From Methanosarcina barkeri MS (GTDB lineage Archaea; Halobacteriota; Methanosarcinia; Methanosarcinales; Methanosarcinaceae), in assembly GCF_000970025.1 (NCBI RefSeq), contig NZ_CP009528.1:4079168-4143167 (forward strand): DNA of 64,000 nucleotides, given 5' to 3'. The notes beneath the pieces are model-generated. The model worked only from the letters and a program-made list of their open reading frames with translations, had not been told where the DNA came from and searched no databases. Position 1 is the stretch's first letter. Each line of letters begins with the position of its first letter. Shown in pieces: positions 1 to 64,000 of the stretch. The position numbers and the translations under genes are program-made.

Positions 1-388
1 TGTACTTCTCAAGCCCGGTTTCGGCAAGTGCCATATCAACACACTTTCGGATTTCCACAGGGGGGAGGCAAAGATTCTCTGGGCCGAAAGCCAGATCTTC
101 TTCGACAGTCCGACCTACAAATTGAGTTTCAGGATTCTGGAACACGATACCTACGAGCTTCCTGATTCCCGGAAGTTTTGAGGGATCACGTGTGTCAATT
201 CCACTTATCATTACCCTGCCAGCCTGTGGTTTCAGGAGTCCGCTTAGTTGAAGGGCAAGTGTGGATTTTCCACTGCCGTTTTTTCCTATTACCCCTATGA
301 ATTCCCCTTTTTTTATAACCAGATTTATATTCTCAAGCGCAAGGGTACCATCAGGATAACTGTAACTCACTTTTTCAAGCTTGATCAT
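1..388 (-). CDS. ECF transporter ATP-binding subunit (EcfA/CbiO type), partial
   Basis: This is the N-terminal part of an ABC ATPase; the rest lies beyond the left edge of the window. It begins MIKLEKVSYSYPDG and carries a Walker A motif GKNGSGKST at about residues 35-43. The Q-loop FQNPETQFVG follows and is typical of the energy-coupling-factor (EcfA/CbiO) branch. It would hydrolyse ATP on the cytoplasmic face to power vitamin or metal uptake. It lies 136 bp downstream of a BioY substrate-binding protein on the same strand, so biotin is the likely substrate, with an EcfT gene expected further left. The start is the only ATG before the conserved first beta strand. Confidence 0.88.
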   Translation of the reverse strand, partial: MIKLEKVSYSYPDGTLALENINLVIKKGEFIGVIGKNGSGKSTLALQLSGLLKPQAGRVMISGIDTRDPSKLPGIRKLVGIVFQNPETQFVGRTVEEDLAFGPENLCLPPVEIRKCVDMALAETGLEKY

Positions 389-524
389 GTCTACTCTAAA
401 TTTTCATTATATCTTTTAAAACACATTATGATTTATTAGAGATTATTACAAATTATTATAATATTTATTGAAAATTTGAGTTTTGCCTTTATTTTTATTT
501 ATAAAAAATTAAAAGAAAGTAATT

Positions 525-1088
525 TTATAGCTTGTAGGTTGAAGCAATATATGCGGCAACTCCAGTTTTTATGATTTCACCGAGCAGAAAAGGAATGACA
601 CCAAGAGCAAGGGCTGCTCCAGGTCCAATGTCAGCTACAAACATCAATTGAATAAATCCGCATGTATAGAGAATCAGGACTCCTGCACTCATATTAAGGG
701 CATTGATAAAGAAACCGGATTTATCAGCCTTTTCAGCCTTTTCGGAAAGCTTTCCTATAACATAAGCCGCCAGAATGAAGCCAGTTATGTACCCACCTGT
801 GGGCCCAAGAAGCACTCCCATTCCAGAACTGCCTCCTGCAAACACAGGAAGTCCTGCTATGCCGAGAAGGGTATACACTATCATGCTCAAGCCTCCCCAT
901 TTGCTTTTCAACATACTTCCTGCAAGCAGGACAAAGAATACCTGCAGTGTAACAGGGACAGGAGAGAAAGGTATAGGAATCTGTATATAAGCCCCTACGG
1001 CGGCCAGAGCTGCAAAAAGAGATGCGAAAACCATCATTCTTAGTTCAGGAGTCCGATTGAAATAAGGCTCTTTGTTTTTTATGTACAC
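525..1088 (-). CDS. bioY: Biotin transporter substrate-binding subunit BioY
   Basis: This 187-residue integral membrane protein is the S-component that binds biotin in ECF-type transporters. Seen in the sequence: a short cytoplasmic N-terminus, then about six hydrophobic segments. The family's signature stretch, IPIPFSPVPVTLQVFFVLLAG at about residues 37-57, is followed by LLGPTGGYITGF at about residues 93-104. Both are classic BioY motifs. Length is normal for the family. The ATPase gene follows on the same strand after a 136 bp gap, which fits a bioY-ecfA(-ecfT) unit. Biotin specificity is inferred from family membership. Confidence 0.93.
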   Translation of the reverse strand: MYIKNKEPYFNRTPELRMMVFASLFAALAAVGAYIQIPIPFSPVPVTLQVFFVLLAGSMLKSKWGGLSMIVYTLLGIAGLPVFAGGSSGMGVLLGPTGGYITGFILAAYVIGKLSEKAEKADKSGFFINALNMSAGVLILYTCGFIQLMFVADIGPGAALALGVIPFLLGEIIKTGVAAYIASTYKL

Positions 1089-1551
1089 ATTTTTTCCTCT
1101 TATGAATTGTACTCAGCTTTTCTCATTTTTCTCTTTTTTAAGCCTGTCAAAGTTGCTTACATCCCTGAATTGGCAGGCATGAAAATTCAGTGCAAATTTA
1201 AAGCTGTAATATATAGAAACTGAAATATAGAAACTGAAATATAGAAACTGAAATATAGAAACTGAAGCCTCGAGTAACCTTGTCAGCTTTATAATGATAA
1301 CTTCATAACGGTTAATTCCAGTCCTGAAAGCTATATAGCAACTGAAAATTCAAAGTATTGTTAACCATTTTTGAGTTAAAGGTTTACATTTGATTTAAAA
1401 CTTTCCTGAAATCGCAGTTCTTGTTTTCAGGCATACATTTATCCCATCCGGAGCGATAATTAAATATACATCTTATACCGGTATTATGGATCACCTGAAA
1501 TGCAAATTCAGCAGGTAGTTGAAAAAATGTATTGTTAGGGAAGTATTTCAT
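1089..1551. other. Intergenic region upstream of bioY and tRNA-Arg
   Basis: No credible gene is seen. The stretch holds the promoter region of bioY (reading left), a four-copy 14 bp tandem repeat, and AT-rich sequence around 1459-1480 that may contain the tRNA promoter. No conserved riboswitch was recognised. Confidence 0.5.
1209..1264. repeat. Tandem repeat, 14 bp x 4
   Basis: The unit AAATATAGAAACTG occurs four times head to tail; the first copy differs at its first bases. It is non-coding and lies between bioY and the tRNA gene. Similar arrays with unrelated units recur throughout the window. Confidence 0.9.
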
Positions 1552-1626
1552 GGGCGTGTGGCCTAGCCAGGATATGGCGGCAGCCTCCTAAGCTGTAAAT
1601 CGGGGGTTCAAATCCCTTCACGCCCG
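1552..1626 (+). tRNA. tRNA-Arg (anticodon CCT)
   Basis: A complete cloverleaf can be drawn by eye. The acceptor stem is GGGCGTG with CACGCCC. The D-stem is GCC with GGC. The anticodon stem is GCAGC with GCTGT around the loop CTCCTAA, and the T-arm is GGGGG-TTCAAAT-CCCTT. The loop gives anticodon CCT, which reads the arginine codon AGG. The discriminator base is G, and the 3' CCA is not encoded. No intron is seen. Confidence 0.93.
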
Positions 1627-1959
1627 CTAATTTCTTTTAATCTGTAGTTTCCTTAATTCGTATTCTTTTAGCCTCTTTTTTCAGTTTTATCACGAAATAA
1701 AAGTCTATTTTTGAAGTCCGGGGTTTCCAACTCTAAGGCGTTATGGACATGCCTGCTCAGAAGAACCAGATATTTCTGAACTACTACCTTTCTGAACTAC
1801 TACCTTTCTGAACTACTACCTTTCTGAACTACTACCTGTGTAAATATTCGTGGAAACAATGGAAAATATTTTATCTGGAAAGTAAGTATTCCATAGCAGT
1901 ATAACAATACATTTTTATTGATCATAGCTCAGTGCATTCTACTTCATTAGAACAGAAAA
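1627..1959. other. Intergenic region between tRNA-Arg and the acetyltransferase gene
   Basis: No gene is seen. It contains a T-rich stretch just after the tRNA, a 16 bp x 4 tandem repeat, and AT-rich sequence before the next gene that may hold its promoter. Confidence 0.5.
1773..1836. repeat. Tandem repeat, 16 bp x 4
   Basis: Four perfect copies of TTTCTGAACTACTACC follow one another without spacers. The array is non-coding and shares no sequence with the other arrays in the window. Confidence 0.95.
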
Positions 1960-2439
1960 ATGCTAACCCAGAGGAAACACGAATTGATTAGAAAAGCCAG
2001 AGTAAATGACGTAGTTGTAATGAAACAAATCATCAATACTTATTCGAAGGAAGAGCTAATGCTTGCCCGTTCGCTGAGTGAGATGTATGAGAATATTAGA
2101 GATTATTACGTCTGCGAGATTGATGGGGAAGTTGTGGGCTGCTGTGCCCTGCATGTAGTATGGGAAGACCTTGCAGAGATACTTGCCCTTGCTGTGCACC
2201 CGGTATGTGCAAGAAAGGGAATAGGTACAAAGCTTGTCTCGGCCTGTCTTGAGGACGCTAAAAACCTTGGTATGAAAGAAGTTTTCGCACTTACTTATGT
2301 GCCTGGCTTTTTCGAGACATTGGACTTTAAGGTTGTAGACAAAAACACCCTTCCCAGAAAGATCTGGTCCGGTTGTTTGAGATGCCCTAAGTTTCCGGAT
2401 TGTAACGAAATTGCTGTTATGAAGTCGATTAATCCCTGA
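1960..2439 (+). CDS. GNAT N-acetyltransferase, short NAGS-like (ArgA-related)
   Basis: This 159-residue single-domain GNAT enzyme would transfer acetyl from acetyl-CoA to an amino group. It resembles the stand-alone short N-acetylglutamate synthases: IRKARVNDV at the start, then the substrate-side segment RSLSEMYENIRDYYV. The acetyl-CoA pyrophosphate loop follows as HPVCARKGIGTKLV (about residues 83-96). The C-terminus carries the characteristic LPRKIWSGCLRCPKFPDCNE, whose cysteines are conserved in this subfamily. A role in arginine biosynthesis is therefore likely. Acceptor specificity is inferred. No arginine genes adjoin it. Confidence 0.8.
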   Translation: MLTQRKHELIRKARVNDVVVMKQIINTYSKEELMLARSLSEMYENIRDYYVCEIDGEVVGCCALHVVWEDLAEILALAVHPVCARKGIGTKLVSACLEDAKNLGMKEVFALTYVPGFFETLDFKVVDKNTLPRKIWSGCLRCPKFPDCNEIAVMKSINP

Positions 2440-2644
2440 ATAGCTTTAGAAATTCTTCTTTGAAATCCTTCTTTTCTATTTTTTGAGCCTAAGACTTTAA
2501 ATTCAAAACTACAGGATTTCGATTTGCAGTGTTTAAAATAAATATAAATAGCCAATAATCAAAAATTATTTATTCAGGCAGTTACATTTTTAGGCTATCC
2601 TAATTATCGGTTTGGAGTCCGGCATATGCTGGCGGGATGATGTA

Positions 2645-3310
2645 ATGCAGATAGATCGATTTGAAGAATATCTTGAAACTATTCTCTACCTAATTAGAAA
2701 AAATCAGAACCCTGCAAAGACCAAACAGATCTCTGAAGAACTCAACGTATCTCCGCCAAGCGTGACGGAAATGATAAAAAAGTTACATTCTTCGGGACTT
2801 GTGGAGTATACACCTTATCAGGGAGTTGAATTAACAAAAAAAGGAACTGATCAGGCTATAAAGATCAAAAGGAAACACCAGGTACTTGAAACTTTTCTGG
2901 TTGACGTCCTTGATTTTGATAGGAAGGAAGCCCATAAAGAAGCCTGTGAACTTGAGCATGCGGTCTCAGATGCCGTACTTGAAAAGATCTACGAATTTCT
3001 GGGATGCCCTGAGTATTGCCCTGACGGGAACCCGATCAATATTGATAAAAATAATATCGTGCAAGAGGAAGAATTTGTCCCACTTGATGAAATGGAAGAA
3101 GGAAGTTCAGGCAGAGTTGTCCGGGTGACTCTTCCAAGAGAGACGAAAGAACGCCTGATCTCCCTTGGCATTCTTGCGGGAGAAGATATTAAAGTCAGGC
3201 GAAAGCAAAAACAGGGCTGTATCTCGGTTATAGCAGTAGGGTCGGAAATTGCTCTCGGAAAGGATATTGCAAAGAAAATTTTCATAGCTCCGAAGGGCAG
3301 AAACGTGTAA
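2645..3310 (+). CDS. DtxR/MntR-type metal-dependent repressor with C-terminal FeoA domain
   Basis: The protein (221 residues from the preferred ATG) has three parts. An N-terminal winged helix-turn-helix contains TKQISEELNVSPPSVTEMIKKL. A DtxR-type metal-binding and dimerisation region contains HKEACELEHAVSD and CPDGNPI. The C-terminal FeoA/SH3-like domain starts near LDEMEEGSSGRVVRV. Such proteins repress iron or manganese transport genes when the metal is bound. feoB follows 117 bp downstream on the same strand, so it is the probable target and partner. An in-frame ATG at 2612 would add 11 residues. The later ATG, just after GGGATGATG, starts at the conserved helix. Confidence 0.88.
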   Translation: MQIDRFEEYLETILYLIRKNQNPAKTKQISEELNVSPPSVTEMIKKLHSSGLVEYTPYQGVELTKKGTDQAIKIKRKHQVLETFLVDVLDFDRKEAHKEACELEHAVSDAVLEKIYEFLGCPEYCPDGNPINIDKNNIVQEEEFVPLDEMEEGSSGRVVRVTLPRETKERLISLGILAGEDIKVRRKQKQGCISVIAVGSEIALGKDIAKKIFIAPKGRNV

Positions 3311-3427
3311 AAAAAACATAGAGAAGGCATATAACTGGCATGGAGTAAAATAACCGAAGACGCAGTAGGAATTTCCAGCTCATGCTGTACTTCCGAAAGC
3401 GAAAGTCAGAGCAAAAGCCCCTATGAT

Positions 3428-5341
3428 TTGACAATAGCTTTCATAGGCAACCCAAGTGTTGGAAAAAGCGTTTTTTTCAGCAGGCTTACAGGGGTAGGAG
3501 TCGAGGTCTCAAATTATCCTGGCACGACAGTTGCACTTAAAAAAGGAATTGTAAAAGCTAGGGGAAAAACTATTGAAATAGTTGACCTGCCAGGAATTTA
3601 TTCTCTTGGAGTCACAAACGAAGATGAGAAAGTAACCAAGCAATTTTTGATTGAGGAACGGCCGGATATTGTTATCAATGTCGTTGACGCAAGCAGGCTC
3701 GAAAGGAATCTGTACCTGACCCTGCAGCTTCTGGAACTCGATATCCCTATGGTTATTGCGTTAAATCAGGTAGATCTGGCTGCAGACCTCGGGATTCTCG
3801 TTGATACAGACGAACTCTCCGAACTACTTGGCCTACCTGTAGTACCAACAGTTGCGACCTGGGGAGTAGGGCTTGATGAAGTAATGCTTGTAGCCCTTGA
3901 CGAACAGAATAAGACTCAAGAGCACCACAGGGTAAGATATAGCCAGTGGATCCAGCAGGCTCTTTCTAACCTTGACTATACCTTTCCCAATATACCTCCA
4001 ATCGTAAAAATGGCAGCTCTACTAAACGATGCCGAGTTTGTAGAACTCTACTGTATGCCACCTGAAGCTAATGCCTTGCTTTCTTCTGGCAGGCGGTTAA
4101 GGCAAAACCTGGAGATAGAACAGAGGATTTCAGTACCTGATACTGTTGCAAGAGACCTCTATGGAGAAGCAGGATATATTGTGGACCGCGTGGTTTCAAG
4201 GTTTGAACCTAAAAAAAATATAAGGGAAAGAATCGATGCAATCCTTACCTCCCCTAATTTCGGAATTGCAGTGCTCATATCTGCCCTGCTCATTACATTC
4301 CTTCTTGTTTTCCGGGTAGGAGGATTCCTCGAGACCTGGATTGTGAATGAAATCTTTGAGCCTCATGTGATTCTTCCTGCCGAAGCCGCAACTTCTGGCA
4401 TGTCGCCTGTCCTGAAAAACCTGATCGTGTATTCTCTTCGAGGAGTAGAGGCCGGATTTGCAATCGCAATTCCATATATTGCAGTCTTTTATGCCATTCT
4501 TTCAATATTCGAGGATTCGGGGTATCTTACCAGAGCAGCTTTTCTGCTTGACAATCTTACCCATAAGCTTGGGCTTCACGGAAGAGCCGTGATTCCGCTG
4601 GTTCTCGGCTTTGGCTGCAACGTCCCTGCAATTATGGCAGTGCATTCCCTTGGCACACGGCGGGAAAAGAGGATAGCTTCCATTTTGATATCTCTAATTC
4701 CCTGCTCTGCGCGAACTGTCATTATCCTTGGGCTTGTAGGAACTTTTGTAGGTTTTTGGCCTGCAGTTTCAATCTATGTTCTGGAGATCGTCATTATTAC
4801 CGGAGTGGGTTTAATTCTAGGGAAAAGTCTGCCAGGTCAGAGAAGTGGATTCATCATGGAAATGACTCCTCTCAGAAAGCCCGAATTGAAATCTACCCTC
4901 AGGAAGACGTGGATGAAAAGCCGGGAATTTCTATATATAGCGTTTCCGCTTCTGCTCGTTGGAAGTGCTTTTCTGGGGGTTGCCGACGCACTGGGACTTC
5001 TTTCAATCTTCCAGGACTTTGTAGAGCCTATATCCGTGGGCCTGCTGGGCCTTCCGGCATTTGCGGCGACTGCCCTGGTATTTGGGATTCTCCGAAAGGA
5101 AATGGCGCTTCAGATCCTTGCCGTACTTGCAGGTACGGCCAATTTTGCAGCTGTAATGACACCTCTCCAGATGTACCAATTTGCTGTAATTACGACAATC
5201 TATATGCCGTGTGTAGCAACGATTGCAGTACTGAGGCACGAACTAGGTACAAAGGATACGGCTTTGATAGTTATTTTCACCATACTGCTGGCTCTCGGAG
5301 TGGGCATTTTGATTCGGATTTTTGGGCCGTATTTCCTTTGA
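3428..5341 (+). CDS. feoB: Ferrous iron transport protein B (FeoB)
   Basis: FeoB is a polytopic membrane protein that imports Fe(II) and carries a GTPase domain. Seen: G1 GNPSVGKS, G2-region PGTTV, G3 DLPGIYSL, and G4 NQVD. About eight or nine transmembrane segments follow, including the Gate-type stretches VIPLVLGFGCNVPAI and ALVFGILRKEMALQIL. The length of 637 residues is usual for the family. The first recognised start is a TTG at 3428 without a good ribosome binding site. The reading frame stays open up to 3335, encodes a Ser/Cys-rich stretch there and has GAGAAGG upstream, so the true start may be a CTG at 3335. It sits directly after the DtxR-FeoA gene. Confidence 0.93.
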   Translation: MTIAFIGNPSVGKSVFFSRLTGVGVEVSNYPGTTVALKKGIVKARGKTIEIVDLPGIYSLGVTNEDEKVTKQFLIEERPDIVINVVDASRLERNLYLTLQLLELDIPMVIALNQVDLAADLGILVDTDELSELLGLPVVPTVATWGVGLDEVMLVALDEQNKTQEHHRVRYSQWIQQALSNLDYTFPNIPPIVKMAALLNDAEFVELYCMPPEANALLSSGRRLRQNLEIEQRISVPDTVARDLYGEAGYIVDRVVSRFEPKKNIRERIDAILTSPNFGIAVLISALLITFLLVFRVGGFLETWIVNEIFEPHVILPAEAATSGMSPVLKNLIVYSLRGVEAGFAIAIPYIAVFYAILSIFEDSGYLTRAAFLLDNLTHKLGLHGRAVIPLVLGFGCNVPAIMAVHSLGTRREKRIASILISLIPCSARTVIILGLVGTFVGFWPAVSIYVLEIVIITGVGLILGKSLPGQRSGFIMEMTPLRKPELKSTLRKTWMKSREFLYIAFPLLLVGSAFLGVADALGLLSIFQDFVEPISVGLLGLPAFAATALVFGILRKEMALQILAVLAGTANFAAVMTPLQMYQFAVITTIYMPCVATIAVLRHELGTKDTALIVIFTILLALGVGILIRIFGPYFL

Positions 5342-5607
5342 TTTCTTTTTTCTGTTTTTAGACTCCGCTGCAGATTTTATTGTCCCGGCTTTCCTCAAAA
5401 GTAACTGTCTTTTTCTACAGTCTACGTAGGTTATTTTATGAAAGGAAAATTTCTCTAATTGGGCATAACATTTATATATTGATAAGATTGTTTTCTTCTT
5501 TTTAAAATATTCTGCCTTTACCGCAAATTATTAATATTCGATACATAGTGTTATTCCCGATGACCCGAATTACCACTCACTTACACAAAAACGTGTTGAG
5601 TGTTATT

Positions 5608-5799
5608 ATGGATATAATTGAAATGGATCATTTCCGCGAGCCTGAACTCGATGAGGTTCAATATTTCCTTGAAAGCACCGGAACTCACGGTTCCATTGTT
5701 AATGAAACTGCTGTGGAAATGGACTGTACCTCCTCAAAAATCCAAGCAAGGGAGAATGTACTGGTCGATTTTGAGAGCTCCTTTTCATCCATGAACTAA
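5608..5799 (+). CDS. Small acidic protein of unknown function
   Basis: This short acidic protein (63 residues from this ATG) is not recognised. The body is MDIIEMDHFREPELDEVQYF followed by a Ser/Thr-rich tail with one cysteine. Upstream in-frame ATGs at 5548 and 5560 would lengthen it to 83 or 79 residues. A TATA-like TTTATATATT lies at about 5471. No membrane segment or known motif is seen. The balanced composition suggests that it is expressed, but there is no homology support. Confidence 0.4.
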   Translation: MDIIEMDHFREPELDEVQYFLESTGTHGSIVNETAVEMDCTSSKIQARENVLVDFESSFSSMN

Positions 5800-6507
5800 C
5801 ACTTTCCCTAAAATTTATCCCCTTTATTGGAATCCAACTCTTTAACTCCTTGTATTTTGAAGTTAAGCTTGGGTTTCATTCCTCTATTTTGTAGTATTAT
5901 GAACCACGATGAACCTTTTCTCTCGGGGTTTCCCTGTAAATCTACATGGGGTTTGAACATAATTCTTACTCGATTTGTTCAGGGATGAAATATTTGGGCA
6001 GTTATCTCTATTTATTGCTTTTTATCACAGGCATTTATCACAGGCATATCGAAAAATATTTATTCAAATTTTCATTAAAGTTGTTTCTCTTTGTTTCCTA
6101 ATTTTCTTTTGTTTCCTAATTTTCTTTTGTTTCCTAATTTTCTTTTGTTTCCTAATTTTCTTTTGTAATCTGATTTTCCTTACCCTTTTTCTGTTGTTTC
6201 CTTAAAGGTCAGTTTTCATTTTTGGAAACTATATATCTCGGTCTTCCTGCATATCCAGCCCGATTTACTGAGTATTTCAACAAAGATTAAATAAAAAGAT
6301 TTTTGTTCCTCTTTATCAAGAGTTATATAAGACAAGAAAAACTATCGATTACCATATATATTTAAAGAAAGATTACATGTACTTTGTACATATTATTTAA
6401 CTTCCTATGATCTAATCAATTTAATTATTAATGTGCTGGCTGCCTTGTCACCAGAAAATTCCAGGCTGTCAGGAAATCGGAACCCGAACATCATAAGAGG
6501 TATTTTT
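5800..6507. other. Intergenic region upstream of the SMC operon
   Basis: AT-rich and without a credible gene; the one open frame here is made of the 18 bp repeat. A TATA-like element ACCATATATATTTAAAG near 6352 is a plausible promoter for the coiled-coil protein, smc, scpA and scpB genes. Confidence 0.5.
6094..6165. repeat. Tandem repeat, 18 bp x 4
   Basis: Four perfect copies of TTTCCTAATTTTCTTTTG. The period is a multiple of three, so it creates a hydrophobic pseudo-ORF (FCFLIF repeated) that is not considered a gene. Confidence 0.95.
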
Positions 6508-7542
6508 ATGAGAACTGGACAGAGGGACGTGCATAATACACCGCTTAAAAGGCGACTATCGATAACCTATGAGGAGCTCGAGACTCTCAAAAAATCGATA
6601 AAGGTTTCGGTTCTCAATGAACTGCGGGCCGAAATGGAAAACACTTCCGATCAGGACTCCATCAAGGATCTTGTCCTCTCCGAAATCAGGACAGAGCTTA
6701 TGGGGATCCCTAACCCTGCTTCACTCAAAGCTTCAATCCTGAACGAATTAAGAACGGAATTGAAAACATCAGGGGAAAATGGCTCGGAAGCGGCTGACCG
6801 GAAGCTGAGGGAACTTGCAGGCATTCAGGATGGACTTGTCCGCGAATTGCTTGACCAGAAAATGCTTATAAAGAAACTGGAAACACAGATCGGAGATCTC
6901 GCTAAACAACTGGAAGACACAAAAAAGGCTACTCCAGTTGCTCCACCTTCTGTAGTTCTGTCTTCTCCTTCTGTTGTTCCATCTTCTATTAATCGGACTC
7001 TTTCTGAAGACCCTCTGGACCTTCCGCCTCTCTCCAAAAAACCCAAACAAAAACCTGAGCTTAAAAAAGAAAACCCGGTATACAGATTGGGTAAATTCAA
7101 AGAAGCCCCTGCTCCCCTACCAGGTACACGCGCAAAGATTCAGCTGAAGCTCAGGGAGGTTGAGCCGGCAGATCTTGACAGAGAAGAAGCCGAAACAAAG
7201 TGTGAATATATTATTGCAGAAAGTGGAGATAAAAGAGGGCTTAGAGGCACTGTTAGACATGGACCATCGGTTAGACCATCGATTAGAGAACCTGCCAGGC
7301 AACAACCGCCAATAAGAACACAGTTCAGTAAGCCAACTTCAGGATCGTCGTTACCTGAAAGGCAACCTTCTACTGTTAAAAAGAGTCCTGTGGAAACAAA
7401 ACCTGCCGATGATTATAAATGTGAGTATATAATCGCCGAGAGACCTTCGAAAAAGCACTTAATAGAAGAGGCTGTGGATGTGCGGGAAAATGAAGATGCC
7501 GAGCTTATTACATGTAGCCGGAAAAATTCTCGGGAGAAATAA
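6508..7542 (+). CDS. Uncharacterised coiled-coil protein at the head of the SMC operon
   Basis: The 344-residue protein is not recognised. Near the N-terminus three related segments lie 21 residues apart (IKVSVLNELRAEM, IKDLVLSEIRTEL, LKASILNELRTEL; residues 31-85). A predicted coiled coil follows at about 96-140. Then comes a Pro/Ser-rich linker and a basic disordered region. A short motif, KCEYIIAE, occurs twice (about 231-238 and 304-311). The ATG at 6508 is preferred over an upstream GTG at 6433 because AAGAGGT precedes it. smc starts 52 bp downstream on the same strand, so a role with the SMC complex is inferred from position and architecture only. Confidence 0.7.
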   Translation: MRTGQRDVHNTPLKRRLSITYEELETLKKSIKVSVLNELRAEMENTSDQDSIKDLVLSEIRTELMGIPNPASLKASILNELRTELKTSGENGSEAADRKLRELAGIQDGLVRELLDQKMLIKKLETQIGDLAKQLEDTKKATPVAPPSVVLSSPSVVPSSINRTLSEDPLDLPPLSKKPKQKPELKKENPVYRLGKFKEAPAPLPGTRAKIQLKLREVEPADLDREEAETKCEYIIAESGDKRGLRGTVRHGPSVRPSIREPARQQPPIRTQFSKPTSGSSLPERQPSTVKKSPVETKPADDYKCEYIIAERPSKKHLIEEAVDVRENEDAELITCSRKNSREK

Positions 7543-7594
7543 AGCTTAAAAAGACAGAAACATTCTCAAAAACGTAAGATTACAGAGGCATTCT

Positions 7595-10500
7595 GTGTAT
7601 ATAAAAGAGATTGAATTTGTTAATTTTAAGTCTTTCGGAAAAAAAGTAAAGATTCCCTTTTATAACGACTTTACTACAATTTCAGGTCCGAACGGGAGTG
7701 GAAAGTCTAACATAATAGATGGGATTCTTTTTGCACTCGGGCTCACAAGTTCAAGGACCCTTCGCGCTGAAAAACTTACAGATCTGATTTACAACGGCGA
7801 TGCGTCAAAGAAGCCTGATTTTGCTCAGGTTACGATCCGTTTTGACAACTCGGACCATAAGTTACCCATAGAGCTTGACGAAGTTGAAGTCTCAAGAAAG
7901 GTTCGGCGGACAAAAAGCGGGTATTATAGCTATTTTTATTTCAATGGAAAGGCCGTAAGTCTTGGAGAAATCCATTCTCAGCTTGAAAAAGCCGGGATAA
8001 CGCCTGAAGGTTACAATGTGGTTATGCAAGGAGATGTAACGCAGATTATCTCCATGACCTCTGTAGAAAGAAGAAAGATTATAGACGAAATCGCAGGGGT
8101 TGCAGAATTTGACGAACGTAAGCAAAAGGCACTTGGAGAACTGGAAGTCGTCAGACAGCAAATCGAGCGCGTGGATATAATCCTTGAAGAGGTACGCACA
8201 CAGCTAGGAAAACTGGCAGGAGAACGCGACCAGGCCTTAAAATATCAAGCGCTCAAGGCTGAAAAAGTAAAATTTGAAGGATATCTCCTACTTTCCAAAC
8301 TCAAGGACGCGAGGGCTGAACTGCAAAATGTAGATAAAGAACTCGCAGGCAAAGAAGAGCATTTTGAAAAAGTCCAGCTCCTCCTGAATGAGAGAATGCA
8401 GGAACTTCAGGCACTTGAAAAAACCTTGGAAGAGCTTTCGGTTGAAATCCGAAAAAAAGGGGAGGACGAACAGCTTCAGGTTAAGAGGGAGATCGAAGAG
8501 ACAAAGGGAGAAATTTCTCGCTGCGTAGATAGCATCGAGCTTTCGGAATCCGAACTTGAGGAAGCTGATTCACGGCGCAGGAAAGCCTTTGTAGAGATCG
8601 ATTCCACCAAGGGCAAGGTAGAGGAACTCGAAGAAAAAATTGAAGCCGAAAACCTGAGAAAAGAAAGCATTTCTTCAGAGCTTTCCGAGCGCAAAACCGA
8701 GCGTATGCTGCTCCAGAGCAGGATTGCGGATGTGGACGCAAAATTTGCTGCTACACGGGATGAGCTCATGGCTGCCAGGAAGAAGCTTGAGGATGTAAAA
8801 AACGAGAAAAATGAGTTAATCCGAAACGAAGACCGGCTCCTTGATACCCTCCGAAGAAAATCTTTAGAACTCCGGGAGATAGAAAACCAGATCAAAGACG
8901 CTGAAGCCGCAGTTGCTACTTCTGACAGTGATACGCTTTCTGTCAAGTACGAGCTTGAAAAGCTTTCTGAAAACCTGGAATCTCTTATCCGAGACCGTGA
9001 TGATATTGAAAGCAGCCATTTCAGGATAAAGGAAGATATCAGGAAACTTGAGAACAGGCTTCACGACCTCCAGCAGGAGTACACAATCACAGAGGCAAGA
9101 GTGCGGTCATCGGAACAGGGCGGAGGCTATTCCAGGGCTGTGGAAATGGTAATAGGAGCTGCAAGGCAGGAGGACCTTTTTGGAATTCATGGGACCATTG
9201 CCCAGCTTGGAAGAGTGGACAGGCAATACTCAACAGCTCTGGAAATTGCTGCGGGAAACCGGATGCAGGCAATTGTTGTGGACACGGACGCTGATGCTGC
9301 CGAAGCAATCGAGTACCTGAAGCGGAGAAAAGGAGGAAGAGCAACCTTCCTCCCCCTCAACAAACTGAGAGAGCCCAGGCGGCTTGAAAATCTAAGTTAC
9401 GAAAACGGAGTAATAGGATACGCAATTGACCTTATTCAATTTGATTCTGGTTTTGAGTCTGCTTTCTGGTACGTTTTTCAGGATACTCTTGTTATGGAAA
9501 ACCTTGAAAGTGCCCGCCGCCTCATGGGAAAGGCAAGAATGGTAACCCTTGAAGGCGAACTTCTGGAAAAGAGCGGAGCAATGGTAGGAGGGTCGATATC
9601 CTCGAAATCGGGCACTTCTTTTGCGGCTGCAGAAAAAGACAAACTGCTTGAGCTTGCAGAGGAGATCAAATCCCTGGATGCAAGCCGGAATGCAGCAATA
9701 AGCAAGCAGGACAGCATTGAAAGCCATCTTTTCGAACTGAGTAGGAAAATTCGGGACTGTGAAGCTACGATTTCACGAAAAGAGAACCAGCTTGATGAAA
9801 TTGCAGGCAGGGAAGCAAAACTTGCTGAACTTCTTGAAGCAAAACAGGCTGATCTTAAAGCAATTGAAGAGTCCAGAACCGAACTCGGGACTGAAATGGA
9901 TAGGGTAACTGCGGAAAAAACTGATAAGGAAAAGGCCGCGTCTGAACTTGAGGAACAGATCTCAGGACTTGAAGCAAAACTTGCGGATTCACCTCTGCCT
10001 GAAATCAATAAAAAGATAGAATTCGTTGATGAGGAACTCCGCAGGCTGGATGGTCGAATCCGGGATACTGAAGCCACGTTAAATGCCCTGCAGCTTGAAA
10101 AAGAGTATGCTGAACAGAAAATTGACGAAGCAAAGGAACTTATAAAGGAACTTGATGAGAAGAAAGCTTCAAGAATGAAAAAAGTTAACTCTCTGAAGAT
10201 AAAAATAAAGGAATTAGAGGAAAAACTTGAGGAAAAGAAAGCCAGAGAGATCGAGCTTTCGGATGAACTGATAGGGCTCCAGCAAGAACGGGAAAAGGTT
10301 CAGGCCGAACACAATGCGGTCAAGCGCAGGGTAAGTACTGCCTCAACTACACTTGAAAAAGCAAAGCAACAGGTGCTTACGCTGACGGCTACAAAAAATG
10401 CGCTTTTAGGTCAGGAAAAGCAGTTTGTCGAAGAACTCCTGAAAAGAGGCATAGAAGAGACTGATGAGGTTCCAAATTACGAAACCGTTTACATGCGGAT

Positions 10501-11122
10501 TCAGGCAATTGACGAAGCCCTCAGGCAACTTGAACCCGTAAACATGAGAGCAATTGACGAGTATAATGAGGTAGAGTTAAGACTTTCGGATTTGCAAGGA
10601 AAGCGGGATACTCTCTTTACCGAGAGAGAGCAGCTCCTTGAGCGCATTGACCAGTATGAGCAGTTAAAACGAGATGCCTTTATGGAAGCCTATACAAGCA
10701 TTAATGCCAACTTCAAGGAGATTTTCCATGAGCTTTCCGACGGGGTGGGTGAACTCTTGCTTGATGATCCTGATGACCCTTTTGCAGGAGGGATGACTAT
10801 TCAGGCGCAGCCCAAGGAAAAAACTCTCCAGCGGATCGAGGCAATGTCTGGAGGAGAAAAAAGCCTTACCGCACTTGCATTCATTTTCGCGATCCAGCAA
10901 TACCGTCCTGCTCCCTTCTATGCTTTTGATGAAATTGATATGTTTCTTGACGGCTGGAATGTGGAAAGGGTTTCAAAACGCGTTAAAACCTCAGGATCAA
11001 AAGTCCAGTTTATTGTTGTCTCCTTAAGAAAACCTATGATCCAGGCCGCATCAAGGACAATAGGGGTTACAATGCAGGAAAATAACCTCACGAGTATTAC
11101 CGGAGTGAAACTTAATGGCTGA
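7595..11122 (+). CDS. smc: Chromosome segregation/condensation ATPase SMC
   Basis: SMC forms the dimeric ATPase core of prokaryotic condensin, which organises and segregates chromosomes. Seen in order: N-terminal head with Walker A GPNGSGKSN (about residues 32-40), then a long coiled coil. The hinge (about 505-660) has GGGYSRAVEMVIG near its start and GGSISSKSG near its end. A second coiled coil and the C-terminal head follow, with signature MSGGEKSLTALAF and Walker B FYAFDEIDMFLDG. The 1175-residue length is normal. It uses a GTG start with AGAGG just upstream. It overlaps scpA by 8 bp, a sign of coupled translation. Confidence 0.97.
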   Translation: MYIKEIEFVNFKSFGKKVKIPFYNDFTTISGPNGSGKSNIIDGILFALGLTSSRTLRAEKLTDLIYNGDASKKPDFAQVTIRFDNSDHKLPIELDEVEVSRKVRRTKSGYYSYFYFNGKAVSLGEIHSQLEKAGITPEGYNVVMQGDVTQIISMTSVERRKIIDEIAGVAEFDERKQKALGELEVVRQQIERVDIILEEVRTQLGKLAGERDQALKYQALKAEKVKFEGYLLLSKLKDARAELQNVDKELAGKEEHFEKVQLLLNERMQELQALEKTLEELSVEIRKKGEDEQLQVKREIEETKGEISRCVDSIELSESELEEADSRRRKAFVEIDSTKGKVEELEEKIEAENLRKESISSELSERKTERMLLQSRIADVDAKFAATRDELMAARKKLEDVKNEKNELIRNEDRLLDTLRRKSLELREIENQIKDAEAAVATSDSDTLSVKYELEKLSENLESLIRDRDDIESSHFRIKEDIRKLENRLHDLQQEYTITEARVRSSEQGGGYSRAVEMVIGAARQEDLFGIHGTIAQLGRVDRQYSTALEIAAGNRMQAIVVDTDADAAEAIEYLKRRKGGRATFLPLNKLREPRRLENLSYENGVIGYAIDLIQFDSGFESAFWYVFQDTLVMENLESARRLMGKARMVTLEGELLEKSGAMVGGSISSKSGTSFAAAEKDKLLELAEEIKSLDASRNAAISKQDSIESHLFELSRKIRDCEATISRKENQLDEIAGREAKLAELLEAKQADLKAIEESRTELGTEMDRVTAEKTDKEKAASELEEQISGLEAKLADSPLPEINKKIEFVDEELRRLDGRIRDTEATLNALQLEKEYAEQKIDEAKELIKELDEKKASRMKKVNSLKIKIKELEEKLEEKKAREIELSDELIGLQQEREKVQAEHNAVKRRVSTASTTLEKAKQQVLTLTATKNALLGQEKQFVEELLKRGIEETDEVPNYETVYMRIQAIDEALRQLEPVNMRAIDEYNEVELRLSDLQGKRDTLFTEREQLLERIDQYEQLKRDAFMEAYTSINANFKEIFHELSDGVGELLLDDPDDPFAGGMTIQAQPKEKTLQRIEAMSGGEKSLTALAFIFAIQQYRPAPFYAFDEIDMFLDGWNVERVSKRVKTSGSKVQFIVVSLRKPMIQAASRTIGVTMQENNLTSITGVKLNG

Positions 11123-12134
11123 GCTTATGGATAACGCGGGCACAGCGCTTGAAGTTCCTCGTCTTCAGGCTCGTACGGTTTCTGAATCCAGAGAAAATAA
11201 CTCTATTTTTATGGAATCCGAAACTTATGGGCTGCCAGGTACTCTTTCATACCTTGGAATCGATTGGGACCTGCTTGATATTTCAGAGTTTAAGACCTCC
11301 GAACCTCTGGGCATACTGGTTGAGCTTGCAAGGGTCGGAAAAATCGATCCATGGGATATAGACATAGTACAGCTTACTGACGGTTTCCTGAAAAAGGTGG
11401 AAGAGCTCAAGCAGATGGACCTTAGAATTTCTTCAAGGACGCTTCTTTATTCTGCTATTCTCCTGCGCATGAAATCTTCGGGAATCCTTGATGTGGAAGA
11501 GGAAGAGATTGATACATTTGATTCGGATTTTCCTGATGATCCCGATTTCCCTGAGCCTGCAGATTTTCCTATCCCGAAACTTCCAGTTCGTCGTGTATCC
11601 ACAAGGCCGGTAACACTCAATGAACTGATTCTTGAACTCAAGAAAGCCGAAAAATGCCTCTCAAGAAAAAATGAAAAAAAAGCCAGACAGATTTCAGAAG
11701 AATCCAATCCTCGCCCTAAGCTTACTACCGGAGATGTCCTTGGCATTGCACATGACGAAGCTATCAGCTCGCGGTTGTCCCTGATGTGGGAAAGGCTTGC
11801 CGAACTATTTACGAAGCAGTCTGTAGTGGTTTTTTCGAGTATACTGAAGGGAAGCGAAGACAGAATTATGGATTATCTTTCTCTTCTTTTCCTTGCCTCA
11901 AGCAAGAAAATCTGGCTTTTCCAGAATGAGCTTTTCGAAGAATTATACATCTATCCGGGAGAAGAGTCCGGCTTTTCCACCGAGGCAAATCCACCCCTCT
12001 TTCATGAGATGTTAATAAAATCAAAAACTGAAATTTCTAAGCCTGAAACTGAAGATTCTTCAGAGCTAAATTCTACAGAAGAGATCTCTCTGCATGAAAA
12101 CACTGATAAAGAGCCTGAGTTAACCGTACATTGA
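11115..12134 (+). CDS. scpA: Segregation and condensation protein A (ScpA, kleisin)
   Basis: ScpA is the kleisin that bridges the SMC heads. The N-terminal kleisin region contains EPLGILVELARVGKIDPWDIDIVQLTDGFL, here at about residues 60-90, and SRTLLYSAILLRMKS. An acidic Asp/Pro-rich linker (about 125-155) and a C-terminal winged-helix region follow. At 339 residues it is longer than typical bacterial ScpA (about 250), with an extra N-terminal segment and an acidic Ser/Glu-rich tail. The ATG overlaps the end of smc; scpB follows after about 57 bp, so the three are one operon. Confidence 0.93.
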   Translation: MAELMDNAGTALEVPRLQARTVSESRENNSIFMESETYGLPGTLSYLGIDWDLLDISEFKTSEPLGILVELARVGKIDPWDIDIVQLTDGFLKKVEELKQMDLRISSRTLLYSAILLRMKSSGILDVEEEEIDTFDSDFPDDPDFPEPADFPIPKLPVRRVSTRPVTLNELILELKKAEKCLSRKNEKKARQISEESNPRPKLTTGDVLGIAHDEAISSRLSLMWERLAELFTKQSVVVFSSILKGSEDRIMDYLSLLFLASSKKIWLFQNELFEELYIYPGEESGFSTEANPPLFHEMLIKSKTEISKPETEDSSELNSTEEISLHENTDKEPELTVH

Positions 12135-12191
12135 TATTTACTAATTAACTTAATTAAGAAAAAATTTATCCCTTTTCTGGAAGTGAAATTT

Positions 12192-13307
12192 ATGAGTGAG
12201 CTTGAGATTATCGAAGCTGCGCTTTTTGCTGCTGGCAGGGCAATAAGCCTCGAAAAGCTTACAAAAATTACAGGAAAACCCAAAAAAGCCGTCCTTTCGG
12301 CAATACAGAAATTGACAGAGATTTATTCTTCCCGAGGATCCGGGATTGAGATTCTTGATCTTGGGGAGCGGTATGTTATGCAGGTCAAGCCCGAATACTC
12401 CGAGCTTATGCGGGAAGTCGCCCCAAAAGAGCTTTCAGCCCCAAAACTTCGTACCCTTTCCATGATTGCCTATCATCAGCCCCTGCTACAGTCAGACCTC
12501 ATTGATATGAGAGGAAGCGGAGCCTATGATCATATAAAGGATCTTGTAGAGCGGGGTTTTGTAGAGTCCGTGCCCTGCGGGAGAAGCAGGCAGCTTTCAA
12601 CAACCCCTCTTTTTGCAGATTACTTCGGGCTTAAAAGAAATGACCCTAAAGACATAAAAGAGAAAATCCTTGACCTTTTGAGATCCCAGGCAGGGCAGAG
12701 TGAGATCGACTTCTGGATAGGAAAGAAAACCATTGTTGTGACTCCCATGTATGAATCTCTTATGAGCATGTGCGGGATAAGGGAATACTTCGTAGCCAAT
12801 GCCTACTCACCTTCGAAAGAGGAAATCTCCCGCCTGCTTGAAGCCGATGTTGTCGTGGTCTCGGCCGGTTACTCTGATACGGTACGACAGTACTGCGACG
12901 GAGAGATCCTTGAGATGCATTCAACAACTTTTGAAGACCTTATCGAAGCAGTTACCTTACTTACTGAAGAACTTCCCGATGAGGTAGACTCCAAAACAGT
13001 GGAAAAAAACATAAAGAAGATTCAAGAAACAAGGGAAAGATATGTTTCTGCTGCCGTTCTTATCGAGAAGAAGGTCAAGCCGGCAACTGAAATGATTTCA
13101 AGAATCGTAAATGACCTTTCCCTTGGAATTTCTGCAGAGGGAGTTCTTATCGCACCTGACTATGGGGTTTCGAAAAGCGGAGTTAAAATTGAAAAAGGGG
13201 CTCAGATCCTCATACCCACACACCGCAGTGTTGCAGGTGACCTTCTCCAGAGAGTCTGTGCAAAGTATGATTCTATTCTTGAGGGCCTTGAGAGGTTAAA
13301 AGACTGA
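12192..13307 (+). CDS. scpB: Segregation and condensation protein B (ScpB) with long C-terminal extension
   Basis: Residues 1-150 are a standard ScpB, with two winged-helix domains that bind the kleisin. Recognisable pieces are IIEAALFAAGRAISLEKL, LRTLSMIAYHQPLLQSDLIDMRGSG and VERGFVESVPCGRSRQL. ScpB proteins usually end about there (about 180-200 residues). This one continues for roughly 220 more residues with no family I recognise. That part includes a hydrophobic strand ADVVVVSAGYSD, a charged helix around KTVEKNIKKIQETRERY and a C-terminal alpha/beta part. ATG 12192 is chosen over the in-frame GTG at 12183, which lies close to the ribosome binding site. Confidence 0.9.
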   Translation: MSELEIIEAALFAAGRAISLEKLTKITGKPKKAVLSAIQKLTEIYSSRGSGIEILDLGERYVMQVKPEYSELMREVAPKELSAPKLRTLSMIAYHQPLLQSDLIDMRGSGAYDHIKDLVERGFVESVPCGRSRQLSTTPLFADYFGLKRNDPKDIKEKILDLLRSQAGQSEIDFWIGKKTIVVTPMYESLMSMCGIREYFVANAYSPSKEEISRLLEADVVVVSAGYSDTVRQYCDGEILEMHSTTFEDLIEAVTLLTEELPDEVDSKTVEKNIKKIQETRERYVSAAVLIEKKVKPATEMISRIVNDLSLGISAEGVLIAPDYGVSKSGVKIEKGAQILIPTHRSVAGDLLQRVCAKYDSILEGLERLKD

Positions 13308-13390
13308 TATGCCTTATTGATGCACAATCTTCCTCATCTCTGGTTATTTTTTTTGAATTACGGGCGCCCTTAATTTAAATTTTTCTGTGG

Positions 13391-13489
13391 CATTTATATT
13401 CTATATATAAAGCATTTATATAGTAGCCGGGGCATTTAACTATAGCTTTATATACTGGGCAGAGGATATTACCTTTGCTTTATATACTG
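13391..13489 (+). promoter_or_regulatory. Multiple TATA-like boxes upstream of tbp
   Basis: A ladder of TATA-like sequences precedes the TBP gene: CATTTATATT (13391), CTATATATAA (13401), CATTTATATA (13413), and two identical copies of GCTTTATATACTG (13445 and 13477), 32 bp apart. The last copy ends 11 bp before the start codon, too close to act as a normal promoter TATA box. It may instead be an operator, for example for autoregulation by TBP (inference). Confidence 0.6.
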
Positions 13490-13500
13490 AGGGTTGACTA

Positions 13501-14052
13501 ATGAGCGAATCTAGCATCAAGATCGAAAATGTGGTTGCATCCACTAAACTCGCTGAAGAATTCGACTTAACCGTTATCGAATCAAGGTTCGAAGGAGCCG
13601 AATACAACAAGCAGAAGTTTCCCGGGCTCGTTTACAGAGTTTCAGATCCTAAAGCTGCATTCCTGGTCTTTACTTCCGGTAAGGTTGTCTGTACAGGAGC
13701 AAAAAACGTTGCCGATGTACATACAGTTATAGGCAACATGGCGAAAAAGCTGAACAGTATAGGGATTACGACTATAGAGAACCCTCAGATTACTGTCCAG
13801 AACATTGTTGCTTCTGCAGACCTGCATACTATTCTGAACCTGAACGCAATTGCAATAGGGCTTGGCCTTGAAAATATTGAATACGAGCCTGAGCAGTTCC
13901 CTGGCCTTGTGTACAGGATCGATGACCCCAAAGTAGTTGTGCTTATTTTCAGCTCTGGAAAACTGGTAGTTACAGGTGGCAAAACCCCTGAAGATTGCGA
14001 GAGGGGGGTTGAAGTCGTCCGCCAGCAGCTCGACAACATGGGGCTTTTATAA
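13501..14052 (+). CDS. tbp: TATA-box-binding protein (TBP)
   Basis: TBP is the archaeal general transcription factor that binds promoter TATA boxes and recruits TFB and RNA polymerase. The 183-residue protein is the usual two-fold repeat. Each half has the saddle motifs, [13 protein letters not shown] then [13 protein letters not shown] in the first, and [13 protein letters not shown] then [13 protein letters not shown] in the second. The start ATG directly precedes the first helix-strand unit. The gene appears monocistronic, between scpB and a glycosyltransferase. Confidence 0.97.
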
Positions 14053-14183
14053 GAACCCTCAATTATATTAATGTACCACTTTTCGAGAAGTAAAATAACT
14101 GATAAATTATAAACTGAGAAATCATACAATAAAACGGATTCTGCGGTGCGCGTAGAGGTTCCGGTAAAGGATATGTGTGAGAC

Positions 14184-15101
14184 GTGAACAGCGCAGATGT
14201 TTGTATTCTTATTCCCACCCTGAACGAAGCTGCAACAATAGGGCAGCTTATCAAGGACTTCAAGCAGGAAGGCTTTTCCAATATTCTGGTAATTGATGGG
14301 AACAGCAAGGACGGCACAGGGCAAATTGCAAAAGCCGAAGGCGCAAAAGTTGTCATGCAAACCGGAAAAGGTAAAGGGCAGGCAATGATTCAGGCTTTCG
14401 GGCTTATAGAGAGCCCTTACGTAATAATGGTTGATGGTGACGGGACATATCTTGCCCAAGAGGCTCATTCCATTCTCAAGCCTGTGCTGGAAGGCCATGC
14501 TGACCACGTTATAGGCAACCGGCTGGAGAAGTACTCCCAGGGAGCTTTTACGAGGCTCAATCTTGTGGGCAACCATTTGATAAATATGTTTTTTGACATT
14601 GCATATGGCGTGAAATTAAAAGACATTCTCTCTGGATACCGTGCGTTTACGCTTGAAAGCGTAAAGGAACTTGAGCTTAATAAGACAGGTTTCGAAATCG
14701 AGACCGAAATTTCTGTGGAATGTATTCTTAAAAGACAGAAGGTTGAAGAAGTCCCTATCACTTACTTGCCAAGAAGTGAAAAAGGTTCAACCAAGCTAAA
14801 TCCGGTAAAAGATGGATTCAGAATCGGGTCTACTATCTATAAGCTTGCAAAATTACATAATCCAATGTTTTACTTTGGAATTATAGGGTTCATCTTAATC
14901 ATTACAGGCCTGTTCACAGGAACCTTTATTGTAGTCGAGTGGTTCCGGGGAACAGATCATATCCCGCTTACGATTCTTACAACCCTATTGATCATATTCG
15001 GTCTTCAGATGTTTATCTTCGGGACTTTGAGTGATTTCATATTAACTCTCCATAGGCAAACAGTCCGGCTAATCATGGAGCAGAATAAACAGAAAAAGTA
15101 A
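14184..15101 (+). CDS. GT2-family glycosyltransferase with two C-terminal membrane segments
   Basis: This enzyme of the dolichol-phosphate mannose synthase-like GT2 group transfers sugars from nucleotide-sugars, probably to a lipid or surface glycan. Seen: VCILIPTLNEAATIG at the N-terminus, nucleotide-binding VIDGNSKDGT, and the metal-binding VDGDGTYLA. Two strongly hydrophobic segments lie near the C-terminus (about 233-255 and 268-292). These anchor the catalytic domain to the inner face of the membrane. It uses a GTG start; the upstream ATG at 14173 runs into a stop after four codons. A role in S-layer or N-linked glycosylation is possible but not shown. Confidence 0.85.
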   Translation: MNSADVCILIPTLNEAATIGQLIKDFKQEGFSNILVIDGNSKDGTGQIAKAEGAKVVMQTGKGKGQAMIQAFGLIESPYVIMVDGDGTYLAQEAHSILKPVLEGHADHVIGNRLEKYSQGAFTRLNLVGNHLINMFFDIAYGVKLKDILSGYRAFTLESVKELELNKTGFEIETEISVECILKRQKVEEVPITYLPRSEKGSTKLNPVKDGFRIGSTIYKLAKLHNPMFYFGIIGFILIITGLFTGTFIVVEWFRGTDHIPLTILTTLLIIFGLQMFIFGTLSDFILTLHRQTVRLIMEQNKQKK

Positions 15102-15509
15102 AGAACCCTCATAAAAACGATTTGTATTTTTATTATTTATTTTTTACAGTGCCCACTTGTTTGGATTTCTTCTTTTTGCGATAATTTCCAGGTATCTGAT
15201 ATCTCGAATCTCTTTTTATTTTGATATTTTCTTCACCTTCTCCGAAAAACGTAAAAACAAGTTTACTTGCTTTTTATTCAAAGAAAGTTTGGTATATATT
15301 TATAAAATATTTATTTTAATTCAACATTTCATGTTTTTCAATAACTATAGACGTGTAAGTAAAGTAAACTTGATTACGGTTAAAGTTAGTTTTTTAAAAA
15401 GTGTTATATATAATTACGCGCCTTTTATGATCTAACTCACTCTTGCCCTAATTACAAATTAATCTTACAGACACATTTTACAGATGATCAAAAGCTTGAG
15501 GTTAATAAT
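15102..15509. other. Intergenic region upstream of thiC
   Basis: AT-rich, no gene is seen. A TATA-like GTTATATATAATTACG at about 15404 is a plausible thiC promoter. I looked for a TPP-riboswitch core (CTGAGA plus the partner arm) and did not see one. Confidence 0.5.
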
Positions 15510-16796
15510 ATGACGATCGTGGAAGATGCACAAAAAGGAATTATTACTGAAGAAATGAAGATTGTTGCAAAGAACGAAGGACTTGATCCTGAATTCATCC
15601 GTCGTGGTGTTGCAGCCGGAAGAATTGTTATTCCAACCTCCCCATACAGGCAGGTAAAGATCTGCGGTATAGGAGAAGGGCTCAGGACCAAAGTTAATGC
15701 ATCCATCGGTGTATCCTCAGACATTGTTGATGTAGACATGGAAATTAAAAAAGCCCAGGCTGCCGAAGCTGCAGGTGCAGATACCCTTATGGAGCTCGGA
15801 ACTGGTGGAGACTTCCTTGCAATCAGGAAAAAAGTCATTGACAGCATTTCCCTTTCAGTCGGTTCAGTTCCTCTTTACCAGGCTTTCATTGAAGCCGCAA
15901 GGAAACACGGCTCAATCGTGGATATGACCGAAGACGAACTCTTCAAGGCAACCGAAGACCAGGCAAAGCTTGGAACCAACTTCATGGCAATTCACACAGG
16001 AATCAACAATATCACCATGGACCGCCTTAAAGCCCATGGCAGGTACGGTGGCCTCTGTTCCCGTGGTGGCGCCTTTATGACTTCCTGGATGCTCCACAAC
16101 GAAAAGGAAAATCCACTTTATGCAAACTTTGATTACCTTGTTGAAATCCTCAAGGAACACGAAGTAGTCCTTTCTACCGGAAACGGCATGCGTGCAGGTG
16201 CAATCCACGATGCAACCGACCGTGCCCAGATCCAGGAATTAATTATTAACTCCGAACTGGCCGACAGAGCCCACAAGCAGGGTGTGCAGGTCATTGTCGA
16301 AGGTCCGGGCCATGTCCCTCTCGACCAGATAGGAACCAACGTAAAACTCATGAAGGAAATGAGCGGTCACAAGCCATTCTACATGCTCGGTCCACTTGTA
16401 ACTGACATCGCACCAGGCTACGACCACATCGTAACTGCAATCGGAGCATCGGTTTCTGCTTCATATGGCTGTGACTTCCTTTGCTATGTAACTCCTGCAG
16501 AACACCTCGCCCTTCCAAACCTTGAAGATGTTATCACAGGAGTCAAAACCTCAAAGATTGCAGCTCACGTAGGCGATATGGTAAAATATCCAGACAGGGC
16601 AAGAGAACAAGACCTTGCTATGGGCAGAGCTAGAAGAGAGCTCGACTGGGAAAAGATGTACTCACTTGCAATAGACCCAGAACACGCAAGAGAAGTAAGG
16701 AACAGCAGGGCTCCCGAAGATTCTGACGCCTGCACAATGTGCGGTAACTTCTGTGCTCTCAAGATCGTCAACCAGAACTACAACCTCGCAAAATAA
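15510..16796 (+). CDS. thiC: Phosphomethylpyrimidine synthase ThiC
   Basis: ThiC is a radical SAM enzyme that converts 5-aminoimidazole ribotide to HMP-phosphate for thiamine synthesis. The C-terminal CTMCGNFC provides the cysteines for the 4Fe-4S cluster that is characteristic of the family. The core includes TLMELGTGGDF, the metal-site region VEGPGHVPLDQ, and PLVTDIAPGYDHI. The 428-residue length matches the shorter archaeal form that lacks the bacterial N-terminal extension. No other thiamine gene adjoins it. A stable UUCG hairpin follows. Confidence 0.96.
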   Translation: MTIVEDAQKGIITEEMKIVAKNEGLDPEFIRRGVAAGRIVIPTSPYRQVKICGIGEGLRTKVNASIGVSSDIVDVDMEIKKAQAAEAAGADTLMELGTGGDFLAIRKKVIDSISLSVGSVPLYQAFIEAARKHGSIVDMTEDELFKATEDQAKLGTNFMAIHTGINNITMDRLKAHGRYGGLCSRGGAFMTSWMLHNEKENPLYANFDYLVEILKEHEVVLSTGNGMRAGAIHDATDRAQIQELIINSELADRAHKQGVQVIVEGPGHVPLDQIGTNVKLMKEMSGHKPFYMLGPLVTDIAPGYDHIVTAIGASVSASYGCDFLCYVTPAEHLALPNLEDVITGVKTSKIAAHVGDMVKYPDRAREQDLAMGRARRELDWEKMYSLAIDPEHAREVRNSRAPEDSDACTMCGNFCALKIVNQNYNLAK

Positions 16797-16815
16797 GCAG
16801 GTACAGTAAATTCTC

Positions 16816-16852
16816 AAAGTGAAGCCTTCGGGCTTTACTAATCTCACTTTTT
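16816..16852 (+). terminator. UUCG-capped hairpin with T run after thiC
   Basis: An inner stem AAGCC-TTCG-GGCTT (16822-16835) sits within an outer AAAGTG/CACTTT pairing (16816-16821 with 16845-16850), followed by further Ts. It lies 20 bp after the thiC stop and looks like a transcription terminator or 3' stabiliser. Confidence 0.6.
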
Positions 16853-17246
16853 AAATTTCGTTTTAAGCTACTTTTATTCTTTTGTTCTCACTCATTTTAT
16901 TTCGTTACTTTATTTTTCAGTAAACTTCGAGATCCTATTTGATTAATTAATTGATTTTTATAGTCTTGGACGCAACTATTTACACTTGAGTTCTCGTAAC
17001 GAACTAGAAACACAACTCTTCGGATCAGAAAATGGACCAGTTAAATTTTGAGTGTAATTCTTTGCGTAAAAGACTATAATTTTCATATTCAATTCGCGTT
17101 TTTACCACTTTGGCAGATTAAAATCGATAACTTTTTACATAGATATCTTAAAAATATCCAAAGTTATTCTTATTGTTTTATTGTTATCTCGAAATATTCT
17201 TTTCAAAAATCTTGATCATTTCCTATACTTGCCAGGGGTGGATTTT
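16853..17246. other. Intergenic region upstream of the M3 peptidase gene
   Basis: AT-rich, no gene is seen. The last part up to 17246 reads through in the peptidase frame from an ATG at 17181, but the better start lies at 17247. Confidence 0.45.
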
Positions 17247-19301
17247 ATGAGACAAAAATCAGGTAAAAGGTTAGCTCTCGGAATAGTTAAAGGACTCATT
17301 ACCTTAGGGTTATTACTTTCCTTTGCAACGTTTTCAGAATGCAGTGCTTCTACAGAAATTACGAATTCTTCTGAAATATTATACATGGGACAACCGTTTG
17401 AAAAACTAAATCCCAATGAGGTTACAACTGAATGGAATAACTCATATCTCTTCAACAGCAAGGAAGATGCCTTAAAAGAACTTGAGGTATTAAACAATAG
17501 ATCCGAAGAAATAAACGAAACTTTTCGTCCGAAATTTGAGAATCTGTCAGGATCTGTTTTACTGAATTATCTAAATGCTGATAAGGAATTTTCAAAATCT
17601 CTTGAGGTTCTGTATGTTTATGCATATACTCAGAACAGCAAAAATGTTAGTGATCCATTTTTTGCGTCTCTTCTTATGGACTCACAGAATCTGGTTACTG
17701 AATATGGAAAAGCCACTTCATTTGCAACTGTAAAATTGTCTTCACTCAATAAGGAAGAGTGGGACAGGCTTTTTTCCGAAGAGCCAAAACTTGAGGAGTA
17801 CAGGCCTTATCTTGAAGCTAAGTATATGAGGTTTTCAGACCACAGGGCAATGAATGAATCTCAGGCTGCGTATATTGCAGATCTTGAAAACCAGCGCATG
17901 AAACTGGAAACTGAGGCGTTTTCGGAAATTACGAATAACGTCACAATGGCAGGAAATATAACGCTTGCTAATGGAGATGAATATTCTGTCAATTCCCAAT
18001 CATACAATACTTTACTATCAACAGATCAAAATCGGGAAGACAGAAAGAAATGTTATGATAAGAGGTTTTACCACTTAATTAACGAATCCGATTCTATGGC
18101 AGCTCTCTATTCAGAAAAAGCCCGGCTTGACGATCTTGATGCAAGAGAACTGAACTATACAGATTGCTATAACTACACTCTCTATAGTGCCTATCTTAAC
18201 CGTACTCAGATTGATGAGATGAATACGGTTTTCAAAGAGAGAAAAGATGTTTTTGAAGACTATAACGAGTTCAGGAAAAACAAACTGGGACTTGAAAAGC
18301 TCAAACCATACGACCTTCTACTGCAGTTGACGGATCAGCCTGGTAAGAATTATACGTATGTGGAAGCTTTGCAGGAAATCCAGAATTCGTATTCTAGAAT
18401 GGACCCCCGCTTCAATGAAATTTTTTTAAAAATGGTAACTGGGAATTTCGTAGATGTATATCCGGATCCTGAACACGGGAAACAGCCAGGAGGTTACACT
18501 TACAGTTTATGTTCTTTAAAGTCTCCAGCCCTTGTATTTCTCAACTACAATGGCCTTATCAGCGACCAGAAGGCCATTACTCATGAACTTGGACATGGGA
18601 TTAATTTCTACCTTATGGGTAACTCTGTCGATTATCTTTACTGCTCAGGTCCGATTTATGAAATGGAAGTCCCTTCAACTTTTAACGAAGAACTTTTTGT
18701 TGATTACGTGATTCAAAATTCCGATAAAGAAACTGCAGTTAATGTACTCTCCCAGCATATAGGAGAATACCAGAACTACTTTACTCGCCAGCCTATGATT
18801 ACGGAATTTGAATATAAAGCACACCAGCTATGTGCTGAAAACGGGACAGCCAGCGGAGCCGACCTCAATGCGATCTGGACAAATCTCTCTAAAGAGTATG
18901 GGAGCGACTCGGTGGAATATTATGATGAGGATTCTGCAGAATGGGCCTATATTAACCATATTTACTTAACAAACAATTACTATACCTTCAACTACGCAGT
19001 TTCAAAGGCAATAACTCTCTCCCTTTTCAAACAGTATAAGGAAGACCCGGAAACTTTCAACAAAAACTACATTGCGTACCTCTCGGCAGGCTCGACAATG
19101 CCGCCTGAAGAAAAACTCAAAAAATATTTTGGGATCGAAATCAACAGACAGCTTTTTGAAGATGCAATGGACGTTGTTGAGTTGAGGATTCAAGAACTCA
19201 ATGAACTGGAAGCAAAAAAGAGTGCAAATGAGTCTGGTTCTGCCGCAAAAAGTCTGAATACTTCTGGATTTTTCTGGACAGGCGAATATAAAAACAAATG
19301 A
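17247..19301 (+). CDS. Secreted M3-family oligoendopeptidase (PepF-like)
   Basis: This zinc metallopeptidase of family M3 would cleave short peptides. The active-site HELGHGINF lies at about residues 446-454, with the third ligand region downstream in the FNEELFVDYV segment. Unlike cytoplasmic PepF it begins with a basic then hydrophobic signal segment (KGLITLGLLLSFATFSECSA), so it probably acts outside the membrane or anchored to it. It has many N-x-S/T sequons. The length of 684 residues fits PepF plus a signal. ATG 17247 is chosen because GGGGTGG precedes it and the signal peptide starts there. Confidence 0.88.
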   Translation: MRQKSGKRLALGIVKGLITLGLLLSFATFSECSASTEITNSSEILYMGQPFEKLNPNEVTTEWNNSYLFNSKEDALKELEVLNNRSEEINETFRPKFENLSGSVLLNYLNADKEFSKSLEVLYVYAYTQNSKNVSDPFFASLLMDSQNLVTEYGKATSFATVKLSSLNKEEWDRLFSEEPKLEEYRPYLEAKYMRFSDHRAMNESQAAYIADLENQRMKLETEAFSEITNNVTMAGNITLANGDEYSVNSQSYNTLLSTDQNREDRKKCYDKRFYHLINESDSMAALYSEKARLDDLDARELNYTDCYNYTLYSAYLNRTQIDEMNTVFKERKDVFEDYNEFRKNKLGLEKLKPYDLLLQLTDQPGKNYTYVEALQEIQNSYSRMDPRFNEIFLKMVTGNFVDVYPDPEHGKQPGGYTYSLCSLKSPALVFLNYNGLISDQKAITHELGHGINFYLMGNSVDYLYCSGPIYEMEVPSTFNEELFVDYVIQNSDKETAVNVLSQHIGEYQNYFTRQPMITEFEYKAHQLCAENGTASGADLNAIWTNLSKEYGSDSVEYYDEDSAEWAYINHIYLTNNYYTFNYAVSKAITLSLFKQYKEDPETFNKNYIAYLSAGSTMPPEEKLKKYFGIEINRQLFEDAMDVVELRIQELNELEAKKSANESGSAAKSLNTSGFFWTGEYKNK

Positions 19302-19313
19302 ACCTGAGTACTT

Positions 19314-19391
19314 AGGTAAAACACATTTAGTGATTCAGGTAAACCACGCTTAAAACCTTCAGGTAAAACGCACTTAAACGTTTCAGGTAAA
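19314..19391. repeat. Degenerate tandem repeat, about 24 bp x 4
   Basis: The motif TTCAGGTAAAACGCACTTAAA recurs with variation, with AGGTAAA at 19314, 19337, 19361 and 19385. It begins 12 bp after the peptidase stop codon and is non-coding. Confidence 0.75.
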
Positions 19392-19432
19392 ATAAATGAG
19401 GGTTAATGGTACTTAAGTGCCTTTAACCTTCA

Positions 19433-19519
19433 ATTTCTTTTTTGCAAAGGGCATTTCTTCCAGTTATTTTTCATCTATTTCTTTTTTGCATAGGGCATTT
19501 CTTTAGTTATTTCTCACCT
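19433..19519. repeat. Direct repeat, about 44 bp x 2
   Basis: Two adjacent near-identical copies begin ATTTCTTTTTTGCA; the second differs at a few positions. It lies between the peptidase gene and ogt and is non-coding. Confidence 0.8.
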
Positions 19520-19626
19520 GTAAAAACCTATCCTGTTCAGCGAACTTTCTTATTTTAGCCGTTGAATAAAGATTTCTATCAGAAGCAATACAATTATTTG
19601 CAACAACGTTTCTGGAAACGAACAAA

Positions 19627-20103
19627 ATGTATTATCATATAATCGAATCTCCAATCGGTCCCATTCTTCTGGCAGGGGATGAAAAAGGGCTGAAACATCT
19701 TAATTTCTTAAAAGGCAAGAAAAAAATAGAAATCCCTGCTGACTGGATAGAAAATAAAAAGTTTTTCAGGGAGGCTGCAAGGCAGCTTGAAGCTTATTTT
19801 TCCGGGAAACTAGAATCTTTTGACCTTAAACTGGCTCCTGAAGGAACGGATTTTCAAAAGTCTGTCTGGAAAGCTTTATGCGAAATCCCTTATGGAGAGA
19901 CCCGAACTTACAAAGAGATAGCTGTATCTATCGGAAAGCAAAAGGCCTATAGGGCTGTAGGGCTTGCAAATAACCGAAATCCGATTGCAATAATTATTCC
20001 CTGCCACAGGGTAATAGGCTCAGACGGAAAACTTACAGGTTATGCGAGTGGACTGGATATAAAGGAATTTTTATTGAAACTTGAAGAAAACAATTTGAAA
20101 TAA
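19627..20103 (+). CDS. ogt: Methylated-DNA--protein-cysteine methyltransferase (Ogt)
   Basis: This suicide DNA-repair protein removes alkyl groups from O6-alkylguanine onto its own cysteine. The active-site motif IIPCHRVIG lies at about residues 121-129. It is preceded by the helix-turn-helix and arginine finger region VWKALCEIPYGETRTYKEIA and YRAVGLANNRNPIA. The length of 158 residues is typical. It stands alone, with the QueG-like Fe-S gene 53 bp downstream on the same strand. Confidence 0.95.
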   Translation: MYYHIIESPIGPILLAGDEKGLKHLNFLKGKKKIEIPADWIENKKFFREAARQLEAYFSGKLESFDLKLAPEGTDFQKSVWKALCEIPYGETRTYKEIAVSIGKQKAYRAVGLANNRNPIAIIIPCHRVIGSDGKLTGYASGLDIKEFLLKLEENNLK

Positions 20104-20156
20104 GAATAACACAAAAATTCGATCTAAATTCTCTGTAATTAGCAGGAGAAATCATC

Positions 20157-20900
20157 ATGGAGCTTAAAAAAAAGATTGAAAGCATTATCAAAGAAGCCGT
20201 AGCAAGTCCAGGCACTGAGACTAGATATCGTGAACCTCTCATAGGCTATGCTTCAGCAAATGACCCAATTTTTGATGACATGAAGAAAATCATTGGTCCT
20301 CACCACCTGCTCCCTAAAGAGAGTTTCCCCGAAGCAAAAACTGTTGTTTCCTTCTTCCTACCGTTTGAAAAAAAACTTGTGAATCTGAACTGGCAGTCTC
20401 CTGATCCTGTAAAAGAATGGATTCAGGCCAAAAGTGAAACCGACTGTCTCATAGGGAAAATAAACGAAAAAATAAAGGCTGAGCTGGCAGAAGAGAATAT
20501 ACAGTCAGTTGTGCCTGGAACTGATTTTGATTATAAGAGTAAAGGCTTCGACGTTACCTGGTCTCATAAAAGTGCTGCTTATGCTGCGGGTCTGGGAACT
20601 TTTGGCGTAAACCAGATGCTGATCACAAAAGCCGGATGTGCAGGCCGTTTTGGGACTTTGCTGATTTCTGCCGAAATTCCTCCAAATCCACGCCCGAAAG
20701 AAGAGTTCTGCCGCTACAAAAAAGGAGAGAGATGTCTTGTATGTGTGGACAGGTGCCCGGCTGGGGCTCTCAGCATAAGAGGACTTGATAAAGAAAAATG
20801 CTACAAGTATCTTCAGAAAAACGCCAGAGCTTTTCCCGAACTTAATCAGTTTGCCTGCGGAAAATGTGCAACCGGACCCTGTGCTCTCAGATCTCGCTGA
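20157..20900 (+). CDS. QueG-like iron-sulfur protein
   Basis: This 247-residue protein resembles the epoxyqueuosine reductase (QueG) family. The N-terminal domain contains LPKESFPEAKTVVSFFLPF and AAYAAGLGTFGVNQMLITKAG. A C-terminal ferredoxin-like region has CLVCVDRCPAGAL and CGKCATGPC, enough cysteines for one or two 4Fe-4S clusters. It is shorter than bacterial QueG (about 370). Archaea are not known to make queuosine, so the substrate is unlikely to be epoxyqueuosine. A corrinoid-dependent reductase activity is a guess from the family. It may be cotranscribed with ogt (53 bp gap). Confidence 0.75.
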   Translation: MELKKKIESIIKEAVASPGTETRYREPLIGYASANDPIFDDMKKIIGPHHLLPKESFPEAKTVVSFFLPFEKKLVNLNWQSPDPVKEWIQAKSETDCLIGKINEKIKAELAEENIQSVVPGTDFDYKSKGFDVTWSHKSAAYAAGLGTFGVNQMLITKAGCAGRFGTLLISAEIPPNPRPKEEFCRYKKGERCLVCVDRCPAGALSIRGLDKEKCYKYLQKNARAFPELNQFACGKCATGPCALRSR

Positions 20901-21279
20901 AAAATCTTTTATCTTCTTTTTAATTTATTACATCGGGAGCGAAGAGGGTTCACTTCATCACCATTCTTTACATGCTTTCCGACAATTACCACTAATAATA
21001 ATCAAATTCCTTATCTTTTTGGTAATACAATATATTACAAATAAGAAAAGGTTTAAGATCAACAACGTTTATAAAATATTACATTATTTGCCGAAAGAAT
21101 ACAGTTAGTTTATACTTGGTTGCAATGTGAACCAATTTAGCTAGTCTCTTACAGGGTTGAATGTTTCAGATCCTAAATCTTATGAGATTTCGAGAGAATT
21201 TATCCACATGCTAAGAAATTTAATTGCGCTGATAAATATATCGATGTGGAACAAAGGATAAGTATGCAAATATTCTGAA
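20901..21279. other. Intergenic region upstream of the ABC exporter
   Basis: No gene is seen. AT-rich sequence with several TATA-like stretches (for example AATATATTACAAA near 21029) could serve the ABC ATPase gene. Confidence 0.45.
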
Positions 21280-22152
21280 ATGGCTGGCGATACCGTGGAT
21301 AAAGAGATAGTTACTGAGAATGTATCTAAAAAATATGGTGATTTCGAGGCTGTGAAGAGTATTTCATTCAGTATCAAAAAAGGAACTATATTTGGACTTT
21401 TGGGCCCAAACGGAGCAGGAAAATCCACTACTATCAAGATTCTTACCTGTCAATTTCCTCCTACCTCTGGTACTGCATACATTGGAGGATTAAACACCGT
21501 ATTGGATGCAGTAAAGATAAAAAAGAAAATCGGCGTTGTTTTTGAGTCTCAAAACCTGTACGAAGAATTATCGGTTTATGAGAATCTCAACTTTTTCCGC
21601 CAGTTATACAACTCTCCGAAAGAAAGAATAAATGAAGTTCTGAAGATTGTAGGAATGGAAAAGTATCAGAAAAACAAAGTAAAGACTTTTTCAAAAGGCA
21701 TGAAACAAAAGATAATGATTTCTCGAGCCCTTCTCAATGATCCTGAGGTTTTATTTCTGGATGAGCCCGGAAGCGGATTGGACCCACGTTCAGCAAGGGA
21801 AATAAGGCAGATGATTCTTGGTCTTAAAGAACAGGGCAAAACAATTCTCATAACGACACATAATATGGAGGAAGCAGATTTTCTATGCGACTTCCTGGCT
21901 ATTATACATAAGGGCTCTATAATAGCTATGGACACACCTGGAAATCTGAAAAAAAGGTATGGTGAAGATGTTCTGATGATCAAGACTGTAAAAGGAGATA
22001 TTTACGAATCGCCGCTAAATACAAAAGCCAGTAGCGACATTTTTGAGAAACTCTCTGAAAATAATCAGATATCCCTTGTACATTCAAAAGAAGCTACAAT
22101 TGAAGATGTTTTCATAAAATTAACCGGGGAGAAATTGACTGATGAATCTTAA
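21280..22152 (+). CDS. ABC-2 type exporter, ATP-binding protein
   Basis: This is the ATPase of a drug or sodium-type (NatA-like) ABC exporter. Seen: Walker A GPNGAGKST, the Q-loop region VFESQNLYEELSVYENL, signature FSKGMKQK, Walker B VLFLDEPGSGLDP, and the H-loop TTHNMEEA. The 290-residue length is usual. The stop codon overlaps the permease start by 11 bp, so the two are translationally coupled. The substrate is unknown. Confidence 0.92.
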   Translation: MAGDTVDKEIVTENVSKKYGDFEAVKSISFSIKKGTIFGLLGPNGAGKSTTIKILTCQFPPTSGTAYIGGLNTVLDAVKIKKKIGVVFESQNLYEELSVYENLNFFRQLYNSPKERINEVLKIVGMEKYQKNKVKTFSKGMKQKIMISRALLNDPEVLFLDEPGSGLDPRSAREIRQMILGLKEQGKTILITTHNMEEADFLCDFLAIIHKGSIIAMDTPGNLKKRYGEDVLMIKTVKGDIYESPLNTKASSDIFEKLSENNQISLVHSKEATIEDVFIKLTGEKLTDES

Positions 22153-23185
22153 CGTTGTACTGGCTATCTTTAGAAAAGACTTAATATCATCGGTAAAAAG
22201 CAAAAATTTATTGATAATACTACTCACTCCAATCTTTTTGTCAGTTCTCTTTAACTCTACGGTTTCATTGACTGATAACACCATAGTACCCATTGCAGTT
22301 TATGATAAAGGTTCCAATGCAGATTTTATTGAATATCTAAGTTCGAGAGATAACTATGACGTAATTATTGCAGACTCTGCTAGTAAATCCGAAGAGCTAC
22401 TTTATAACCAAAAAGTTGCAGCCGTTATGCTTGTACCGGAAGGCTTCAGTGCCGACATAAAAAATGGACTAAACCCTTCCCTGAATATCATTGTCAACCC
22501 TTATGAGGCAAAATCAGCTGCGTTTTTGCAAACTTATAAAGATATCATCATGGACTTTGCAGAACAGAAGTATCCAGTGAATGTTATCTTAAATACGCTC
22601 CCTGAAGACTTGCAGTCCAGATTTAACATTCCTATATGGATTATGTTTACTGTAGTATTTGTTGGAATGATGGTTTTACCAAATACGCTGACTACAGAGA
22701 AAGAGAAAAAAACCCTTGATGCAATACTTGTGTCACCAGCTTCGGAAAAAGATGTGATTTATGGCAAATCGTTTTTTGGACTATTCCTGACAATACTGAT
22801 ATCTCTGGTTATAATTATTATAAATAGAGGTTTCGTCGGAAACTTCCTATCGACCGCTGTTTTTATAATTCTCGGTTCTGCAGTATTCACAGGCCTTGGG
22901 CTTCTGATTGCCAGTTACGCTGATAACTACTCTTCGGCATCTCTGCTTTCCACAATTTTCATGGCACCTCTGATTTTACTTGCTCTGCTAGCCGATTTAT
23001 CTCAAGAGATTGAGTATATCGCTCATCTTGTACCAAGCACCTACGTGTTTTACGGCATAAAAAGTGCTATGTTGAATAACTCCAGAATCTCTGACCTTTA
23101 TCCTGAAGTTGGAATCCTTCTTATATTTAATATTCTTGTATATGCGCTGACATTTCGCGTTCTCAAGAAGAAGAGAGATATATGA
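22142..23185 (+). CDS. ABC-2 type exporter, permease
   Basis: This 347-residue membrane protein is the partner of the preceding ATPase. One N-terminal transmembrane segment (LLIILLTPIFLSVLF) is followed by a large extracytoplasmic domain (about residues 45-175). Five or six helices then follow, with TTEKEKKTLDAILVSPASEKDVIYGKS as the cytoplasmic coupling segment. This is the ABC2_membrane_3/NatB architecture. The substrate cannot be read from the sequence. Confidence 0.9.
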   Translation: MNLNVVLAIFRKDLISSVKSKNLLIILLTPIFLSVLFNSTVSLTDNTIVPIAVYDKGSNADFIEYLSSRDNYDVIIADSASKSEELLYNQKVAAVMLVPEGFSADIKNGLNPSLNIIVNPYEAKSAAFLQTYKDIIMDFAEQKYPVNVILNTLPEDLQSRFNIPIWIMFTVVFVGMMVLPNTLTTEKEKKTLDAILVSPASEKDVIYGKSFFGLFLTILISLVIIIINRGFVGNFLSTAVFIILGSAVFTGLGLLIASYADNYSSASLLSTIFMAPLILLALLADLSQEIEYIAHLVPSTYVFYGIKSAMLNNSRISDLYPEVGILLIFNILVYALTFRVLKKKRDI

Positions 23186-23651
23186 ACTTTTGATTATGTT
23201 TTGCAGAAAGGTTTTGTATTTATGGCTAGAATACCGATTTTTTGAATTTACGTCAAGAGAACTCATAAAAACAAGCTTCTGGAAAAGCGTGTAATGAATT
23301 TAAAAACAGACTAGATAACCGAATATATAGCTAGATAACCGAACATACAGACTAATACGGGAATTTCATACCTGGGCAAAATTTCCTTTTATTCTCACCA
23401 TGCTGAGGACCTCTCCACCATAAAAAAGGAAAAAATGCATAATCTGTATGACAGGTGCCCTATTTAATAAAGAAATTTGAGAAAGAAAAAAGTTTCAGCC
23501 TGCCAAAAGGAAAAATATACAACAGGGTACTATCCACTCAGATTTCGCTGAAACAGAGAAAATTCTTTATTACTGCTCTCAGAATTGCACGATTTTATTA
23601 TTTCAGTTTCTGAGATGAACATGGCTCAGTGTCAAATTCCGACTCGGTTGC
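23186..23651. other. Intergenic region between convergent exporter and DUF1616 genes
   Basis: No gene is seen. It holds a two-copy 20 bp repeat (CTAGATAACCGAA, about 23312-23345) and T/A-rich stretches. Both flanking genes end here. Confidence 0.45.
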
Positions 23652-24164
23652 TTATACCGCCGTTGTCAAAGTTGAAGTATTCTTCGAAAGATTCTGCGTT
23701 GTTACGTTTATCCATAGGTTAAGATTTCTGTAAGGCAAACTGATATTCTCTAACATTTCTTTTTTATCGATATTATAGAGCAAAAACTGAAGGTCCATGT
23801 TTGTCCCCTCGAAAGGAGGATTCATAGTGACTGCTTTCTCCAGAGTTTCGTCGTTTTCGATGCATATATTTTGCCAGTCAGCCGGTAAAGGTAGAAGCGT
23901 ATCTTCGAGTTTGACTTCCATTGTATAGTTTACGGGCTTTTGCTCATGGTTTATAATTTCCACAATCACGGTTCCATTCTCTCCGAGTACGTAGTTAGTA
24001 GGATAGTTTTTAGCTGTTCCATCAGGTCCCAAAATATAAAATTCGGTAGAGGGTTCCTCTAAGGATTTGGAACTCTGTTTGAAGTTCATTATTTCCTCGC
24101 AGCCCGATGCAAGAAGAGTAAAGCTTATTAGAATCATTATGACTAGTTTCTTTATATACATCAT
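23652..24164 (-). CDS. DUF1616-domain lipoprotein
   Basis: A small exported protein (170 residues from this ATG) begins with a signal segment and lipobox (LISFTLLASGC, Cys about 22). A DUF1616-like beta domain follows, recognised from EFYILGPDGTAKNYPTNYVLGENGTVIVEIINHE and later LQFLLYNI. It would be membrane-anchored and face outward. Function unknown; DUF1616 domains occur in archaeal surface proteins. A GTG at 24173 sits closer to the GGAGG ribosome binding site and is an alternative start. It is transcribed divergently from the SAM hydrolase gene. Confidence 0.75.
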   Translation of the reverse strand: MMYIKKLVIMILISFTLLASGCEEIMNFKQSSKSLEEPSTEFYILGPDGTAKNYPTNYVLGENGTVIVEIINHEQKPVNYTMEVKLEDTLLPLPADWQNICIENDETLEKAVTMNPPFEGTNMDLQFLLYNIDKKEMLENISLPYRNLNLWINVTTQNLSKNTSTLTTAV

Positions 24165-24284
24165 CCGTCTCACTGCGCCTCCAAGTTTCCTAAAAATTTT
24201 TATTTTTGACAATTACAATCTCACATCTTAATATAATTTCCCAAACCTGTATATTATAAAATAGAAAAAAGATAAGTGATATTT

Positions 24285-25073
24285 ATGTCCATAATTTCCC
24301 TGACTACCGATTTTGGAGACCTCTATCCCGCAGCCATGAAAGCCGTGATTTTGAGAATAAACCCGGCAACACAGATTATCGATATAACCCATTCCATCCG
24401 GCAGGCCGGAATCCGGGAAGGGGCTTTTGCGCTCTATTCCCTTGTTCGATATTTCCCGCAGGGAACCGTACATATCGGTGTTGTCGATCCTGGGGTAGGG
24501 ACTTCCCGTCGCGCTCTTGCCATAAAAGCAGGTCCTGAAGGAGAAGAACAGTTTTTTGTCGGCCCTGATAATGGACTACTGATCCCTGCAGCTCGCCACC
24601 TTGGCAAAATTGAAGTATACGAGATCACAAATCCTGAAATCATGCTTAAATCAGGAATTTCTGCAACTTTCCATGGTAGAGATATTTTTGCGCCTACAGG
24701 AGCCTACCTTTCAAAAGGAACACCTATCGAGGCGGTCGGATCTAAAATCTCGGATTTTATTAGCCTTGATTTCGAAAATTTCGGAATTGACGGATCCTTC
24801 CTTGTAGGCGAGGTTATTTTTGCAGACAACTTTGGAAATGTTATCACCAATATTCCTGAAGAAGTAGTTTTAAAATTCTCTAACTTTGGCTCACAGATAG
24901 AAATAAACAGCAGAAAGGTCTCCTTTGTTCAGACCTATGGTTTTGTAGGGCCGAAAAAGCCCCTTGCCCTTATAGGCAGTCATGGCTTCCTGGAAATTGC
25001 CGTAAACAAAGGAAATGCTGCGCTTCAGTTCGGACTTAAAAGCGGAGATCAGGTAGCAATAAAGATTGTATAA
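24285..25073 (+). CDS. SAM hydroxide adenosyltransferase (DUF62 family)
   Basis: The enzyme belongs to the DUF62 family (relatives of fluorinase and chlorinase) and is expected to hydrolyse S-adenosylmethionine to adenosine and methionine. Motifs seen: ISLTTDFGDLYPAAMKAVI, VVDPGVGTSRRALAIKAG, FVGPDNGLLIPAA and the catalytic-site region FHGRDIFAPTGAYL. The C-terminal domain contains NVITNIPEE. The 262-residue length is typical. ATG 24285 follows GTGAT at the right spacing. The stop codon lies inside a tandem repeat (25068-25120). Why the cell destroys SAM is not known. Confidence 0.9.
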   Translation: MSIISLTTDFGDLYPAAMKAVILRINPATQIIDITHSIRQAGIREGAFALYSLVRYFPQGTVHIGVVDPGVGTSRRALAIKAGPEGEEQFFVGPDNGLLIPAARHLGKIEVYEITNPEIMLKSGISATFHGRDIFAPTGAYLSKGTPIEAVGSKISDFISLDFENFGIDGSFLVGEVIFADNFGNVITNIPEEVVLKFSNFGSQIEINSRKVSFVQTYGFVGPKKPLALIGSHGFLEIAVNKGNAALQFGLKSGDQVAIKIV

Positions 25074-25120
25074 AGAATGGCTGCATAGAGAATGACTGTA
25101 TAAAGAATGACTGTATAAAA
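25068..25120. repeat. Tandem repeat, 15 bp x 3.5, containing the native stop codon
   Basis: The unit GTATAAAGAATGACT starts within the last codons of the SAM hydrolase gene. The gene's TAA stop (25071-25073) is part of unit 1, and later units repeat the stop as TAG or TAA. Confidence 0.85.
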
Positions 25121-25379
25121 GTAGGCTGTAGTTCCAGATCATTTTAGATCAGAGCTTATCCCAAAACCAATTTTATTCACATATCAATAAGAGTTTCAGA
25201 ATTAGTTTTCAGGATCAGAAACTCTATTGATAATCCAGAATATGATATTCAGAGAAGCAATTTTGAGTTTTGGGGTCAGCTCTAATAAAGCTTAATTGCT
25301 TTTCTTTCTCAAAAGTCAACCAGACACTCGATTCAGCGGAATTTTTATATAACTATCCGGCACAGGCAGTCTGTTTAGA
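25121..25379. other. Intergenic region upstream of the HEAT-repeat gene
   Basis: No gene is seen. A TATA-like TTTTTATATAACTATCC at about 25341 is a good promoter candidate for the HEAT-repeat gene that starts 39 bp later. Confidence 0.5.
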
Positions 25380-26885
25380 ATGAAACTGACTACCTTGAAA
25401 ACTTACAAGCTTGAAGTTTTCTTTTTATTTGCTCTGGTTATTCTGAGCTTTTTCACCCTATCAGGAAATGGAAATGCAGATAATTCTGCGGCCAGCTCTG
25501 GGGGAACTTTCTGGCTTCCTTCAGCAGTAATGCAATCAGTAGCAGCATTGTATGCCGTGTTTATTGCTATATTCATACTTTCCCTGCAAAGCAACAGGGA
25601 CAGTACTAATTCGATTGCCAACCGGATAAAACCGCCCCTGAAGATGGTATCCTATACGGCAGCAGGGACAATCTATTTTAACGGACTGATACTGATTGTT
25701 TTTAGCTTTGGCTCTTTTTCCGAAGCCAAAATGAAAGTTCTGTTAGTTTCCTCTCTTATTTCAATGGTTTTATCCCTTATAGCCATCGTTTACACTTCCA
25801 TAAACTTGCTAAGCAACGTTTCAGGCTTAAAAACCTCATCTGAAAAACTAGTATATATCTCGGATCTTCTTAGAGGACAGGAAGGAAACCCCATTAGTCC
25901 ATTAAAACAAAGCGAAAAAGATACACAGTTCTGCATCAAATCCTTGGACGACGAAAATCCGGAGGTCCGAGCAATCGCAGCCGAAGCTCTGGGCCAGGCA
26001 AGAGGTCCTGAAGTAGAGAAGGCACTTCTTGAGCTCCTCGAGGACAAGAATTCCCGAGTAAGAATAACTGCAGCCAGAAACCTCGGCCGAATAGGAACCG
26101 AAAATGCAGCAGAACCGCTAATTAAACGGCTGGCCGTAGATAAAGACCCTGTATTCCGAGCATGTGCTATAGAATCCCTTGGATATCTTAAAGACAAACG
26201 GGCAATTGAGCCTTTAATTAAAAGTCTGGATGACAAAGTTCCCGAAGTCAGGCTAGTTGCAGCCCGTGCCCTGGGGATTCTTGGTGGTGACAAGGCTGAA
26301 GAATCCCTTATCGGAAAACTGAATAAAAGCTCTCCGGAATTACAGAAACAGATAATACTGGCTCTAGGAAACTCTGGCAGCAAAAAAGCTGCAGGACTTA
26401 ACAGTAAAAAAGCCACAGGAGCTCTTATTTACAAACTAAGAGATAAGGACCCCGAACTTCGAAAGTGTGCAGCCGAATCCCTTGGTAAAATGGAAGATCC
26501 AGAGTCAGTAGACCCGCTTCTCGAATGCCTTGGTGATACGAATCCTGAAGTAAGAAATGCTGCTGCATATTCTCTGGGAACTCTCAGAGCTGAAAAAGCA
26601 ATAGACGCTCTTCTGGGAATGCTGACCGAAGAAGATTCAGAACTCCGAATCACTGCAGTCTATGCCCTTGGGAATATAGGCAGCCGAAAAGCAGTTGATG
26701 CACTTCTAAAAACTCTAGACGACAGCAACCCCTGGGTGAGGAGGTACGCCGCAGAAGCCCTCGCAAAAATAGGAGATCAAAAAGCAACAGCCCCTCTTGT
26801 CAAAAACTTAAACGATCCTGACCCTGAAGTCCAGTGGGCTACGGCTGAGGCTTTAAGGTTGCTGGATAAGCAGAACTCAAGGTAA
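25380..26885 (+). CDS. Membrane-anchored HEAT-repeat (PBS lyase-type) protein
   Basis: The 501-residue protein has four hydrophobic segments in its first 150 residues (for example LEVFFLFALVILSFFTLS and VLLVSSLISMVLSLIAIVY). About ten short HEAT repeats follow, of the type D.NPEVR..AAEALG. These run from about residue 175 to the end, with one irregular repeat near 335 holding KKAAGLNSKKATGA. HEAT solenoids bind protein partners. The membrane part suggests a scaffold on the inner face of the membrane. Partners are unknown. Nothing indicates phycobilin chemistry, despite the Pfam name often given to such repeats. Confidence 0.85.
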   Translation: MKLTTLKTYKLEVFFLFALVILSFFTLSGNGNADNSAASSGGTFWLPSAVMQSVAALYAVFIAIFILSLQSNRDSTNSIANRIKPPLKMVSYTAAGTIYFNGLILIVFSFGSFSEAKMKVLLVSSLISMVLSLIAIVYTSINLLSNVSGLKTSSEKLVYISDLLRGQEGNPISPLKQSEKDTQFCIKSLDDENPEVRAIAAEALGQARGPEVEKALLELLEDKNSRVRITAARNLGRIGTENAAEPLIKRLAVDKDPVFRACAIESLGYLKDKRAIEPLIKSLDDKVPEVRLVAARALGILGGDKAEESLIGKLNKSSPELQKQIILALGNSGSKKAAGLNSKKATGALIYKLRDKDPELRKCAAESLGKMEDPESVDPLLECLGDTNPEVRNAAAYSLGTLRAEKAIDALLGMLTEEDSELRITAVYALGNIGSRKAVDALLKTLDDSNPWVRRYAAEALAKIGDQKATAPLVKNLNDPDPEVQWATAEALRLLDKQNSR

Positions 26886-26910
26886 AAGAAAATCCATTAA
26901 AGAAAATCCA

Positions 26911-27099
26911 TTATACCTTAGCTTCCTTGCCATGGATGCTGATGTACTTTTCCGGGTTATCCTGGAATCTCTTCATGCATTCAAACGAACAAAAATAATA
27001 AGTTCTTCCCTTGTAGTCACTTTTGTATGTAACATCCCTCTCCGTAACATTCATATCACACACAGGATCAAGCCGTGTTCCACTCCCTTTCATTTTCAT
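26911..27099 (-). CDS. YHS-domain protein
   Basis: This 62-residue protein consists of a YHS domain: DPVCDMNV near residue 11, then YKGRTYYFCSFECMKRFQDNPEKYI. YHS domains are small cysteine-containing modules often attached to metal-transport ATPases or hydroxylases and thought to bind metal. The cysteine pair FCSFEC and the single Cys in DPVCDM are all present. It is convergent with the HEAT-repeat gene (25 bp gap). A free-standing metal-binding role is likely but unproven. Confidence 0.85.
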   Translation of the reverse strand: MKMKGSGTRLDPVCDMNVTERDVTYKSDYKGRTYYFCSFECMKRFQDNPEKYISIHGKEAKV

Positions 27100-27465
27100 A
27101 ATTTTTCCTCCACTGGTCCGATTATATCATTTTACTCTTTCAAAGCCGCAATATCGGTAGCTTTTCACCCTTCCACACTGCATTTCACAAGTTGCTGAAA
27201 ATAAACCCAAATAACTGATTATTACTATAATATTTAGTAATTTTTATATAATTCTTTTTGGCAGCGTTCCTTCGCTCTTCCAGCTTCCAGAGACGTCTCA
27301 TACTTTTCCGTTATATTTTGTGGAAATTTCAACAAATATTTATATTTCTTTCCAATAAACAATTAAAAAACTCTGTTAGTCTTCATAATATGGCATTTGA
27401 AAGCTCAGCTTCCACGAGATTTGCTTCATATTATGAAATTAAACTACGTATGGAGCTAAATCCTT
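27100..27465. other. Intergenic region upstream of the KAP-FGE gene
   Basis: No gene is accepted here. Two short open frames are present without ribosome binding sites. TATA-like sequences at about 27238-27250 (AATTTTTATATAATTC) and 27340 could drive the KAP-FGE gene. Confidence 0.45.
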
Positions 27466-30096
27466 TTGTCAGGCGATAAATCAAAATCTTCGTTCGAATG
27501 CTTAAATGATGTTTCGACGAAGGAAGATGTACTTGGATTCCGTTCTTACGTCGAAGCTATCGCAGAATTTCTTACCTCCGAGGGCACAAAGCCCCCTATT
27601 ACTCTTTCTATTGAGGGACAATGGGGATGCGGTAAATCTTCTTTCATGAAGCAATTGAAAGAGGAAATTGAAAAAGGAAATATATGCGATATATCTATCA
27701 GAGAATTTTGGAAGTATCTATTTTTAAATAAGAAAAAAGCAGGTCTTCCTGAATTAAAACCTCTTATTTCTAAACTAGAAACCCTTTTTTCTTCCATTGA
27801 GGAAAAATTCTCACAAAATAATGGAAATGAACTAAATAACAAAGATGAAAATTTTGATCCATATTCCTTCGAAAATAAAATAAGAGCAATTCTGATATAT
27901 ATTCCTTCAAAAATTAAAAGAAGAAAGTATTTTACAGTCTGGTTTAACTGCTGGAGATATGAAAAAGAAGATGAGTTATGGGCTGCTTTTGCACTTAGTC
28001 TCATGGAACAGTTGTCAGAGCAACTTTCCTGGGCACAGCGATTATTAGCACAATTAAAATTAAGGTATCTCAGACTTGAGTTTAAATGGAAAAGTAAGAA
28101 TTCAATTTCTCTTCACATTTTTTTCTTTATTATTGCGGTTTGTATTCTTAGTTATTCTATTGTAAATCTTGTGACTATTTTATACTTAAATTCGATAAAT
28201 CAACTATCAGTTACTGTTTTAGCAACATTGGCCGGAATTATAGGTTCTATACTTCCGATATTCTATTTCTGGAAAGATATTAAAGACGTGATTGGCAATC
28301 CTTTTGACTTCAGCAAATTTGTATCCAATCCTAATTACACGGAGCACATATCATTCATAGAACGTTTTCATTCTGACTTCAGCAAGATAATTAAATCCTA
28401 CGCTGGAAATTCAAGAGTCTATGTCTTCATTGATGATCTAGATCGCTGTGAAATACCAAAAGCTGCAGAACTAATGCAGGCTCTAAACCTAATGATCTCT
28501 GATGAAGCGAATATTTATTTTTCCATAGGTATGGACAGAAAAGTTATCTCTGCAGGACTGGCGGCTAAAAACGAACAAATTTTCAAGTACTTAAAAATGG
28601 ATGGGCCTAATCATGGCTATGGGCTTGAATATGGCTACAATTTTATTGAAAAATTCATCCAGCTTCCTTTCAAAGTTCCGAGTCCAAAAAGCGTTGATTT
28701 TTTAAAATTTTTACCATCAGCCAATAAAATTGAAACTCCTTTAAATCCATCTGAGCCTGTAGATAAACTAAGTGTCTCTGAAGACCCTACCCCTGACAAA
28801 TCTCCGGAAAGAGACCTTAAACCCTCAAAGAATGGAAACAGCAATAAAGAAACAGGAACAATTGACCAAAATAATGATGAAACAGTATCAAATAAGCAGG
28901 AAATCCAGAATGATAAAGATTGCGTGGAAGATTATGAAACATCAAAGCTGATTCTGAAAATGGTGTCTTCTGCTCTGGATAATAATCCTCGTCGGATAAA
29001 GCAGTTCATTAATCAGTTTCGTTTCCAGAGAACTATAGGAAAAAGAACAGGTCTCTTTTCCTATAATAAAGGCACTGCTCCTGAAAATATGTGGAACTGC
29101 AAAAAACTTGCAAAATTCGTGGCAATAAGCATAAAGTGGAACTCAATCATTTCTGCTCTGAATTCAAATAGAGTGCTTCTTACCATCTTGCAGGAATATG
29201 CATTGAAGCCGGAAAATGAAGATAAAAATCTAGAGAAATGGATCCGGGACGAAAGGCTGATCGAATTTTTGAGGTACGGCTGCGTAGAAGAAAGTAATCC
29301 CTCGAAAAATGCAGCCGAATACACGTTATCAGGCCTTGATCTCAGCAAATTATTGCAGGTTTCCCCCGTCATTGTATATCCAGAAGAAAGTATGTCCGGG
29401 TCTTTACTGCCTAGTATAGATGAAATGGAATTTGTTCGGATACCAGCAGGAGAGTTTATGATGGGCTCACCTTCCGATGAGGAGGGCAGATCTGATAATG
29501 AAGGTCCCGTTCATAAAGTAACAATCAAAAATCCTTTCTACCTTGGCAAATATCCTGTTACTCAGAAGCATTGGACTGTTGTAATGGGTAGCAATCCTTC
29601 TCGTTTCAAAGGTGATAACCTGCCTGTGGAATCTATCTCGTGGAATGATGTTCAGGAGTTTATCGCAAGACTCAATGAAATAGAAGGCACCGAGAGATAT
29701 TGCTTGCCTTCCGAAGCTGAATGGGAATATGCGTGCCGTGCCGGGACAACAACAAGGTATTCCTTCGGGGATGATGAGTCGAAACTTGGAGATTATGCAT
29801 GGTATAGCAATAACTCTGGACTGAAAACTCAGCCAGTTGGCCAGAAGAAACCCGATCCATGGGACCTTTATGACATGCATGGGAATGTCTGGGAGTGGGT
29901 TCAGGGCAGATGGCACGCTAATTATGAAGGAGCTCCTTCTGATGGTAATGCTTGGGATGGAGATAGCACCTACCATGTGGTACGGGGTGGCAGCTGGAAC
30001 GACAATGCCATGGACTGCCGGTCAGCTTACCGCGGTAGGTACGGCCCCGACGACCGCAGCCCCAATGTTGGCTTCCGTCTTCTGAGGAAATTGTAA
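27466..30096 (+). CDS. KAP-family P-loop NTPase fused to an FGE/SUMF1-like domain
   Basis: This is an 876-residue two-part protein. The KAP NTPase (about 1-540) has Walker A GQWGCGKSSF at 51-60. Two transmembrane helices (about 213-235 and 244-268) are inserted before Walker B VYVFIDDLDRCEIPKA (about 319). This layout defines KAP proteins, many of which act in phage exclusion or membrane complexes. An acidic linker (about 430-490) follows. The C-terminal FGE/SUMF1-like domain (about 653-876) runs from MEFVRIPAGEFMMGSPSDEEG to RGGSWNDNAMDC...GFRLL. Of the two catalytic cysteines of true formylglycine-generating enzymes only one aligns, so the domain is probably a binding module. It uses a TTG start with GGAG upstream. 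A defence role is inference. Confidence 0.85.
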   Translation: MSGDKSKSSFECLNDVSTKEDVLGFRSYVEAIAEFLTSEGTKPPITLSIEGQWGCGKSSFMKQLKEEIEKGNICDISIREFWKYLFLNKKKAGLPELKPLISKLETLFSSIEEKFSQNNGNELNNKDENFDPYSFENKIRAILIYIPSKIKRRKYFTVWFNCWRYEKEDELWAAFALSLMEQLSEQLSWAQRLLAQLKLRYLRLEFKWKSKNSISLHIFFFIIAVCILSYSIVNLVTILYLNSINQLSVTVLATLAGIIGSILPIFYFWKDIKDVIGNPFDFSKFVSNPNYTEHISFIERFHSDFSKIIKSYAGNSRVYVFIDDLDRCEIPKAAELMQALNLMISDEANIYFSIGMDRKVISAGLAAKNEQIFKYLKMDGPNHGYGLEYGYNFIEKFIQLPFKVPSPKSVDFLKFLPSANKIETPLNPSEPVDKLSVSEDPTPDKSPERDLKPSKNGNSNKETGTIDQNNDETVSNKQEIQNDKDCVEDYETSKLILKMVSSALDNNPRRIKQFINQFRFQRTIGKRTGLFSYNKGTAPENMWNCKKLAKFVAISIKWNSIISALNSNRVLLTILQEYALKPENEDKNLEKWIRDERLIEFLRYGCVEESNPSKNAAEYTLSGLDLSKLLQVSPVIVYPEESMSGSLLPSIDEMEFVRIPAGEFMMGSPSDEEGRSDNEGPVHKVTIKNPFYLGKYPVTQKHWTVVMGSNPSRFKGDNLPVESISWNDVQEFIARLNEIEGTERYCLPSEAEWEYACRAGTTTRYSFGDDESKLGDYAWYSNNSGLKTQPVGQKKPDPWDLYDMHGNVWEWVQGRWHANYEGAPSDGNAWDGDSTYHVVRGGSWNDNAMDCRSAYRGRYGPDDRSPNVGFRLLRKL

Positions 30097-30329
30097 CAAC
30101 TTTCGACTTTACCACTTTACCACTTGAGTTACTAGCTGAAGCAAATTTGAATTCCATTGGGCGAAGCCCGAAGACCCAAAGCGTGCGAAGCCGCCGGGAC
30201 TGAGGCGCTGAGCGCTCTAAATTAAAAAATAGTTTCCTTACCCCCCGATTTCAGCCCTCTTGAGCGAACGAAGTGAGCGAAAAGGGCACCGTCCTCCCGA
30301 GACGGGACTCGGGAAGCGGAACTCGGGCG
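30097..30329. other. GC-rich, hairpin-rich tail after the KAP-FGE gene
   Basis: This gap is far richer in G and C than other gaps in the window. It contains short inverted repeats: GGGCGAAGCCC (about 30160), GCGCTGAGCGC (about 30207), and CCCGAG paired with CTCGGG (about 30296-30313). The phrase GAGCGAACGAAGTGAGCG also occurs. No gene is seen. It lies between the convergent KAP-FGE and radical SAM genes. Confidence 0.6.
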
Positions 30330-31322
30330 TTACATCCACTCGTAATGCATCAGAACTTCAGGATTAAAACTCTGCATCAAACTGTTTTCCGTATATCCAA
30401 AAAAGAGGCAGCCACTGCAATTTTTGACAATTTCCTTTCTGTGTTCTTCCGAATTTTTCCAGACGCTTTCAAAGCCGTCCAATATCACATTTCCAAGAGG
30501 TTCGTTGTGCACACGACAAGTTTCCATAGTGCCGTCATGAGTCACATTTATAATAACCCCACTAGCCCTGCATTTGTAATCCATTTTTCCGTCCCTAACC
30601 ATTTTGAGGTAGGTTTCGGAATTGATTATCGGGTAGCCCTGCTTCTTAAGCTCGATTATGTGGTCAACTGTACAGTGGAATTTTTCCTTGTCACGAATTC
30701 CGATATCGTTCCAGATTTCCTCACTGATTCCGGGGAACTCGTGAACAGGCTCGAAGGAAACTTTCACTCCCAGCTTTTTTGCAAGCAAAATGAGAGTCTC
30801 GATATCGTCCAAGTTTTTTCCTGTGAGCACGCAATTCATCAGGATGGGATTCTTCTTTTTCTGAAGTTTTCTAACCCTGATAGCTTTTTTTAATCCCTTC
30901 AGCAGAGTTTCGAAATCCATCCTGCGGATCTCTTTATAACTATCTACTCCATCCACTGAAACCGAAAGGTAGTCTACATCTACCAGTTCTTCAGCCCTTT
31001 CATAGAGCAATTTTCCATTCGTGACCATGGAAGTGATCATCCCGATTCCTTTGGCATGCGCCATAATCTGGGGAAGATCCTGCCTGAGTAGAGGTTCTAC
31101 GGTCCAGGCATTATAGACACCGATTCCGAATTTTCTAGCATCGTCCAACAATTTAAAAATATCTTCTCGAGGTGGCTCTTCTCCAGTTTTCTTCCAGTAC
31201 TCACAGAACTTGCAGCGCATATTGCAGCTAGCATTTACACCGTGAGAGAGGACAAAAGGGCGTTTTCTTACTCGGATCTGCCAGAGCGCTCTTGAAGCCA
31301 GGATAGGATCAAATCGGGACAT
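30330..31322 (-). CDS. Radical SAM protein
   Basis: This is a 330-residue radical SAM enzyme. The cluster motif CNMRCKFCEYW at about residues 33-43 binds the 4Fe-4S centre that cleaves SAM. The segments SVSVDGVD and VLTGKNLDDIETL fit the TIM-barrel core. C-terminal cysteines (CRASGVIINVTHDGTMETCRVHNEPLGN and CSGCLFFGY) suggest an auxiliary SPASM-like cluster. Such proteins modify peptides, cofactors or lipids; the substrate is not evident. It faces the KAP-FGE gene tail to tail, and the two need not be related. No peptide precursor was recognised nearby. Confidence 0.85.
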   Translation of the reverse strand: MSRFDPILASRALWQIRVRKRPFVLSHGVNASCNMRCKFCEYWKKTGEEPPREDIFKLLDDARKFGIGVYNAWTVEPLLRQDLPQIMAHAKGIGMITSMVTNGKLLYERAEELVDVDYLSVSVDGVDSYKEIRRMDFETLLKGLKKAIRVRKLQKKKNPILMNCVLTGKNLDDIETLILLAKKLGVKVSFEPVHEFPGISEEIWNDIGIRDKEKFHCTVDHIIELKKQGYPIINSETYLKMVRDGKMDYKCRASGVIINVTHDGTMETCRVHNEPLGNVILDGFESVWKNSEEHRKEIVKNCSGCLFFGYTENSLMQSFNPEVLMHYEWM

Positions 31323-31605
31323 AGAAATCTCTTATCTATTTTTTTCTATAAGACTGCTTATTATTCATTATTTTTTCTATTATAACCTTTTTTTGGAGAG
31401 CTAGTTTGTAACACATATTTTTTCGACTCTATCTAACTTACGGACTTATGAACCGAAGCCCGCGGATAATTTGTAAACCACTTAATACATAGAGAGTGAT
31501 CAGATATGATATCAAAGTAAGCTAAGTCAAAGTTATCTGCCAAGAATCGTGTGAAAAATTCTGTGTAAATAATAAAAAATGAGTTAACTGCTAATTTATT
31601 CATAA
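31323..31605. other. Intergenic region upstream of the radical SAM gene
   Basis: AT-rich, no gene is seen. It should hold the leftward promoter of the radical SAM gene. Confidence 0.4.
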
Positions 31606-32241
31606 CTAATTTTGAGTGGGCTTAACAGTTACCGGACTTAAAACGTTTCCATGATTCCTGTACGTTATTGCTCTAACTAAAAAACATATTCCTATAACCG
31701 GCATCACAAAGAGCCAATAAAATGCCTGAAAAGCGACAACAGCATCAAAAGTCGGCCCTCCTCTTGAAAGTGCATGTAAAAGTCCACTGAGCGTGAAGAA
31801 AAGGAGTAACATCGAAAGCATACTTGCCACATATGAAACTGCAAGATATGCATTCATCGAGTCAGGATGTCTATCCATAGATAAGAAGACCAGTGCCGAG
31901 AACGGGGACAGTAACGCCATAAATAGCATCACGAGTGTTTCTGCGATGCCGATGTGGTCACTAAGAAGACTAAAAAAATTCATCCAAAAACTTGCGATGA
32001 CCGGTATAAATAGAGAGATGCTTAACGGGACTGCCAGATACCATCTGGGTAGTACTTTTCTTGCTTCCACCAAAAAAAGAACGGAACCCAAAAATGAAAT
32101 AATGCTCAATAACTCTGTCAAGTCCCCGAAAGAAAGTATTGTGACAGATATTGACCAAAGTATACAACTTATTATTAAGGCTGCGGCCCAGTAAAACATA
32201 AAGATAGCAGACATCAATGCCAGTGCGATTTTTATCCTCAT
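31606..32241 (-). CDS. Integral membrane protein of unknown function
   Basis: The protein (211 residues from the preferred ATG) is almost entirely hydrophobic and has about six predicted transmembrane helices. Examples are IALALMSAIFMFYWAAALIIS, WYLAVPLSISLFIPVIASFW and AFYWLFVMPVIGICFLVRAIT. No catalytic motif or family was recognised. An in-frame ATG at 32286 would add 15 residues but lacks a better ribosome binding site. A decayed P-domain gene fragment lies immediately upstream on the same strand. Confidence 0.65.
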   Translation of the reverse strand: MRIKIALALMSAIFMFYWAAALIISCILWSISVTILSFGDLTELLSIISFLGSVLFLVEARKVLPRWYLAVPLSISLFIPVIASFWMNFFSLLSDHIGIAETLVMLFMALLSPFSALVFLSMDRHPDSMNAYLAVSYVASMLSMLLLFFTLSGLLHALSRGGPTFDAVVAFQAFYWLFVMPVIGICFLVRAITYRNHGNVLSPVTVKPTQN

Positions 32242-32282
32242 TAAATCATCGCCATAAAATATAAAAATCGGGTGAAAATTGT

Positions 32283-32435
32283 TCACCCTATCAGGTCATA
32301 GAATTCGTTTATTGATCCTTCGTCTCCTGCTGCACTATCTACAACTCTCAGCCGCCAGTTGTGCACATTCTGGAGGCCTTGCACGTGTACTGTAAGCTGG
32401 AGGTTACTTCCTCCCTGATGGTCCCATATTTTCTG
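32283..32435 (-). pseudogene. 3' remnant of a P-domain (proprotein convertase-type) surface protein gene
   Basis: This stretch, open in one minus-strand frame, encodes about 50 residues ending in a stop. They include GGSNLQLTVHVQGLQNVHNW and RLRVVDSAAGDEGSINEFYD, the typical C-terminal end of a P/Homo-B-type beta domain. An in-frame TAA at 32436-32438 and the lack of a start show that only the 3' end of a larger gene remains. The rest of the gene is absent from the AT-rich DNA upstream. Confidence 0.6.
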
Positions 32436-32438
32436 TTA

Positions 32439-32887
32439 AAAATTACTAATTTCAAAAATCTCCCAAAGTATACGTAAATCTTACATATACTTGAGACAGT
32501 ATTAACTTCAAAACATAAATTTTTTTTACTGTATAAGTTCAATTCAATAAATAAAAATAACGGGTTAGTTCCAAAATTTAAGCTTATAATCTTTTGAAAA
32601 ACATACCTTATTAGCTCTTTATTAGTTTCTTTGAATATTGGATTTTAGAGAATCAATCTTATTTTAGATTAAGAAAATGACTCAAAAAATTTTAATGATT
32701 CGTAATAATATGAGTTTTGGTATCGACTCTCTATATAGCTCTATTATTGCTTTTAGCCTGAGCAGATTGTGTTTTATAATCCAAACAAATTGGATATTAT
32801 AACAGAGAATCGACTAGAAAAGATAAAGAATTCTACAGTAAAATCAGCTAATTCTACGTTATTAAACTACTGCTAAAATTTCTATTG
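32439..32887. other. AT-rich intergenic region
   Basis: No gene, repeat array or structured RNA was recognised here. It separates the P-domain remnant from the terminator of the ribosomal operon. Confidence 0.45.
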
Positions 32888-32916
32888 AAAAAAGAGCGCT
32901 CGCCATATTGGCGAGC
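32888..32916 (-). terminator. Hairpin and U-run after rpl12
   Basis: Read on the minus strand, a perfect 7 bp stem GCTCGCC-AATAT-GGCGAGC is followed after four bases by six Ts. It lies about 27 bp after the rpl12 stop and looks like an intrinsic-type terminator for the ribosomal operon. Confidence 0.75.
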
Positions 32917-32942
32917 TGTAGGTATTAAAGTTTTATTTGCGT

Positions 32943-33263
32943 TTATCCGAAGAGAGCACCGAGGCCGGCCATTCCGTCTTCTTCAGAGTGGTCTTCTTCC
33001 TCTTCTTTCTCTTCTTCAGCAGGAGCTTCTTCTGCGGCAGGGGCTGCTGCGCCTGCAGGGGCTGCTGCGCCGGCTGCTGGAGCTGCGAATGCTGCCTTTG
33101 CAATTGCTTCTTCGATGTCCACGCCTTCAAGGGCTGCTACAAGGGCCTTTACCCTGGATTCGTTAACTTCGATACCTGCTGCCTGGAGAACGGCAGTGAT
33201 TGCGTCTTCGGTAATTGCTTTACCAGCGTTGTGCAATAAGAGAGCTGCATATATATATTCCAT
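32943..33263 (-). CDS. rpl12: Ribosomal stalk protein P1 (L12ae)
   Basis: This acidic stalk protein recruits translation factors to the ribosome. It starts [20 protein letters not shown], the archaeal P1 dimerisation domain. An Ala-rich hinge follows, then an acidic stretch and the conserved tail [16 protein letters not shown], which binds elongation factors. The second of two adjacent ATGs is preferred, five bases after GGTGAT. The last 20 residues are identical to those of P0, encoded just upstream in the operon. Confidence 0.96.
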
Positions 33264-33299
33264 CATTAATCACCTAAGTTTTAATTATCGTAAATTTAT

Positions 33300-34346
33300 T
33301 TATCCGAAAAGGGCACCGAGACCAGCCATTCCATCTTCTTCGGAGTGGTCTTCTTCCTCTTCTTCCTCTTCTTCCTCTTCTTCCTTTACTTCTTCTTTCT
33401 TCTCGGGTTCCTTGGCTACTGCGGCTGCTGCGCTTGCGGCCGCTCCGAGAACTTCCCTCAGTTGGTCATCCACGGCATTTGCATCTTTGTCTGCGGCTTC
33501 AGATGCAACGGATGTCATCTGGACATGAGCTTTTGCCAGTAAGGCATCCATGACTCCAGAATCAAACACAACAGCATTGACACCAAGGTTCTTTGACTCT
33601 GCAAAGGCTTTTGCCAGCAGGGTGCCGATTGTTGCGCTTGTCGGGTATGCAGTGTTGACAGCGAGGTTGAAAGCGCTCTGAGCTGCTCTGGTAATGTCAG
33701 AGAAGTACTGGCTTTCATCAATTGCAAGGAGTTCCGGCTCGTAAATTGCTCCATTGTCATAGGCGGCTCTTAAGTCCAGCCCTACAATGAGAGGGTATAT
33801 CTCCAGCTTTGCAAGCATGGTTGCGAGTTTCTGCGGGACTACCTCGCCGGCTTTACAGACAACCTTCGTTTCCTTTATTGCAACTTTCCCTGCGTCTATT
33901 GAAGCGGGAATCCCTACGCTCTGAAATTCTCCAAGAATAGGACCAGGTGGGAAACTGGTAGGCCCCTTCTGAACAATAATGTCTGCAGGAGCTATTGCGC
34001 CTCCTTTAATTGGAGAAGGAGTTTTTGTTTGTTCTAGTACTTTATAAAGCTTGAAGGGACTTTCGTTAGTAAATACCAGAGCAGTCTGCTTGTCAAGGTA
34101 TTTATTCATCTCGGGAATACTTTCTCCGAGCTGGTTTAAAGCCCGCTCAGTAAGGGAGTTCCTTGAGACCTTGAGCACTGCAACGTCTTTAAGGTCCCGA
34201 CGAATTTTCTGGATCTTGGTTGCAAGAATGCCTTCGATTCCAACCATTCCAAAGACCTTATGGGACTGAATGAGCTCTATTATATTCTCGACCTCATCCT
34301 TTTTCCACTCTGGGACGCGCTCCGTGTGATGCTTCTCCTCTGCCAT
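33300..34346 (-). CDS. rplP0: Ribosomal stalk protein P0 (L10e)
   Basis: P0 anchors the stalk to 23S rRNA and carries the P1 dimers. The N-terminal rRNA-binding part includes HKVFGMVGIEGILATKIQKIRRDL and GPTSFPPGPILGEFQSVGIPA. Helical P1-binding spines follow, and the protein ends in an acidic stretch and [16 protein letters not shown]. At 348 residues it is the normal archaeal size. Its start codon follows the rpl1 stop directly, so the genes are tightly coupled. Confidence 0.97.
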   Translation of the reverse strand: MAEEKHHTERVPEWKKDEVENIIELIQSHKVFGMVGIEGILATKIQKIRRDLKDVAVLKVSRNSLTERALNQLGESIPEMNKYLDKQTALVFTNESPFKLYKVLEQTKTPSPIKGGAIAPADIIVQKGPTSFPPGPILGEFQSVGIPASIDAGKVAIKETKVVCKAGEVVPQKLATMLAKLEIYPLIVGLDLRAAYDNGAIYEPELLAIDESQYFSDITRAAQSAFNLAVNTAYPTSATIGTLLAKAFAESKNLGVNAVVFDSGVMDALLAKAHVQMTSVASEAADKDANAVDDQLREVLGAAASAAAAVAKEPEKKEEVKEEEEEEEEEEEDHSEEDGMAGLGALFG

Positions 34347-34988
34347 TTACACCACCCTTTCGGATTTTCCCATAGTTGTCGTGACATAGACTGTTCTCAG
34401 GTTGTGCCTGCCTTTATCCAGGACACGCTCCAGCCTGGACACTATAGTCTCAATGTTTTCGGCAAGATCCTCGGGACTCATGTTCCTTCGGCCGACAGGC
34501 ACATGGAAAGTGAGCTTGTCTTTTGACCTCAATCTGATTGCATTTTGCTTGCTCTGGATAAGTTCGCCTATGTCTTTGTTAGGTAAAAGCGGGATAGGCA
34601 TTTTTCCTCTGGGTCCAAGAACAATACCCAGGTTCTTACCAATTGTTGGCATAAACTGGGTTTCTGCAATAAAAAGGTCATATTCGTTTGCAAGAGTCCT
34701 GGCTCGGGTTTTATCAGCCGCCAGTTCATCGAGCTCAACATCAGAAATAACATACGCAGCACCGGCAGCCTTTGCTCTGAGGCCCACATCACCTTTTGCA
34801 AAAACACCGATCTTCAGTTCTTTTCCGAGCCCGTGAGGAAGAATTACTTCTTCATCGACTCTGTTACTTGGTTGGTTCATGTCAAGATTCTTCAAGTTAA
34901 TAGCCAGATCTACGCTTTCAGAGAAATTGCGTTTTGGCGATTCTTCAAGTACTTTCTTGACAGCTTCCAGTATACTTTTTTCTGCCAT
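34347..34988 (-). CDS. rpl1: Ribosomal protein L1
   Basis: L1 binds the mobile L1 stalk of 23S rRNA and in methanogens is also known to repress its own mRNA. The 213-residue protein shows the archaeal L1 hallmarks ESPKRNFSESVDLAINLKNLD and TIGKNLGIVLGPRGKMPIPL, and VPVGRRNMSPEDLAENI. The start ATG has GGGGAGG upstream. A predicted three-way-junction RNA fold ends directly at this ribosome binding site, so translational autocontrol is a reasonable inference. Confidence 0.97.
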   Translation of the reverse strand: MAEKSILEAVKKVLEESPKRNFSESVDLAINLKNLDMNQPSNRVDEEVILPHGLGKELKIGVFAKGDVGLRAKAAGAAYVISDVELDELAADKTRARTLANEYDLFIAETQFMPTIGKNLGIVLGPRGKMPIPLLPNKDIGELIQSKQNAIRLRSKDKLTFHVPVGRRNMSPEDLAENIETIVSRLERVLDKGRHNLRTVYVTTTMGKSERVV

Positions 34989-34999
34989 CTTGTTCCTCC

Positions 35000-35049
35000 C
35001 CGTAGTGTTTGAACTTACATGTTCAAGCAGCCTTTTCGGCTTACTACGG
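35000..35049 (-). promoter_or_regulatory. Structured leader (three-way junction) before rpl1
   Basis: Read on the minus strand, an outer stem CCGTAGT/ACTACGG (35049-35043 with 35006-35000) encloses two perfect hairpins: AGCC-GAAAA-GGCT and TTGAAC-ATGTAA-GTTCAA. The fold ends exactly at the GGGGAGG ribosome binding site of rpl1. A TATA-like AGTATATAAAA about 80 bases further upstream suggests that it is transcribed from the rpl1 leader. It is a candidate L1-binding or other translational control element. Confidence 0.65.
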
Positions 35050-35229
35050 TTGGTCTTAGGGCTTTCCCATTAATCCGGATATTCTGTTATTCTTAACGAT
35101 AAGCCACTAGTAACTGTCTTTTTTATATACTGCAATGACATGCAAGGTTCTTGAGCTATTAGTGCTATCCAATTTAAAACTATTGGTGATGACGAAATTC
35201 CGGATTAAGTAGTAAAGGGATGAGAAGGT

Positions 35230-35715
35230 TTACCACTCCTCACCAGCAAGCAAATCATCGAACTTGCCCTGATCAAGTGCCTTCTGGCTGTCTCTAGCCT
35301 TAGCTCCCTCTACAGTCACGCCCATAGGGACACAGGTACCCATTACCTCTTTCATTGTTGCCCTGAGATCATAGGAAAGTACGTCTTCCTTTTTCATCCG
35401 GGCGATCTTTGCGACCTGCGGAATGCTGATGTTTCCAACAACTTCACTTCCCGCATTTCCGGACCCTTTTTGAATCCCTAACTCTTTCATAATCAGGGAT
35501 GCAGTGGGTGGAGTGCCTACTTCGATCTCGACATTTTTCTTGTCGTCAACAATTACTTTTACAGGAACCTGCATACCATTATAGTCCCTGGTTTTTTCGT
35601 TGATTTTTTCGACAACTTCTTTTATGTTGACCCCAAGCGGACCAAGCGCCGGACCTAAAGGTGGTCCAGGATTTGCTTTTCCTCCGGGGACAAGTGCTTC
35701 AACAATACTTGTCAT
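35230..35715 (-). CDS. rpl11: Ribosomal protein L11
   Basis: L11 forms the base of the GTPase-associated centre with 23S rRNA. Seen: VEALVPGGKANPGPPLGPALGPLGVNI near the start, the proline-rich N-terminal domain, and the rRNA-binding C-terminal domain with KEVMGTCVPMGVTVEG. The 161-residue length is typical of archaea. GGTGAG precedes the start. Between rpl11 and rpl1 there is a 241 bp gap with a TATA-like box and the structured leader, so the downstream genes can probably be expressed separately. Confidence 0.97.
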   Translation of the reverse strand: MTSIVEALVPGGKANPGPPLGPALGPLGVNIKEVVEKINEKTRDYNGMQVPVKVIVDDKKNVEIEVGTPPTASLIMKELGIQKGSGNAGSEVVGNISIPQVAKIARMKKEDVLSYDLRATMKEVMGTCVPMGVTVEGAKARDSQKALDQGKFDDLLAGEEW

Positions 35716-35835
35716 CTGAGTCTCACCGGTTTTTAAGTATAATATTTGTAGATCTGTTTAGATCCACTTTAAGTACTGGTGATTTTATTTATTAATAAGC
35801 TGGAATTTTAGGTATTTTTCCATCTCGCTGTGACT

Positions 35836-36294
35836 TCACTCAGTTTCTTTTTTCAGTATCCTTACAGTATCGCCACGAATCGTGATGGGAATCGGAACCA
35901 CAGCATCGAACAGTTCCACAGTAATTTCCTCATGCCCTTCATCAACCCTTTTAACACGGGCTTTCTCGCCTTTAAAGGGTCCTGAAGTGACCTCAATTAT
36001 AGCCCCTTCCTTGATCCCTGTTACTGTTGGTTTGGGTTTAAGGAAATGCTCAATTTCAGCAATTGAAGAGCTCCCTTTCACAAGAGCCCTTGCATGGGGA
36101 ATAGTCTGAATTGCCAGTTCTATAATTCCGGGTTTAGGAGCCTCGACCAGGACATATCCTTTTAGCTCATCAGGAGCCAGAATTGCCCTTATATCCAGCT
36201 TCTCCTTTTTCGAAACTCTGGCAAGGGCTGTTGCAACCGATCTTTCTTGGTTTGCTGTAGTTTTGATTACAAATATCTGAGAATCCTCACTCAT
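35836..36294 (-). CDS. spt5: Transcription elongation factor Spt5 (NusG-like)
   Basis: Archaeal Spt5 binds RNA polymerase with Spt4 to keep it processive. An NGN domain (VIKTTANQERSVATALARV to about residue 90) is followed by a KOW domain (EGAIIEVTSGPFKGEKARVKRV). The start is ATG 36294, which overlaps the secE stop codon as ATGA; an in-frame start 12 bp upstream is less likely. The order secE-spt5-rpl11-rpl1 is conserved across prokaryotes. Confidence 0.95.
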   Translation of the reverse strand: MSEDSQIFVIKTTANQERSVATALARVSKKEKLDIRAILAPDELKGYVLVEAPKPGIIELAIQTIPHARALVKGSSSIAEIEHFLKPKPTVTGIKEGAIIEVTSGPFKGEKARVKRVDEGHEEITVELFDAVVPIPITIRGDTVRILKKETE

Positions 36295-36506
36295 TTGGCC
36301 ACCCACTGGGGCAACATTGTCAACAGTACGTATATTATAAATCCTATTGCTCCCACAGCCAGAATGCCAACACCTGCAACTTTGGCAATGGTCAAGAACT
36401 CTTCCCTGGACGGTTTTCTAGTAAGTTTCAGGACTCTCAGGTATGCCCGGATTACCTGACCAACGCTTTGTGCAGTTATTTTCGGTTCAAACGTGGATTC
36501 TACCAT
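36291..36506 (-). CDS. secE: Preprotein translocase subunit SecE (Sec61 gamma)
   Basis: This small single-span membrane protein clamps the SecY channel. It contains the amphipathic Sec61-gamma helix (RVLKLTRKPSREEFLTIAKV) followed by one transmembrane helix (GILAVGAIGFIIYVLLTML). The 71-residue length is normal. The ATG at 36506 is chosen over a TTG one codon upstream. It overlaps spt5 by 4 bp. Confidence 0.94.
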   Translation of the reverse strand: MVESTFEPKITAQSVGQVIRAYLRVLKLTRKPSREEFLTIAKVAGVGILAVGAIGFIIYVLLTMLPQWVAK

Positions 36507-36934
36507 CAATTCACATCCAGGTTTTCTTTATTCAATTTATCATTCTTTAATTTTTGCCTAGAGTTCTTCCTATGGGTTTTCCATTCCCGAAATTCGCTTT
36601 TCTTATTCGCTTTTCTGACATCTAGAATTTCCGGATTTATATTAAGGAAGGAACGGGCGGTTTATATTATTAATTCCTATTATATGAAGATATCACTGCC
36701 ACGCTTTTAAAACATCAAAAGATTCCGATGCTGGATTTATATTTGTTCCAAAGCTTTAATCGTGCCAGTAGAAATATTTCTTTTTTGATGCCGAATTGTA
36801 TCGGCACCATACAGCATTTACCATAAAAATAGTTTTCGATTGGTTTTTATTCCTATCCCTTATTTTTATTTTAAAGAGAGGAAAACAGTATTTTCTCCAA
36901 CCGAAGATTTTAATCCATTTTATCTCTGGTATGA
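36507..36934. other. Intergenic region between ftsZ and secE
   Basis: No gene is seen. It contains the secE operon promoter region (leftward) and a perfect 6 bp inverted repeat TGCCGA...TCGGCA at 36789-36806. There is no U-run in the ftsZ direction, so a terminator role is unclear. Confidence 0.5.
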
Positions 36935-38080
36935 TCACTCTACAAAATCAATTCCATATTTAAAGGCGATATCCTTGTCGTTTCCGTGACCATAAATCTG
37001 AGCGGATGTTACTCCTGTAACCACAATCATAGTACGTACGGTTTGTTCGAGGTCAGGGTCAACCTGTGCGCCCCAGATCAAACGGGCGTTTGCGTCTATC
37101 CTGTTGTAAACTTCCTGAACCACAGATTCAGCTTCAGAAATTGTCATGTCAGGACCTCCAACCACATTAACAAGAGCAGAAGTTGCACCTGAGATATCCA
37201 CATCAAGAAGCGGGCTGCGCAAAGCTTTCTGTACGGATTCGACAGCTTTGTTTTCTCCGTCGGACTCTCCAAGCCCTATCATTGCAACGCCCCCATTCTG
37301 CATAACAGTTCGGATATCGGCAAAATCGAGGTTTACAAGTCCGGGTTTTGTGATCAGTTCGGTGATACCCTTTACGGCTCTCATAAGAACTTCGTCTGAT
37401 ACTTTGAAAGCAGCCTGAAGCGGAAGCCTTGGAACTACTTCGATCAGCTTGTCGTTGGGAACCACTATTACCGTGTCTGCGACATCTCTAAGGCGTTCAA
37501 GACCGGCTTCTGCGTTGGTTCTGCGAACATGACCTTCCACACTGAAAGGCAGGGTGACGACTGCGATCGTAAGGGCTCCTGCGTCTCTGGCAGCCTCAGC
37601 TACTATAGGTGCTGATCCTGTGCCGGTTCCTCCTCCAAGTCCTGCGGTAATAAAGACCATGTCAGAGCCTTCGACAACGCTGTTAATTTCGTCGATACTT
37701 TCGATTGCAGCATCTTCTCCGATCTGGGGGAGACTTCCGGCTCCAAGTCCGCGGGTTTTCTTTTTCCCAATAAGAATCTTTTTGCCGGAGCGTATATGAA
37801 GAAGGTGCTGAGCATCGGTATTCAAGGCAACAAGGTCAGCTCCCTGTATTCCTTCTCCCATCATACGCTGGATGCTGTTCGAGCCGCCGCCTCCGCATCC
37901 TATCACTTTGATAGTTGTTTTAAGGCTTCTGAGGATCTCTTCGAGTTCAGCATCTACATCTGAGTCTACTACGTCAGAGTAATCTAAATTTGAGTACTCA
38001 CTCTGCCCGGCACGTCCTTCCTGGGCAGATCGAGCAAGGGCTTCTTCCACAATGGATCTCATGATACTGTTTTCCTCCAT
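36935..38080 (-). CDS. ftsZ: Cell division GTPase FtsZ
   Basis: FtsZ polymerises into the division ring. Seen: [17 protein letters not shown], the tubulin signature [18 protein letters not shown], and the synergy-loop region [12 protein letters not shown] 50-residue acidic N-terminal extension is present, and the C-terminus is short (ending FKYGIDFVE). The length of 381 residues is usual for archaeal FtsZ1. It is read in the same direction as the secE-ribosomal operon but is separated from it by 425 bp. Confidence 0.97.
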
Positions 38081-38563
38081 CCTATGGGGTAATTTTAATG
38101 ACTGGTATTAAAAAATAAATGTATTTTTAGAGGGAACATGTGTATTTTATCCATCACATATACAGTTTCCAATTTAATAGTTTTCCTGTTCAAGTCTTTA
38201 AACTTATAATGTATTTGTTTAATAATTTAATTAAACTCTTCTACTTTCCTATTTAGCCTCAGGCATTTCCCCCACAGTTATTAGGATCCTGTTTTGCCAT
38301 AATTTGGAGTGTTCTTTAATAGTTTAGAATTTTTTTTAATAATTTTAAATTTTCGTTAATGTTTTGGAATTTATTATAATAGTATAGAATTGTTTAATAA
38401 TTTCAAATTTTATTTAATGTTTTGGAATTTTATTTAACAATTTTAAATTTTGAAAATTGTTTGAAATCTTATTAAATTTCTTGGACTAAAATGTTTATTT
38501 TTTATTATTTTATTTTTCTGAAGCCTTCCATGTATTTTTACCTTTCTGTTTGATTAAAAACAA
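38081..38563. other. AT-rich region upstream of ftsZ with a long degenerate repeat
   Basis: No gene is seen. Two copies of a 37 bp sequence (TTAATAATTTTAAATTTT ... GTTTTGGAATTT; starting 38337 and 38394) and a partial third form a 57 bp-period repeat in extremely AT-rich DNA. The ftsZ promoter must lie near 38090-38200. Confidence 0.5.
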
Positions 38564-39148
38564 TTACGCTTTTCCTCTGGATTCTCCCAGGATAATACCT
38601 GTCGCAATAAGGTGGGCAACCCTTAAAGGCTCAGGGATATTGCTTCTTATCGAAGTAAGTCGGATAATCTTTTTAACAGTCTCTATACCTATGCCTGCTC
38701 TCTGGATATAAATAGAACTCTTTTCACCTAGAATTCTTTCTATTTTTCCGGCCCGCTTTATTATCGTCCACCGTTCCTCTCCATCCGGGAAGTATTTGAG
38801 AGCGGATTTTATTTTCTCGAAATTCGGATAGGACCGCATAACCACAACTACAGGAATTCCGGTTTCCCTGTAAAGCATCTGTATATCGACAACATTAAAG
38901 CCTCCATAAGTGATTCCATCAAGAATAACCGTTCTTATCTGGCCATAATGTTTACTCTTCTTTACCATGTTACAGATAACTTCAGTAGCATCAAGCCCGT
39001 CCTTTGTGATTTCTGAGCGAAGGACCCCGTCAATCCAATCTCCTCCCCGAAAAACAGCTCCAACTATCATCACTTTTTCATTGAGGAGCGCAGAATCGTC
39101 TATGCCTAAAATTCGAATTTCGGGCTTGATATGAAAATCTGTATTCAC
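38564..39148 (-). CDS. DUF99 family protein
   Basis: This 194-residue protein is recognised as DUF99 (UPF0215), an archaeal family with an endonuclease-V-like fold. Key pieces are IRILGIDDSALLNEKVMIVGAVFRGGDWIDGVL, ILDGITYGGFNVVD and PVVVVMRSYPN. Asp-containing strands at the start (GIDDS) are compatible with a nuclease fold, but no activity is established. It is separated from PAN by 189 bp on the same strand. Confidence 0.88.
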   Translation of the reverse strand: MNTDFHIKPEIRILGIDDSALLNEKVMIVGAVFRGGDWIDGVLRSEITKDGLDATEVICNMVKKSKHYGQIRTVILDGITYGGFNVVDIQMLYRETGIPVVVVMRSYPNFEKIKSALKYFPDGEERWTIIKRAGKIERILGEKSSIYIQRAGIGIETVKKIIRLTSIRSNIPEPLRVAHLIATGIILGESRGKA

Positions 39149-39337
39149 GGGTACTTCTTATGTATGGATTACAAAAATAGTTTGTCGATTTTCCTTCAGA
39201 TTTTCGAATAAAAATCCTTTCCAGAAAAATTTTCAATTTTCCGGTAAAACACCCTTCCTCTCAAGCTAAAGTAAAAATAAGCCAAAGATAGAAATGAGCC
39301 CCTAGAGGGCTTTCTATTCGGTTTACCGGAAACTTTT

Positions 39338-40633
39338 TTACACGAACATGGTTTCAGGAAGACTGGCAGGCATCATTTTCTGCGTATCCGCAGCCATAGA
39401 GACTTTACCCACTGCTTCTAGGAAATCGTCCATCTCAATCAGTTCTTTGTCTTTCCTGACCGCAAACATACCTGCTTCAGTGGCGATTGCCTTCAGATCC
39501 GCTCCACTCATTCCTTCGGTAGCTTTTGCAAGCCTCTTAAAGTCAATATCTCCTGCAAGAGTCATTTTTTCACAGTGGATTTCGAGAATCTTTCCTCTGG
39601 CCTCTACTCCGGGCATGGGGACATGGACAAGCCTGTCAAATCGACCTGGCCTGAGAATTGCCGGGTCAAGGACATCAGGACGGTTTGTTGCTGCAATAAT
39701 CCTGATATTTTTTCGTTTATCAAAGCCATCCATCTCTGCTAGCAGTTGCATAAGTGTCCTCTGAACCTCGCGGTCTGCTCCCGTCGTTTCATTCAAACGC
39801 CTTGCAGCAATTGAGTCCAGCTCATCAATGAAAATAATACTCGGGGCCTTTTTCCGGGCCATCTCAAAGATTTCTCTTACGAGTTTGGAACCGTCCCCAA
39901 TGTATTTTTGCACGAGTTCAGAGCCTACAACTCTGATAAAGGTTGCATTGGTTCTGTGAGCCACAGCTTTCGCAAGCAGAGTTTTGCCTGTTCCCGGAAG
40001 TCCATAAAGAAGAACTCCCTTCGGAGGATCGATACCTATCCGAGCAAAGCGTTCCGGTTCAATGAGAGGAAGTTCGACAGCTTCCTGAAGTTCCTGTATT
40101 TGTTCATCGAGACCGCCGATCTGGTCATAGTCCACTTCTACGCTTTCGAGGACTTCCATTGCAGCAACAAAAGGTTCTTCCGTAGAAGGAATAACCTCGG
40201 CAATAGCAAGCGTATGCTGATTCAGGGCAACCTTTGCCCCTGGCAGCAGTTTTTTCTCATCGATATACTGTGAGACATTAACCAGAAACTGAGGTCCGTT
40301 ACTGCTTCGGACAATAATCCTATCATTCTTAATTACATCAATGACCGTACCAATGATGAGCGGAGAGGTCTTCATCCGATCGAGTTCAGACTGCAGCTTT
40401 CGTATCTCTCGTTCATACTTTATCTTTTGGTTTTCCAGATAACGTTTTTCGGATTCGATCTGGCTGCACTGCTCTTCCAGATAACTGTTTCGGCTTTCAA
40501 GTTGCCTCATTCGGTCCTGGACGCTTTCAGTCACTTCCCCCAGCTCTCCAGGCTCGATTCCGTCATACACAGGTCCGGGCTTACCAAGGTGACTGCGCAT
40601 GCTTTCATCCTTACTTTTGGTACTTTCCGTCAT
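39338..40633 (-). CDS. pan: Proteasome-activating nucleotidase PAN
   Basis: PAN is the hexameric AAA ATPase that unfolds substrates for the archaeal 20S proteasome. Seen: an N-terminal coiled coil (about residues 40-85), an OB domain ([19 protein letters not shown]), Walker A GLPGTGKT, Walker [12 protein letters not shown], and the SRH region [20 protein letters not shown]. The open frame extends upstream to 40774, but ATG 40633 has GGAG four bases before it and lies outside the divergent promoter. The C-terminal tail is MFV, a Phe variant of the usual HbYX gate-opening motif. Length from this start is 431 residues. Confidence 0.96.
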
Positions 40634-40690
40634 GGAGCTCCGAATAATATTTAAGTTCATACCGTATATAGCGTTTTCGAAGTGATCAAT
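40634..40690. promoter_or_regulatory. Divergent promoter between pan and the MBF1-like gene
   Basis: Only 57 bp separate the two start codons. The gap contains AATATTTAAG (about 40647) and CCGTATATAGCG (about 40664), TATA-like sequences that could serve the two directions. The promoters must overlap, so the genes may be regulated together. Confidence 0.55.
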
Positions 40691-41176
40691 ATGCAGTGCG
40701 AAATATGTGGTGCAGAGATCCGCGGAAAGCCTATATGCATTACAATTGATAACAGTGAGCTCCAGGTCTGCCAAAAATGTGCTCCTTACGGTAAACCCGT
40801 TGATAAGCGAACTCCCGTGTCAAGAAAAGTCTCTCCGGTGGTTCGAAAGGTAACACGAACTGGAAATAGGCCAAAAAAGGATTTTTTCGATATTTTGAAA
40901 GACGAACTCCTGGACAACTATGATCAGATTATCCGGGAAGCAAGAGAAGCAAAAGGCTGGTCTCAGGAAGACCTGGCTGAAAACATCAAAGAAAAAGTAT
41001 CTTTAATCAAAAAGATAGAACGCAGCGAAATCGTTCCAGAGGATTCCGTCCGAAAGAAACTCGAACACGCTCTTGACATTAAACTTACGGAACGTGTGGA
41101 GGAGTCAGGACAGGAAGTATCTCACCTGAAGAAAGATATGACTCTCGGAGATATAGTGAAAATAAAAAGAAAGTAA
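40691..41176 (+). CDS. MBF1-like transcription factor (zinc ribbon plus HTH)
   Basis: This 161-residue archaeal homologue of multiprotein bridging factor 1 has two domains. An N-terminal zinc ribbon contains CEICGAEI and CQKCAPYG. A basic linker follows, then a Cro/C1-type HTH ([33 protein letters not shown]). MBF1 bridges regulators and TBP in eukaryotes; in archaea its role is less clear. The ATG at 40691 is chosen because the in-frame GTG at 40682 forms part of the ribosome binding site GTGAT. Its stop codon lies inside a tandem repeat. Confidence 0.92.
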
Positions 41177-41248
41177 ATCTCAAAGCAGATAAAGAGAAGT
41201 AAATCTCAAAGCAGATAAAGAGAAGTAAATCTCAAAGTAGAGGAAGAA
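41171..41248. repeat. Tandem repeat, 26 bp x 3, containing the native stop codon
   Basis: Unit AAGTAAATCTCAAAGCAG (first 18 bases) begins in the last codons of the MBF1-like gene; the gene's TAA stop (41174-41176) is inside unit 1. Units 1 and 2 are perfect and unit 3 has diverged. Confidence 0.88.
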
Positions 41249-41260
41249 AAGTATTTAAAC

Positions 41261-41360
41261 TGCCGGCTCTGTTCCGGCAATAACACCTAATTTCTGGCAG
41301 TTTCTCCTTCCGGAAACGACAGAGGGTCCCATATGAATACATTTTTTTAATCCCCTCTGT
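41261..41360 (+). ncRNA. Candidate structured RNA or 3' UTR element
   Basis: Three consecutive inverted repeats can be drawn: TGCCGG-7 nt-CCGGCA (41261-41279), GTTTC-8 nt-GAAAC (41300-41317) and ACAGAGGG-26 nt-CCCTCTGT (41319-41360). No open frame spans them. It could be the 3' UTR or terminator of the MBF1-like gene, or a separate small RNA. The strand is assumed from the upstream gene. Confidence 0.4.
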
Positions 41361-41415
41361 TTATATGTGCTTTTTATGGTTTCAGGCCTTTTTTGTTTTA
41401 AGCCTTTTCTTTGCT

Positions 41416-42258
41416 TTAAATCTCAATTTCAATTTCATAGACCTTTTCAGGATTTTCTTTATGAATAGCCCAGAAAGGTTCTTCCCCATACATTTCCATC
41501 AGCTTTTTGGTTCTTCTTGGAACTGTTTTCGGGCCGAGTACTGCACCTGGCCTGTCAGAGTCATCAATGTAATCAGTTTCCATCATGAACCGTGTACCTT
41601 CCTCAATCGCTTGTTCAATTGCTCCTTTTAACGAAATCACTCCTGGAAAAAGCCCAAGTTTCTCACAGGTTTTTACCAGAGGTGGAGCATAATGTTTGAC
41701 AACTTTGTACATTTTAATTCCTGTTTTTCTAGCCCTCTCTGCTATATCCTGAAGTTCAGGCTCTCCCACACTTTCAGTATGAAGCTGGACCGCACAATCC
41801 TGTTCTTTTCCCAGGGAAAAAGCATACTCCATAACCTCGTTCGAAGCCGCCCAGACTTCCGCAGACACAGGGTAATGAGGACGCCCTGACTTAATTCCTA
41901 CGGCAAGCCCCTTTTCAACATATCCAGAGGCAAGTTCGAGCCCTTTCTTCATGATTTCTGTAGCTTTCTTCAGTTCCATATACTCGGTAAGCCTTGAGAT
42001 TTCTGCCGGATGGACTCCCAGTACAGGAAAAGCTCCAACTTCCATCTCCCTGATTTTTGACGCTATTTTTATAGTTTCGTCAAAAACTTGAATGTAGTCT
42101 TCAGGTTTTTTGACCATTATTCCAAGCGACCAGCTAGGTTTGGTGACCAGAATTATATGAGTTCCTCCAGAGTTCTTGAAATCCTTTACTGCTTCGAGTC
42201 CCCGAACTCTAGGGTCGATATGCATATGATTATCGGTAATAGGTATTTTTGCAGGCAT
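41416..42258 (-). CDS. TatD-like metal-dependent hydrolase
   Basis: This 280-residue protein belongs to the amidohydrolase-fold TatD-related family seen in methanogens. Metal-ligand motifs are DNHMHIDPR near the N-terminus, GVHPAEI, AVQLHTES, KHYAPP, and the acidic METDYIDD near the end. It would hydrolyse an ester, amide or phosphodiester bond; the substrate is not known. The second ATG (42258) is preferred because GAGG lies seven bases upstream. It is convergent with the MBF1-like gene. Confidence 0.82.
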   Translation of the reverse strand: MPAKIPITDNHMHIDPRVRGLEAVKDFKNSGGTHIILVTKPSWSLGIMVKKPEDYIQVFDETIKIASKIREMEVGAFPVLGVHPAEISRLTEYMELKKATEIMKKGLELASGYVEKGLAVGIKSGRPHYPVSAEVWAASNEVMEYAFSLGKEQDCAVQLHTESVGEPELQDIAERARKTGIKMYKVVKHYAPPLVKTCEKLGLFPGVISLKGAIEQAIEEGTRFMMETDYIDDSDRPGAVLGPKTVPRRTKKLMEMYGEEPFWAIHKENPEKVYEIEIEI

Positions 42259-42572
42259 TTTCATCCCTCAAAGGTATGAAGTTCCGGGTAAGTCGGGAAT
42301 AGAATTTTCTGAAAATCTTAATTTTATTTTTAGAAATGTGCGCAGGTATTTATATATAGGACCCAGCTTCGCATTAGAGATTGCTCAACATGTTAGAAAT
42401 TGCGCGACATGTTAGATATTGCTCAGCATATTATTAATTACCCAAAACTTGAAATATATAGCCTTACGTTGAGTACGCTGGAAGATTCAATTATTTATAA
42501 AGAACTTTGAAAAGTTCCCCTTTTTTAGCTTTTCAGTCGCTACGGTTCTTTAAATACGAACCCTAAGATCTG
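42259..42572. other. Intergenic region between TatD-like and isocitrate dehydrogenase genes
   Basis: No gene is seen. It holds divergent promoters and a 19 bp repeat (CATGTTAGAAATTGCGCGA-type; about 42372-42426, three copies). TATA-like TATTTATATATAGG at about 42347 is a promoter candidate. Confidence 0.5.
42372..42426. repeat. Degenerate tandem repeat, 19 bp x 3
   Basis: The copies CATTAGAGATTGCTCAA, CATGTTAGAAATTGCGCGA and CATGTTAGATATTGCTCAG lie head to tail and are non-coding. Confidence 0.75.
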
Positions 42573-42581
42573 GTGATAATT

Positions 42582-43610
42582 ATGAGTAAAACCGCAGCAG
42601 TAATCAAAGGTGACGGGGTAGGCCCCGAACTTGTAGACGCAATGCTTAAAGTAACAGAAGCCGCTGGCACAGACGTTGAATTTGTGATGTGTGAAGCAGG
42701 AGCCGGCTGGTGGGAAAAGCACGGAGGCAATTCCCTTATTCCAGATGAGACCTGGGACATCCTTGACAGTTCAGATGCCTGTTTTAAAGGACCGACAACC
42801 ACACCAGGAGGGATAGGTTCCCCAAGAAGTGTGGCTGTATCTATAAGGAGTAAGTATAATCTTTATGCAAATGTCAGACCAATCAAGACTTTCCCCAATT
42901 CAAGTGCTCCTCTTGGAGATGTGGAAATGGTTTGTGTGCGCGAGGGCACAGAAGGCCTTTATATTGGAGAAGAAATCCAGCTTACAGATGACGTTTCAAT
43001 TGCAATCCGTAAAATCACACGCACTGCATCCCACAAGATTGCCAGCTATGCTTTCGAGGAAGCAAAGAGAAGAGGCTATGACGCTGTTGTGCCCATCCAT
43101 AAGAGCAATATTCTGAAACTGACCTGCGGCTCTTTCTTAGAAGAGGTAGAAAAGGTTGGGAAGAATTATCCAGGTATCGAAATCTGGCCCTATCATATTG
43201 ACAATATTGCCCAGCAACTGATAAAGAACCCGCAGATATTCAATAAAAAGGTTCTTCTTTCTACAAACCTCTTTATGGACGTAATCAGTGAAGAATGCTC
43301 GGCCCTGGTAGGCAGTATTGGGTTAATCTACTCTGCCAATATAGGGGATTCTTTTGCAATGTTTGAACCTGCTCACGGGTCAGCTCCAAAGTATGCAGGC
43401 CAGGACAAGGTTAACCCTGTGGCAACTGTACTTGCAGGAGCATGGATGCTTGATTACCTTGGCGAAAAGGAAAAATCCGAAGCGATATTTAAAGCTACAA
43501 AACGCGTAATTTCCGAAGGTAAGTATGTAACTTACGATCTCGGAGGCAATGCAAAACTCAGTCAGATGGCTGGCGAGATTGCAAAGTATACGGCAGAAAT
43601 TCTCAAATAA
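42582..43610 (+). CDS. Isocitrate dehydrogenase (isocitrate/isopropylmalate dehydrogenase family)
   Basis: This 342-residue NAD(P)-dependent beta-decarboxylating dehydrogenase has GDGVGPELVDAMLKV at the start. The substrate-binding segment SPRSVAVSIRSKYNLYANVRPIK holds the phosphorylation-site serine and the arginines. The catalytic Lys region VVPIHKSNILKLT and the cofactor loop FEPAHGSAPKYAGQDKVNP follow. Isopropylmalate dehydrogenase is the main alternative. Isocitrate is favoured because the gene converges on a Re-citrate synthase-like gene, giving part of an oxidative route to 2-oxoglutarate. ATG 42582 follows GGTGAT. Confidence 0.82.
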   Translation: MSKTAAVIKGDGVGPELVDAMLKVTEAAGTDVEFVMCEAGAGWWEKHGGNSLIPDETWDILDSSDACFKGPTTTPGGIGSPRSVAVSIRSKYNLYANVRPIKTFPNSSAPLGDVEMVCVREGTEGLYIGEEIQLTDDVSIAIRKITRTASHKIASYAFEEAKRRGYDAVVPIHKSNILKLTCGSFLEEVEKVGKNYPGIEIWPYHIDNIAQQLIKNPQIFNKKVLLSTNLFMDVISEECSALVGSIGLIYSANIGDSFAMFEPAHGSAPKYAGQDKVNPVATVLAGAWMLDYLGEKEKSEAIFKATKRVISEGKYVTYDLGGNAKLSQMAGEIAKYTAEILK

Positions 43611-43633
43611 GAAGGTACTGAAGGAAATACCTT

Positions 43634-44962
43634 TCATTCCTTCAATTTTTCGTCTTCAGAATCGGTTATCTTTTCTTCGTTGTTTAATTTACCTCGACCT
43701 GCACGTCCCGAGCCGCAGATCGGTTGGTATAGGAAGTATTTTTCGACATAATCAAAGAGCTCTTCATCAGATATGCAGGAAATTCTTTCTTCATCATCAT
43801 AGAGTTTCTGAATTTCTTTCTGGATTTTCAGAAGTCTGGGGTCGTCTTTTTCCACAATGGTTTCAACATCAAGAAGGTCATTTAAGGTCTCCTGAATTTT
43901 ATAACGGATAACTTCCAGACCAGAAGAGTCACCTATAAGCAGGAGCCGCTTTCCCCCTACCAGTTCTGGAGGGTAAGGTTCATAGTTAAAGGGATTTTTA
44001 AGAACGCCTGCGGCATGTATTCCAGATTCGTGAGCAAAAATATTTTTCCCGACCACGGCTTTGTTCCTGGGAACCCGCAATCCCAGTTCTTTTTCCATGA
44101 ATCTTGCAAAGCGAGTAACTGGTTCAAGGTTATATTTTTCAAAACCTTCTACCCTATCTTTCAGGAATAGCAGGATTTTTTCCATCTCGCTATTTCCTGC
44201 TCGTTCTCCGATACCCAGGAAAGTTACACTTGTCCAGTTAGCTCCGTGCCAGAAACCTGCAATAGAACTTGCTGACCCAAACCCGTAATCGTCATGAATA
44301 TGGGTTTCTATATTTTTTACCCCGATTTCTTTTTTGAGGTGCTGCACAATTTTCGGGATTCCATAAGGCTCATCGACACTAACGAAGGGCATCCCGTATC
44401 CTACAGTATCACAGACCCGGATAATACAGTCAGGATCGATCTCGATAATTTTTTCAACTAGCGGGAAAACAAAGCCATAATTGTCTGCTCTTGTCATATC
44501 CTCAAGGTGAGCCCGTGTGCGAAGTCCATGGTCGACTGCATACTGAAGAGCATCCAGATATTTCTCTTCGGCTTCTTCCCTGCCTGAAAGTTTCATTTTG
44601 GAGAAAATATGCGTATCCGACACAGACATCAGGATTCCTGTTTCTTTCAGTCCATCAACTTCGAGAATTTTGTCTATATCAGCTCTTGAAGCTCTTGCCC
44701 AGCCTGTGATTTCAGGAAACTCATACCCGATATCAAGCATTAGATCTACAGCATCTCTATCCCTCTTATTGAATACGAAGGCCTCGAGTTTTTCGATTCC
44801 TATCTCGTGCAGATACTCATAGATCTGGAGCTTGTGCTCTCTGCTCAGGACGATTCCTGGCATCTGGGAACCATCACGGATAGTGCTGTCACTTATGTAC
44901 ACATCGTTTCCAGAGGGCAGCTTTAGTTTGGGTAGATCTTCATATGATTCGTAAACTTTCAT
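43634..44962 (-). CDS. Re-citrate synthase-like protein (LeuA/homocitrate synthase superfamily)
   Basis: This 442-residue DRE-TIM metallolyase starts with YISDSTIRDGSQMPGIVLSREHK, the form seen in Re-face citrate synthases rather than LeuA. Metal-binding HIHDDYGFG and the catalytic-loop FAHESGIHAAGVLKNP are present. It would condense acetyl-CoA with oxaloacetate to citrate. It ends 23 bp from the isocitrate dehydrogenase gene, tail to tail, which supports a shared pathway to 2-oxoglutarate. A homocitrate or isopropylmalate synthase activity cannot be excluded from sequence alone. GGAGG precedes the start. Confidence 0.82.
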   Translation of the reverse strand: MKVYESYEDLPKLKLPSGNDVYISDSTIRDGSQMPGIVLSREHKLQIYEYLHEIGIEKLEAFVFNKRDRDAVDLMLDIGYEFPEITGWARASRADIDKILEVDGLKETGILMSVSDTHIFSKMKLSGREEAEEKYLDALQYAVDHGLRTRAHLEDMTRADNYGFVFPLVEKIIEIDPDCIIRVCDTVGYGMPFVSVDEPYGIPKIVQHLKKEIGVKNIETHIHDDYGFGSASSIAGFWHGANWTSVTFLGIGERAGNSEMEKILLFLKDRVEGFEKYNLEPVTRFARFMEKELGLRVPRNKAVVGKNIFAHESGIHAAGVLKNPFNYEPYPPELVGGKRLLLIGDSSGLEVIRYKIQETLNDLLDVETIVEKDDPRLLKIQKEIQKLYDDEERISCISDEELFDYVEKYFLYQPICGSGRAGRGKLNNEEKITDSEDEKLKE

Positions 44963-45777
44963 TACTTTTCCTCCTTTATTTCAAGTGGCAGGAACCTGTA
45001 TCGATAGAGCGGGCTTTCACTGCAAAGATCTTCCTGTGAAAAAGATATATTTCAGGTATACAGGTCAGAAAATAAGTTATATTCAACCTAAGAACTCTAG
45101 CTTCTTGTTTAAAAAACACTCTTTAGGGGAGCACTTACCACTGTTCTTCAAAACAGCATCTTACATTCTATGCTGAGATTTATATCTTATCTTATATCCT
45201 ATACTTAAGTATATGTCGTTATAATTAAAATCTCTTTCTTTTAAAATACTTAATGTGTTTTCCTATTCATATTTATATTATTTATAGTACCTATACTATT
45301 TAATTTACCAGGAGTGATAGGAGATACTACTTATTTTTCTTCTGTAAAATCCCTGGAGACTTCATGAAAAAGGCTACTTAGAATTGATGTATAAGGTTTG
45401 TCCAAAATTTATCTTTCAGAAGTTGTATCTGCTTTGTTATAGCTTCATGAAAGTTTACTTTCCTATCTTGCCCTTCTTACCGGTAATAAGGTATATCTAC
45501 AACAAATTATATTTATATTCGAGCTGATCTGAAAAGTATGATTAAATTATATCTGAAAAATATGATTAAATTATATCTGAAAAATATGATTAAATTATAA
45601 ATCTGGTTTAGCTATAAACTTGACTTAATTATGTTTGTGTATATCTGTAATTGTCTCTGAACAATACACATTTTCCAGCTCTGATTAATAAGTCGGGTAT
45701 TAAATAAAATTAAAAATTATATAGTCATATATTTAGTTACATTTGATATATTTACTTTATTTTATCTCGAGGTAAAC
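44963..45777. other. Long AT-rich region between the citrate synthase and cbi genes
   Basis: No convincing gene in 815 bp. It contains the leftward promoter of the citrate synthase-like gene, a 24 bp x 3 repeat, and several TATA-like runs close to cbiT (for example TATATAGTCATATATTTAG near 45719). No cobalamin riboswitch was recognised. Confidence 0.5.
45527..45598. repeat. Tandem repeat, 24 bp x 3
   Basis: The unit ATCTGAAAAATATGATTAAA plus TTAT occurs three times head to tail, with one mismatch in copy 1. It is non-coding and lies 180 bp upstream of cbiT. Confidence 0.9.
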
Positions 45778-46332
45778 ATGTCCGAAATAGTAAGCGTTAG
45801 CGGCGGTCCGACAAAACCTGAAATCATTGCTGTGTCCCTTTCCAAACTCGGATTGCGGGACGGAGATCGGTTTGCAGATGTAGGCTGTGGTACGGGATCG
45901 GTATCGATTGAAGCCGCAAAACTTGCCCGAAAACTCACTATCTATGCGATAGATGCCCGAAACGAGGCTCTGAGAGCCACTGAAATGAATTTCAAAAATT
46001 TCAATATAAAAAATGCCCGTATTTTAGCTGGCGAAGCCTCGGATCTCCTGAATTCGGAAAGTTTTACTGATTTTATTGACTGTGCTTTTGTCGGAGGAAC
46101 AAAAAATATTGGTTCCGTGCTTGAGACCCTTGTAAAGAAGAAAGCCAGAAGTATTGTGGTAAACGCAGTCCGAATAGAAACGGTTGTCAGAACAATTGAG
46201 GCAATGAAAAAACTTGGAATTTTTGATGAAGTAGTTCATATTTCAGTTTCGAGAAGTGCACCAATTGCCGGAGAAACAATGTTCAAACCCGAAAACCCGG
46301 TATACATCATTGTTGGAAAAAAACAAAACTGA
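45778..46332 (+). CDS. cbiT: Cobalt-precorrin-6B C15-methyltransferase (decarboxylating) CbiT
   Basis: CbiT methylates C15 and decarboxylates ring C in anaerobic cobalamin synthesis. The 184-residue protein has the SAM-binding class I motif FADVGCGTGSVSIEAA at about residues 38-53. Family features include GGPTKPEIIAVSLSKL near the start and CAFVGGTKNIG later. It is the first gene of the cbiT-L-F-G-G'-H-C run, all on the plus strand with short gaps. Confidence 0.95.
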   Translation: MSEIVSVSGGPTKPEIIAVSLSKLGLRDGDRFADVGCGTGSVSIEAAKLARKLTIYAIDARNEALRATEMNFKNFNIKNARILAGEASDLLNSESFTDFIDCAFVGGTKNIGSVLETLVKKKARSIVVNAVRIETVVRTIEAMKKLGIFDEVVHISVSRSAPIAGETMFKPENPVYIIVGKKQN

Positions 46333-46393
46333 AAATTGTCTTATAATTTTAAATCTTCTTTACATTTATTTTTATAACTAATGGAGCGATAGC

Positions 46394-47002
46394 ATGTTAA
46401 TTGGAGTAGGACTTGGTCCCGGAGACCCTGAACTTCTGACCCTCAAAGCAGTGGATGTTTTGAAAAACAGCGATAAGGTGTATGTACCAGGCCGCCTGGC
46501 AAAAGATCTTGTGGCTCCTTACGCAGATGCTGAAATCCTTGAGTTTCCCATGATAAGGGATATTGAGGTTCTTAATTCTCTCTGGAAGGAAAATGCTGAC
46601 AGGGTGGCAGAAGAGGCAAGAAGAGGCACTGTAGCTTTCGGGCTTATAGGCGACCCAAACTTTTTCTCTACGTTTTCCCATCTCAAAAAGGTAATGCGCA
46701 AGCACTATCCGGATGTCGAACTTGCAACTGTGCCTGGGATAAGTTCAATCACATCCTTTGCTGCCAAGACCGATGTTGCGGTTGAAAGCTCTTTTGAAGT
46801 CAGCGACGGTTCTGAAATCGGACATAAGATTCGCTTGAAGGCTACGCAACCGAAGTCCATAGTTAAACAACTTGAAACTGAAGGATATACGGAGTTTATC
46901 TTTGCAGAAAAGCTCTTTTCGGACAAAGAGCTTATAATCCGAAATAAAGAAGAAATTCCGGAAAAGGGAAACTACTTCAGTATCATTTACGGAAAGAAGT
47001 GA
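46394..47002 (+). CDS. cbiL: Cobalt-factor II C20-methyltransferase CbiL
   Basis: CbiL adds the C20 methyl group early in the cobalt-first pathway. The tetrapyrrole methylase fold begins GVGLGPGDPELLTLKAVDVL. GLIGDPNFFSTFSHLKKV and VPGISSITSFAAKTDVAV are the other conserved loops. At 202 residues it is slightly shorter than bacterial CbiL (about 230). It lies 61 bp after cbiT. Confidence 0.92.
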   Translation: MLIGVGLGPGDPELLTLKAVDVLKNSDKVYVPGRLAKDLVAPYADAEILEFPMIRDIEVLNSLWKENADRVAEEARRGTVAFGLIGDPNFFSTFSHLKKVMRKHYPDVELATVPGISSITSFAAKTDVAVESSFEVSDGSEIGHKIRLKATQPKSIVKQLETEGYTEFIFAEKLFSDKELIIRNKEEIPEKGNYFSIIYGKK

Positions 47003-47023
47003 AAGTGACCGATGTAATATTCA

Positions 47024-47092
47024 AACTTACATAAATTCGTGCAACTTACATAAATTCGTGTAACTTACATAAATTCATGCAACTTACATAAT
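47024..47092. repeat. Tandem repeat, 19 bp x 3.6
   Basis: The unit AACTTACATAAATTCGTGC is repeated with one or two changes between cbiL and cbiF. It is non-coding; it starts 21 bp after the cbiL stop. Confidence 0.9.
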
Positions 47093-47128
47093 TTTGAAAT
47101 AAAACACGAAAGCAAAGGGAATGGTCAG

Positions 47129-47857
47129 ATGGAAAGGAAAGTATATTTTGTGGGAGCAGGCCCAGGGAACCCGAAACTCATTACCGTACTTGGGCGTGAA
47201 ATGCTTGAAAAAGCCGACCTTGTGATGTATGCTGGCTCTCTAGTAAACCCAGAGGTTCTTAATTATACGCATGGAGAAACAGTGGATAGTTATGGGTTAA
47301 CCCTCGAAGAAACCACCAAAATAATTGCAGACGCTGTAGACGCAGGGAAATTCGTTGTTCGCCTTCACAGCGGAGATCCATCTCTTTACGGTTCCGTCAT
47401 AGAGCAGATGGAAGAGCTCAGGAAACACGATATCGAAGTCGAAAGAGTTGCAGGGGTTTCCTCGATTTTTGCAAGCGCTGCCGCTCTTGGCACACAGCTG
47501 ACTCTTAACGGCGTTTCAGATACTCTAATTATTACCCGCCCTGCAGGAAAAACTCTTGAAAAAGACCTTATCCCCGAGCTTTCCGCCTACAATACTACTA
47601 TGGCAATTTTCCTTGGTACGCAAAAAATAAGGGAAATTATGGAAAAAGTCCGCTGCCCGAAGGATACACCTGTTGCAGTAGTGTTTCATGCGTCCTGGGA
47701 GGACGAAGAAATCATCACCGGAACTGTGGAAGATATCGCAGACAAGGTACAGGATGCAGGGATTAAACGTTCAGCAATGATAATTATCGGTGGGGTTGTT
47801 GACCCTAAAAATTACAGGAGGTCCTACTTATACGGAGTAGCCCAGGAACCGTTGTAA
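47129..47857 (+). CDS. cbiF: Cobalt-precorrin-4 C11-methyltransferase CbiF
   Basis: CbiF methylates C11 of cobalt-precorrin-4. Typical motifs: [52 protein letters not shown] and [19 protein letters not shown]-like [14 protein letters not shown]. The end [16 protein letters not shown] is also usual for the family. The 242-residue length is normal. Its 3' end overlaps the region that encodes the N-terminus of CbiG in another frame, and the AGGAGG at 47816 lies inside cbiF. Confidence 0.95.
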
Positions 47858-48399
47858 TCACTTTTGAACGAAATAGGGAGATTGCGGCAAGAATAGCAGA
47901 ACACCTGAACGCAGATATGCTTCTTTACGAGAAGAGCATATTTGAAAAGGCTTTTAAAAGCTATGGGGCAATAGTTGCGGTATTTGCCACGGGCATTGTG
48001 GTAAGGGATATTGCTCCACTTCTAGAGAATAAGTGGTCTGATCCTGCCGTGGTCGTGGTTGATTCAAACCTGAATTTCGCAATTCCCTTGCTGGGGGGCC
48101 ACCACGGTGCAAATGAAATTGCCCGCAAGCTTTCTGAACTTGGAGCAGTTCCTGTGCTTACAACGGCGACAGAGGTTCATGGCAAACCTTCAGTAGAGGG
48201 CATTGCTGATAGGTTAGGCTGCGAAATTTTCAACAAAGAATCTACTGTAGCTGTAAACTGTGCCCTCTTAGATCAGGAAATAGAGGTTCTTGAGGTTAAA
48301 GGGCCCCGAATTGTTGTCGTAGATGAAGATGTATCCGTACTGATAAGAAAACAGCATAAGAATGCAGAAGTCAAAAACAACAATAAAAGTAAACAGTAA
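47830..48399 (+). CDS. cbiG: CbiG N-terminal and central part (cobalt-precorrin-5A hydrolase, split)
   Basis: This gene encodes the first part of CbiG, which opens the ring lactone and releases the C2 unit. The first beta strand and helix, [20 protein letters not shown], lie upstream of the first ATG (47917), yet that open frame contains no ATG, GTG or TTG. An AGGAGG sits at 47816-47821 and an ATA codon follows at 47830 with good spacing, so ATA initiation is proposed. The CbiG_N core is clear: [20 protein letters not shown] and [19 protein letters not shown]. The C-terminal CbiG domain is a separate gene 79 bp downstream. Confidence 0.8.
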
Positions 48400-48478
48400 T
48401 TGAGCTGTAAATTAACCAATCTGCACTTAAGTAAATTAACCTGCACAGGAACTCTTTAAGAATCAGAGACGATAATAA

Positions 48479-48832
48479 ATGATTGTAGGAATAGGAACTC
48501 GCAGGGGCATTACGAAAGAAGAGGTCATTGAAGCCGTAAAACAGGCTCTCGATGAGTGCGGCCTGAGCCTGGGAGAAATTACAGCTTTTGCTTCTGCGAA
48601 ACTTAAGGAAAACGAACAAGGGCTTCTGGAAGCGGGAGAGACGCTCGGCATTCCGGTGGACTTTTTGCCGGATGACGTGTTGAACAGCTACAATCCTCCT
48701 TCAGCATCCCAGGCTTCCCGGTTTGGATTAAAAGGAGTTGCAGAACCTGCAGCTCTGGCCCTTTCTGAAGAAAAACAATTGATTTGCAGGAAGAAAATCT
48801 ATGGCAGAGTCACAATCGCAATCGCAAGATAA
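48479..48832 (+). CDS. cbiG: CbiG C-terminal domain protein (split CbiG)
   Basis: This 117-residue protein matches the stand-alone C-terminal domain of CbiG (CobE/GbiG C family): IVGIGTRRGITKEEVIEAV, FASAKLKENEQGLLEAGETLGIP, and the conserved FGLKGVAEPAALAL. Together with the preceding gene it replaces the single CbiG of many bacteria. The domain is thought to be needed for full activity. It overlaps cbiH by 32 bp, which suggests coupled translation. Confidence 0.9.
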   Translation: MIVGIGTRRGITKEEVIEAVKQALDECGLSLGEITAFASAKLKENEQGLLEAGETLGIPVDFLPDDVLNSYNPPSASQASRFGLKGVAEPAALALSEEKQLICRKKIYGRVTIAIAR

Positions 48833-49601
48833 GGCAACTAAAGGAAAACTTTACATCGTAGGGATCGGACCAGGGTCTGTAGAACAAATGACGCTCAGAG
48901 CCAGAGATGTAATCCTTAATGCCGATTATGTACTCGGAAACGGTACTTACCTGGATCAGATAGCAAGCCTCCTCGGAACCCAGGAAGTAATCCGCAGCTA
49001 TATGGGTAAAGAGGTAGACAGAGCAAGAAAAGCGGTGGAGCTTGCAAAAGTTGCAAATGTTGCCATGGTCAGTGGCGGTGATACCAATGTATACGGTATG
49101 GCAGGCATCGTGCTTGAAGTTGCTGAACATCAAGATCTTGAAGTTGATATAGAGATTCTTCCTGGAGTCACAGCAATTTTAGCCGGTGCAAGTATGCTAG
49201 GCGCACCTGTTGTAACAGACTTTGCAGTAATCAGCCTCAGCGACCTCCTGACTCCATGGGATGTGATTGAAAAACGGCTTAATCACGCTGCAGAAGCTGA
49301 TTTTGTAATGGCTCTCTACAACCCGAAAAGCCGTAAGAGACAATCCAACTTTTCAAGAGCTATCAAAATTATCCGTCAGTACAAGGCTGATTCCGTGCCT
49401 GTGGGACTTGTGAAAAATGCTCTGAGAGGAGATGGTGAGGATAGAATCGTAACCACTCTTGGAAAAGTTATGGAATACGAAGATTGGGTAGACATGAGCA
49501 CCACGATCCTTATTGGAAACGGGGATTCCAGGATATGGAGATCTCAAAAGAAGGATTTTATAATTACTCCCAGGGGGTATCAGAAAAAGTATGACTACTG
49601 A
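48801..49601 (+). CDS. cbiH: Cobalt-factor III C17-methyltransferase CbiH
   Basis: CbiH methylates C17 with ring contraction. Signature segments are LYIVGIGPGSVEQMTLRARDVI, MVSGGDTNVYGMAGIVLEV and LPGVTAILAGASMLGAPV. DFVMALYNPKSRKRQSNF and TTILIGNGDSRIW follow. A short polar N-terminus (AESQSQSQDKATKGK) precedes the fold. The 266-residue length is normal. It overlaps both neighbours (cbiG C-terminal part and cbiC). Confidence 0.95.
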   Translation: MAESQSQSQDKATKGKLYIVGIGPGSVEQMTLRARDVILNADYVLGNGTYLDQIASLLGTQEVIRSYMGKEVDRARKAVELAKVANVAMVSGGDTNVYGMAGIVLEVAEHQDLEVDIEILPGVTAILAGASMLGAPVVTDFAVISLSDLLTPWDVIEKRLNHAAEADFVMALYNPKSRKRQSNFSRAIKIIRQYKADSVPVGLVKNALRGDGEDRIVTTLGKVMEYEDWVDMSTTILIGNGDSRIWRSQKKDFIITPRGYQKKYDY

Positions 49602-50328
49602 AGAGAATGCTAATGAAAAGGTAGGAAAATTCGATAATCTTGAAGAACTTACCGAGCTTACGGTTGATGTGAATCCCGAACTTGTAAGCATTTGTAAGGA
49701 CTCAGGGGCAAGAACAGAAGAAGCAAAAGCCATCTATATGAAAAGCCGGACAATGATCCAGGAACTCATCGGCAACAAAACTCCCGAAGACCGCTTCCGC
49801 CAGCGCTGTGTTATTGCTACAGGAGATCTTTCCGTGGCAGATATCATGCGTTTCATGCATGACCCCATCCCTGCAGGCGTGGAAGCGATTAAAAAGGGTG
49901 CCCCGATTTTCGTGGATATCAATATGGTAAAATCCGGAATTACAAAGGCAGGACACAAATCTGAAATTATTTGCGTGCTTGATGAAGACCCGAATGCTGA
50001 AATTGCTAACAGGTACGGAATTACGCGTACATCAGCCGGCTTCCTCGCTGCCAGAGAGAAGCTCGATGGGAGTATTATTGCAATCGGAAATGCACCTTCT
50101 GCCCTTATTATGGTCTGCAAACTTATCGAAAAGGGTGTGAGACCAGCACTTATTATCGGGCTTCCGGTAGGATTTGTAAATGCAGCTGAATCTAAGGAAA
50201 TAGTCCGAAACCTGAAAATTCCTGTACCCTCTATTAGTTGTGTCGGGACAAGGGGCGGAACCCCAATGGCAGTTGCATGCGTAAATGAGCTTGTTGCAAT
50301 CGCAAGAGAAAGTGAAGACGAGAGATAA
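49591..50328 (+). CDS. cbiC: Cobalt-precorrin-8 methylmutase CbiC
   Basis: CbiC moves a methyl from C11 to C12 to give cobyrinate. The family segments DRFRQRCVIATGDLSVADIM, GAPIFVDINMVKSGI, GNAPSALIMVCKLIEKGVRPALIIGLPVGFVNAAESKE and GTRGGTPMAVA are present. The usual catalytic histidine precedes AT in the motif V-I-H-A-T; here an isoleucine stands at that place. A longer N-terminus (about 35 residues) is present. It is the last gene of the cbi run; cbiD, cbiA, cbiJ and cbiE are not in this window. Confidence 0.92.
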   Translation: MTTEENANEKVGKFDNLEELTELTVDVNPELVSICKDSGARTEEAKAIYMKSRTMIQELIGNKTPEDRFRQRCVIATGDLSVADIMRFMHDPIPAGVEAIKKGAPIFVDINMVKSGITKAGHKSEIICVLDEDPNAEIANRYGITRTSAGFLAAREKLDGSIIAIGNAPSALIMVCKLIEKGVRPALIIGLPVGFVNAAESKEIVRNLKIPVPSISCVGTRGGTPMAVACVNELVAIARESEDER

Positions 50329-50955
50329 AGTTAAAAAACAACACTTTCTTTAGTTTTTTATTTTAATTTTTATCCAGCTTTTTGTTTTCAGTGTTCTTTC
50401 AGTTAACCGTTTATTTTCCAGTGCTTTTTTTGTTGAGGGACTTTTTTATTTTTTCGATTTATACATTAAGTTTTAAAAATAATTTTTTGTGTGTTTTTGT
50501 ACTTTAGTATTATTCTTATTATAACTTAAAAAAGGGAGATTTGAACTTAAATAAACAGCTATAAGCTTTAAATTTGATTTATGAATAAATTAAAACAAAA
50601 GAACGTTCCTATGCAAGTTTGTCTAACTTCAAGTCTGCCTTATGAGCATGGAAAAATAAATATGTGAAGTTTTATTTTGAGGGATTTTGAGAGTCCTGAG
50701 AGTAAAGAAAGCAACTTGTTGCACAGGTATTTCTACTCAATAGATTGATCCTCAGGACCTGATAAATCCTTCTTATTTTTCTTTCCCAAGAAATTGGGAT
50801 TTGACTTACTGCTTTTTTAAGTTAGGTTTACTACTCTCTTAATTCTGTTTAAACTCTGCGCCTTTAGGAGCATAGACCAACGCTTTCTGATGTTTATCCC
50901 TGGTATTTCAAAGTGTCTATCCCTGGTATTTCAAATATTCTGTATCTGGACTTAT
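50329..50955. other. Intergenic region between cbiC and ccdA
   Basis: No gene in 627 bp. T-rich runs after cbiC could terminate transcription. A 23 bp-period direct repeat of TATCCCTGGTATTTCAAA (50895 and 50918) lies just after the ccdA 3' end. Both flanking genes end here. Confidence 0.5.
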
Positions 50956-51606
50956 TTAAACAAACCATTGATAATGATTCTGATAGATCATATAAAGCCC
51001 GAAGAGTACCAGTATTGTTCCCGCTCCTTTTTTGAAGACTACATCCCACTTTGAAATAAGCCGGATTTTTGAAGAGGAAAAGTAGGCTGAGTACGCAAGT
51101 AAGAGCATTGGTACCGCAAATCCAAGCGAATAAACTGAAAGGGTAAGGGCTCCTGTAATAGTATTCCCTTTTAAAGCTACCATGGTAAGAATCGAGCCTA
51201 GAATTGGTCCGACGCAAGGTATCCAGAGAACACCGAGGGAAAGGCCAAGCAAGAAGCCTGAAACAGGCCCTTCGTCACCCATTTTCCCCAGAAGGGGAAA
51301 CTTTGAAAATGCATTGAATAAACTTATGTCAAAGAGTAGTGCAAAACCCAGTAAGAGAATCAAAACCTCTGCCAGAATCTTCAGTTGATTTGTATACGCG
51401 CTGAACACCGCCCCAAAGGCAGAGGTTGCCACTCCCATTATGGTGAACGATATTGAGACTCCAAGCACTATTGCAAGGGGTCTCAATCTGTTTTTTCCTG
51501 CAGATGTTGCCAGGACAGCAGGCAGAAGAGGAAGGATGCAAGGAGACAGGACACTGATAATTCCTGCTCCAAATGCAGCCACAGGGGAAATAACTTCATA
51601 ATCCAT
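50956..51606 (-). CDS. CcdA/DsbD-type thiol-electron transporter
   Basis: This 216-residue membrane protein has six hydrophobic segments. The two conserved cysteines lie in paired Pro-Cys motifs, VLSPCILPLLPA (about residue 22) and LWIPCVGPILGS. CcdA proteins pass electrons from cytoplasmic thioredoxin to outward-facing thiol proteins. A thioredoxin-like lipoprotein gene ends 128 bp upstream on the same strand and is the likely acceptor. Confidence 0.9.
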   Translation of the reverse strand: MDYEVISPVAAFGAGIISVLSPCILPLLPAVLATSAGKNRLRPLAIVLGVSISFTIMGVATSAFGAVFSAYTNQLKILAEVLILLLGFALLFDISLFNAFSKFPLLGKMGDEGPVSGFLLGLSLGVLWIPCVGPILGSILTMVALKGNTITGALTLSVYSLGFAVPMLLLAYSAYFSSSKIRLISKWDVVFKKGAGTILVLFGLYMIYQNHYQWFV

Positions 51607-51734
51607 GGTTACAATTTCTTTTTATAGTTTATCTACGATAGTTTTTTTCCGGAACTCCGGGTTTTACCATAAGTTTGGACTTCTAACTTAATGAATTTAG
51701 AAATTAGTTGTATCTATTAAGTTTATTTTTATTA

Positions 51735-52358
51735 TTATGTACTTTTCCCCTCTTGGAGAAGAGCAAGGTTTATACGATTCTCATAAACCTCTTTTTCCAT
51801 TTGCCCTTGAATTCTAGCACTGAATCTATCCTTAGTGACTGTTCCATTCTCTTGCATGTAAACATAGTCCCCATCTTTAATACCCACGACCAAAGAAGTG
51901 TCAGGAACGTATCCAATATCAAAATAAGCTTCAAGGTCAGGACTCTCAGTTATATCTATAGACGCAATAGTAGCTTTCCCACTATATTCTGTTGCCAGCT
52001 CCTTAAGCATGGGCTTCATAGCCTGGCACGGTCCGCAGTGTTTAGATCCTATTTTCACAAGAACCGGCCCCTGCTCGAGAGATGCATTTATCTGTTCAAG
52101 GGAAGTCACTTCAAGAACATTACTTTCTTCCGGAGTTTCCTGAGAAGTTGTGTTCTGTCCAGATTCATTTGCTTTGACAATACCGTTTTCTTCCTGGACT
52201 TCCTGAAGGTTTGTCTGTTCAGATGCAGTTGTTTCGACAGTACCATTATTCTCCTGAACTGCCTGGATATCTGTGGAATTTCCCTGACTTTCATCAGTAC
52301 AGCCCGCAGTAAAGACTACAGCTGCAAGCATGATCAATAATATAACTAATTTCTTCAT
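51735..52358 (-). CDS. Thioredoxin-like lipoprotein
   Basis: The 207-residue protein is exported and lipid-anchored: MKKLVILLIMLAAVVFTAGC gives a signal with lipobox (Cys 20). A Gln/Glu/Asn-rich linker follows, with an imperfect internal repeat (VQENNGTVETT, VQEENGIVKAN). A thioredoxin fold contains the active site SKHCGPCQAMKPML (about residues 105-118) and the cis-Pro region VPDTSLV. It probably exchanges disulfides outside the membrane, receiving electrons from the neighbouring CcdA protein. Substrates are unknown. Confidence 0.88.
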   Translation of the reverse strand: MKKLVILLIMLAAVVFTAGCTDESQGNSTDIQAVQENNGTVETTASEQTNLQEVQEENGIVKANESGQNTTSQETPEESNVLEVTSLEQINASLEQGPVLVKIGSKHCGPCQAMKPMLKELATEYSGKATIASIDITESPDLEAYFDIGYVPDTSLVVGIKDGDYVYMQENGTVTKDRFSARIQGQMEKEVYENRINLALLQEGKST

Positions 52359-52892
52359 GTTCTCAACGTTAATTTTTTATTTTATATTATATTACATATT
52401 ATTTAGTTATATGGTAATAATTTTCTCGTTAAAAAATAACATTCATTTTAAGATAGCCTTTGTTTTCTACTGATTGTGAAATTCGAGTTTTAAAGTAGAA
52501 TTCTCGACAAAGCTCGATTAATTAACTCTAAAGAAAGAAAATATATGTCTAGTTTAAGAGACTTTTGGTCTGTAGAAAATATATGAAAACCCTTAGAAAT
52601 CAGACTTTAAAGATAAATATAATAAGTTGAGTAAGAAGAAAGAAAAGGAAGAAGAGATCTTAAAGGTCTAATTATAATTACCAGGTCAGCCGATTGAAGA
52701 AAAGTTAGCTGATTGAAGAAAAGCCAGCCAATTGAAGAAAAGTTAGCTGGTTGAAGAGAGAAGTTTTCCTCCAAAGAACACCAGGTTGCTGTTTAGCTTA
52801 TTAAAGAGAGGTTAGCCAATTGAGAAGCTAACCAATCGAGAAAAGTTATATAACCAAGTAAACGTGTTAATCTTTCCTCTTTTTATTTTGCC
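52359..52892. other. Intergenic region upstream of the thioredoxin lipoprotein
   Basis: No gene is seen. It contains the leftward promoter of the lipoprotein gene and a 19 bp tandem repeat at 52688-52762, with further degenerate copies to about 52850. An inverted repeat GTTAGC...GCTAAC lies within the latter. Confidence 0.5.
52688..52762. repeat. Tandem repeat, 19 bp x 4
   Basis: Unit AGCCGATTGAAGAAAAGTT is repeated with alternating C/T changes (AGCTGATTG, AGCCAATTG, AGCTGGTTG). It is non-coding. Confidence 0.85.
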
Positions 52893-53735
52893 TCACTCCT
52901 CTCCCAGAGTTTTTTCTACTGCGGTTATAACAGCTTCGAAGTTCTTCTCCCATTCCGTACTGTGGTCGAGCAGGCCCTGGATAACAGTGCCTTTATCTTC
53001 CATTTCTGCGACCTTTGGCTCAATGGGGAGACTGGCAAGAATCGGAATATTGAAGTCTTTTGAAGCTTTTTCCACACCACCAGTTCCGAATACCTCTATT
53101 GGCTTGCCGCAGTGGGGGCAAATAAGCCCATGCATATTGTCGACAAGCCCTATGATAGGCACGTTAAGTTTTTCAGAGAAGATTATTGACTTTCGGACAC
53201 TGATAAGGGCTACATCTTGGGGAGTTGTAACAAGCACTGAGCCGTCGCAATTGGGAATGAGCTGAGCTACACTCAGGGGTTCATCTCCGGTGCCAGGCGG
53301 CAAGTCTATAATCAGGAAATCGAGTACTCCCCAGCTAACGTCTTCCAGGAACTGTTTGATTGCCCCCATTTTGGCAGGTCCTCTCCAGATTATAGGAGAA
53401 TCTTTGTCTCCGAGCAAAAAACCGATAGACATCATAGAAAGGTTGGGAAGTACCGAGACTGGAAGAATGCCCTCTTCATTAACATCGGGTCTTTGAGACT
53501 CTAAACCGAAAATCGTAGGAATTGTCGGGCCATGAATATCACAGTCCAGAAGCCCGACTTTATATCCCCGCAGGGCCAACCCGGCAGCCAGATTTGCTGC
53601 AACTGTACTTTTCCCTACTCCTCCTTTTCCGCTCATTACCATGATCTTACGTTTAATGCGCCTGAGATTGACTACTATTTTTGGCTCTTCTGGCTTTTTC
53701 GATAAGCTCTCAAGTGGTTGAACCTTATCTGTCAT
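52893..53735 (-). CDS. Mrp/NBP35-family iron-sulfur carrier ATPase
   Basis: This P-loop ATPase of the Mrp/ApbC group binds and delivers Fe-S clusters. Seen: MVMSGKGGVGKSTVAANLAAG (deviant Walker A), DCDIHGPTIPTIFG, LIIDLPPGTGDEPLSV, and the cluster-binding CPHC in ICPHCGKPIEVFGTGG. The 280-residue length fits archaeal members. The DUF134 gene lies 54 bp upstream on the same strand, a pairing that suggests a shared transcript. Confidence 0.92.
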   Translation of the reverse strand: MTDKVQPLESLSKKPEEPKIVVNLRRIKRKIMVMSGKGGVGKSTVAANLAAGLALRGYKVGLLDCDIHGPTIPTIFGLESQRPDVNEEGILPVSVLPNLSMMSIGFLLGDKDSPIIWRGPAKMGAIKQFLEDVSWGVLDFLIIDLPPGTGDEPLSVAQLIPNCDGSVLVTTPQDVALISVRKSIIFSEKLNVPIIGLVDNMHGLICPHCGKPIEVFGTGGVEKASKDFNIPILASLPIEPKVAEMEDKGTVIQGLLDHSTEWEKNFEAVITAVEKTLGEE

Positions 53736-53789
53736 TTTTATCGCCTGTGTAAAATTTACGTATTTTATCCCGGTTTTCAGATTTCTCTA

Positions 53790-54128
53790 TTACGAGTTAG
53801 CATCTTCACTAATGTCAGCGCTCTCAGCGCTGATATAGTTACCGCCCTTTATTTCTATTGCTTTTCCTGTGCTAAGTGCAAGAGCGATTTTCATTCTTGC
53901 GGCTTTTAGATCTTCCCAGAAAGCTCTCCTTGATATTCCTACTCTGATGGCTGCATCTTCCTGCTTCAGACCTTCAACGTCTACAAGTCTCAGTGCCTCA
54001 AGCTCTTCTACTGTAATGGATACAACCTCAAGATCCGCCAGCGGGACCCCTCTAGGCTTGAAATATGTGATGTCGGGCGTTTGCTCAACACGCCTCGGAC
54101 ACTTTGGTCTTCCTCTGCATTTTTTCAT
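53790..54128 (-). CDS. DUF134 family predicted DNA-binding protein
   Basis: The 112-residue protein matches DUF134 (UPF0251): [26 protein letters not shown], then [42 protein letters not shown], a sigma-70-region-4-like helix-turn-helix. Two N-terminal cysteines (CRGRPKC) are conserved. It is probably a transcription regulator. It precedes the Mrp-type ATPase gene, which may be its target or partner. Confidence 0.9.
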
Positions 54129-54275
54129 AGGCTACTTATGCACATTGTGGAATAAATATATAACAATTTCTCTTCTATAATAGAAAAATATATATATTTC
54201 TAAATAGATGAGGGAAATTACAGTTACTTAGTATAAAAGTAGGAGAAGTTTTTATGAAAGTATACATACCTAAAA
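54129..54275. other. Short promoter-like gap upstream of the candidate RNA
   Basis: A strong TATA-like run AAAAATATATATATTTC at about 54183-54199 could drive either the DUF134 gene (leftward) or the structured region that follows. Confidence 0.45.
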
Positions 54276-54399
54276 ATGAAGCGATAAAGCGCTTCATATG
54301 CGTTTAAGTCCTGGGGAGTCAGGGATGTTGTAAGCGCAAAGGCGCGATAAGATAAACTTAGCTTCCTTTGGCGCAGATCTCCTAAAAGATCTGTTTTTT
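54276..54399 (+). ncRNA. Candidate structured small RNA with terminator-like 3' end
   Basis: Four successive hairpins can be drawn: ATGAAGCG/CGCTTCAT (54276-54297), CCTG/CAGG (54310-54323), GCGCAAAGG/CCTTTGGCGC with one bulge (54334-54374), and AGATCT/AGATCT (54375-54392) followed by TTTTTT. The last looks like a terminator on the plus strand. No open frame or ribosome binding site fits. It is higher in GC than the flanking DNA. No known RNA family was recognised. Confidence 0.55.
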
Positions 54400-54648
54400 C
54401 CTCAAGTCTTTTTTAAAAGGCGTGCTGTCAAGACGTAGACCTCCTCAAAGAGAAACACCAGAAAATATCTGTGAAGATTATAGGTGAGAGTATGAACTTT
54501 ATCATTAAACAGAGAGTTTTATTTTATAATTGTACATTTATTTTTCCGGTTTTCCAATTTATATGTAGGACTCTATCTATATATTTCGAGATCCCTCGTA
54601 GAAATATTTATACCTTCACAGCTTATCTGTGACTATAATTCCCTATTC
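54400..54648. other. Intergenic region before the DUF1847 gene
   Basis: No gene is seen. TATA-like TCTATATATTTCGAG near 54574 is a plausible promoter for the DUF1847 and DUF1284 genes. Confidence 0.5.
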
Positions 54649-55209
54649 ATGTTAAAAACCCTGGGAGAAAAAAATGTGCAGTGCGCGTTATGCCGGATTA
54701 AGGAATGCGTGAAAGGCAAAAATTGTTCTGTTATTAAATATGGGCTTGAGTATACTGGCGATAATCTGAAATCAATTCAGATTTCTGCCTGGCTCGAATC
54801 TAATGGCGTGAAAAGGACAAAACTTGAAGAGATAGCTATTTATGCAAAAAGTCTTGGATATACAAAAATAGGAATCGCTTTCTGTGTTGAGTATGAGCGA
54901 GAAGCCAGGCTGGTTTATGATATTCTTTCAAGATATTTTGAGGTATTTTCGGTTTGCTGTAAAGTATGTAGCTTCGAAAAAGCCAGTCTAGGTATTAAAA
55001 AATCCGAGGACCTTGAGTTTGAAGCCGTCTGTAATCCTATTGGTCAGGCGCTGCTACTAAACGATGATCTTACGAATCTTAATATCATGTTGGGGCTTAA
55101 AACAGGCTATGACATCCTCTTTGCAAAATACTCTGAGGCTCCTGCGATAACGCTACCTATTGAAGAGTTACCCCAGCTAGCTGATTCAAAAATCGATATT
55201 ATAGAATGA
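54649..55209 (+). CDS. DUF1847 family Cys-rich protein
   Basis: This 186-residue protein resembles DUF1847. An N-terminal cysteine cluster (CALCRIKECVKGKNC) is followed by EEIAIYAKSLGYTKIGIAFCVEY. A CCKVC triplet and the conserved CNPIGQALLLNDDLTNLNIMLGLKTGYD complete the match. The cysteines suggest a metal or Fe-S site; no activity is known. A second Cys-rich protein (DUF1284) follows 64 bp downstream, so the two may work together. Confidence 0.8.
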   Translation: MLKTLGEKNVQCALCRIKECVKGKNCSVIKYGLEYTGDNLKSIQISAWLESNGVKRTKLEEIAIYAKSLGYTKIGIAFCVEYEREARLVYDILSRYFEVFSVCCKVCSFEKASLGIKKSEDLEFEAVCNPIGQALLLNDDLTNLNIMLGLKTGYDILFAKYSEAPAITLPIEELPQLADSKIDIIE

Positions 55210-55273
55210 ATTTTTAAAGTTAATTTTTAGAATTAGTTCTTTGGTTCTGTGAGTTGACACTCTGGAGAAAAAT

Positions 55274-55747
55274 ATGCTCAAAAAATCGAGCACCTCTGGA
55301 ACGGGCTTTAAAGCCGGGTCTAAATGCCTGAAGATCAGAGCTCATCACCTTTGCTGCATCCAGGGTTTTCAGGGCTATGGATACAGCCCGATTTTTGTGA
55401 CAAATTTGAAGGCCGTAATTTCAGAGATTAAGGCTTTTCCTTCAAGACTTCTGAAACTGGTATCCGAATGTGATGTAATCTGTGCATCCTGTCCAAGCAA
55501 AAGGGAATGCACTGCGAAGGACTCAATTATCTCTGGCAGGATAAGGAGTATGGATCTTGTTGTTATGGAGAAATTAAAGATAAAAGAAGGAACAATTATG
55601 GAGGCATATAAAGCCTTCAGTTTAGTCAATTCACAACTAGCTAACGCATCCGACATTACTGAAGTCTGCGGGACCTGCAAATGGAGGCAGAAGTGTATCT
55701 GGTGTACATGCAGGAAGAAGGCTAAAATTATGAAAGAAAAACTATGA
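55274..55747 (+). CDS. DUF1284 family Cys-rich protein
   Basis: The 157-residue protein contains the DUF1284 signature IRAHHLCCIQGFQGYGYSPIF. Two later cysteine groups, ICASCPSKREC and CGTCKWRQKCIWCTC, look like metal or Fe-S ligands. Function unknown. The final codons (MKEKL and stop) are the first unit of a tandem repeat that continues past the gene, so the C-terminus has probably been shaped by repeat expansion. Confidence 0.8.
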   Translation: MLKKSSTSGTGFKAGSKCLKIRAHHLCCIQGFQGYGYSPIFVTNLKAVISEIKAFPSRLLKLVSECDVICASCPSKRECTAKDSIISGRIRSMDLVVMEKLKIKEGTIMEAYKAFSLVNSQLANASDITEVCGTCKWRQKCIWCTCRKKAKIMKEKL

Positions 55748-55841
55748 AAGAAAAAATCATGAAAGAAAAACTATGAAAGAAAAACTATGAAAGAAAAACT
55801 ATGAAAGAAAAACTATGAAAAAAATCATGAAAGATAAAACT
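55730..55841. repeat. Tandem repeat, 14-15 bp x 8, starting inside a gene
   Basis: The unit ATGAAAGAAAAACT begins in the last five codons of the DUF1284 gene and is repeated about eight times with small changes. The native TGA stop (55745-55747) lies at the unit 1/2 boundary. Confidence 0.92.
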
Positions 55842-55951
55842 GTAAATGACAAAATCTTTAATTCTGGCATAAAAAATGAAAATGTTCTCTTTCCTATTTT
55901 CTTTCTCTACCTTTTAGTTGACTTTTTTTCTTGAATATTTATTCCTGATTT

Positions 55952-56854
55952 TTATTTTAAACCTGCACTGATCTCATAGATTTTTGCAAGAAACTCGACA
56001 TTCTGAACCGCATTCTGTTCGATTCCCAAATCAGATGGAGAAAAACCAAGAGCAAGGCCCAGTAGCTGAGAATAGTGAAGGACAGGGATCGAGTAATCCA
56101 TTTCGAATTTTTCATTGACTGCGAGCTGTCCCCTATCAAATTGCAGGTGGCAGAAAGGACATGCATTAACAATGCAGTCAACTCCTGCTTGCCGAATACA
56201 GGCAAGCTTGTGCTCAAGCATCTCAAGGGATTCAGTAGCATGTCCTGAGCGTACTCCTCCTCCGGCTCCACAGCACATCATCTTGTCGGTGTAATCTACA
56301 CTTTTTGCACCTGTGGCTTCAACAAGTTCGTCAAAGAAAATCGGAGCCTCCGTTTCTCCAAGATTTCTATCCCTAGAAGGCTTGATAAGATGACATCCGT
56401 AGTGTAGTGCCACTTTGAGGTCAAGTGGGGTTGTGATATATTCCTTGAGTGCCTCAGGCCCAAATTCTTTATATAGATATTCTATTATGTGCCTGACCTC
56501 AACAGTGCCTTTGAACTCCATGCCGATTTCTTTAAGGCAATTATTCGTGCTCGCCTTTAATTCAGGATCTTTTTTCAGTTCCAGATTAGCATCCGCCAGA
56601 GAGCCGTAGCAACCATTGCAGACCGTAAGTACATCTCTACTCATCTTTTCAGAAAGAACTATATTCCGGCTGGCAAGGGCAAGCCAGGTTGCTTTATCAA
56701 AGGACTTGAAGACTCCTGGAGCAGGACAGCAGGAAGCTCCTGGCAGATCGGATACGTCTATATCAAGCTTTTGCAGGCAGAGCTTAGTTGCTTTTTCAAT
56801 TCCAGGGTAACGGTTGGGTACGATGCATCCAAGAAATAGTGATAGTTTTTCCAT
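55952..56854 (-). CDS. hdrB: CoB--CoM heterodisulfide reductase subunit B (HdrB)
   Basis: HdrB holds the unusual 4Fe-4S site that reduces the CoM-S-S-CoB heterodisulfide. The 300-residue protein has two CCG-type cysteine motifs. The first is GASCCPAPGVFKS with CNGCYGS, and the second is GCHLIKP, MMCCGAGGGVRSG and CPFCHLQFD. It lies 13 bp after hdrC on the same strand, with GGAGG before its start. This pair matches the cytoplasmic HdrABC type; hdrA is not in this window. Confidence 0.95.
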   Translation of the reverse strand: MEKLSLFLGCIVPNRYPGIEKATKLCLQKLDIDVSDLPGASCCPAPGVFKSFDKATWLALASRNIVLSEKMSRDVLTVCNGCYGSLADANLELKKDPELKASTNNCLKEIGMEFKGTVEVRHIIEYLYKEFGPEALKEYITTPLDLKVALHYGCHLIKPSRDRNLGETEAPIFFDELVEATGAKSVDYTDKMMCCGAGGGVRSGHATESLEMLEHKLACIRQAGVDCIVNACPFCHLQFDRGQLAVNEKFEMDYSIPVLHYSQLLGLALGFSPSDLGIEQNAVQNVEFLAKIYEISAGLK

Positions 56855-56867
56855 ATTCTGTGCCTCC

Positions 56868-57353
56868 TTATTTTTCAGCCGTTAGCTCGTCAAATTTGCA
56901 TGCTTTGAGAAGATTCCTTACCTCTTGAAGGGCTTCAGGATACTTCTGGACAGTCTCAGGTATTGGATCAAGACCCAGTTCTTCCCTCTTTTTCTTTGTT
57001 TCTTCATCCAGAGGGACTGAATGTCCGAATTCCATGACCATTTCCGAGACCTTCCTGTGCTCTGGAAGCATGAAACCTTTTTTTACTGCAAGTCTTCTGA
57101 GCTCAAGGATGGCATCAGTAATTGGTATCTCGCGCGGGCAGCGTTCCTGGCAGGTGTAGCAGGTTGTACAGAGCCAGAGGGCATCATCTGATAGAACAGT
57201 AGCTCTGTTCTTGCGTGCGTCCCGAAGAATTCTTCGCGTATTGAGCCCGGTGTGACGTCCTGAAGGACAACTCCCTGTGCATATGCCACACTGCATGCAG
57301 GAAAATAAGTCAAGCCCTGCATCCTTTAACACTTTTGGCAATTCTTCACTCAT
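56868..57353 (-). CDS. hdrC: CoB--CoM heterodisulfide reductase subunit C (HdrC)
   Basis: HdrC is the small ferredoxin-like subunit that passes electrons to HdrB. Two 4Fe-4S motifs are present: CMQCGICTGSCPSG (about residues 19-32) and CTTCYTCQERCPREIP (about 62-77). The 161-residue length is normal. It is the first gene of the hdrC-hdrB pair. Confidence 0.95.
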   Translation of the reverse strand: MSEELPKVLKDAGLDLFSCMQCGICTGSCPSGRHTGLNTRRILRDARKNRATVLSDDALWLCTTCYTCQERCPREIPITDAILELRRLAVKKGFMLPEHRKVSEMVMEFGHSVPLDEETKKKREELGLDPIPETVQKYPEALQEVRNLLKACKFDELTAEK

Positions 57354-57909
57354 ACAGGTTCACTGTCTGATTTTATATTGGTTATCCCGTTTTTAAAAAA
57401 ATAAGTGTAACCGAAAGAAACAGGTCAGGATGAAACACTGCCGTTAATTCAGGATGCTGATGGGCAGAGTTTCCAATTTCAAATGATAAATTCATTCGAA
57501 CTGATTTATTCAGAGAATTTTCAGTCGAATCCTCAGTTGAATTCTGTACTAAAGAATTCTTTATTATATATTTGTATTACTCTTATGATATTTAACATGA
57601 GCTAAATTATCCGGGATTAAAATCCGGATCAAGGGTAATTACAGGTTATGAGCACTCACTTGAAAAATTATAGAATAGGATGATACAATTCCTTCAGGAG
57701 GAAGTTAACCGTATTTTTTGATTTTATTTCAGTCAAATATATCGCGAGCTTGCTGCGGGAACGGAAAACTTCCCACATAACCTTTGAAAAATTATCGATT
57801 TCATGTAAAGAGGTAAAAATTTAAGAACGACTTCCAATGCAAAATCAATAGCCATCAGGCAAGAAAATTCCTTAACCGATGACCAATGGAAGAGGATACA
57901 ATTATTCTG
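57354..57909. other. Intergenic region upstream of hdrC
   Basis: No gene is seen in 556 bp. It must hold the leftward hdrCB promoter; a TATA-like TTATTATATATTTG near 57562 (palindromic enough for either strand) is one candidate. No repeat array was found. Confidence 0.45.
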
Positions 57910-58593
57910 TTAATTCACTTTTTCTATCCGCGCTATTGTCCCGTTCTCAAGATATGCTATCCTATGGCAGACATGACGCAGAACTTCAATGTCATGGGAT
58001 ACGAACAGATAAGAAACTCCAGTTTCATCCTGTATCTTCTGCATAAGCCTCAGTATCTGGGCCTGTACCGAGACATCCAGCATTGAGGTTGGTTCATCTG
58101 CAACTATCAGCTCCGGTTTAACGGATAGAATTCTTGCAAGCACTATGCGCTGTATCTCTCCGCCGCTAAGCTGGGAAGGGTAACGATGAAGGTGCTCCAT
58201 GTGAAGGCCTACAAGCTCTACGAGTTCACCAATTTTTTCTGAAAGCTCATTTTTTCTCATACTTGAGTGAATTCTCAGCGGCTCTGCTATGCTTTCAAAT
58301 CCCTTCATCCTAGGGTTCAATGATGTTTCAGGATGCTGAAATATCATTTGTATTTTCGGGAGTATAGTTGATATGGTTTTCCTGTCTGAAATGTCCTTAC
58401 CTTTGAATATGATATTACCTGAACTAGGTTTTTCAAGACCTGTGATACATTTACCGACTGTGGTTTTCCCTGAACCGCTTTTGCCAAACAGCCCAAGAGT
58501 TTCTCCTTTTGAAATAGAGAAGTTAATGTCCTTGATTATTTCATTAGAATCAAATGACTTGGACAGAGATTTCACACTCAGTACATGTGACAT
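57910..58593 (-). CDS. Nickel/peptide ABC transporter ATP-binding protein (OppF/NikE type)
   Basis: This is the second ATPase of the importer. Seen: Walker A GKSGSGKTT, Q-loop MIFQHPETSLNPRM, signature LSGGEIQRI, Walker B LIVADEPTSMLD and the H-loop SHDIEV. At 227 residues it lacks the C-terminal extension that many OppF proteins carry. Its start overlaps the preceding ATPase by 16 bp, so the two are coupled. It is the last gene of the operon. Confidence 0.92.
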   Translation of the reverse strand: MSHVLSVKSLSKSFDSNEIIKDINFSISKGETLGLFGKSGSGKTTVGKCITGLEKPSSGNIIFKGKDISDRKTISTILPKIQMIFQHPETSLNPRMKGFESIAEPLRIHSSMRKNELSEKIGELVELVGLHMEHLHRYPSQLSGGEIQRIVLARILSVKPELIVADEPTSMLDVSVQAQILRLMQKIQDETGVSYLFVSHDIEVLRHVCHRIAYLENGTIARIEKVN

Positions 58594-59522
58594 CTGACCA
58601 TGCCTCCATCAAATTTTCTTAGAAGGGGATGCTCACTAACACATGAAGCAGAATTAAATCTACATCGCTGGCTAAAGAAACATCCTGTCGGCAGGAATAT
58701 TCTGCTTGGGCTCTGCCCTGGGAGAGGTACAAGTCCATTGCGAGGAAGGGCACTGATAAGTCCCTGTGTGTATGGGTGTGAAGGAGAATCAATAATCTTT
58801 TTTACCCTATTCACCTCAACTATCTCTCCTGAATACATAACTGCTATCCGATCACATATCCGGAGAGCAAAATCAAGGTCATGGGTGATTATCAGCATTG
58901 TTCTTTTGTGATCTGCCTTGATATGCATGAACAATTCACAGATCTTATCCATAGAATCTGGATCCAGTCCTTTTGTTGGTTCATCAGCTATGAGCAGCTC
59001 AGGATCTGAACAAAGAGCAATTGCAGCCAGAAGCCTTTGCTTCATGCCACCTGAAAGCTGGTATGGATACGAATTATACACTTTAGTTAAATCTTTAAAA
59101 AATAATCGGCTCATTATTGAGATGACTTTTTTTCGTTTCTCCGGCAAAGTAATATTTTTGTTATCAAAAACCTCAATAACCTGTTTCCCATTTTTCAGAA
59201 CAGGATTCAGGGATTTTGCAGGATTTTGGGGTATCAGTGAAATTTCCTTGCCCCTTATTTTTTTCATTTCCTTTATGTCCATTTTTAGCAGATCCGTACC
59301 ATGGAAATAGATACTCCCATTCACATGGGCATTGTTTGCAAGTAAACGCAGCACAGATTGCCCTATAACAGACTTGCCAGAACCTGTTTCCCCAATAATC
59401 CCAATGCATTCTCCTCTTCTAATATTCAGTGAAACCTTGTTCACGGCTTTCACATATCCTTCATTGGTTTCAAAAAAAACATCAAGGTCACGAATTTCAA
59501 GAATATTTCCCGATATGTTCAA
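58578..59522 (-). CDS. Nickel/peptide ABC transporter ATP-binding protein (OppD/NikD type)
   Basis: This 314-residue ATPase has Walker A GETGSGKSV, Q-loop LIPQNPAKSLNPVLK, signature LSGGMKQRLL, Walker B LLIADEPTKGLDP and the H-loop THDLDFA. The OppD-type C-terminal region has a cysteine set (GCFFSQRCRFNSASC), a site that binds a 4Fe-4S cluster in related proteins. It overlaps the upstream permease by 4 bp. Confidence 0.93.
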   Translation of the reverse strand: MNISGNILEIRDLDVFFETNEGYVKAVNKVSLNIRRGECIGIIGETGSGKSVIGQSVLRLLANNAHVNGSIYFHGTDLLKMDIKEMKKIRGKEISLIPQNPAKSLNPVLKNGKQVIEVFDNKNITLPEKRKKVISIMSRLFFKDLTKVYNSYPYQLSGGMKQRLLAAIALCSDPELLIADEPTKGLDPDSMDKICELFMHIKADHKRTMLIITHDLDFALRICDRIAVMYSGEIVEVNRVKKIIDSPSHPYTQGLISALPRNGLVPLPGQSPSRIFLPTGCFFSQRCRFNSASCVSEHPLLRKFDGGMVRCHMY

Positions 59523-60394
59523 TAAATATCACCACCTCTGTCCTGAGGATCGAGAATGTCTCGCATTCCATCACCGATTATGCTGAAAATAACCACAAAA
59601 GTTGTTATTGCCATTCCAGGGAAAATTGTCTGGAAAGGCGCTGTCCTCATATAGGCTTTTCCTGCACTCAGCATGGCACCCCATTCTGGAATATCGGCAG
59701 GAAGCCCGATACCCAAAAAACTCAGGGCAGATATGGAAAGAATGACATGTCCAATGTCAATTGTCGCAAGGACAAGGATAGGAGCTATAGAATTGGGAAC
59801 AATATGCCTTAATAGTACCCTGATATCTCCTATACCTATCATCTTTGCTGAAAGAACATATTCGTTCTTTTTAACCGAAATCACCTGTCCCCGCATCAGC
59901 CGGGCGTAACCTGCCCACTGGACGATTGAAAGCGCAATTATGATATTTACGACACCAGTGCCAAGCATACTCATTACTGTCAGGACAAAGATTATCCCCG
60001 GAAATGCAAGGAATAGGTCTATAAGTCTCGAGATCACATCATCCGCATAGCCTTCACAGTAACCTGCCATGCATCCCAGAAAAACGCCGGACACAAGAGA
60101 TATCAAAACAACACCAAATGATATCAATAGGGATGTATGAGCTCCAATCATTATTCTGCTCAACATATCACGTCCGAGATAGTCGGTGCCAAGTAAGTGT
60201 TCTGATGAAGGACCAAGATTTTTGTTATTAAGATTTACCTCGTTGGGATCAGATGGGACGATACATGGAGCAATTAGGGCGATTGACATTAGAGTAAAAA
60301 GAAGGACGAGGGCAATCAGCATGTCCTTTCTCCTGAAGATCATCTGTATGTGGTCTTCACTTATGATGCTGTCAGGAATTTTTATATTTTTCAT
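59519..60394 (-). CDS. Nickel/peptide ABC transporter permease (NikC/DppC type)
   Basis: The permease (291 residues from ATG 60394) has about six transmembrane helices. Its N-terminal OppC-type segment includes HLLGTDYLGRDMLSRIMIGAHTSL, and the EAA-loop for ATPase contact contains AKMIGIGDIRVLLRHIVPNS. An in-frame GTG at 60403 is an alternative start. It lies 12 bp after the NikB-type gene and overlaps the ATPase gene. Confidence 0.92.
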   Translation of the reverse strand: MKNIKIPDSIISEDHIQMIFRRKDMLIALVLLFTLMSIALIAPCIVPSDPNEVNLNNKNLGPSSEHLLGTDYLGRDMLSRIMIGAHTSLLISFGVVLISLVSGVFLGCMAGYCEGYADDVISRLIDLFLAFPGIIFVLTVMSMLGTGVVNIIIALSIVQWAGYARLMRGQVISVKKNEYVLSAKMIGIGDIRVLLRHIVPNSIAPILVLATIDIGHVILSISALSFLGIGLPADIPEWGAMLSAGKAYMRTAPFQTIFPGMAITTFVVIFSIIGDGMRDILDPQDRGGDIY

Positions 60395-60406
60395 TATAAC
60401 CACGTT

Positions 60407-61351
60407 TTAATCATATTTTATTCTTGTATCCAGATACGTATAGAAGATATCCACCAGGAAATTTATCATAAGAAACATTGCCACTATACACATTACACAA
60501 CCCTGCACGACAGGGATGTCACGAGCAGATATCGAATTGACAAGGAGACTGCCTATTCCAGGCCATGTAAATACCTGTTCTATAACAATGGAACCGCCAA
60601 GCAGGTGCCCCATCTGAAAGCCAAGAACTGTTATCACTGGTAGCAGAGCATTTTTCATAGCATGCCTTAAGACTATAGTTCTTGTGGAAAGTCCCTTAGC
60701 TACGGCAAATTTTATGTAATCCTGACCAAGTGTCTCAAGCATGCTTGTTCTTGTAATCCTCATCACCGATGCTATCGAATGTGATGAGAGCGCAAGGGCT
60801 GGCAGGAAAAGATTCTCCAGACTACCATAACCCGTTGCAGGTATCAGTTTGAGCTTGACTGAGAAAAGCAGGATAAGAAGAAGGCCGATCCAGAATCCCG
60901 GCATTGAAACTCCGAAAAGGCTGACAAACCTGAGAATATGGTCTGACAACTTATTCTGTTTCAGGGCAGAATACACTCCCAGGCTTATACCTAAAACAAC
61001 AGTTATCAACATACTTGATGTCGCCAGCAGGATTGTTGCCGGCAGACGTAGTTTCAGAAGATATATCACAGGTTTATGATATACATAGGAAGTACCGATG
61101 TCACCGTTTAACAGAAAATTTTTCAACCATTCGAAAAACTGAATGTATAGAGGGTCATTGAGGTTATATTTTTCTGAAAATTGCACCAATTGCTCTTCTG
61201 TGGCTGTTTGTTCCAGGCCTATAAAAGTATGTTTGAGAATTATCTCTGTAGTTTCTCCAGGTATCATATGCATCAAGAAAAATGTCAGTGCACACGCCAC
61301 AAAAAGTGTGATCAGCATGGATGCAAATCGTTTTAGTAAATATTTGTGCAT
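60407..61351 (-). CDS. Nickel/peptide ABC transporter permease (NikB/DppB type)
   Basis: This 314-residue permease starts MHKYLLKRFASMLITLFVACALTFFLMHMIPGE, typical of the DppB/NikB branch. Six predicted helices follow, with the EAA-type loop DYIKFAVAKGLSTRTIVLRHAMKNALLP. It lies 54 bp after the substrate-binding lipoprotein gene. Confidence 0.93.
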   Translation of the reverse strand: MHKYLLKRFASMLITLFVACALTFFLMHMIPGETTEIILKHTFIGLEQTATEEQLVQFSEKYNLNDPLYIQFFEWLKNFLLNGDIGTSYVYHKPVIYLLKLRLPATILLATSSMLITVVLGISLGVYSALKQNKLSDHILRFVSLFGVSMPGFWIGLLLILLFSVKLKLIPATGYGSLENLFLPALALSSHSIASVMRITRTSMLETLGQDYIKFAVAKGLSTRTIVLRHAMKNALLPVITVLGFQMGHLLGGSIVIEQVFTWPGIGSLLVNSISARDIPVVQGCVMCIVAMFLMINFLVDIFYTYLDTRIKYD

Positions 61352-61405
61352 GTACCCCTCCTGAAAAAAAGAAGACCGGAATTACCGGTCATTTCAAAAT
61401 AGAGT

Positions 61406-62980
61406 TTATTTCTCAATATACATCCCGGCGTTAATGCGATAGTCGTGAGCTGTTGGGTCAAAAATGTAACCCTTGACCGTATCTTTCTTAACAATATCAC
61501 AACCATAATAAGCCACAAGGATCATTGGCTGTTCTTCGTATACTATTTTTTCAACCTCGTTGAATTTCGCATATCTCTCTTCCTGATTGGTGATGCCTTT
61601 TGTTTCTTCTATGAGTTTATCGACTTCAGGATTTGAGTATCCGGGCTTATTGTCTGTACCGTTTGTGCTATACCAGTTGGTAAGGATAAATTCAGGATCA
61701 GGTACCATTGCGATGGCGAATGGTGCAAGACTCAGATCCCAGTTTCCTTCTTTTTGCCTCTCAAGAATATCACCGTATTCCAGCACTTCAGGTGTCACTT
61801 TTATGCCGATTTTACTTAGCTGTGCTGCAATAGCCTCTGCCATTGGAGGAAGTCCGGGCCTTGTTGAAAATGTCATGAGAGTAAGTTCCAGCTTCTGACC
61901 ATCTTTATCTCTTATCCCATCTCCATCAGTGTCAATCCAGCCTGCTTCAGTCAGAAGTGAATCTGCTTTTTTATAGTCCTGCTTGTAGGGTTCAAGGTCT
62001 TTGTTAGTCCAGACCATGTTAGGAAGGAAAGGTCCGGCTGCAGGTTCGCCTACATTATAGAGTACATTTTTTACAATGCTATCTCTGTCAATTGCATAAG
62101 AGATCGCCTGCCTGACTCTGGTATCGTTTAACTTGTCCTTTGCAAGATTTACGTCTATCTTATAAACTCTGGGTTCCACGTGTTTTTCTACATTAATACC
62201 CTCAAGAGCATCAATCCTGTCGGTTTCACTGTATGGTACATCTACTGTAAAATCGATATCTCCGCTTTCTATTGCTATTGCTCTTGTGTTAGGATCTGGC
62301 ATACCTTTGATTACCATTCTATCAAGGCCTACTTTTCCTCCCCACCAATTCTTATTCTTAACAACTGTAAGTACATTGGTCTGCTCGTCAAATGACTCAA
62401 ACATATATGGACCGGTGCTTATAAGTTTTATCAGGTCCCCGTTTTCATCTACCGAATTCCTGTTTATTATTGCAGTACAGGGATAGTGAAGTACAGCTGG
62501 AAGCATCGTATTGAGGTCAGCTGTTTTTATGAGCAGAGTATAGTTATCTTTTACTTCTATAGATTTTATATTCAACATTGATGCAACATTGACATTCCTG
62601 CTAATGGCTCTATCCAACGAGAATTTTACATCTTCTGCAGTCATGTTGGTTCCATCATGGAACTTGACATCCTTCCTTAGCTTGAATTCCCATGTATTAT
62701 TGTCAAGCTGCTGCCATGATGTTGCAAGACCTGGTGCCAGTGAAAAATCCTCATTTGTTGTCACAAGAGTTTCCACAACCAGAGCTTTTTCACATATTAC
62801 CTTCATGTCTTCAGCTGGATCAATAGATTCTATGTCCCACATTTCCCCAATTGTCAGTTCCTTAACGTCACTTTCGTTACTTACATCGGCTTTACCTGAA
62901 TCGAGACAACCAGAAATTGCCATTGCGACTACCATAAGCATAGCCATAAGCAAAAATGAGTCTGCTTTCTTTCTGTACAT
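61406..62980 (-). CDS. Nickel/peptide-type substrate-binding lipoprotein (NikA/OppA family)
   Basis: This 524-residue extracytoplasmic solute-binding protein (SBP_bac_5 family) delivers substrate to the permease pair. The signal and lipobox are LMAMLMVVAMAISGC (Cys about 25). Family features are NTWEFKLRKDVKFHDGTNMTAEDVKFSLDRA, STGPYMF and RQAISYAIDRDSIVK. The ATG at 62980 follows AGAGGT. The open frame continues upstream inside the methyltransferase gene but without a ribosome binding site. Nickel, a metal complex or a peptide are all possible ligands. Confidence 0.92.
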   Translation of the reverse strand: MYRKKADSFLLMAMLMVVAMAISGCLDSGKADVSNESDVKELTIGEMWDIESIDPAEDMKVICEKALVVETLVTTNEDFSLAPGLATSWQQLDNNTWEFKLRKDVKFHDGTNMTAEDVKFSLDRAISRNVNVASMLNIKSIEVKDNYTLLIKTADLNTMLPAVLHYPCTAIINRNSVDENGDLIKLISTGPYMFESFDEQTNVLTVVKNKNWWGGKVGLDRMVIKGMPDPNTRAIAIESGDIDFTVDVPYSETDRIDALEGINVEKHVEPRVYKIDVNLAKDKLNDTRVRQAISYAIDRDSIVKNVLYNVGEPAAGPFLPNMVWTNKDLEPYKQDYKKADSLLTEAGWIDTDGDGIRDKDGQKLELTLMTFSTRPGLPPMAEAIAAQLSKIGIKVTPEVLEYGDILERQKEGNWDLSLAPFAIAMVPDPEFILTNWYSTNGTDNKPGYSNPEVDKLIEETKGITNQEERYAKFNEVEKIVYEEQPMILVAYYGCDIVKKDTVKGYIFDPTAHDYRINAGMYIEK

Positions 62981-62999
62981 AGTTCTACCTCTTTTAAAA

Positions 63000-63761
63000 T
63001 TATTTTTTACCGTAGAGCATGTAATAATCGTAATTGTACCCGATTCGTTTCCAGAAAGACATGTATTGCTTCTGTATTTTCCTGATGTGAGATATATCAT
63101 AGGCATCGATTTTTGAAAATCCGGCATTCTTAAGATATTGCCTAGACTCTTTCAGTGAAGTGCCGCTGGCATTGGGAAGCGATGCTGTCAGTTCTTTAGA
63201 ATAGTGGCCTTCCCATGGATTTGCTTGTTCAAAAATAAGAATTCCAAGACTGCTTATAAAACGTCTGACTCGAGTGTTTAGAGAACCGTCGTCCCAGATC
63301 CCATCGATAATTATGGCATAACCTCCATCTCTAAGGACTCTGTTCCAGTTCTTTATAGCTGTTTTCGGGTTGGGGAGAGTCCACAGAAGGTGACGAGTTA
63401 TTACCACGTCGAAGTTTTTTTCATCAAAAGGAGGATTTTCGGCATCGCCTTTAAGAAATTTAATGGATAGCCCCTGGGACATGGATTTTAGGCGTCCTTT
63501 TTCCATCATTTTCTCGGAAAGATCAAGACCTGTGACGTTATGTCCCATCTCTGCAAAAAGAATGCTTAGCTCACCTGTTCCACAACCTACATCCAGAACA
63601 TCAAGTTTTCCTTCTGGAATGATCTTTTTGAACATTGTCTTCCAAGCATCAGCTTCCTCAAGACTTTTTACTTTGTGCCCATGCTGTGTGTCATAGGTAG
63701 CTGAAGATTCATCCCATTTGCTTGTAATGAGTTCTTTGATTTGTTTGTTTTCAAGAGTCAT
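63000..63761 (-). CDS. Class I SAM-dependent methyltransferase
   Basis: This 253-residue enzyme has SAM-binding motif I LDVLDVGCGTGELSILFAEMG (about residues 52-72). Motif II-like ENPPFDEKNFDVVITRHLLWTL follows, then RVLRDGGYAIIIDG. It resembles UbiE/BioC-like methyltransferases; the substrate is unknown. It is the first gene of a run followed 19 bp later by the substrate-binding protein of a nickel/peptide importer. It may therefore modify the imported compound or a metal carrier (inference from context). Confidence 0.85.
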   Translation of the reverse strand: MTLENKQIKELITSKWDESSATYDTQHGHKVKSLEEADAWKTMFKKIIPEGKLDVLDVGCGTGELSILFAEMGHNVTGLDLSEKMMEKGRLKSMSQGLSIKFLKGDAENPPFDEKNFDVVITRHLLWTLPNPKTAIKNWNRVLRDGGYAIIIDGIWDDGSLNTRVRRFISSLGILIFEQANPWEGHYSKELTASLPNASGTSLKESRQYLKNAGFSKIDAYDISHIRKIQKQYMSFWKRIGYNYDYYMLYGKK

Positions 63762-64000
63762 GGGGCGTTATAATAATAAAAAAATATAAATAATTCACTT
63801 TATTGATAATGTTTATTAGTAGGATTAGTAATGTTTATTAGTAGGATTAGTAATGTTTATTAGTAGTAATACAAAGAGTCTAGTAGTATAAATTAATAAC
63901 TAATACATTTATTGTGTGACTTCATTATGTGACGGCCTTGAATGAAGTTCTATGAATTATTTAATTAACAATATAAATATATTAGAGATCATTTTGGTAA
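63762..64000. other. Upstream region of the methyltransferase-importer operon
   Basis: AT-rich end of the window with no gene. It holds the leftward promoter (TATA-like ATTTATATTTTT on the minus strand at about 63780) and a 22 bp tandem repeat. Confidence 0.5.
63807..63865. repeat. Tandem repeat, 22 bp x 2.7
   Basis: Unit AATGTTTATTAGTAGGATTA plus GT occurs twice in full and once in part, just upstream of the methyltransferase gene. It is non-coding. Confidence 0.9.

Follow-up and report, generated by a model that had tools for sequence, protein, structure and literature searches.

It has been previously reported that the targets of clade 5D diversity-generating retroelements (DGRs) join an NTPase (STAND, in some cases KAP) to a C-lectin domain, and that these proteins are putative antigen sensors of multicellular bacteria (PMC10907252). 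The same study includes KAP-lectin targets and describes disrupted as well as trans-acting DGR loci (PMC10907252). In FGS-domain conflict systems, caspase, TIR or NTPase domains are followed C-terminally by an FGS/C-lectin domain, and DGRs are frequently associated (PMC7159879); in the phage BPP-1 a hairpin/cruciform located just 3' of the variable region (VR) is required for homing (PMC3240598). Here we describe, in the window (the whole 64,000-nucleotide stretch of Methanosarcina barkeri DNA that was analysed), a gene that is very probably (probability about 0.88) the orphaned variable protein of a DGR. Its product resembles the clade 5D targets in having an N-terminal P-loop NTPase and a C-terminal C-lectin/FGE VR. 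Unlike them, it belongs to an archaeal methanogen family, its reverse transcriptase (RT), Avd and template repeat (TR) are gone, and it occupies an old syntenic chromosomal locus. The C-terminal placement of the FGS/C-lectin domain is also that of the FGS-domain conflict systems, the NTPase in this case being KAP. An adenine-directed VR followed immediately by a hairpin or cruciform is shared with the BPP-1 DGR (mtd/TR/brt; PMC3240598), although the BPP-1 target is a phage tail protein and its hairpin has an 8-bp stem and a 4-nt loop, compared to a 6-bp stem and a 16-nt loop in the element described here. New relative to these reports are a target that survives as a relic, TRs preserved as fossils, and TR-bearing loci without a detectable RT.

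The gene (27466..30096, + strand, as are all features of the window given below) encodes 876 aa in an uninterrupted frame with a TTG start, the true start being uncertain. A sequence-only reading had placed a KAP P-loop NTPase and an FGE-like domain in one gene, and Pfam matches to both were recovered in the single frame. Residues 25-519 (27538..29022) match the KAP family of P-loop NTPases (KAP_NTPase, PF07693, E=1e-33), and both the Walker A motif GQWGCGKS (27616..27639) and the Walker B-like motif YVFIDDLDR (28420..28446) are intact in the sequence; by eye, two hydrophobic stretches can be read in a KAP insert at about residues 190-300. Residues 655-874 (29428..30087) form an FGE-sulfatase/C-type-lectin-like domain (PF03781, E=4e-49), and the protein ends in VVRGGSWNDNAMDCRSAYRGRYGPDDRSPNVGFRLLRKL. 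The best PDB matches of this domain are PvdO (5hha) and the DGR variable protein TvpA (2y3c), and the true FGE enzymes rank below TvpA. The same reading had noted that one of the two catalytic Cys residues is left, and an alignment of FGE proteins confirmed a Cys at only one of the two positions (RGGSWNDNAMDCRSA). The likeness to QatA of the Qat anti-phage system is confined to the NTPase, with a score of 91 bits against a curated cut-off of 600. From proposals made for other NTPase-lectin DGR targets, we infer that the FGE domain of this putative sensor may perceive a ligand while the ATPase part, KAP and its membrane insert, would pass on or execute the response; a role at the membrane and in defence is conceivable. 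Directly 5' of the gene (25380-26885) is a HEAT-repeat protein with N-terminal hydrophobic segments, an adjacency retained in several relatives.

The VR (29968..30081), defined as the stretch aligned with the template repeat of a related genome (G036), differs from this TR at 14 of 31 template adenines and at 9 of 83 other bases (Fisher p=1.4e-4). The nine non-adenine differences show that the window VR was not freshly copied from the sister-genus TR. In the VR core NDNAMDCRSAYRGRYGPDDRSPNV (29998..30069), differences among orthologues concentrate at codon positions 1-2, whereas in the rest of the gene they fall mostly at position 3. The conserved 3' end of the VR, GGCTTCCGTCTTCTGAGG (30070..30087), is nearly common to the VRs and to the TRs of G009, G036, G037 and G075; it lies where known DGRs carry their homing-initiation (IMH) sequence and may act as such. 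Plain counts of adenine and non-adenine mismatches against foreign TRs were dropped as the main proof, since single-domain FGE paralogues give a similar contrast (66% vs 34%), which makes the count alone a weak argument. The main argument for a DGR origin is the codon signature together with the TR-adjacent loci.

The codon signature was sought among the many FGE proteins of the genus. The single-domain type (~280 aa) has both Cys residues and a conserved C-terminus, while in other proteins the domain is fused to KAP, to caspase C14, to SEFIR plus phosphorylase, or to pentapeptide modules. The fused proteins and their relatives have a common scaffold, RGGSWxxxAxxCRSAxRxxxxxxxRxxxxGFRLL, with hypervariable positions in between that read NNY in the DNA: bases 1 and 2 are near-random and base 3 is C or T. 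For 22 effector-type FGE C-termini of this genus, we took the 11 columns with AAY in the template of the sister genus and compared them with 37 equally variable control columns elsewhere in the FGE domain. NNY codons made up 92% of the template-AAY columns vs 62% of the controls (Mann-Whitney p=5e-5), and the residues K, E, Q, M and W accounted for 2.9% vs 18% (Mann-Whitney p=0.002). One further VR column is NGG (R/G/W), as expected from an AGG template codon. This diversity is lacking in single-domain FGE paralogues, where pi at codon positions 1/2/3 was 0.27/0.23/0.38 vs 0.70/0.67/0.49 in the effector set. Among syntenic orthologues, with one genome taken per species, the VR core is as a rule most variable at positions 1-2 and the rest of the gene at position 3; between the window and G037, for instance, the differences at positions 1/2/3 were 0.42/0.38/0.12 in the VR core and 0.14/0.14/0.39 in the preceding FGE domain. 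The sequence-only reading had proposed a mark of adenine mutagenesis in the last ~35 codons, citing GAC, TAC, GGT, GGC, AGC and CCC. All of these codons are present exactly as given, the NNY pattern extends the mark across the 22 proteins of the genus, and the expectation that substitutions would fall at adenine sites agrees with the concentration of syntenic orthologue differences at positions 1-2 of template-adenine codons.

Immediately 3' of the stop codon, the window carries a tandem ACTTTACCACTTTACCACTT (30106..30125), followed by a hairpin element (30158..30216; model R1). This order, (CTTTACCA)n ahead of a 59-nt element that contains a covarying hairpin, holds in the window, in the genus and for the G036 and G037 genes. 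Related motifs lie 3' of the stop codon in the targets of complete DGRs as well, namely in Methanolobus (CTTTACCACTTTACAACTT) and in G178 (CTTTACCACTT), the latter with a hairpin, GGCTGGCGTGCGTCAGCCGCCAGCC, that appears similar by eye. RNAalifold returned a poor consensus on the element, and an explicit hairpin was tested in its place: 90.1% of cells were paired, against 0 of 500 shuffles. A covariance model found 26 copies in 31 genomes of the genus, 21 of them within 400 bp 3' of an FGE or KAP-FGE match. In the window copy 4 of 6 stem pairs form, which fits disuse. Because in this genus the hairpin is found specifically 3' of FGE genes, it offers an easy way to search for orphan DGR targets missed by RT-based surveys. 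A second copy in the same genome (G000:C2:3778342-3778399, - strand; L007 ~315-372) lies 1 kb downstream of a single-domain FGE gene, and what appears to be the end of another FGE frame precedes it. In G030, a MITE-like insert with terminal inverted repeats (L050 ~11160-11430) separates the KAP-FGE stop codon from the downstream element.

The host genome (G000; 4.57 Mb, 2 contigs, 99.9% complete) belongs to the family Methanosarcinaceae, as does Methanolobus psychrotolerans (G075). No TR was found in it by BLAST of the VR, by an A-or-same-base pattern allowing up to 3 mismatches, or with a model of the TR-downstream RNA. It encodes four RTs, two of the group II intron type (L001, L002), one of CRISPR type adjoining a Cas6-like ORF (L003) and one Drt8-type antiviral enzyme (L004, G000:C2:423462; PADLOC E=1e-149). 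None is of the DGR type (SQ in motif 4, IGxxxSQ), and all four were ruled out as DGR RTs by their motifs and families. Queries with the BPP-1 and Methanolobus DGR RTs detected no DGR RT in the 31 genomes of the genus, the host included; weak matches to the BPP-1 RT in G011, G019, G024 and G028 belonged to the group II or CRISPR types, with QG and no SQ. bAvd-like and HRDC proteins gave no tblastn match in the window, and viral contigs yielded neither a DGR RT with the Methanolobus RT query nor a TR-like pattern. The absence of an RT and a TR noted from the window alone therefore extends to the whole genome, and the suggestion that the binding face may be diversified now was not borne out. With neither a TR nor a DGR RT, and yet with position 1-2 differences among orthologues, diversification would be historical in this genome and the present VR is probably frozen.

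To these absences the relatives add templates. In G036, a genome of another genus in the same family, the same locus beside radical-SAM and ribosomal genes contains a KAP-FGE gene, a caspase-FGE gene, a TR ~3 kb downstream of the KAP-FGE gene, and a TR-downstream RNA. The caspase-FGE VR differs from this TR at 21 of 31 adenines and at 0 of 83 other bases (p=1e-15), and the KAP-FGE VR at 13 of 31 adenines and 4 of 83 other bases (p=5e-6). An orthologue demonstrably paired with a TR is thus found at this very locus. Behind the KAP-FGE gene of G037 come the downstream hairpin element and an ORF for a DGR accessory protein, and another FGE target in that genome matches its own TR at 83 of 83 non-adenine bases. 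Whole-genome tblastn with two DGR RTs did not find a DGR RT in G036 or G037, masked stretches aside. Within the genus of the window, the same locus in G009 holds a truncated KAP gene that runs into an asparagine-rich TR fossil (WNTNARNCRSANRNKNYPGSHNNNVGFRLL), and the sequence 3' of this fossil aligns with the TR-downstream sequences of two complete DGRs. One of these, in M. psychrotolerans YSF-03 (G075, L071/L130), comprises an FGE target, an HRDC protein, bAvd, an RT with IPIGNLTSQ and YMDD, and a TR; its VR and TR differ at 17 adenines and at 2 other positions, these being among the final bases at the edge of the repeat. The other, in G178, also has an FGE target and was seen as well in the uncultured archaeon LFW-280_2_2. 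The window gene resembles both in its FGE-domain target, in the downstream CTTTACCACTT motif and in variable columns that fit their TR codons, and it shares its type of hairpin with the G178 DGR. In contrast to the window, both keep the RT, bAvd, the HRDC accessory and the TR, and the Methanolobus target has a different N-terminus. The earlier proposal, a KAP NTPase joined to a C-lectin/FGE scaffold that carries a DGR-type VR, is supported independently by the TRs of the relatives, by the NNY pattern and by the target hairpin downstream. TR-downstream RNA-like sequences also occur away from FGE genes in G038, G022, G039 and G037 (L230-L232, L234, L235); these are possibly dispersed copies or an overlap with another intergenic repeat.

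Two of these relatives bear on whether diversification has ceased. At L228 (G036:C1:394000-413000) and L229 (G037:C63), a target and a TR show 0 of 83 non-adenine differences in genomes where no DGR RT was found, which implies either a very recent loss of the RT or its supply in trans. On the strength of these two genomes, it could be proposed that Methanosarcinaceae of this group still diversify KAP-, caspase- and SEFIR-linked FGE sensors without a recognisable chromosomal DGR RT, the enzyme coming from a visiting element, from another cell, or from a diverged CRISPR, group II or Drt RT; we consider this unlikely. For the window gene itself, the corresponding proposal is that a viral or plasmid-borne RT and TR, or those of another strain, occasionally act on its VR. 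The 83/83 identity in the two sister-genus loci speaks for it, as does the trans action argued for Thiohalocapsa DGRs (PMC10907252). In addition, silent third bases (in codons for the same residue) are more conserved from the VR to the end of the gene than in the preceding FGE domain (differences at 2/21 vs 42/113 in G037 and 4/18 vs 54/126 in G036), as templated overwriting would give. However, the own genome has no TR, the viral contigs held neither such an RT nor a TR-like pattern, and the target hairpin in the window lacks 2 of its 6 pairs, so that continued diversification of this VR in trans appears quite improbable.

Two further readings were considered. An FGE-like protein of the ordinary kind, with ligand loops that had diverged by positive selection and no retroelement involved, would share the RGGSW...CRSA...GFRL motif, which is common to FGE-like proteins generally, and this genome indeed contains no DGR RT or TR. 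Ordinary selection does not produce near-random first and second positions with C or T only at the third, nor a near absence of K, E, Q, M and W; moreover, a TR is syntenic in G036 and a TR fossil is present in G009, and we regard this reading as highly improbable. That the gene encodes an ATPase with a working formylglycine-generating (sulfatase-activating) enzyme attached is scarcely credible: the PF03781 match is compatible with it, but only one of the two Cys positions is occupied, the neighbours of that Cys vary freely among orthologues, and the closest solved relatives are PvdO and TvpA.

The history of the locus can be followed for the favoured reading, an orphaned DGR target. KAP-FGE genes occupy one syntenic locus in G000, G030, G006, G007, G023, G004, G029, G036 and G037, with remnants in G001, G002 and G009. 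Between G000 and G030 the flanks are 91-94% identical and positions 28298-30117 only 75%, and the third-base difference is 0.11 over the first 190 KAP residues vs 0.45 over the FGE domain; the gene is thus a mosaic. One KAP NTPase like that of the window (G023:C84, L055 2671-5229) has C-terminal pentapeptide repeats in place of the FGE domain, showing the C-terminal module to be exchangeable, and the neighbouring targets in sister genomes carry caspase or SEFIR domains. In the simplest history, an ancestral DGR at the locus would have comprised the target gene or genes, an HRDC accessory, bAvd, an RT and a TR. Copies of its AAC-rich template repeat, with template adenines replaced at random, would have entered the 3' end of KAP-FGE and so randomised the ligand face of the C-lectin-like domain, and sensor and TM segments would have been exchanged. 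The RT would have been lost first, with Avd lost too, and the TR afterwards, leaving a diversified VR and a decaying target hairpin. Deletion of the RT may have been easy, as the VR and the TR form direct repeats on either side of it. On this reading, a methanogen family joins the organisms shaped by targeted hypermutation, and the decay of such a system can be seen at one chromosomal locus across two genera, where target, template, accessory and downstream hairpin remain and the RT is lost. The sister-genus TR loci without an RT, in turn, provide a direct test case for a template and a target served in trans.

Related fusions and a split frame were also seen. In G026, a SEFIR domain, a nucleoside phosphorylase and an FGE domain are fused (L067 8363-10537; Pfam), and an FGE protein of the window's own genome (L006/L019, ~G000:C2:2744988) has a SEFIR/TIR-like N-terminus similar, by eye, to this fusion. 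The KAP-FGE of G004 (L056 8210-10803) is in two frames, split near residue 221, and has an in-frame TAG; it could be a broken gene, or a pyrrolysine codon could be part of the cause.
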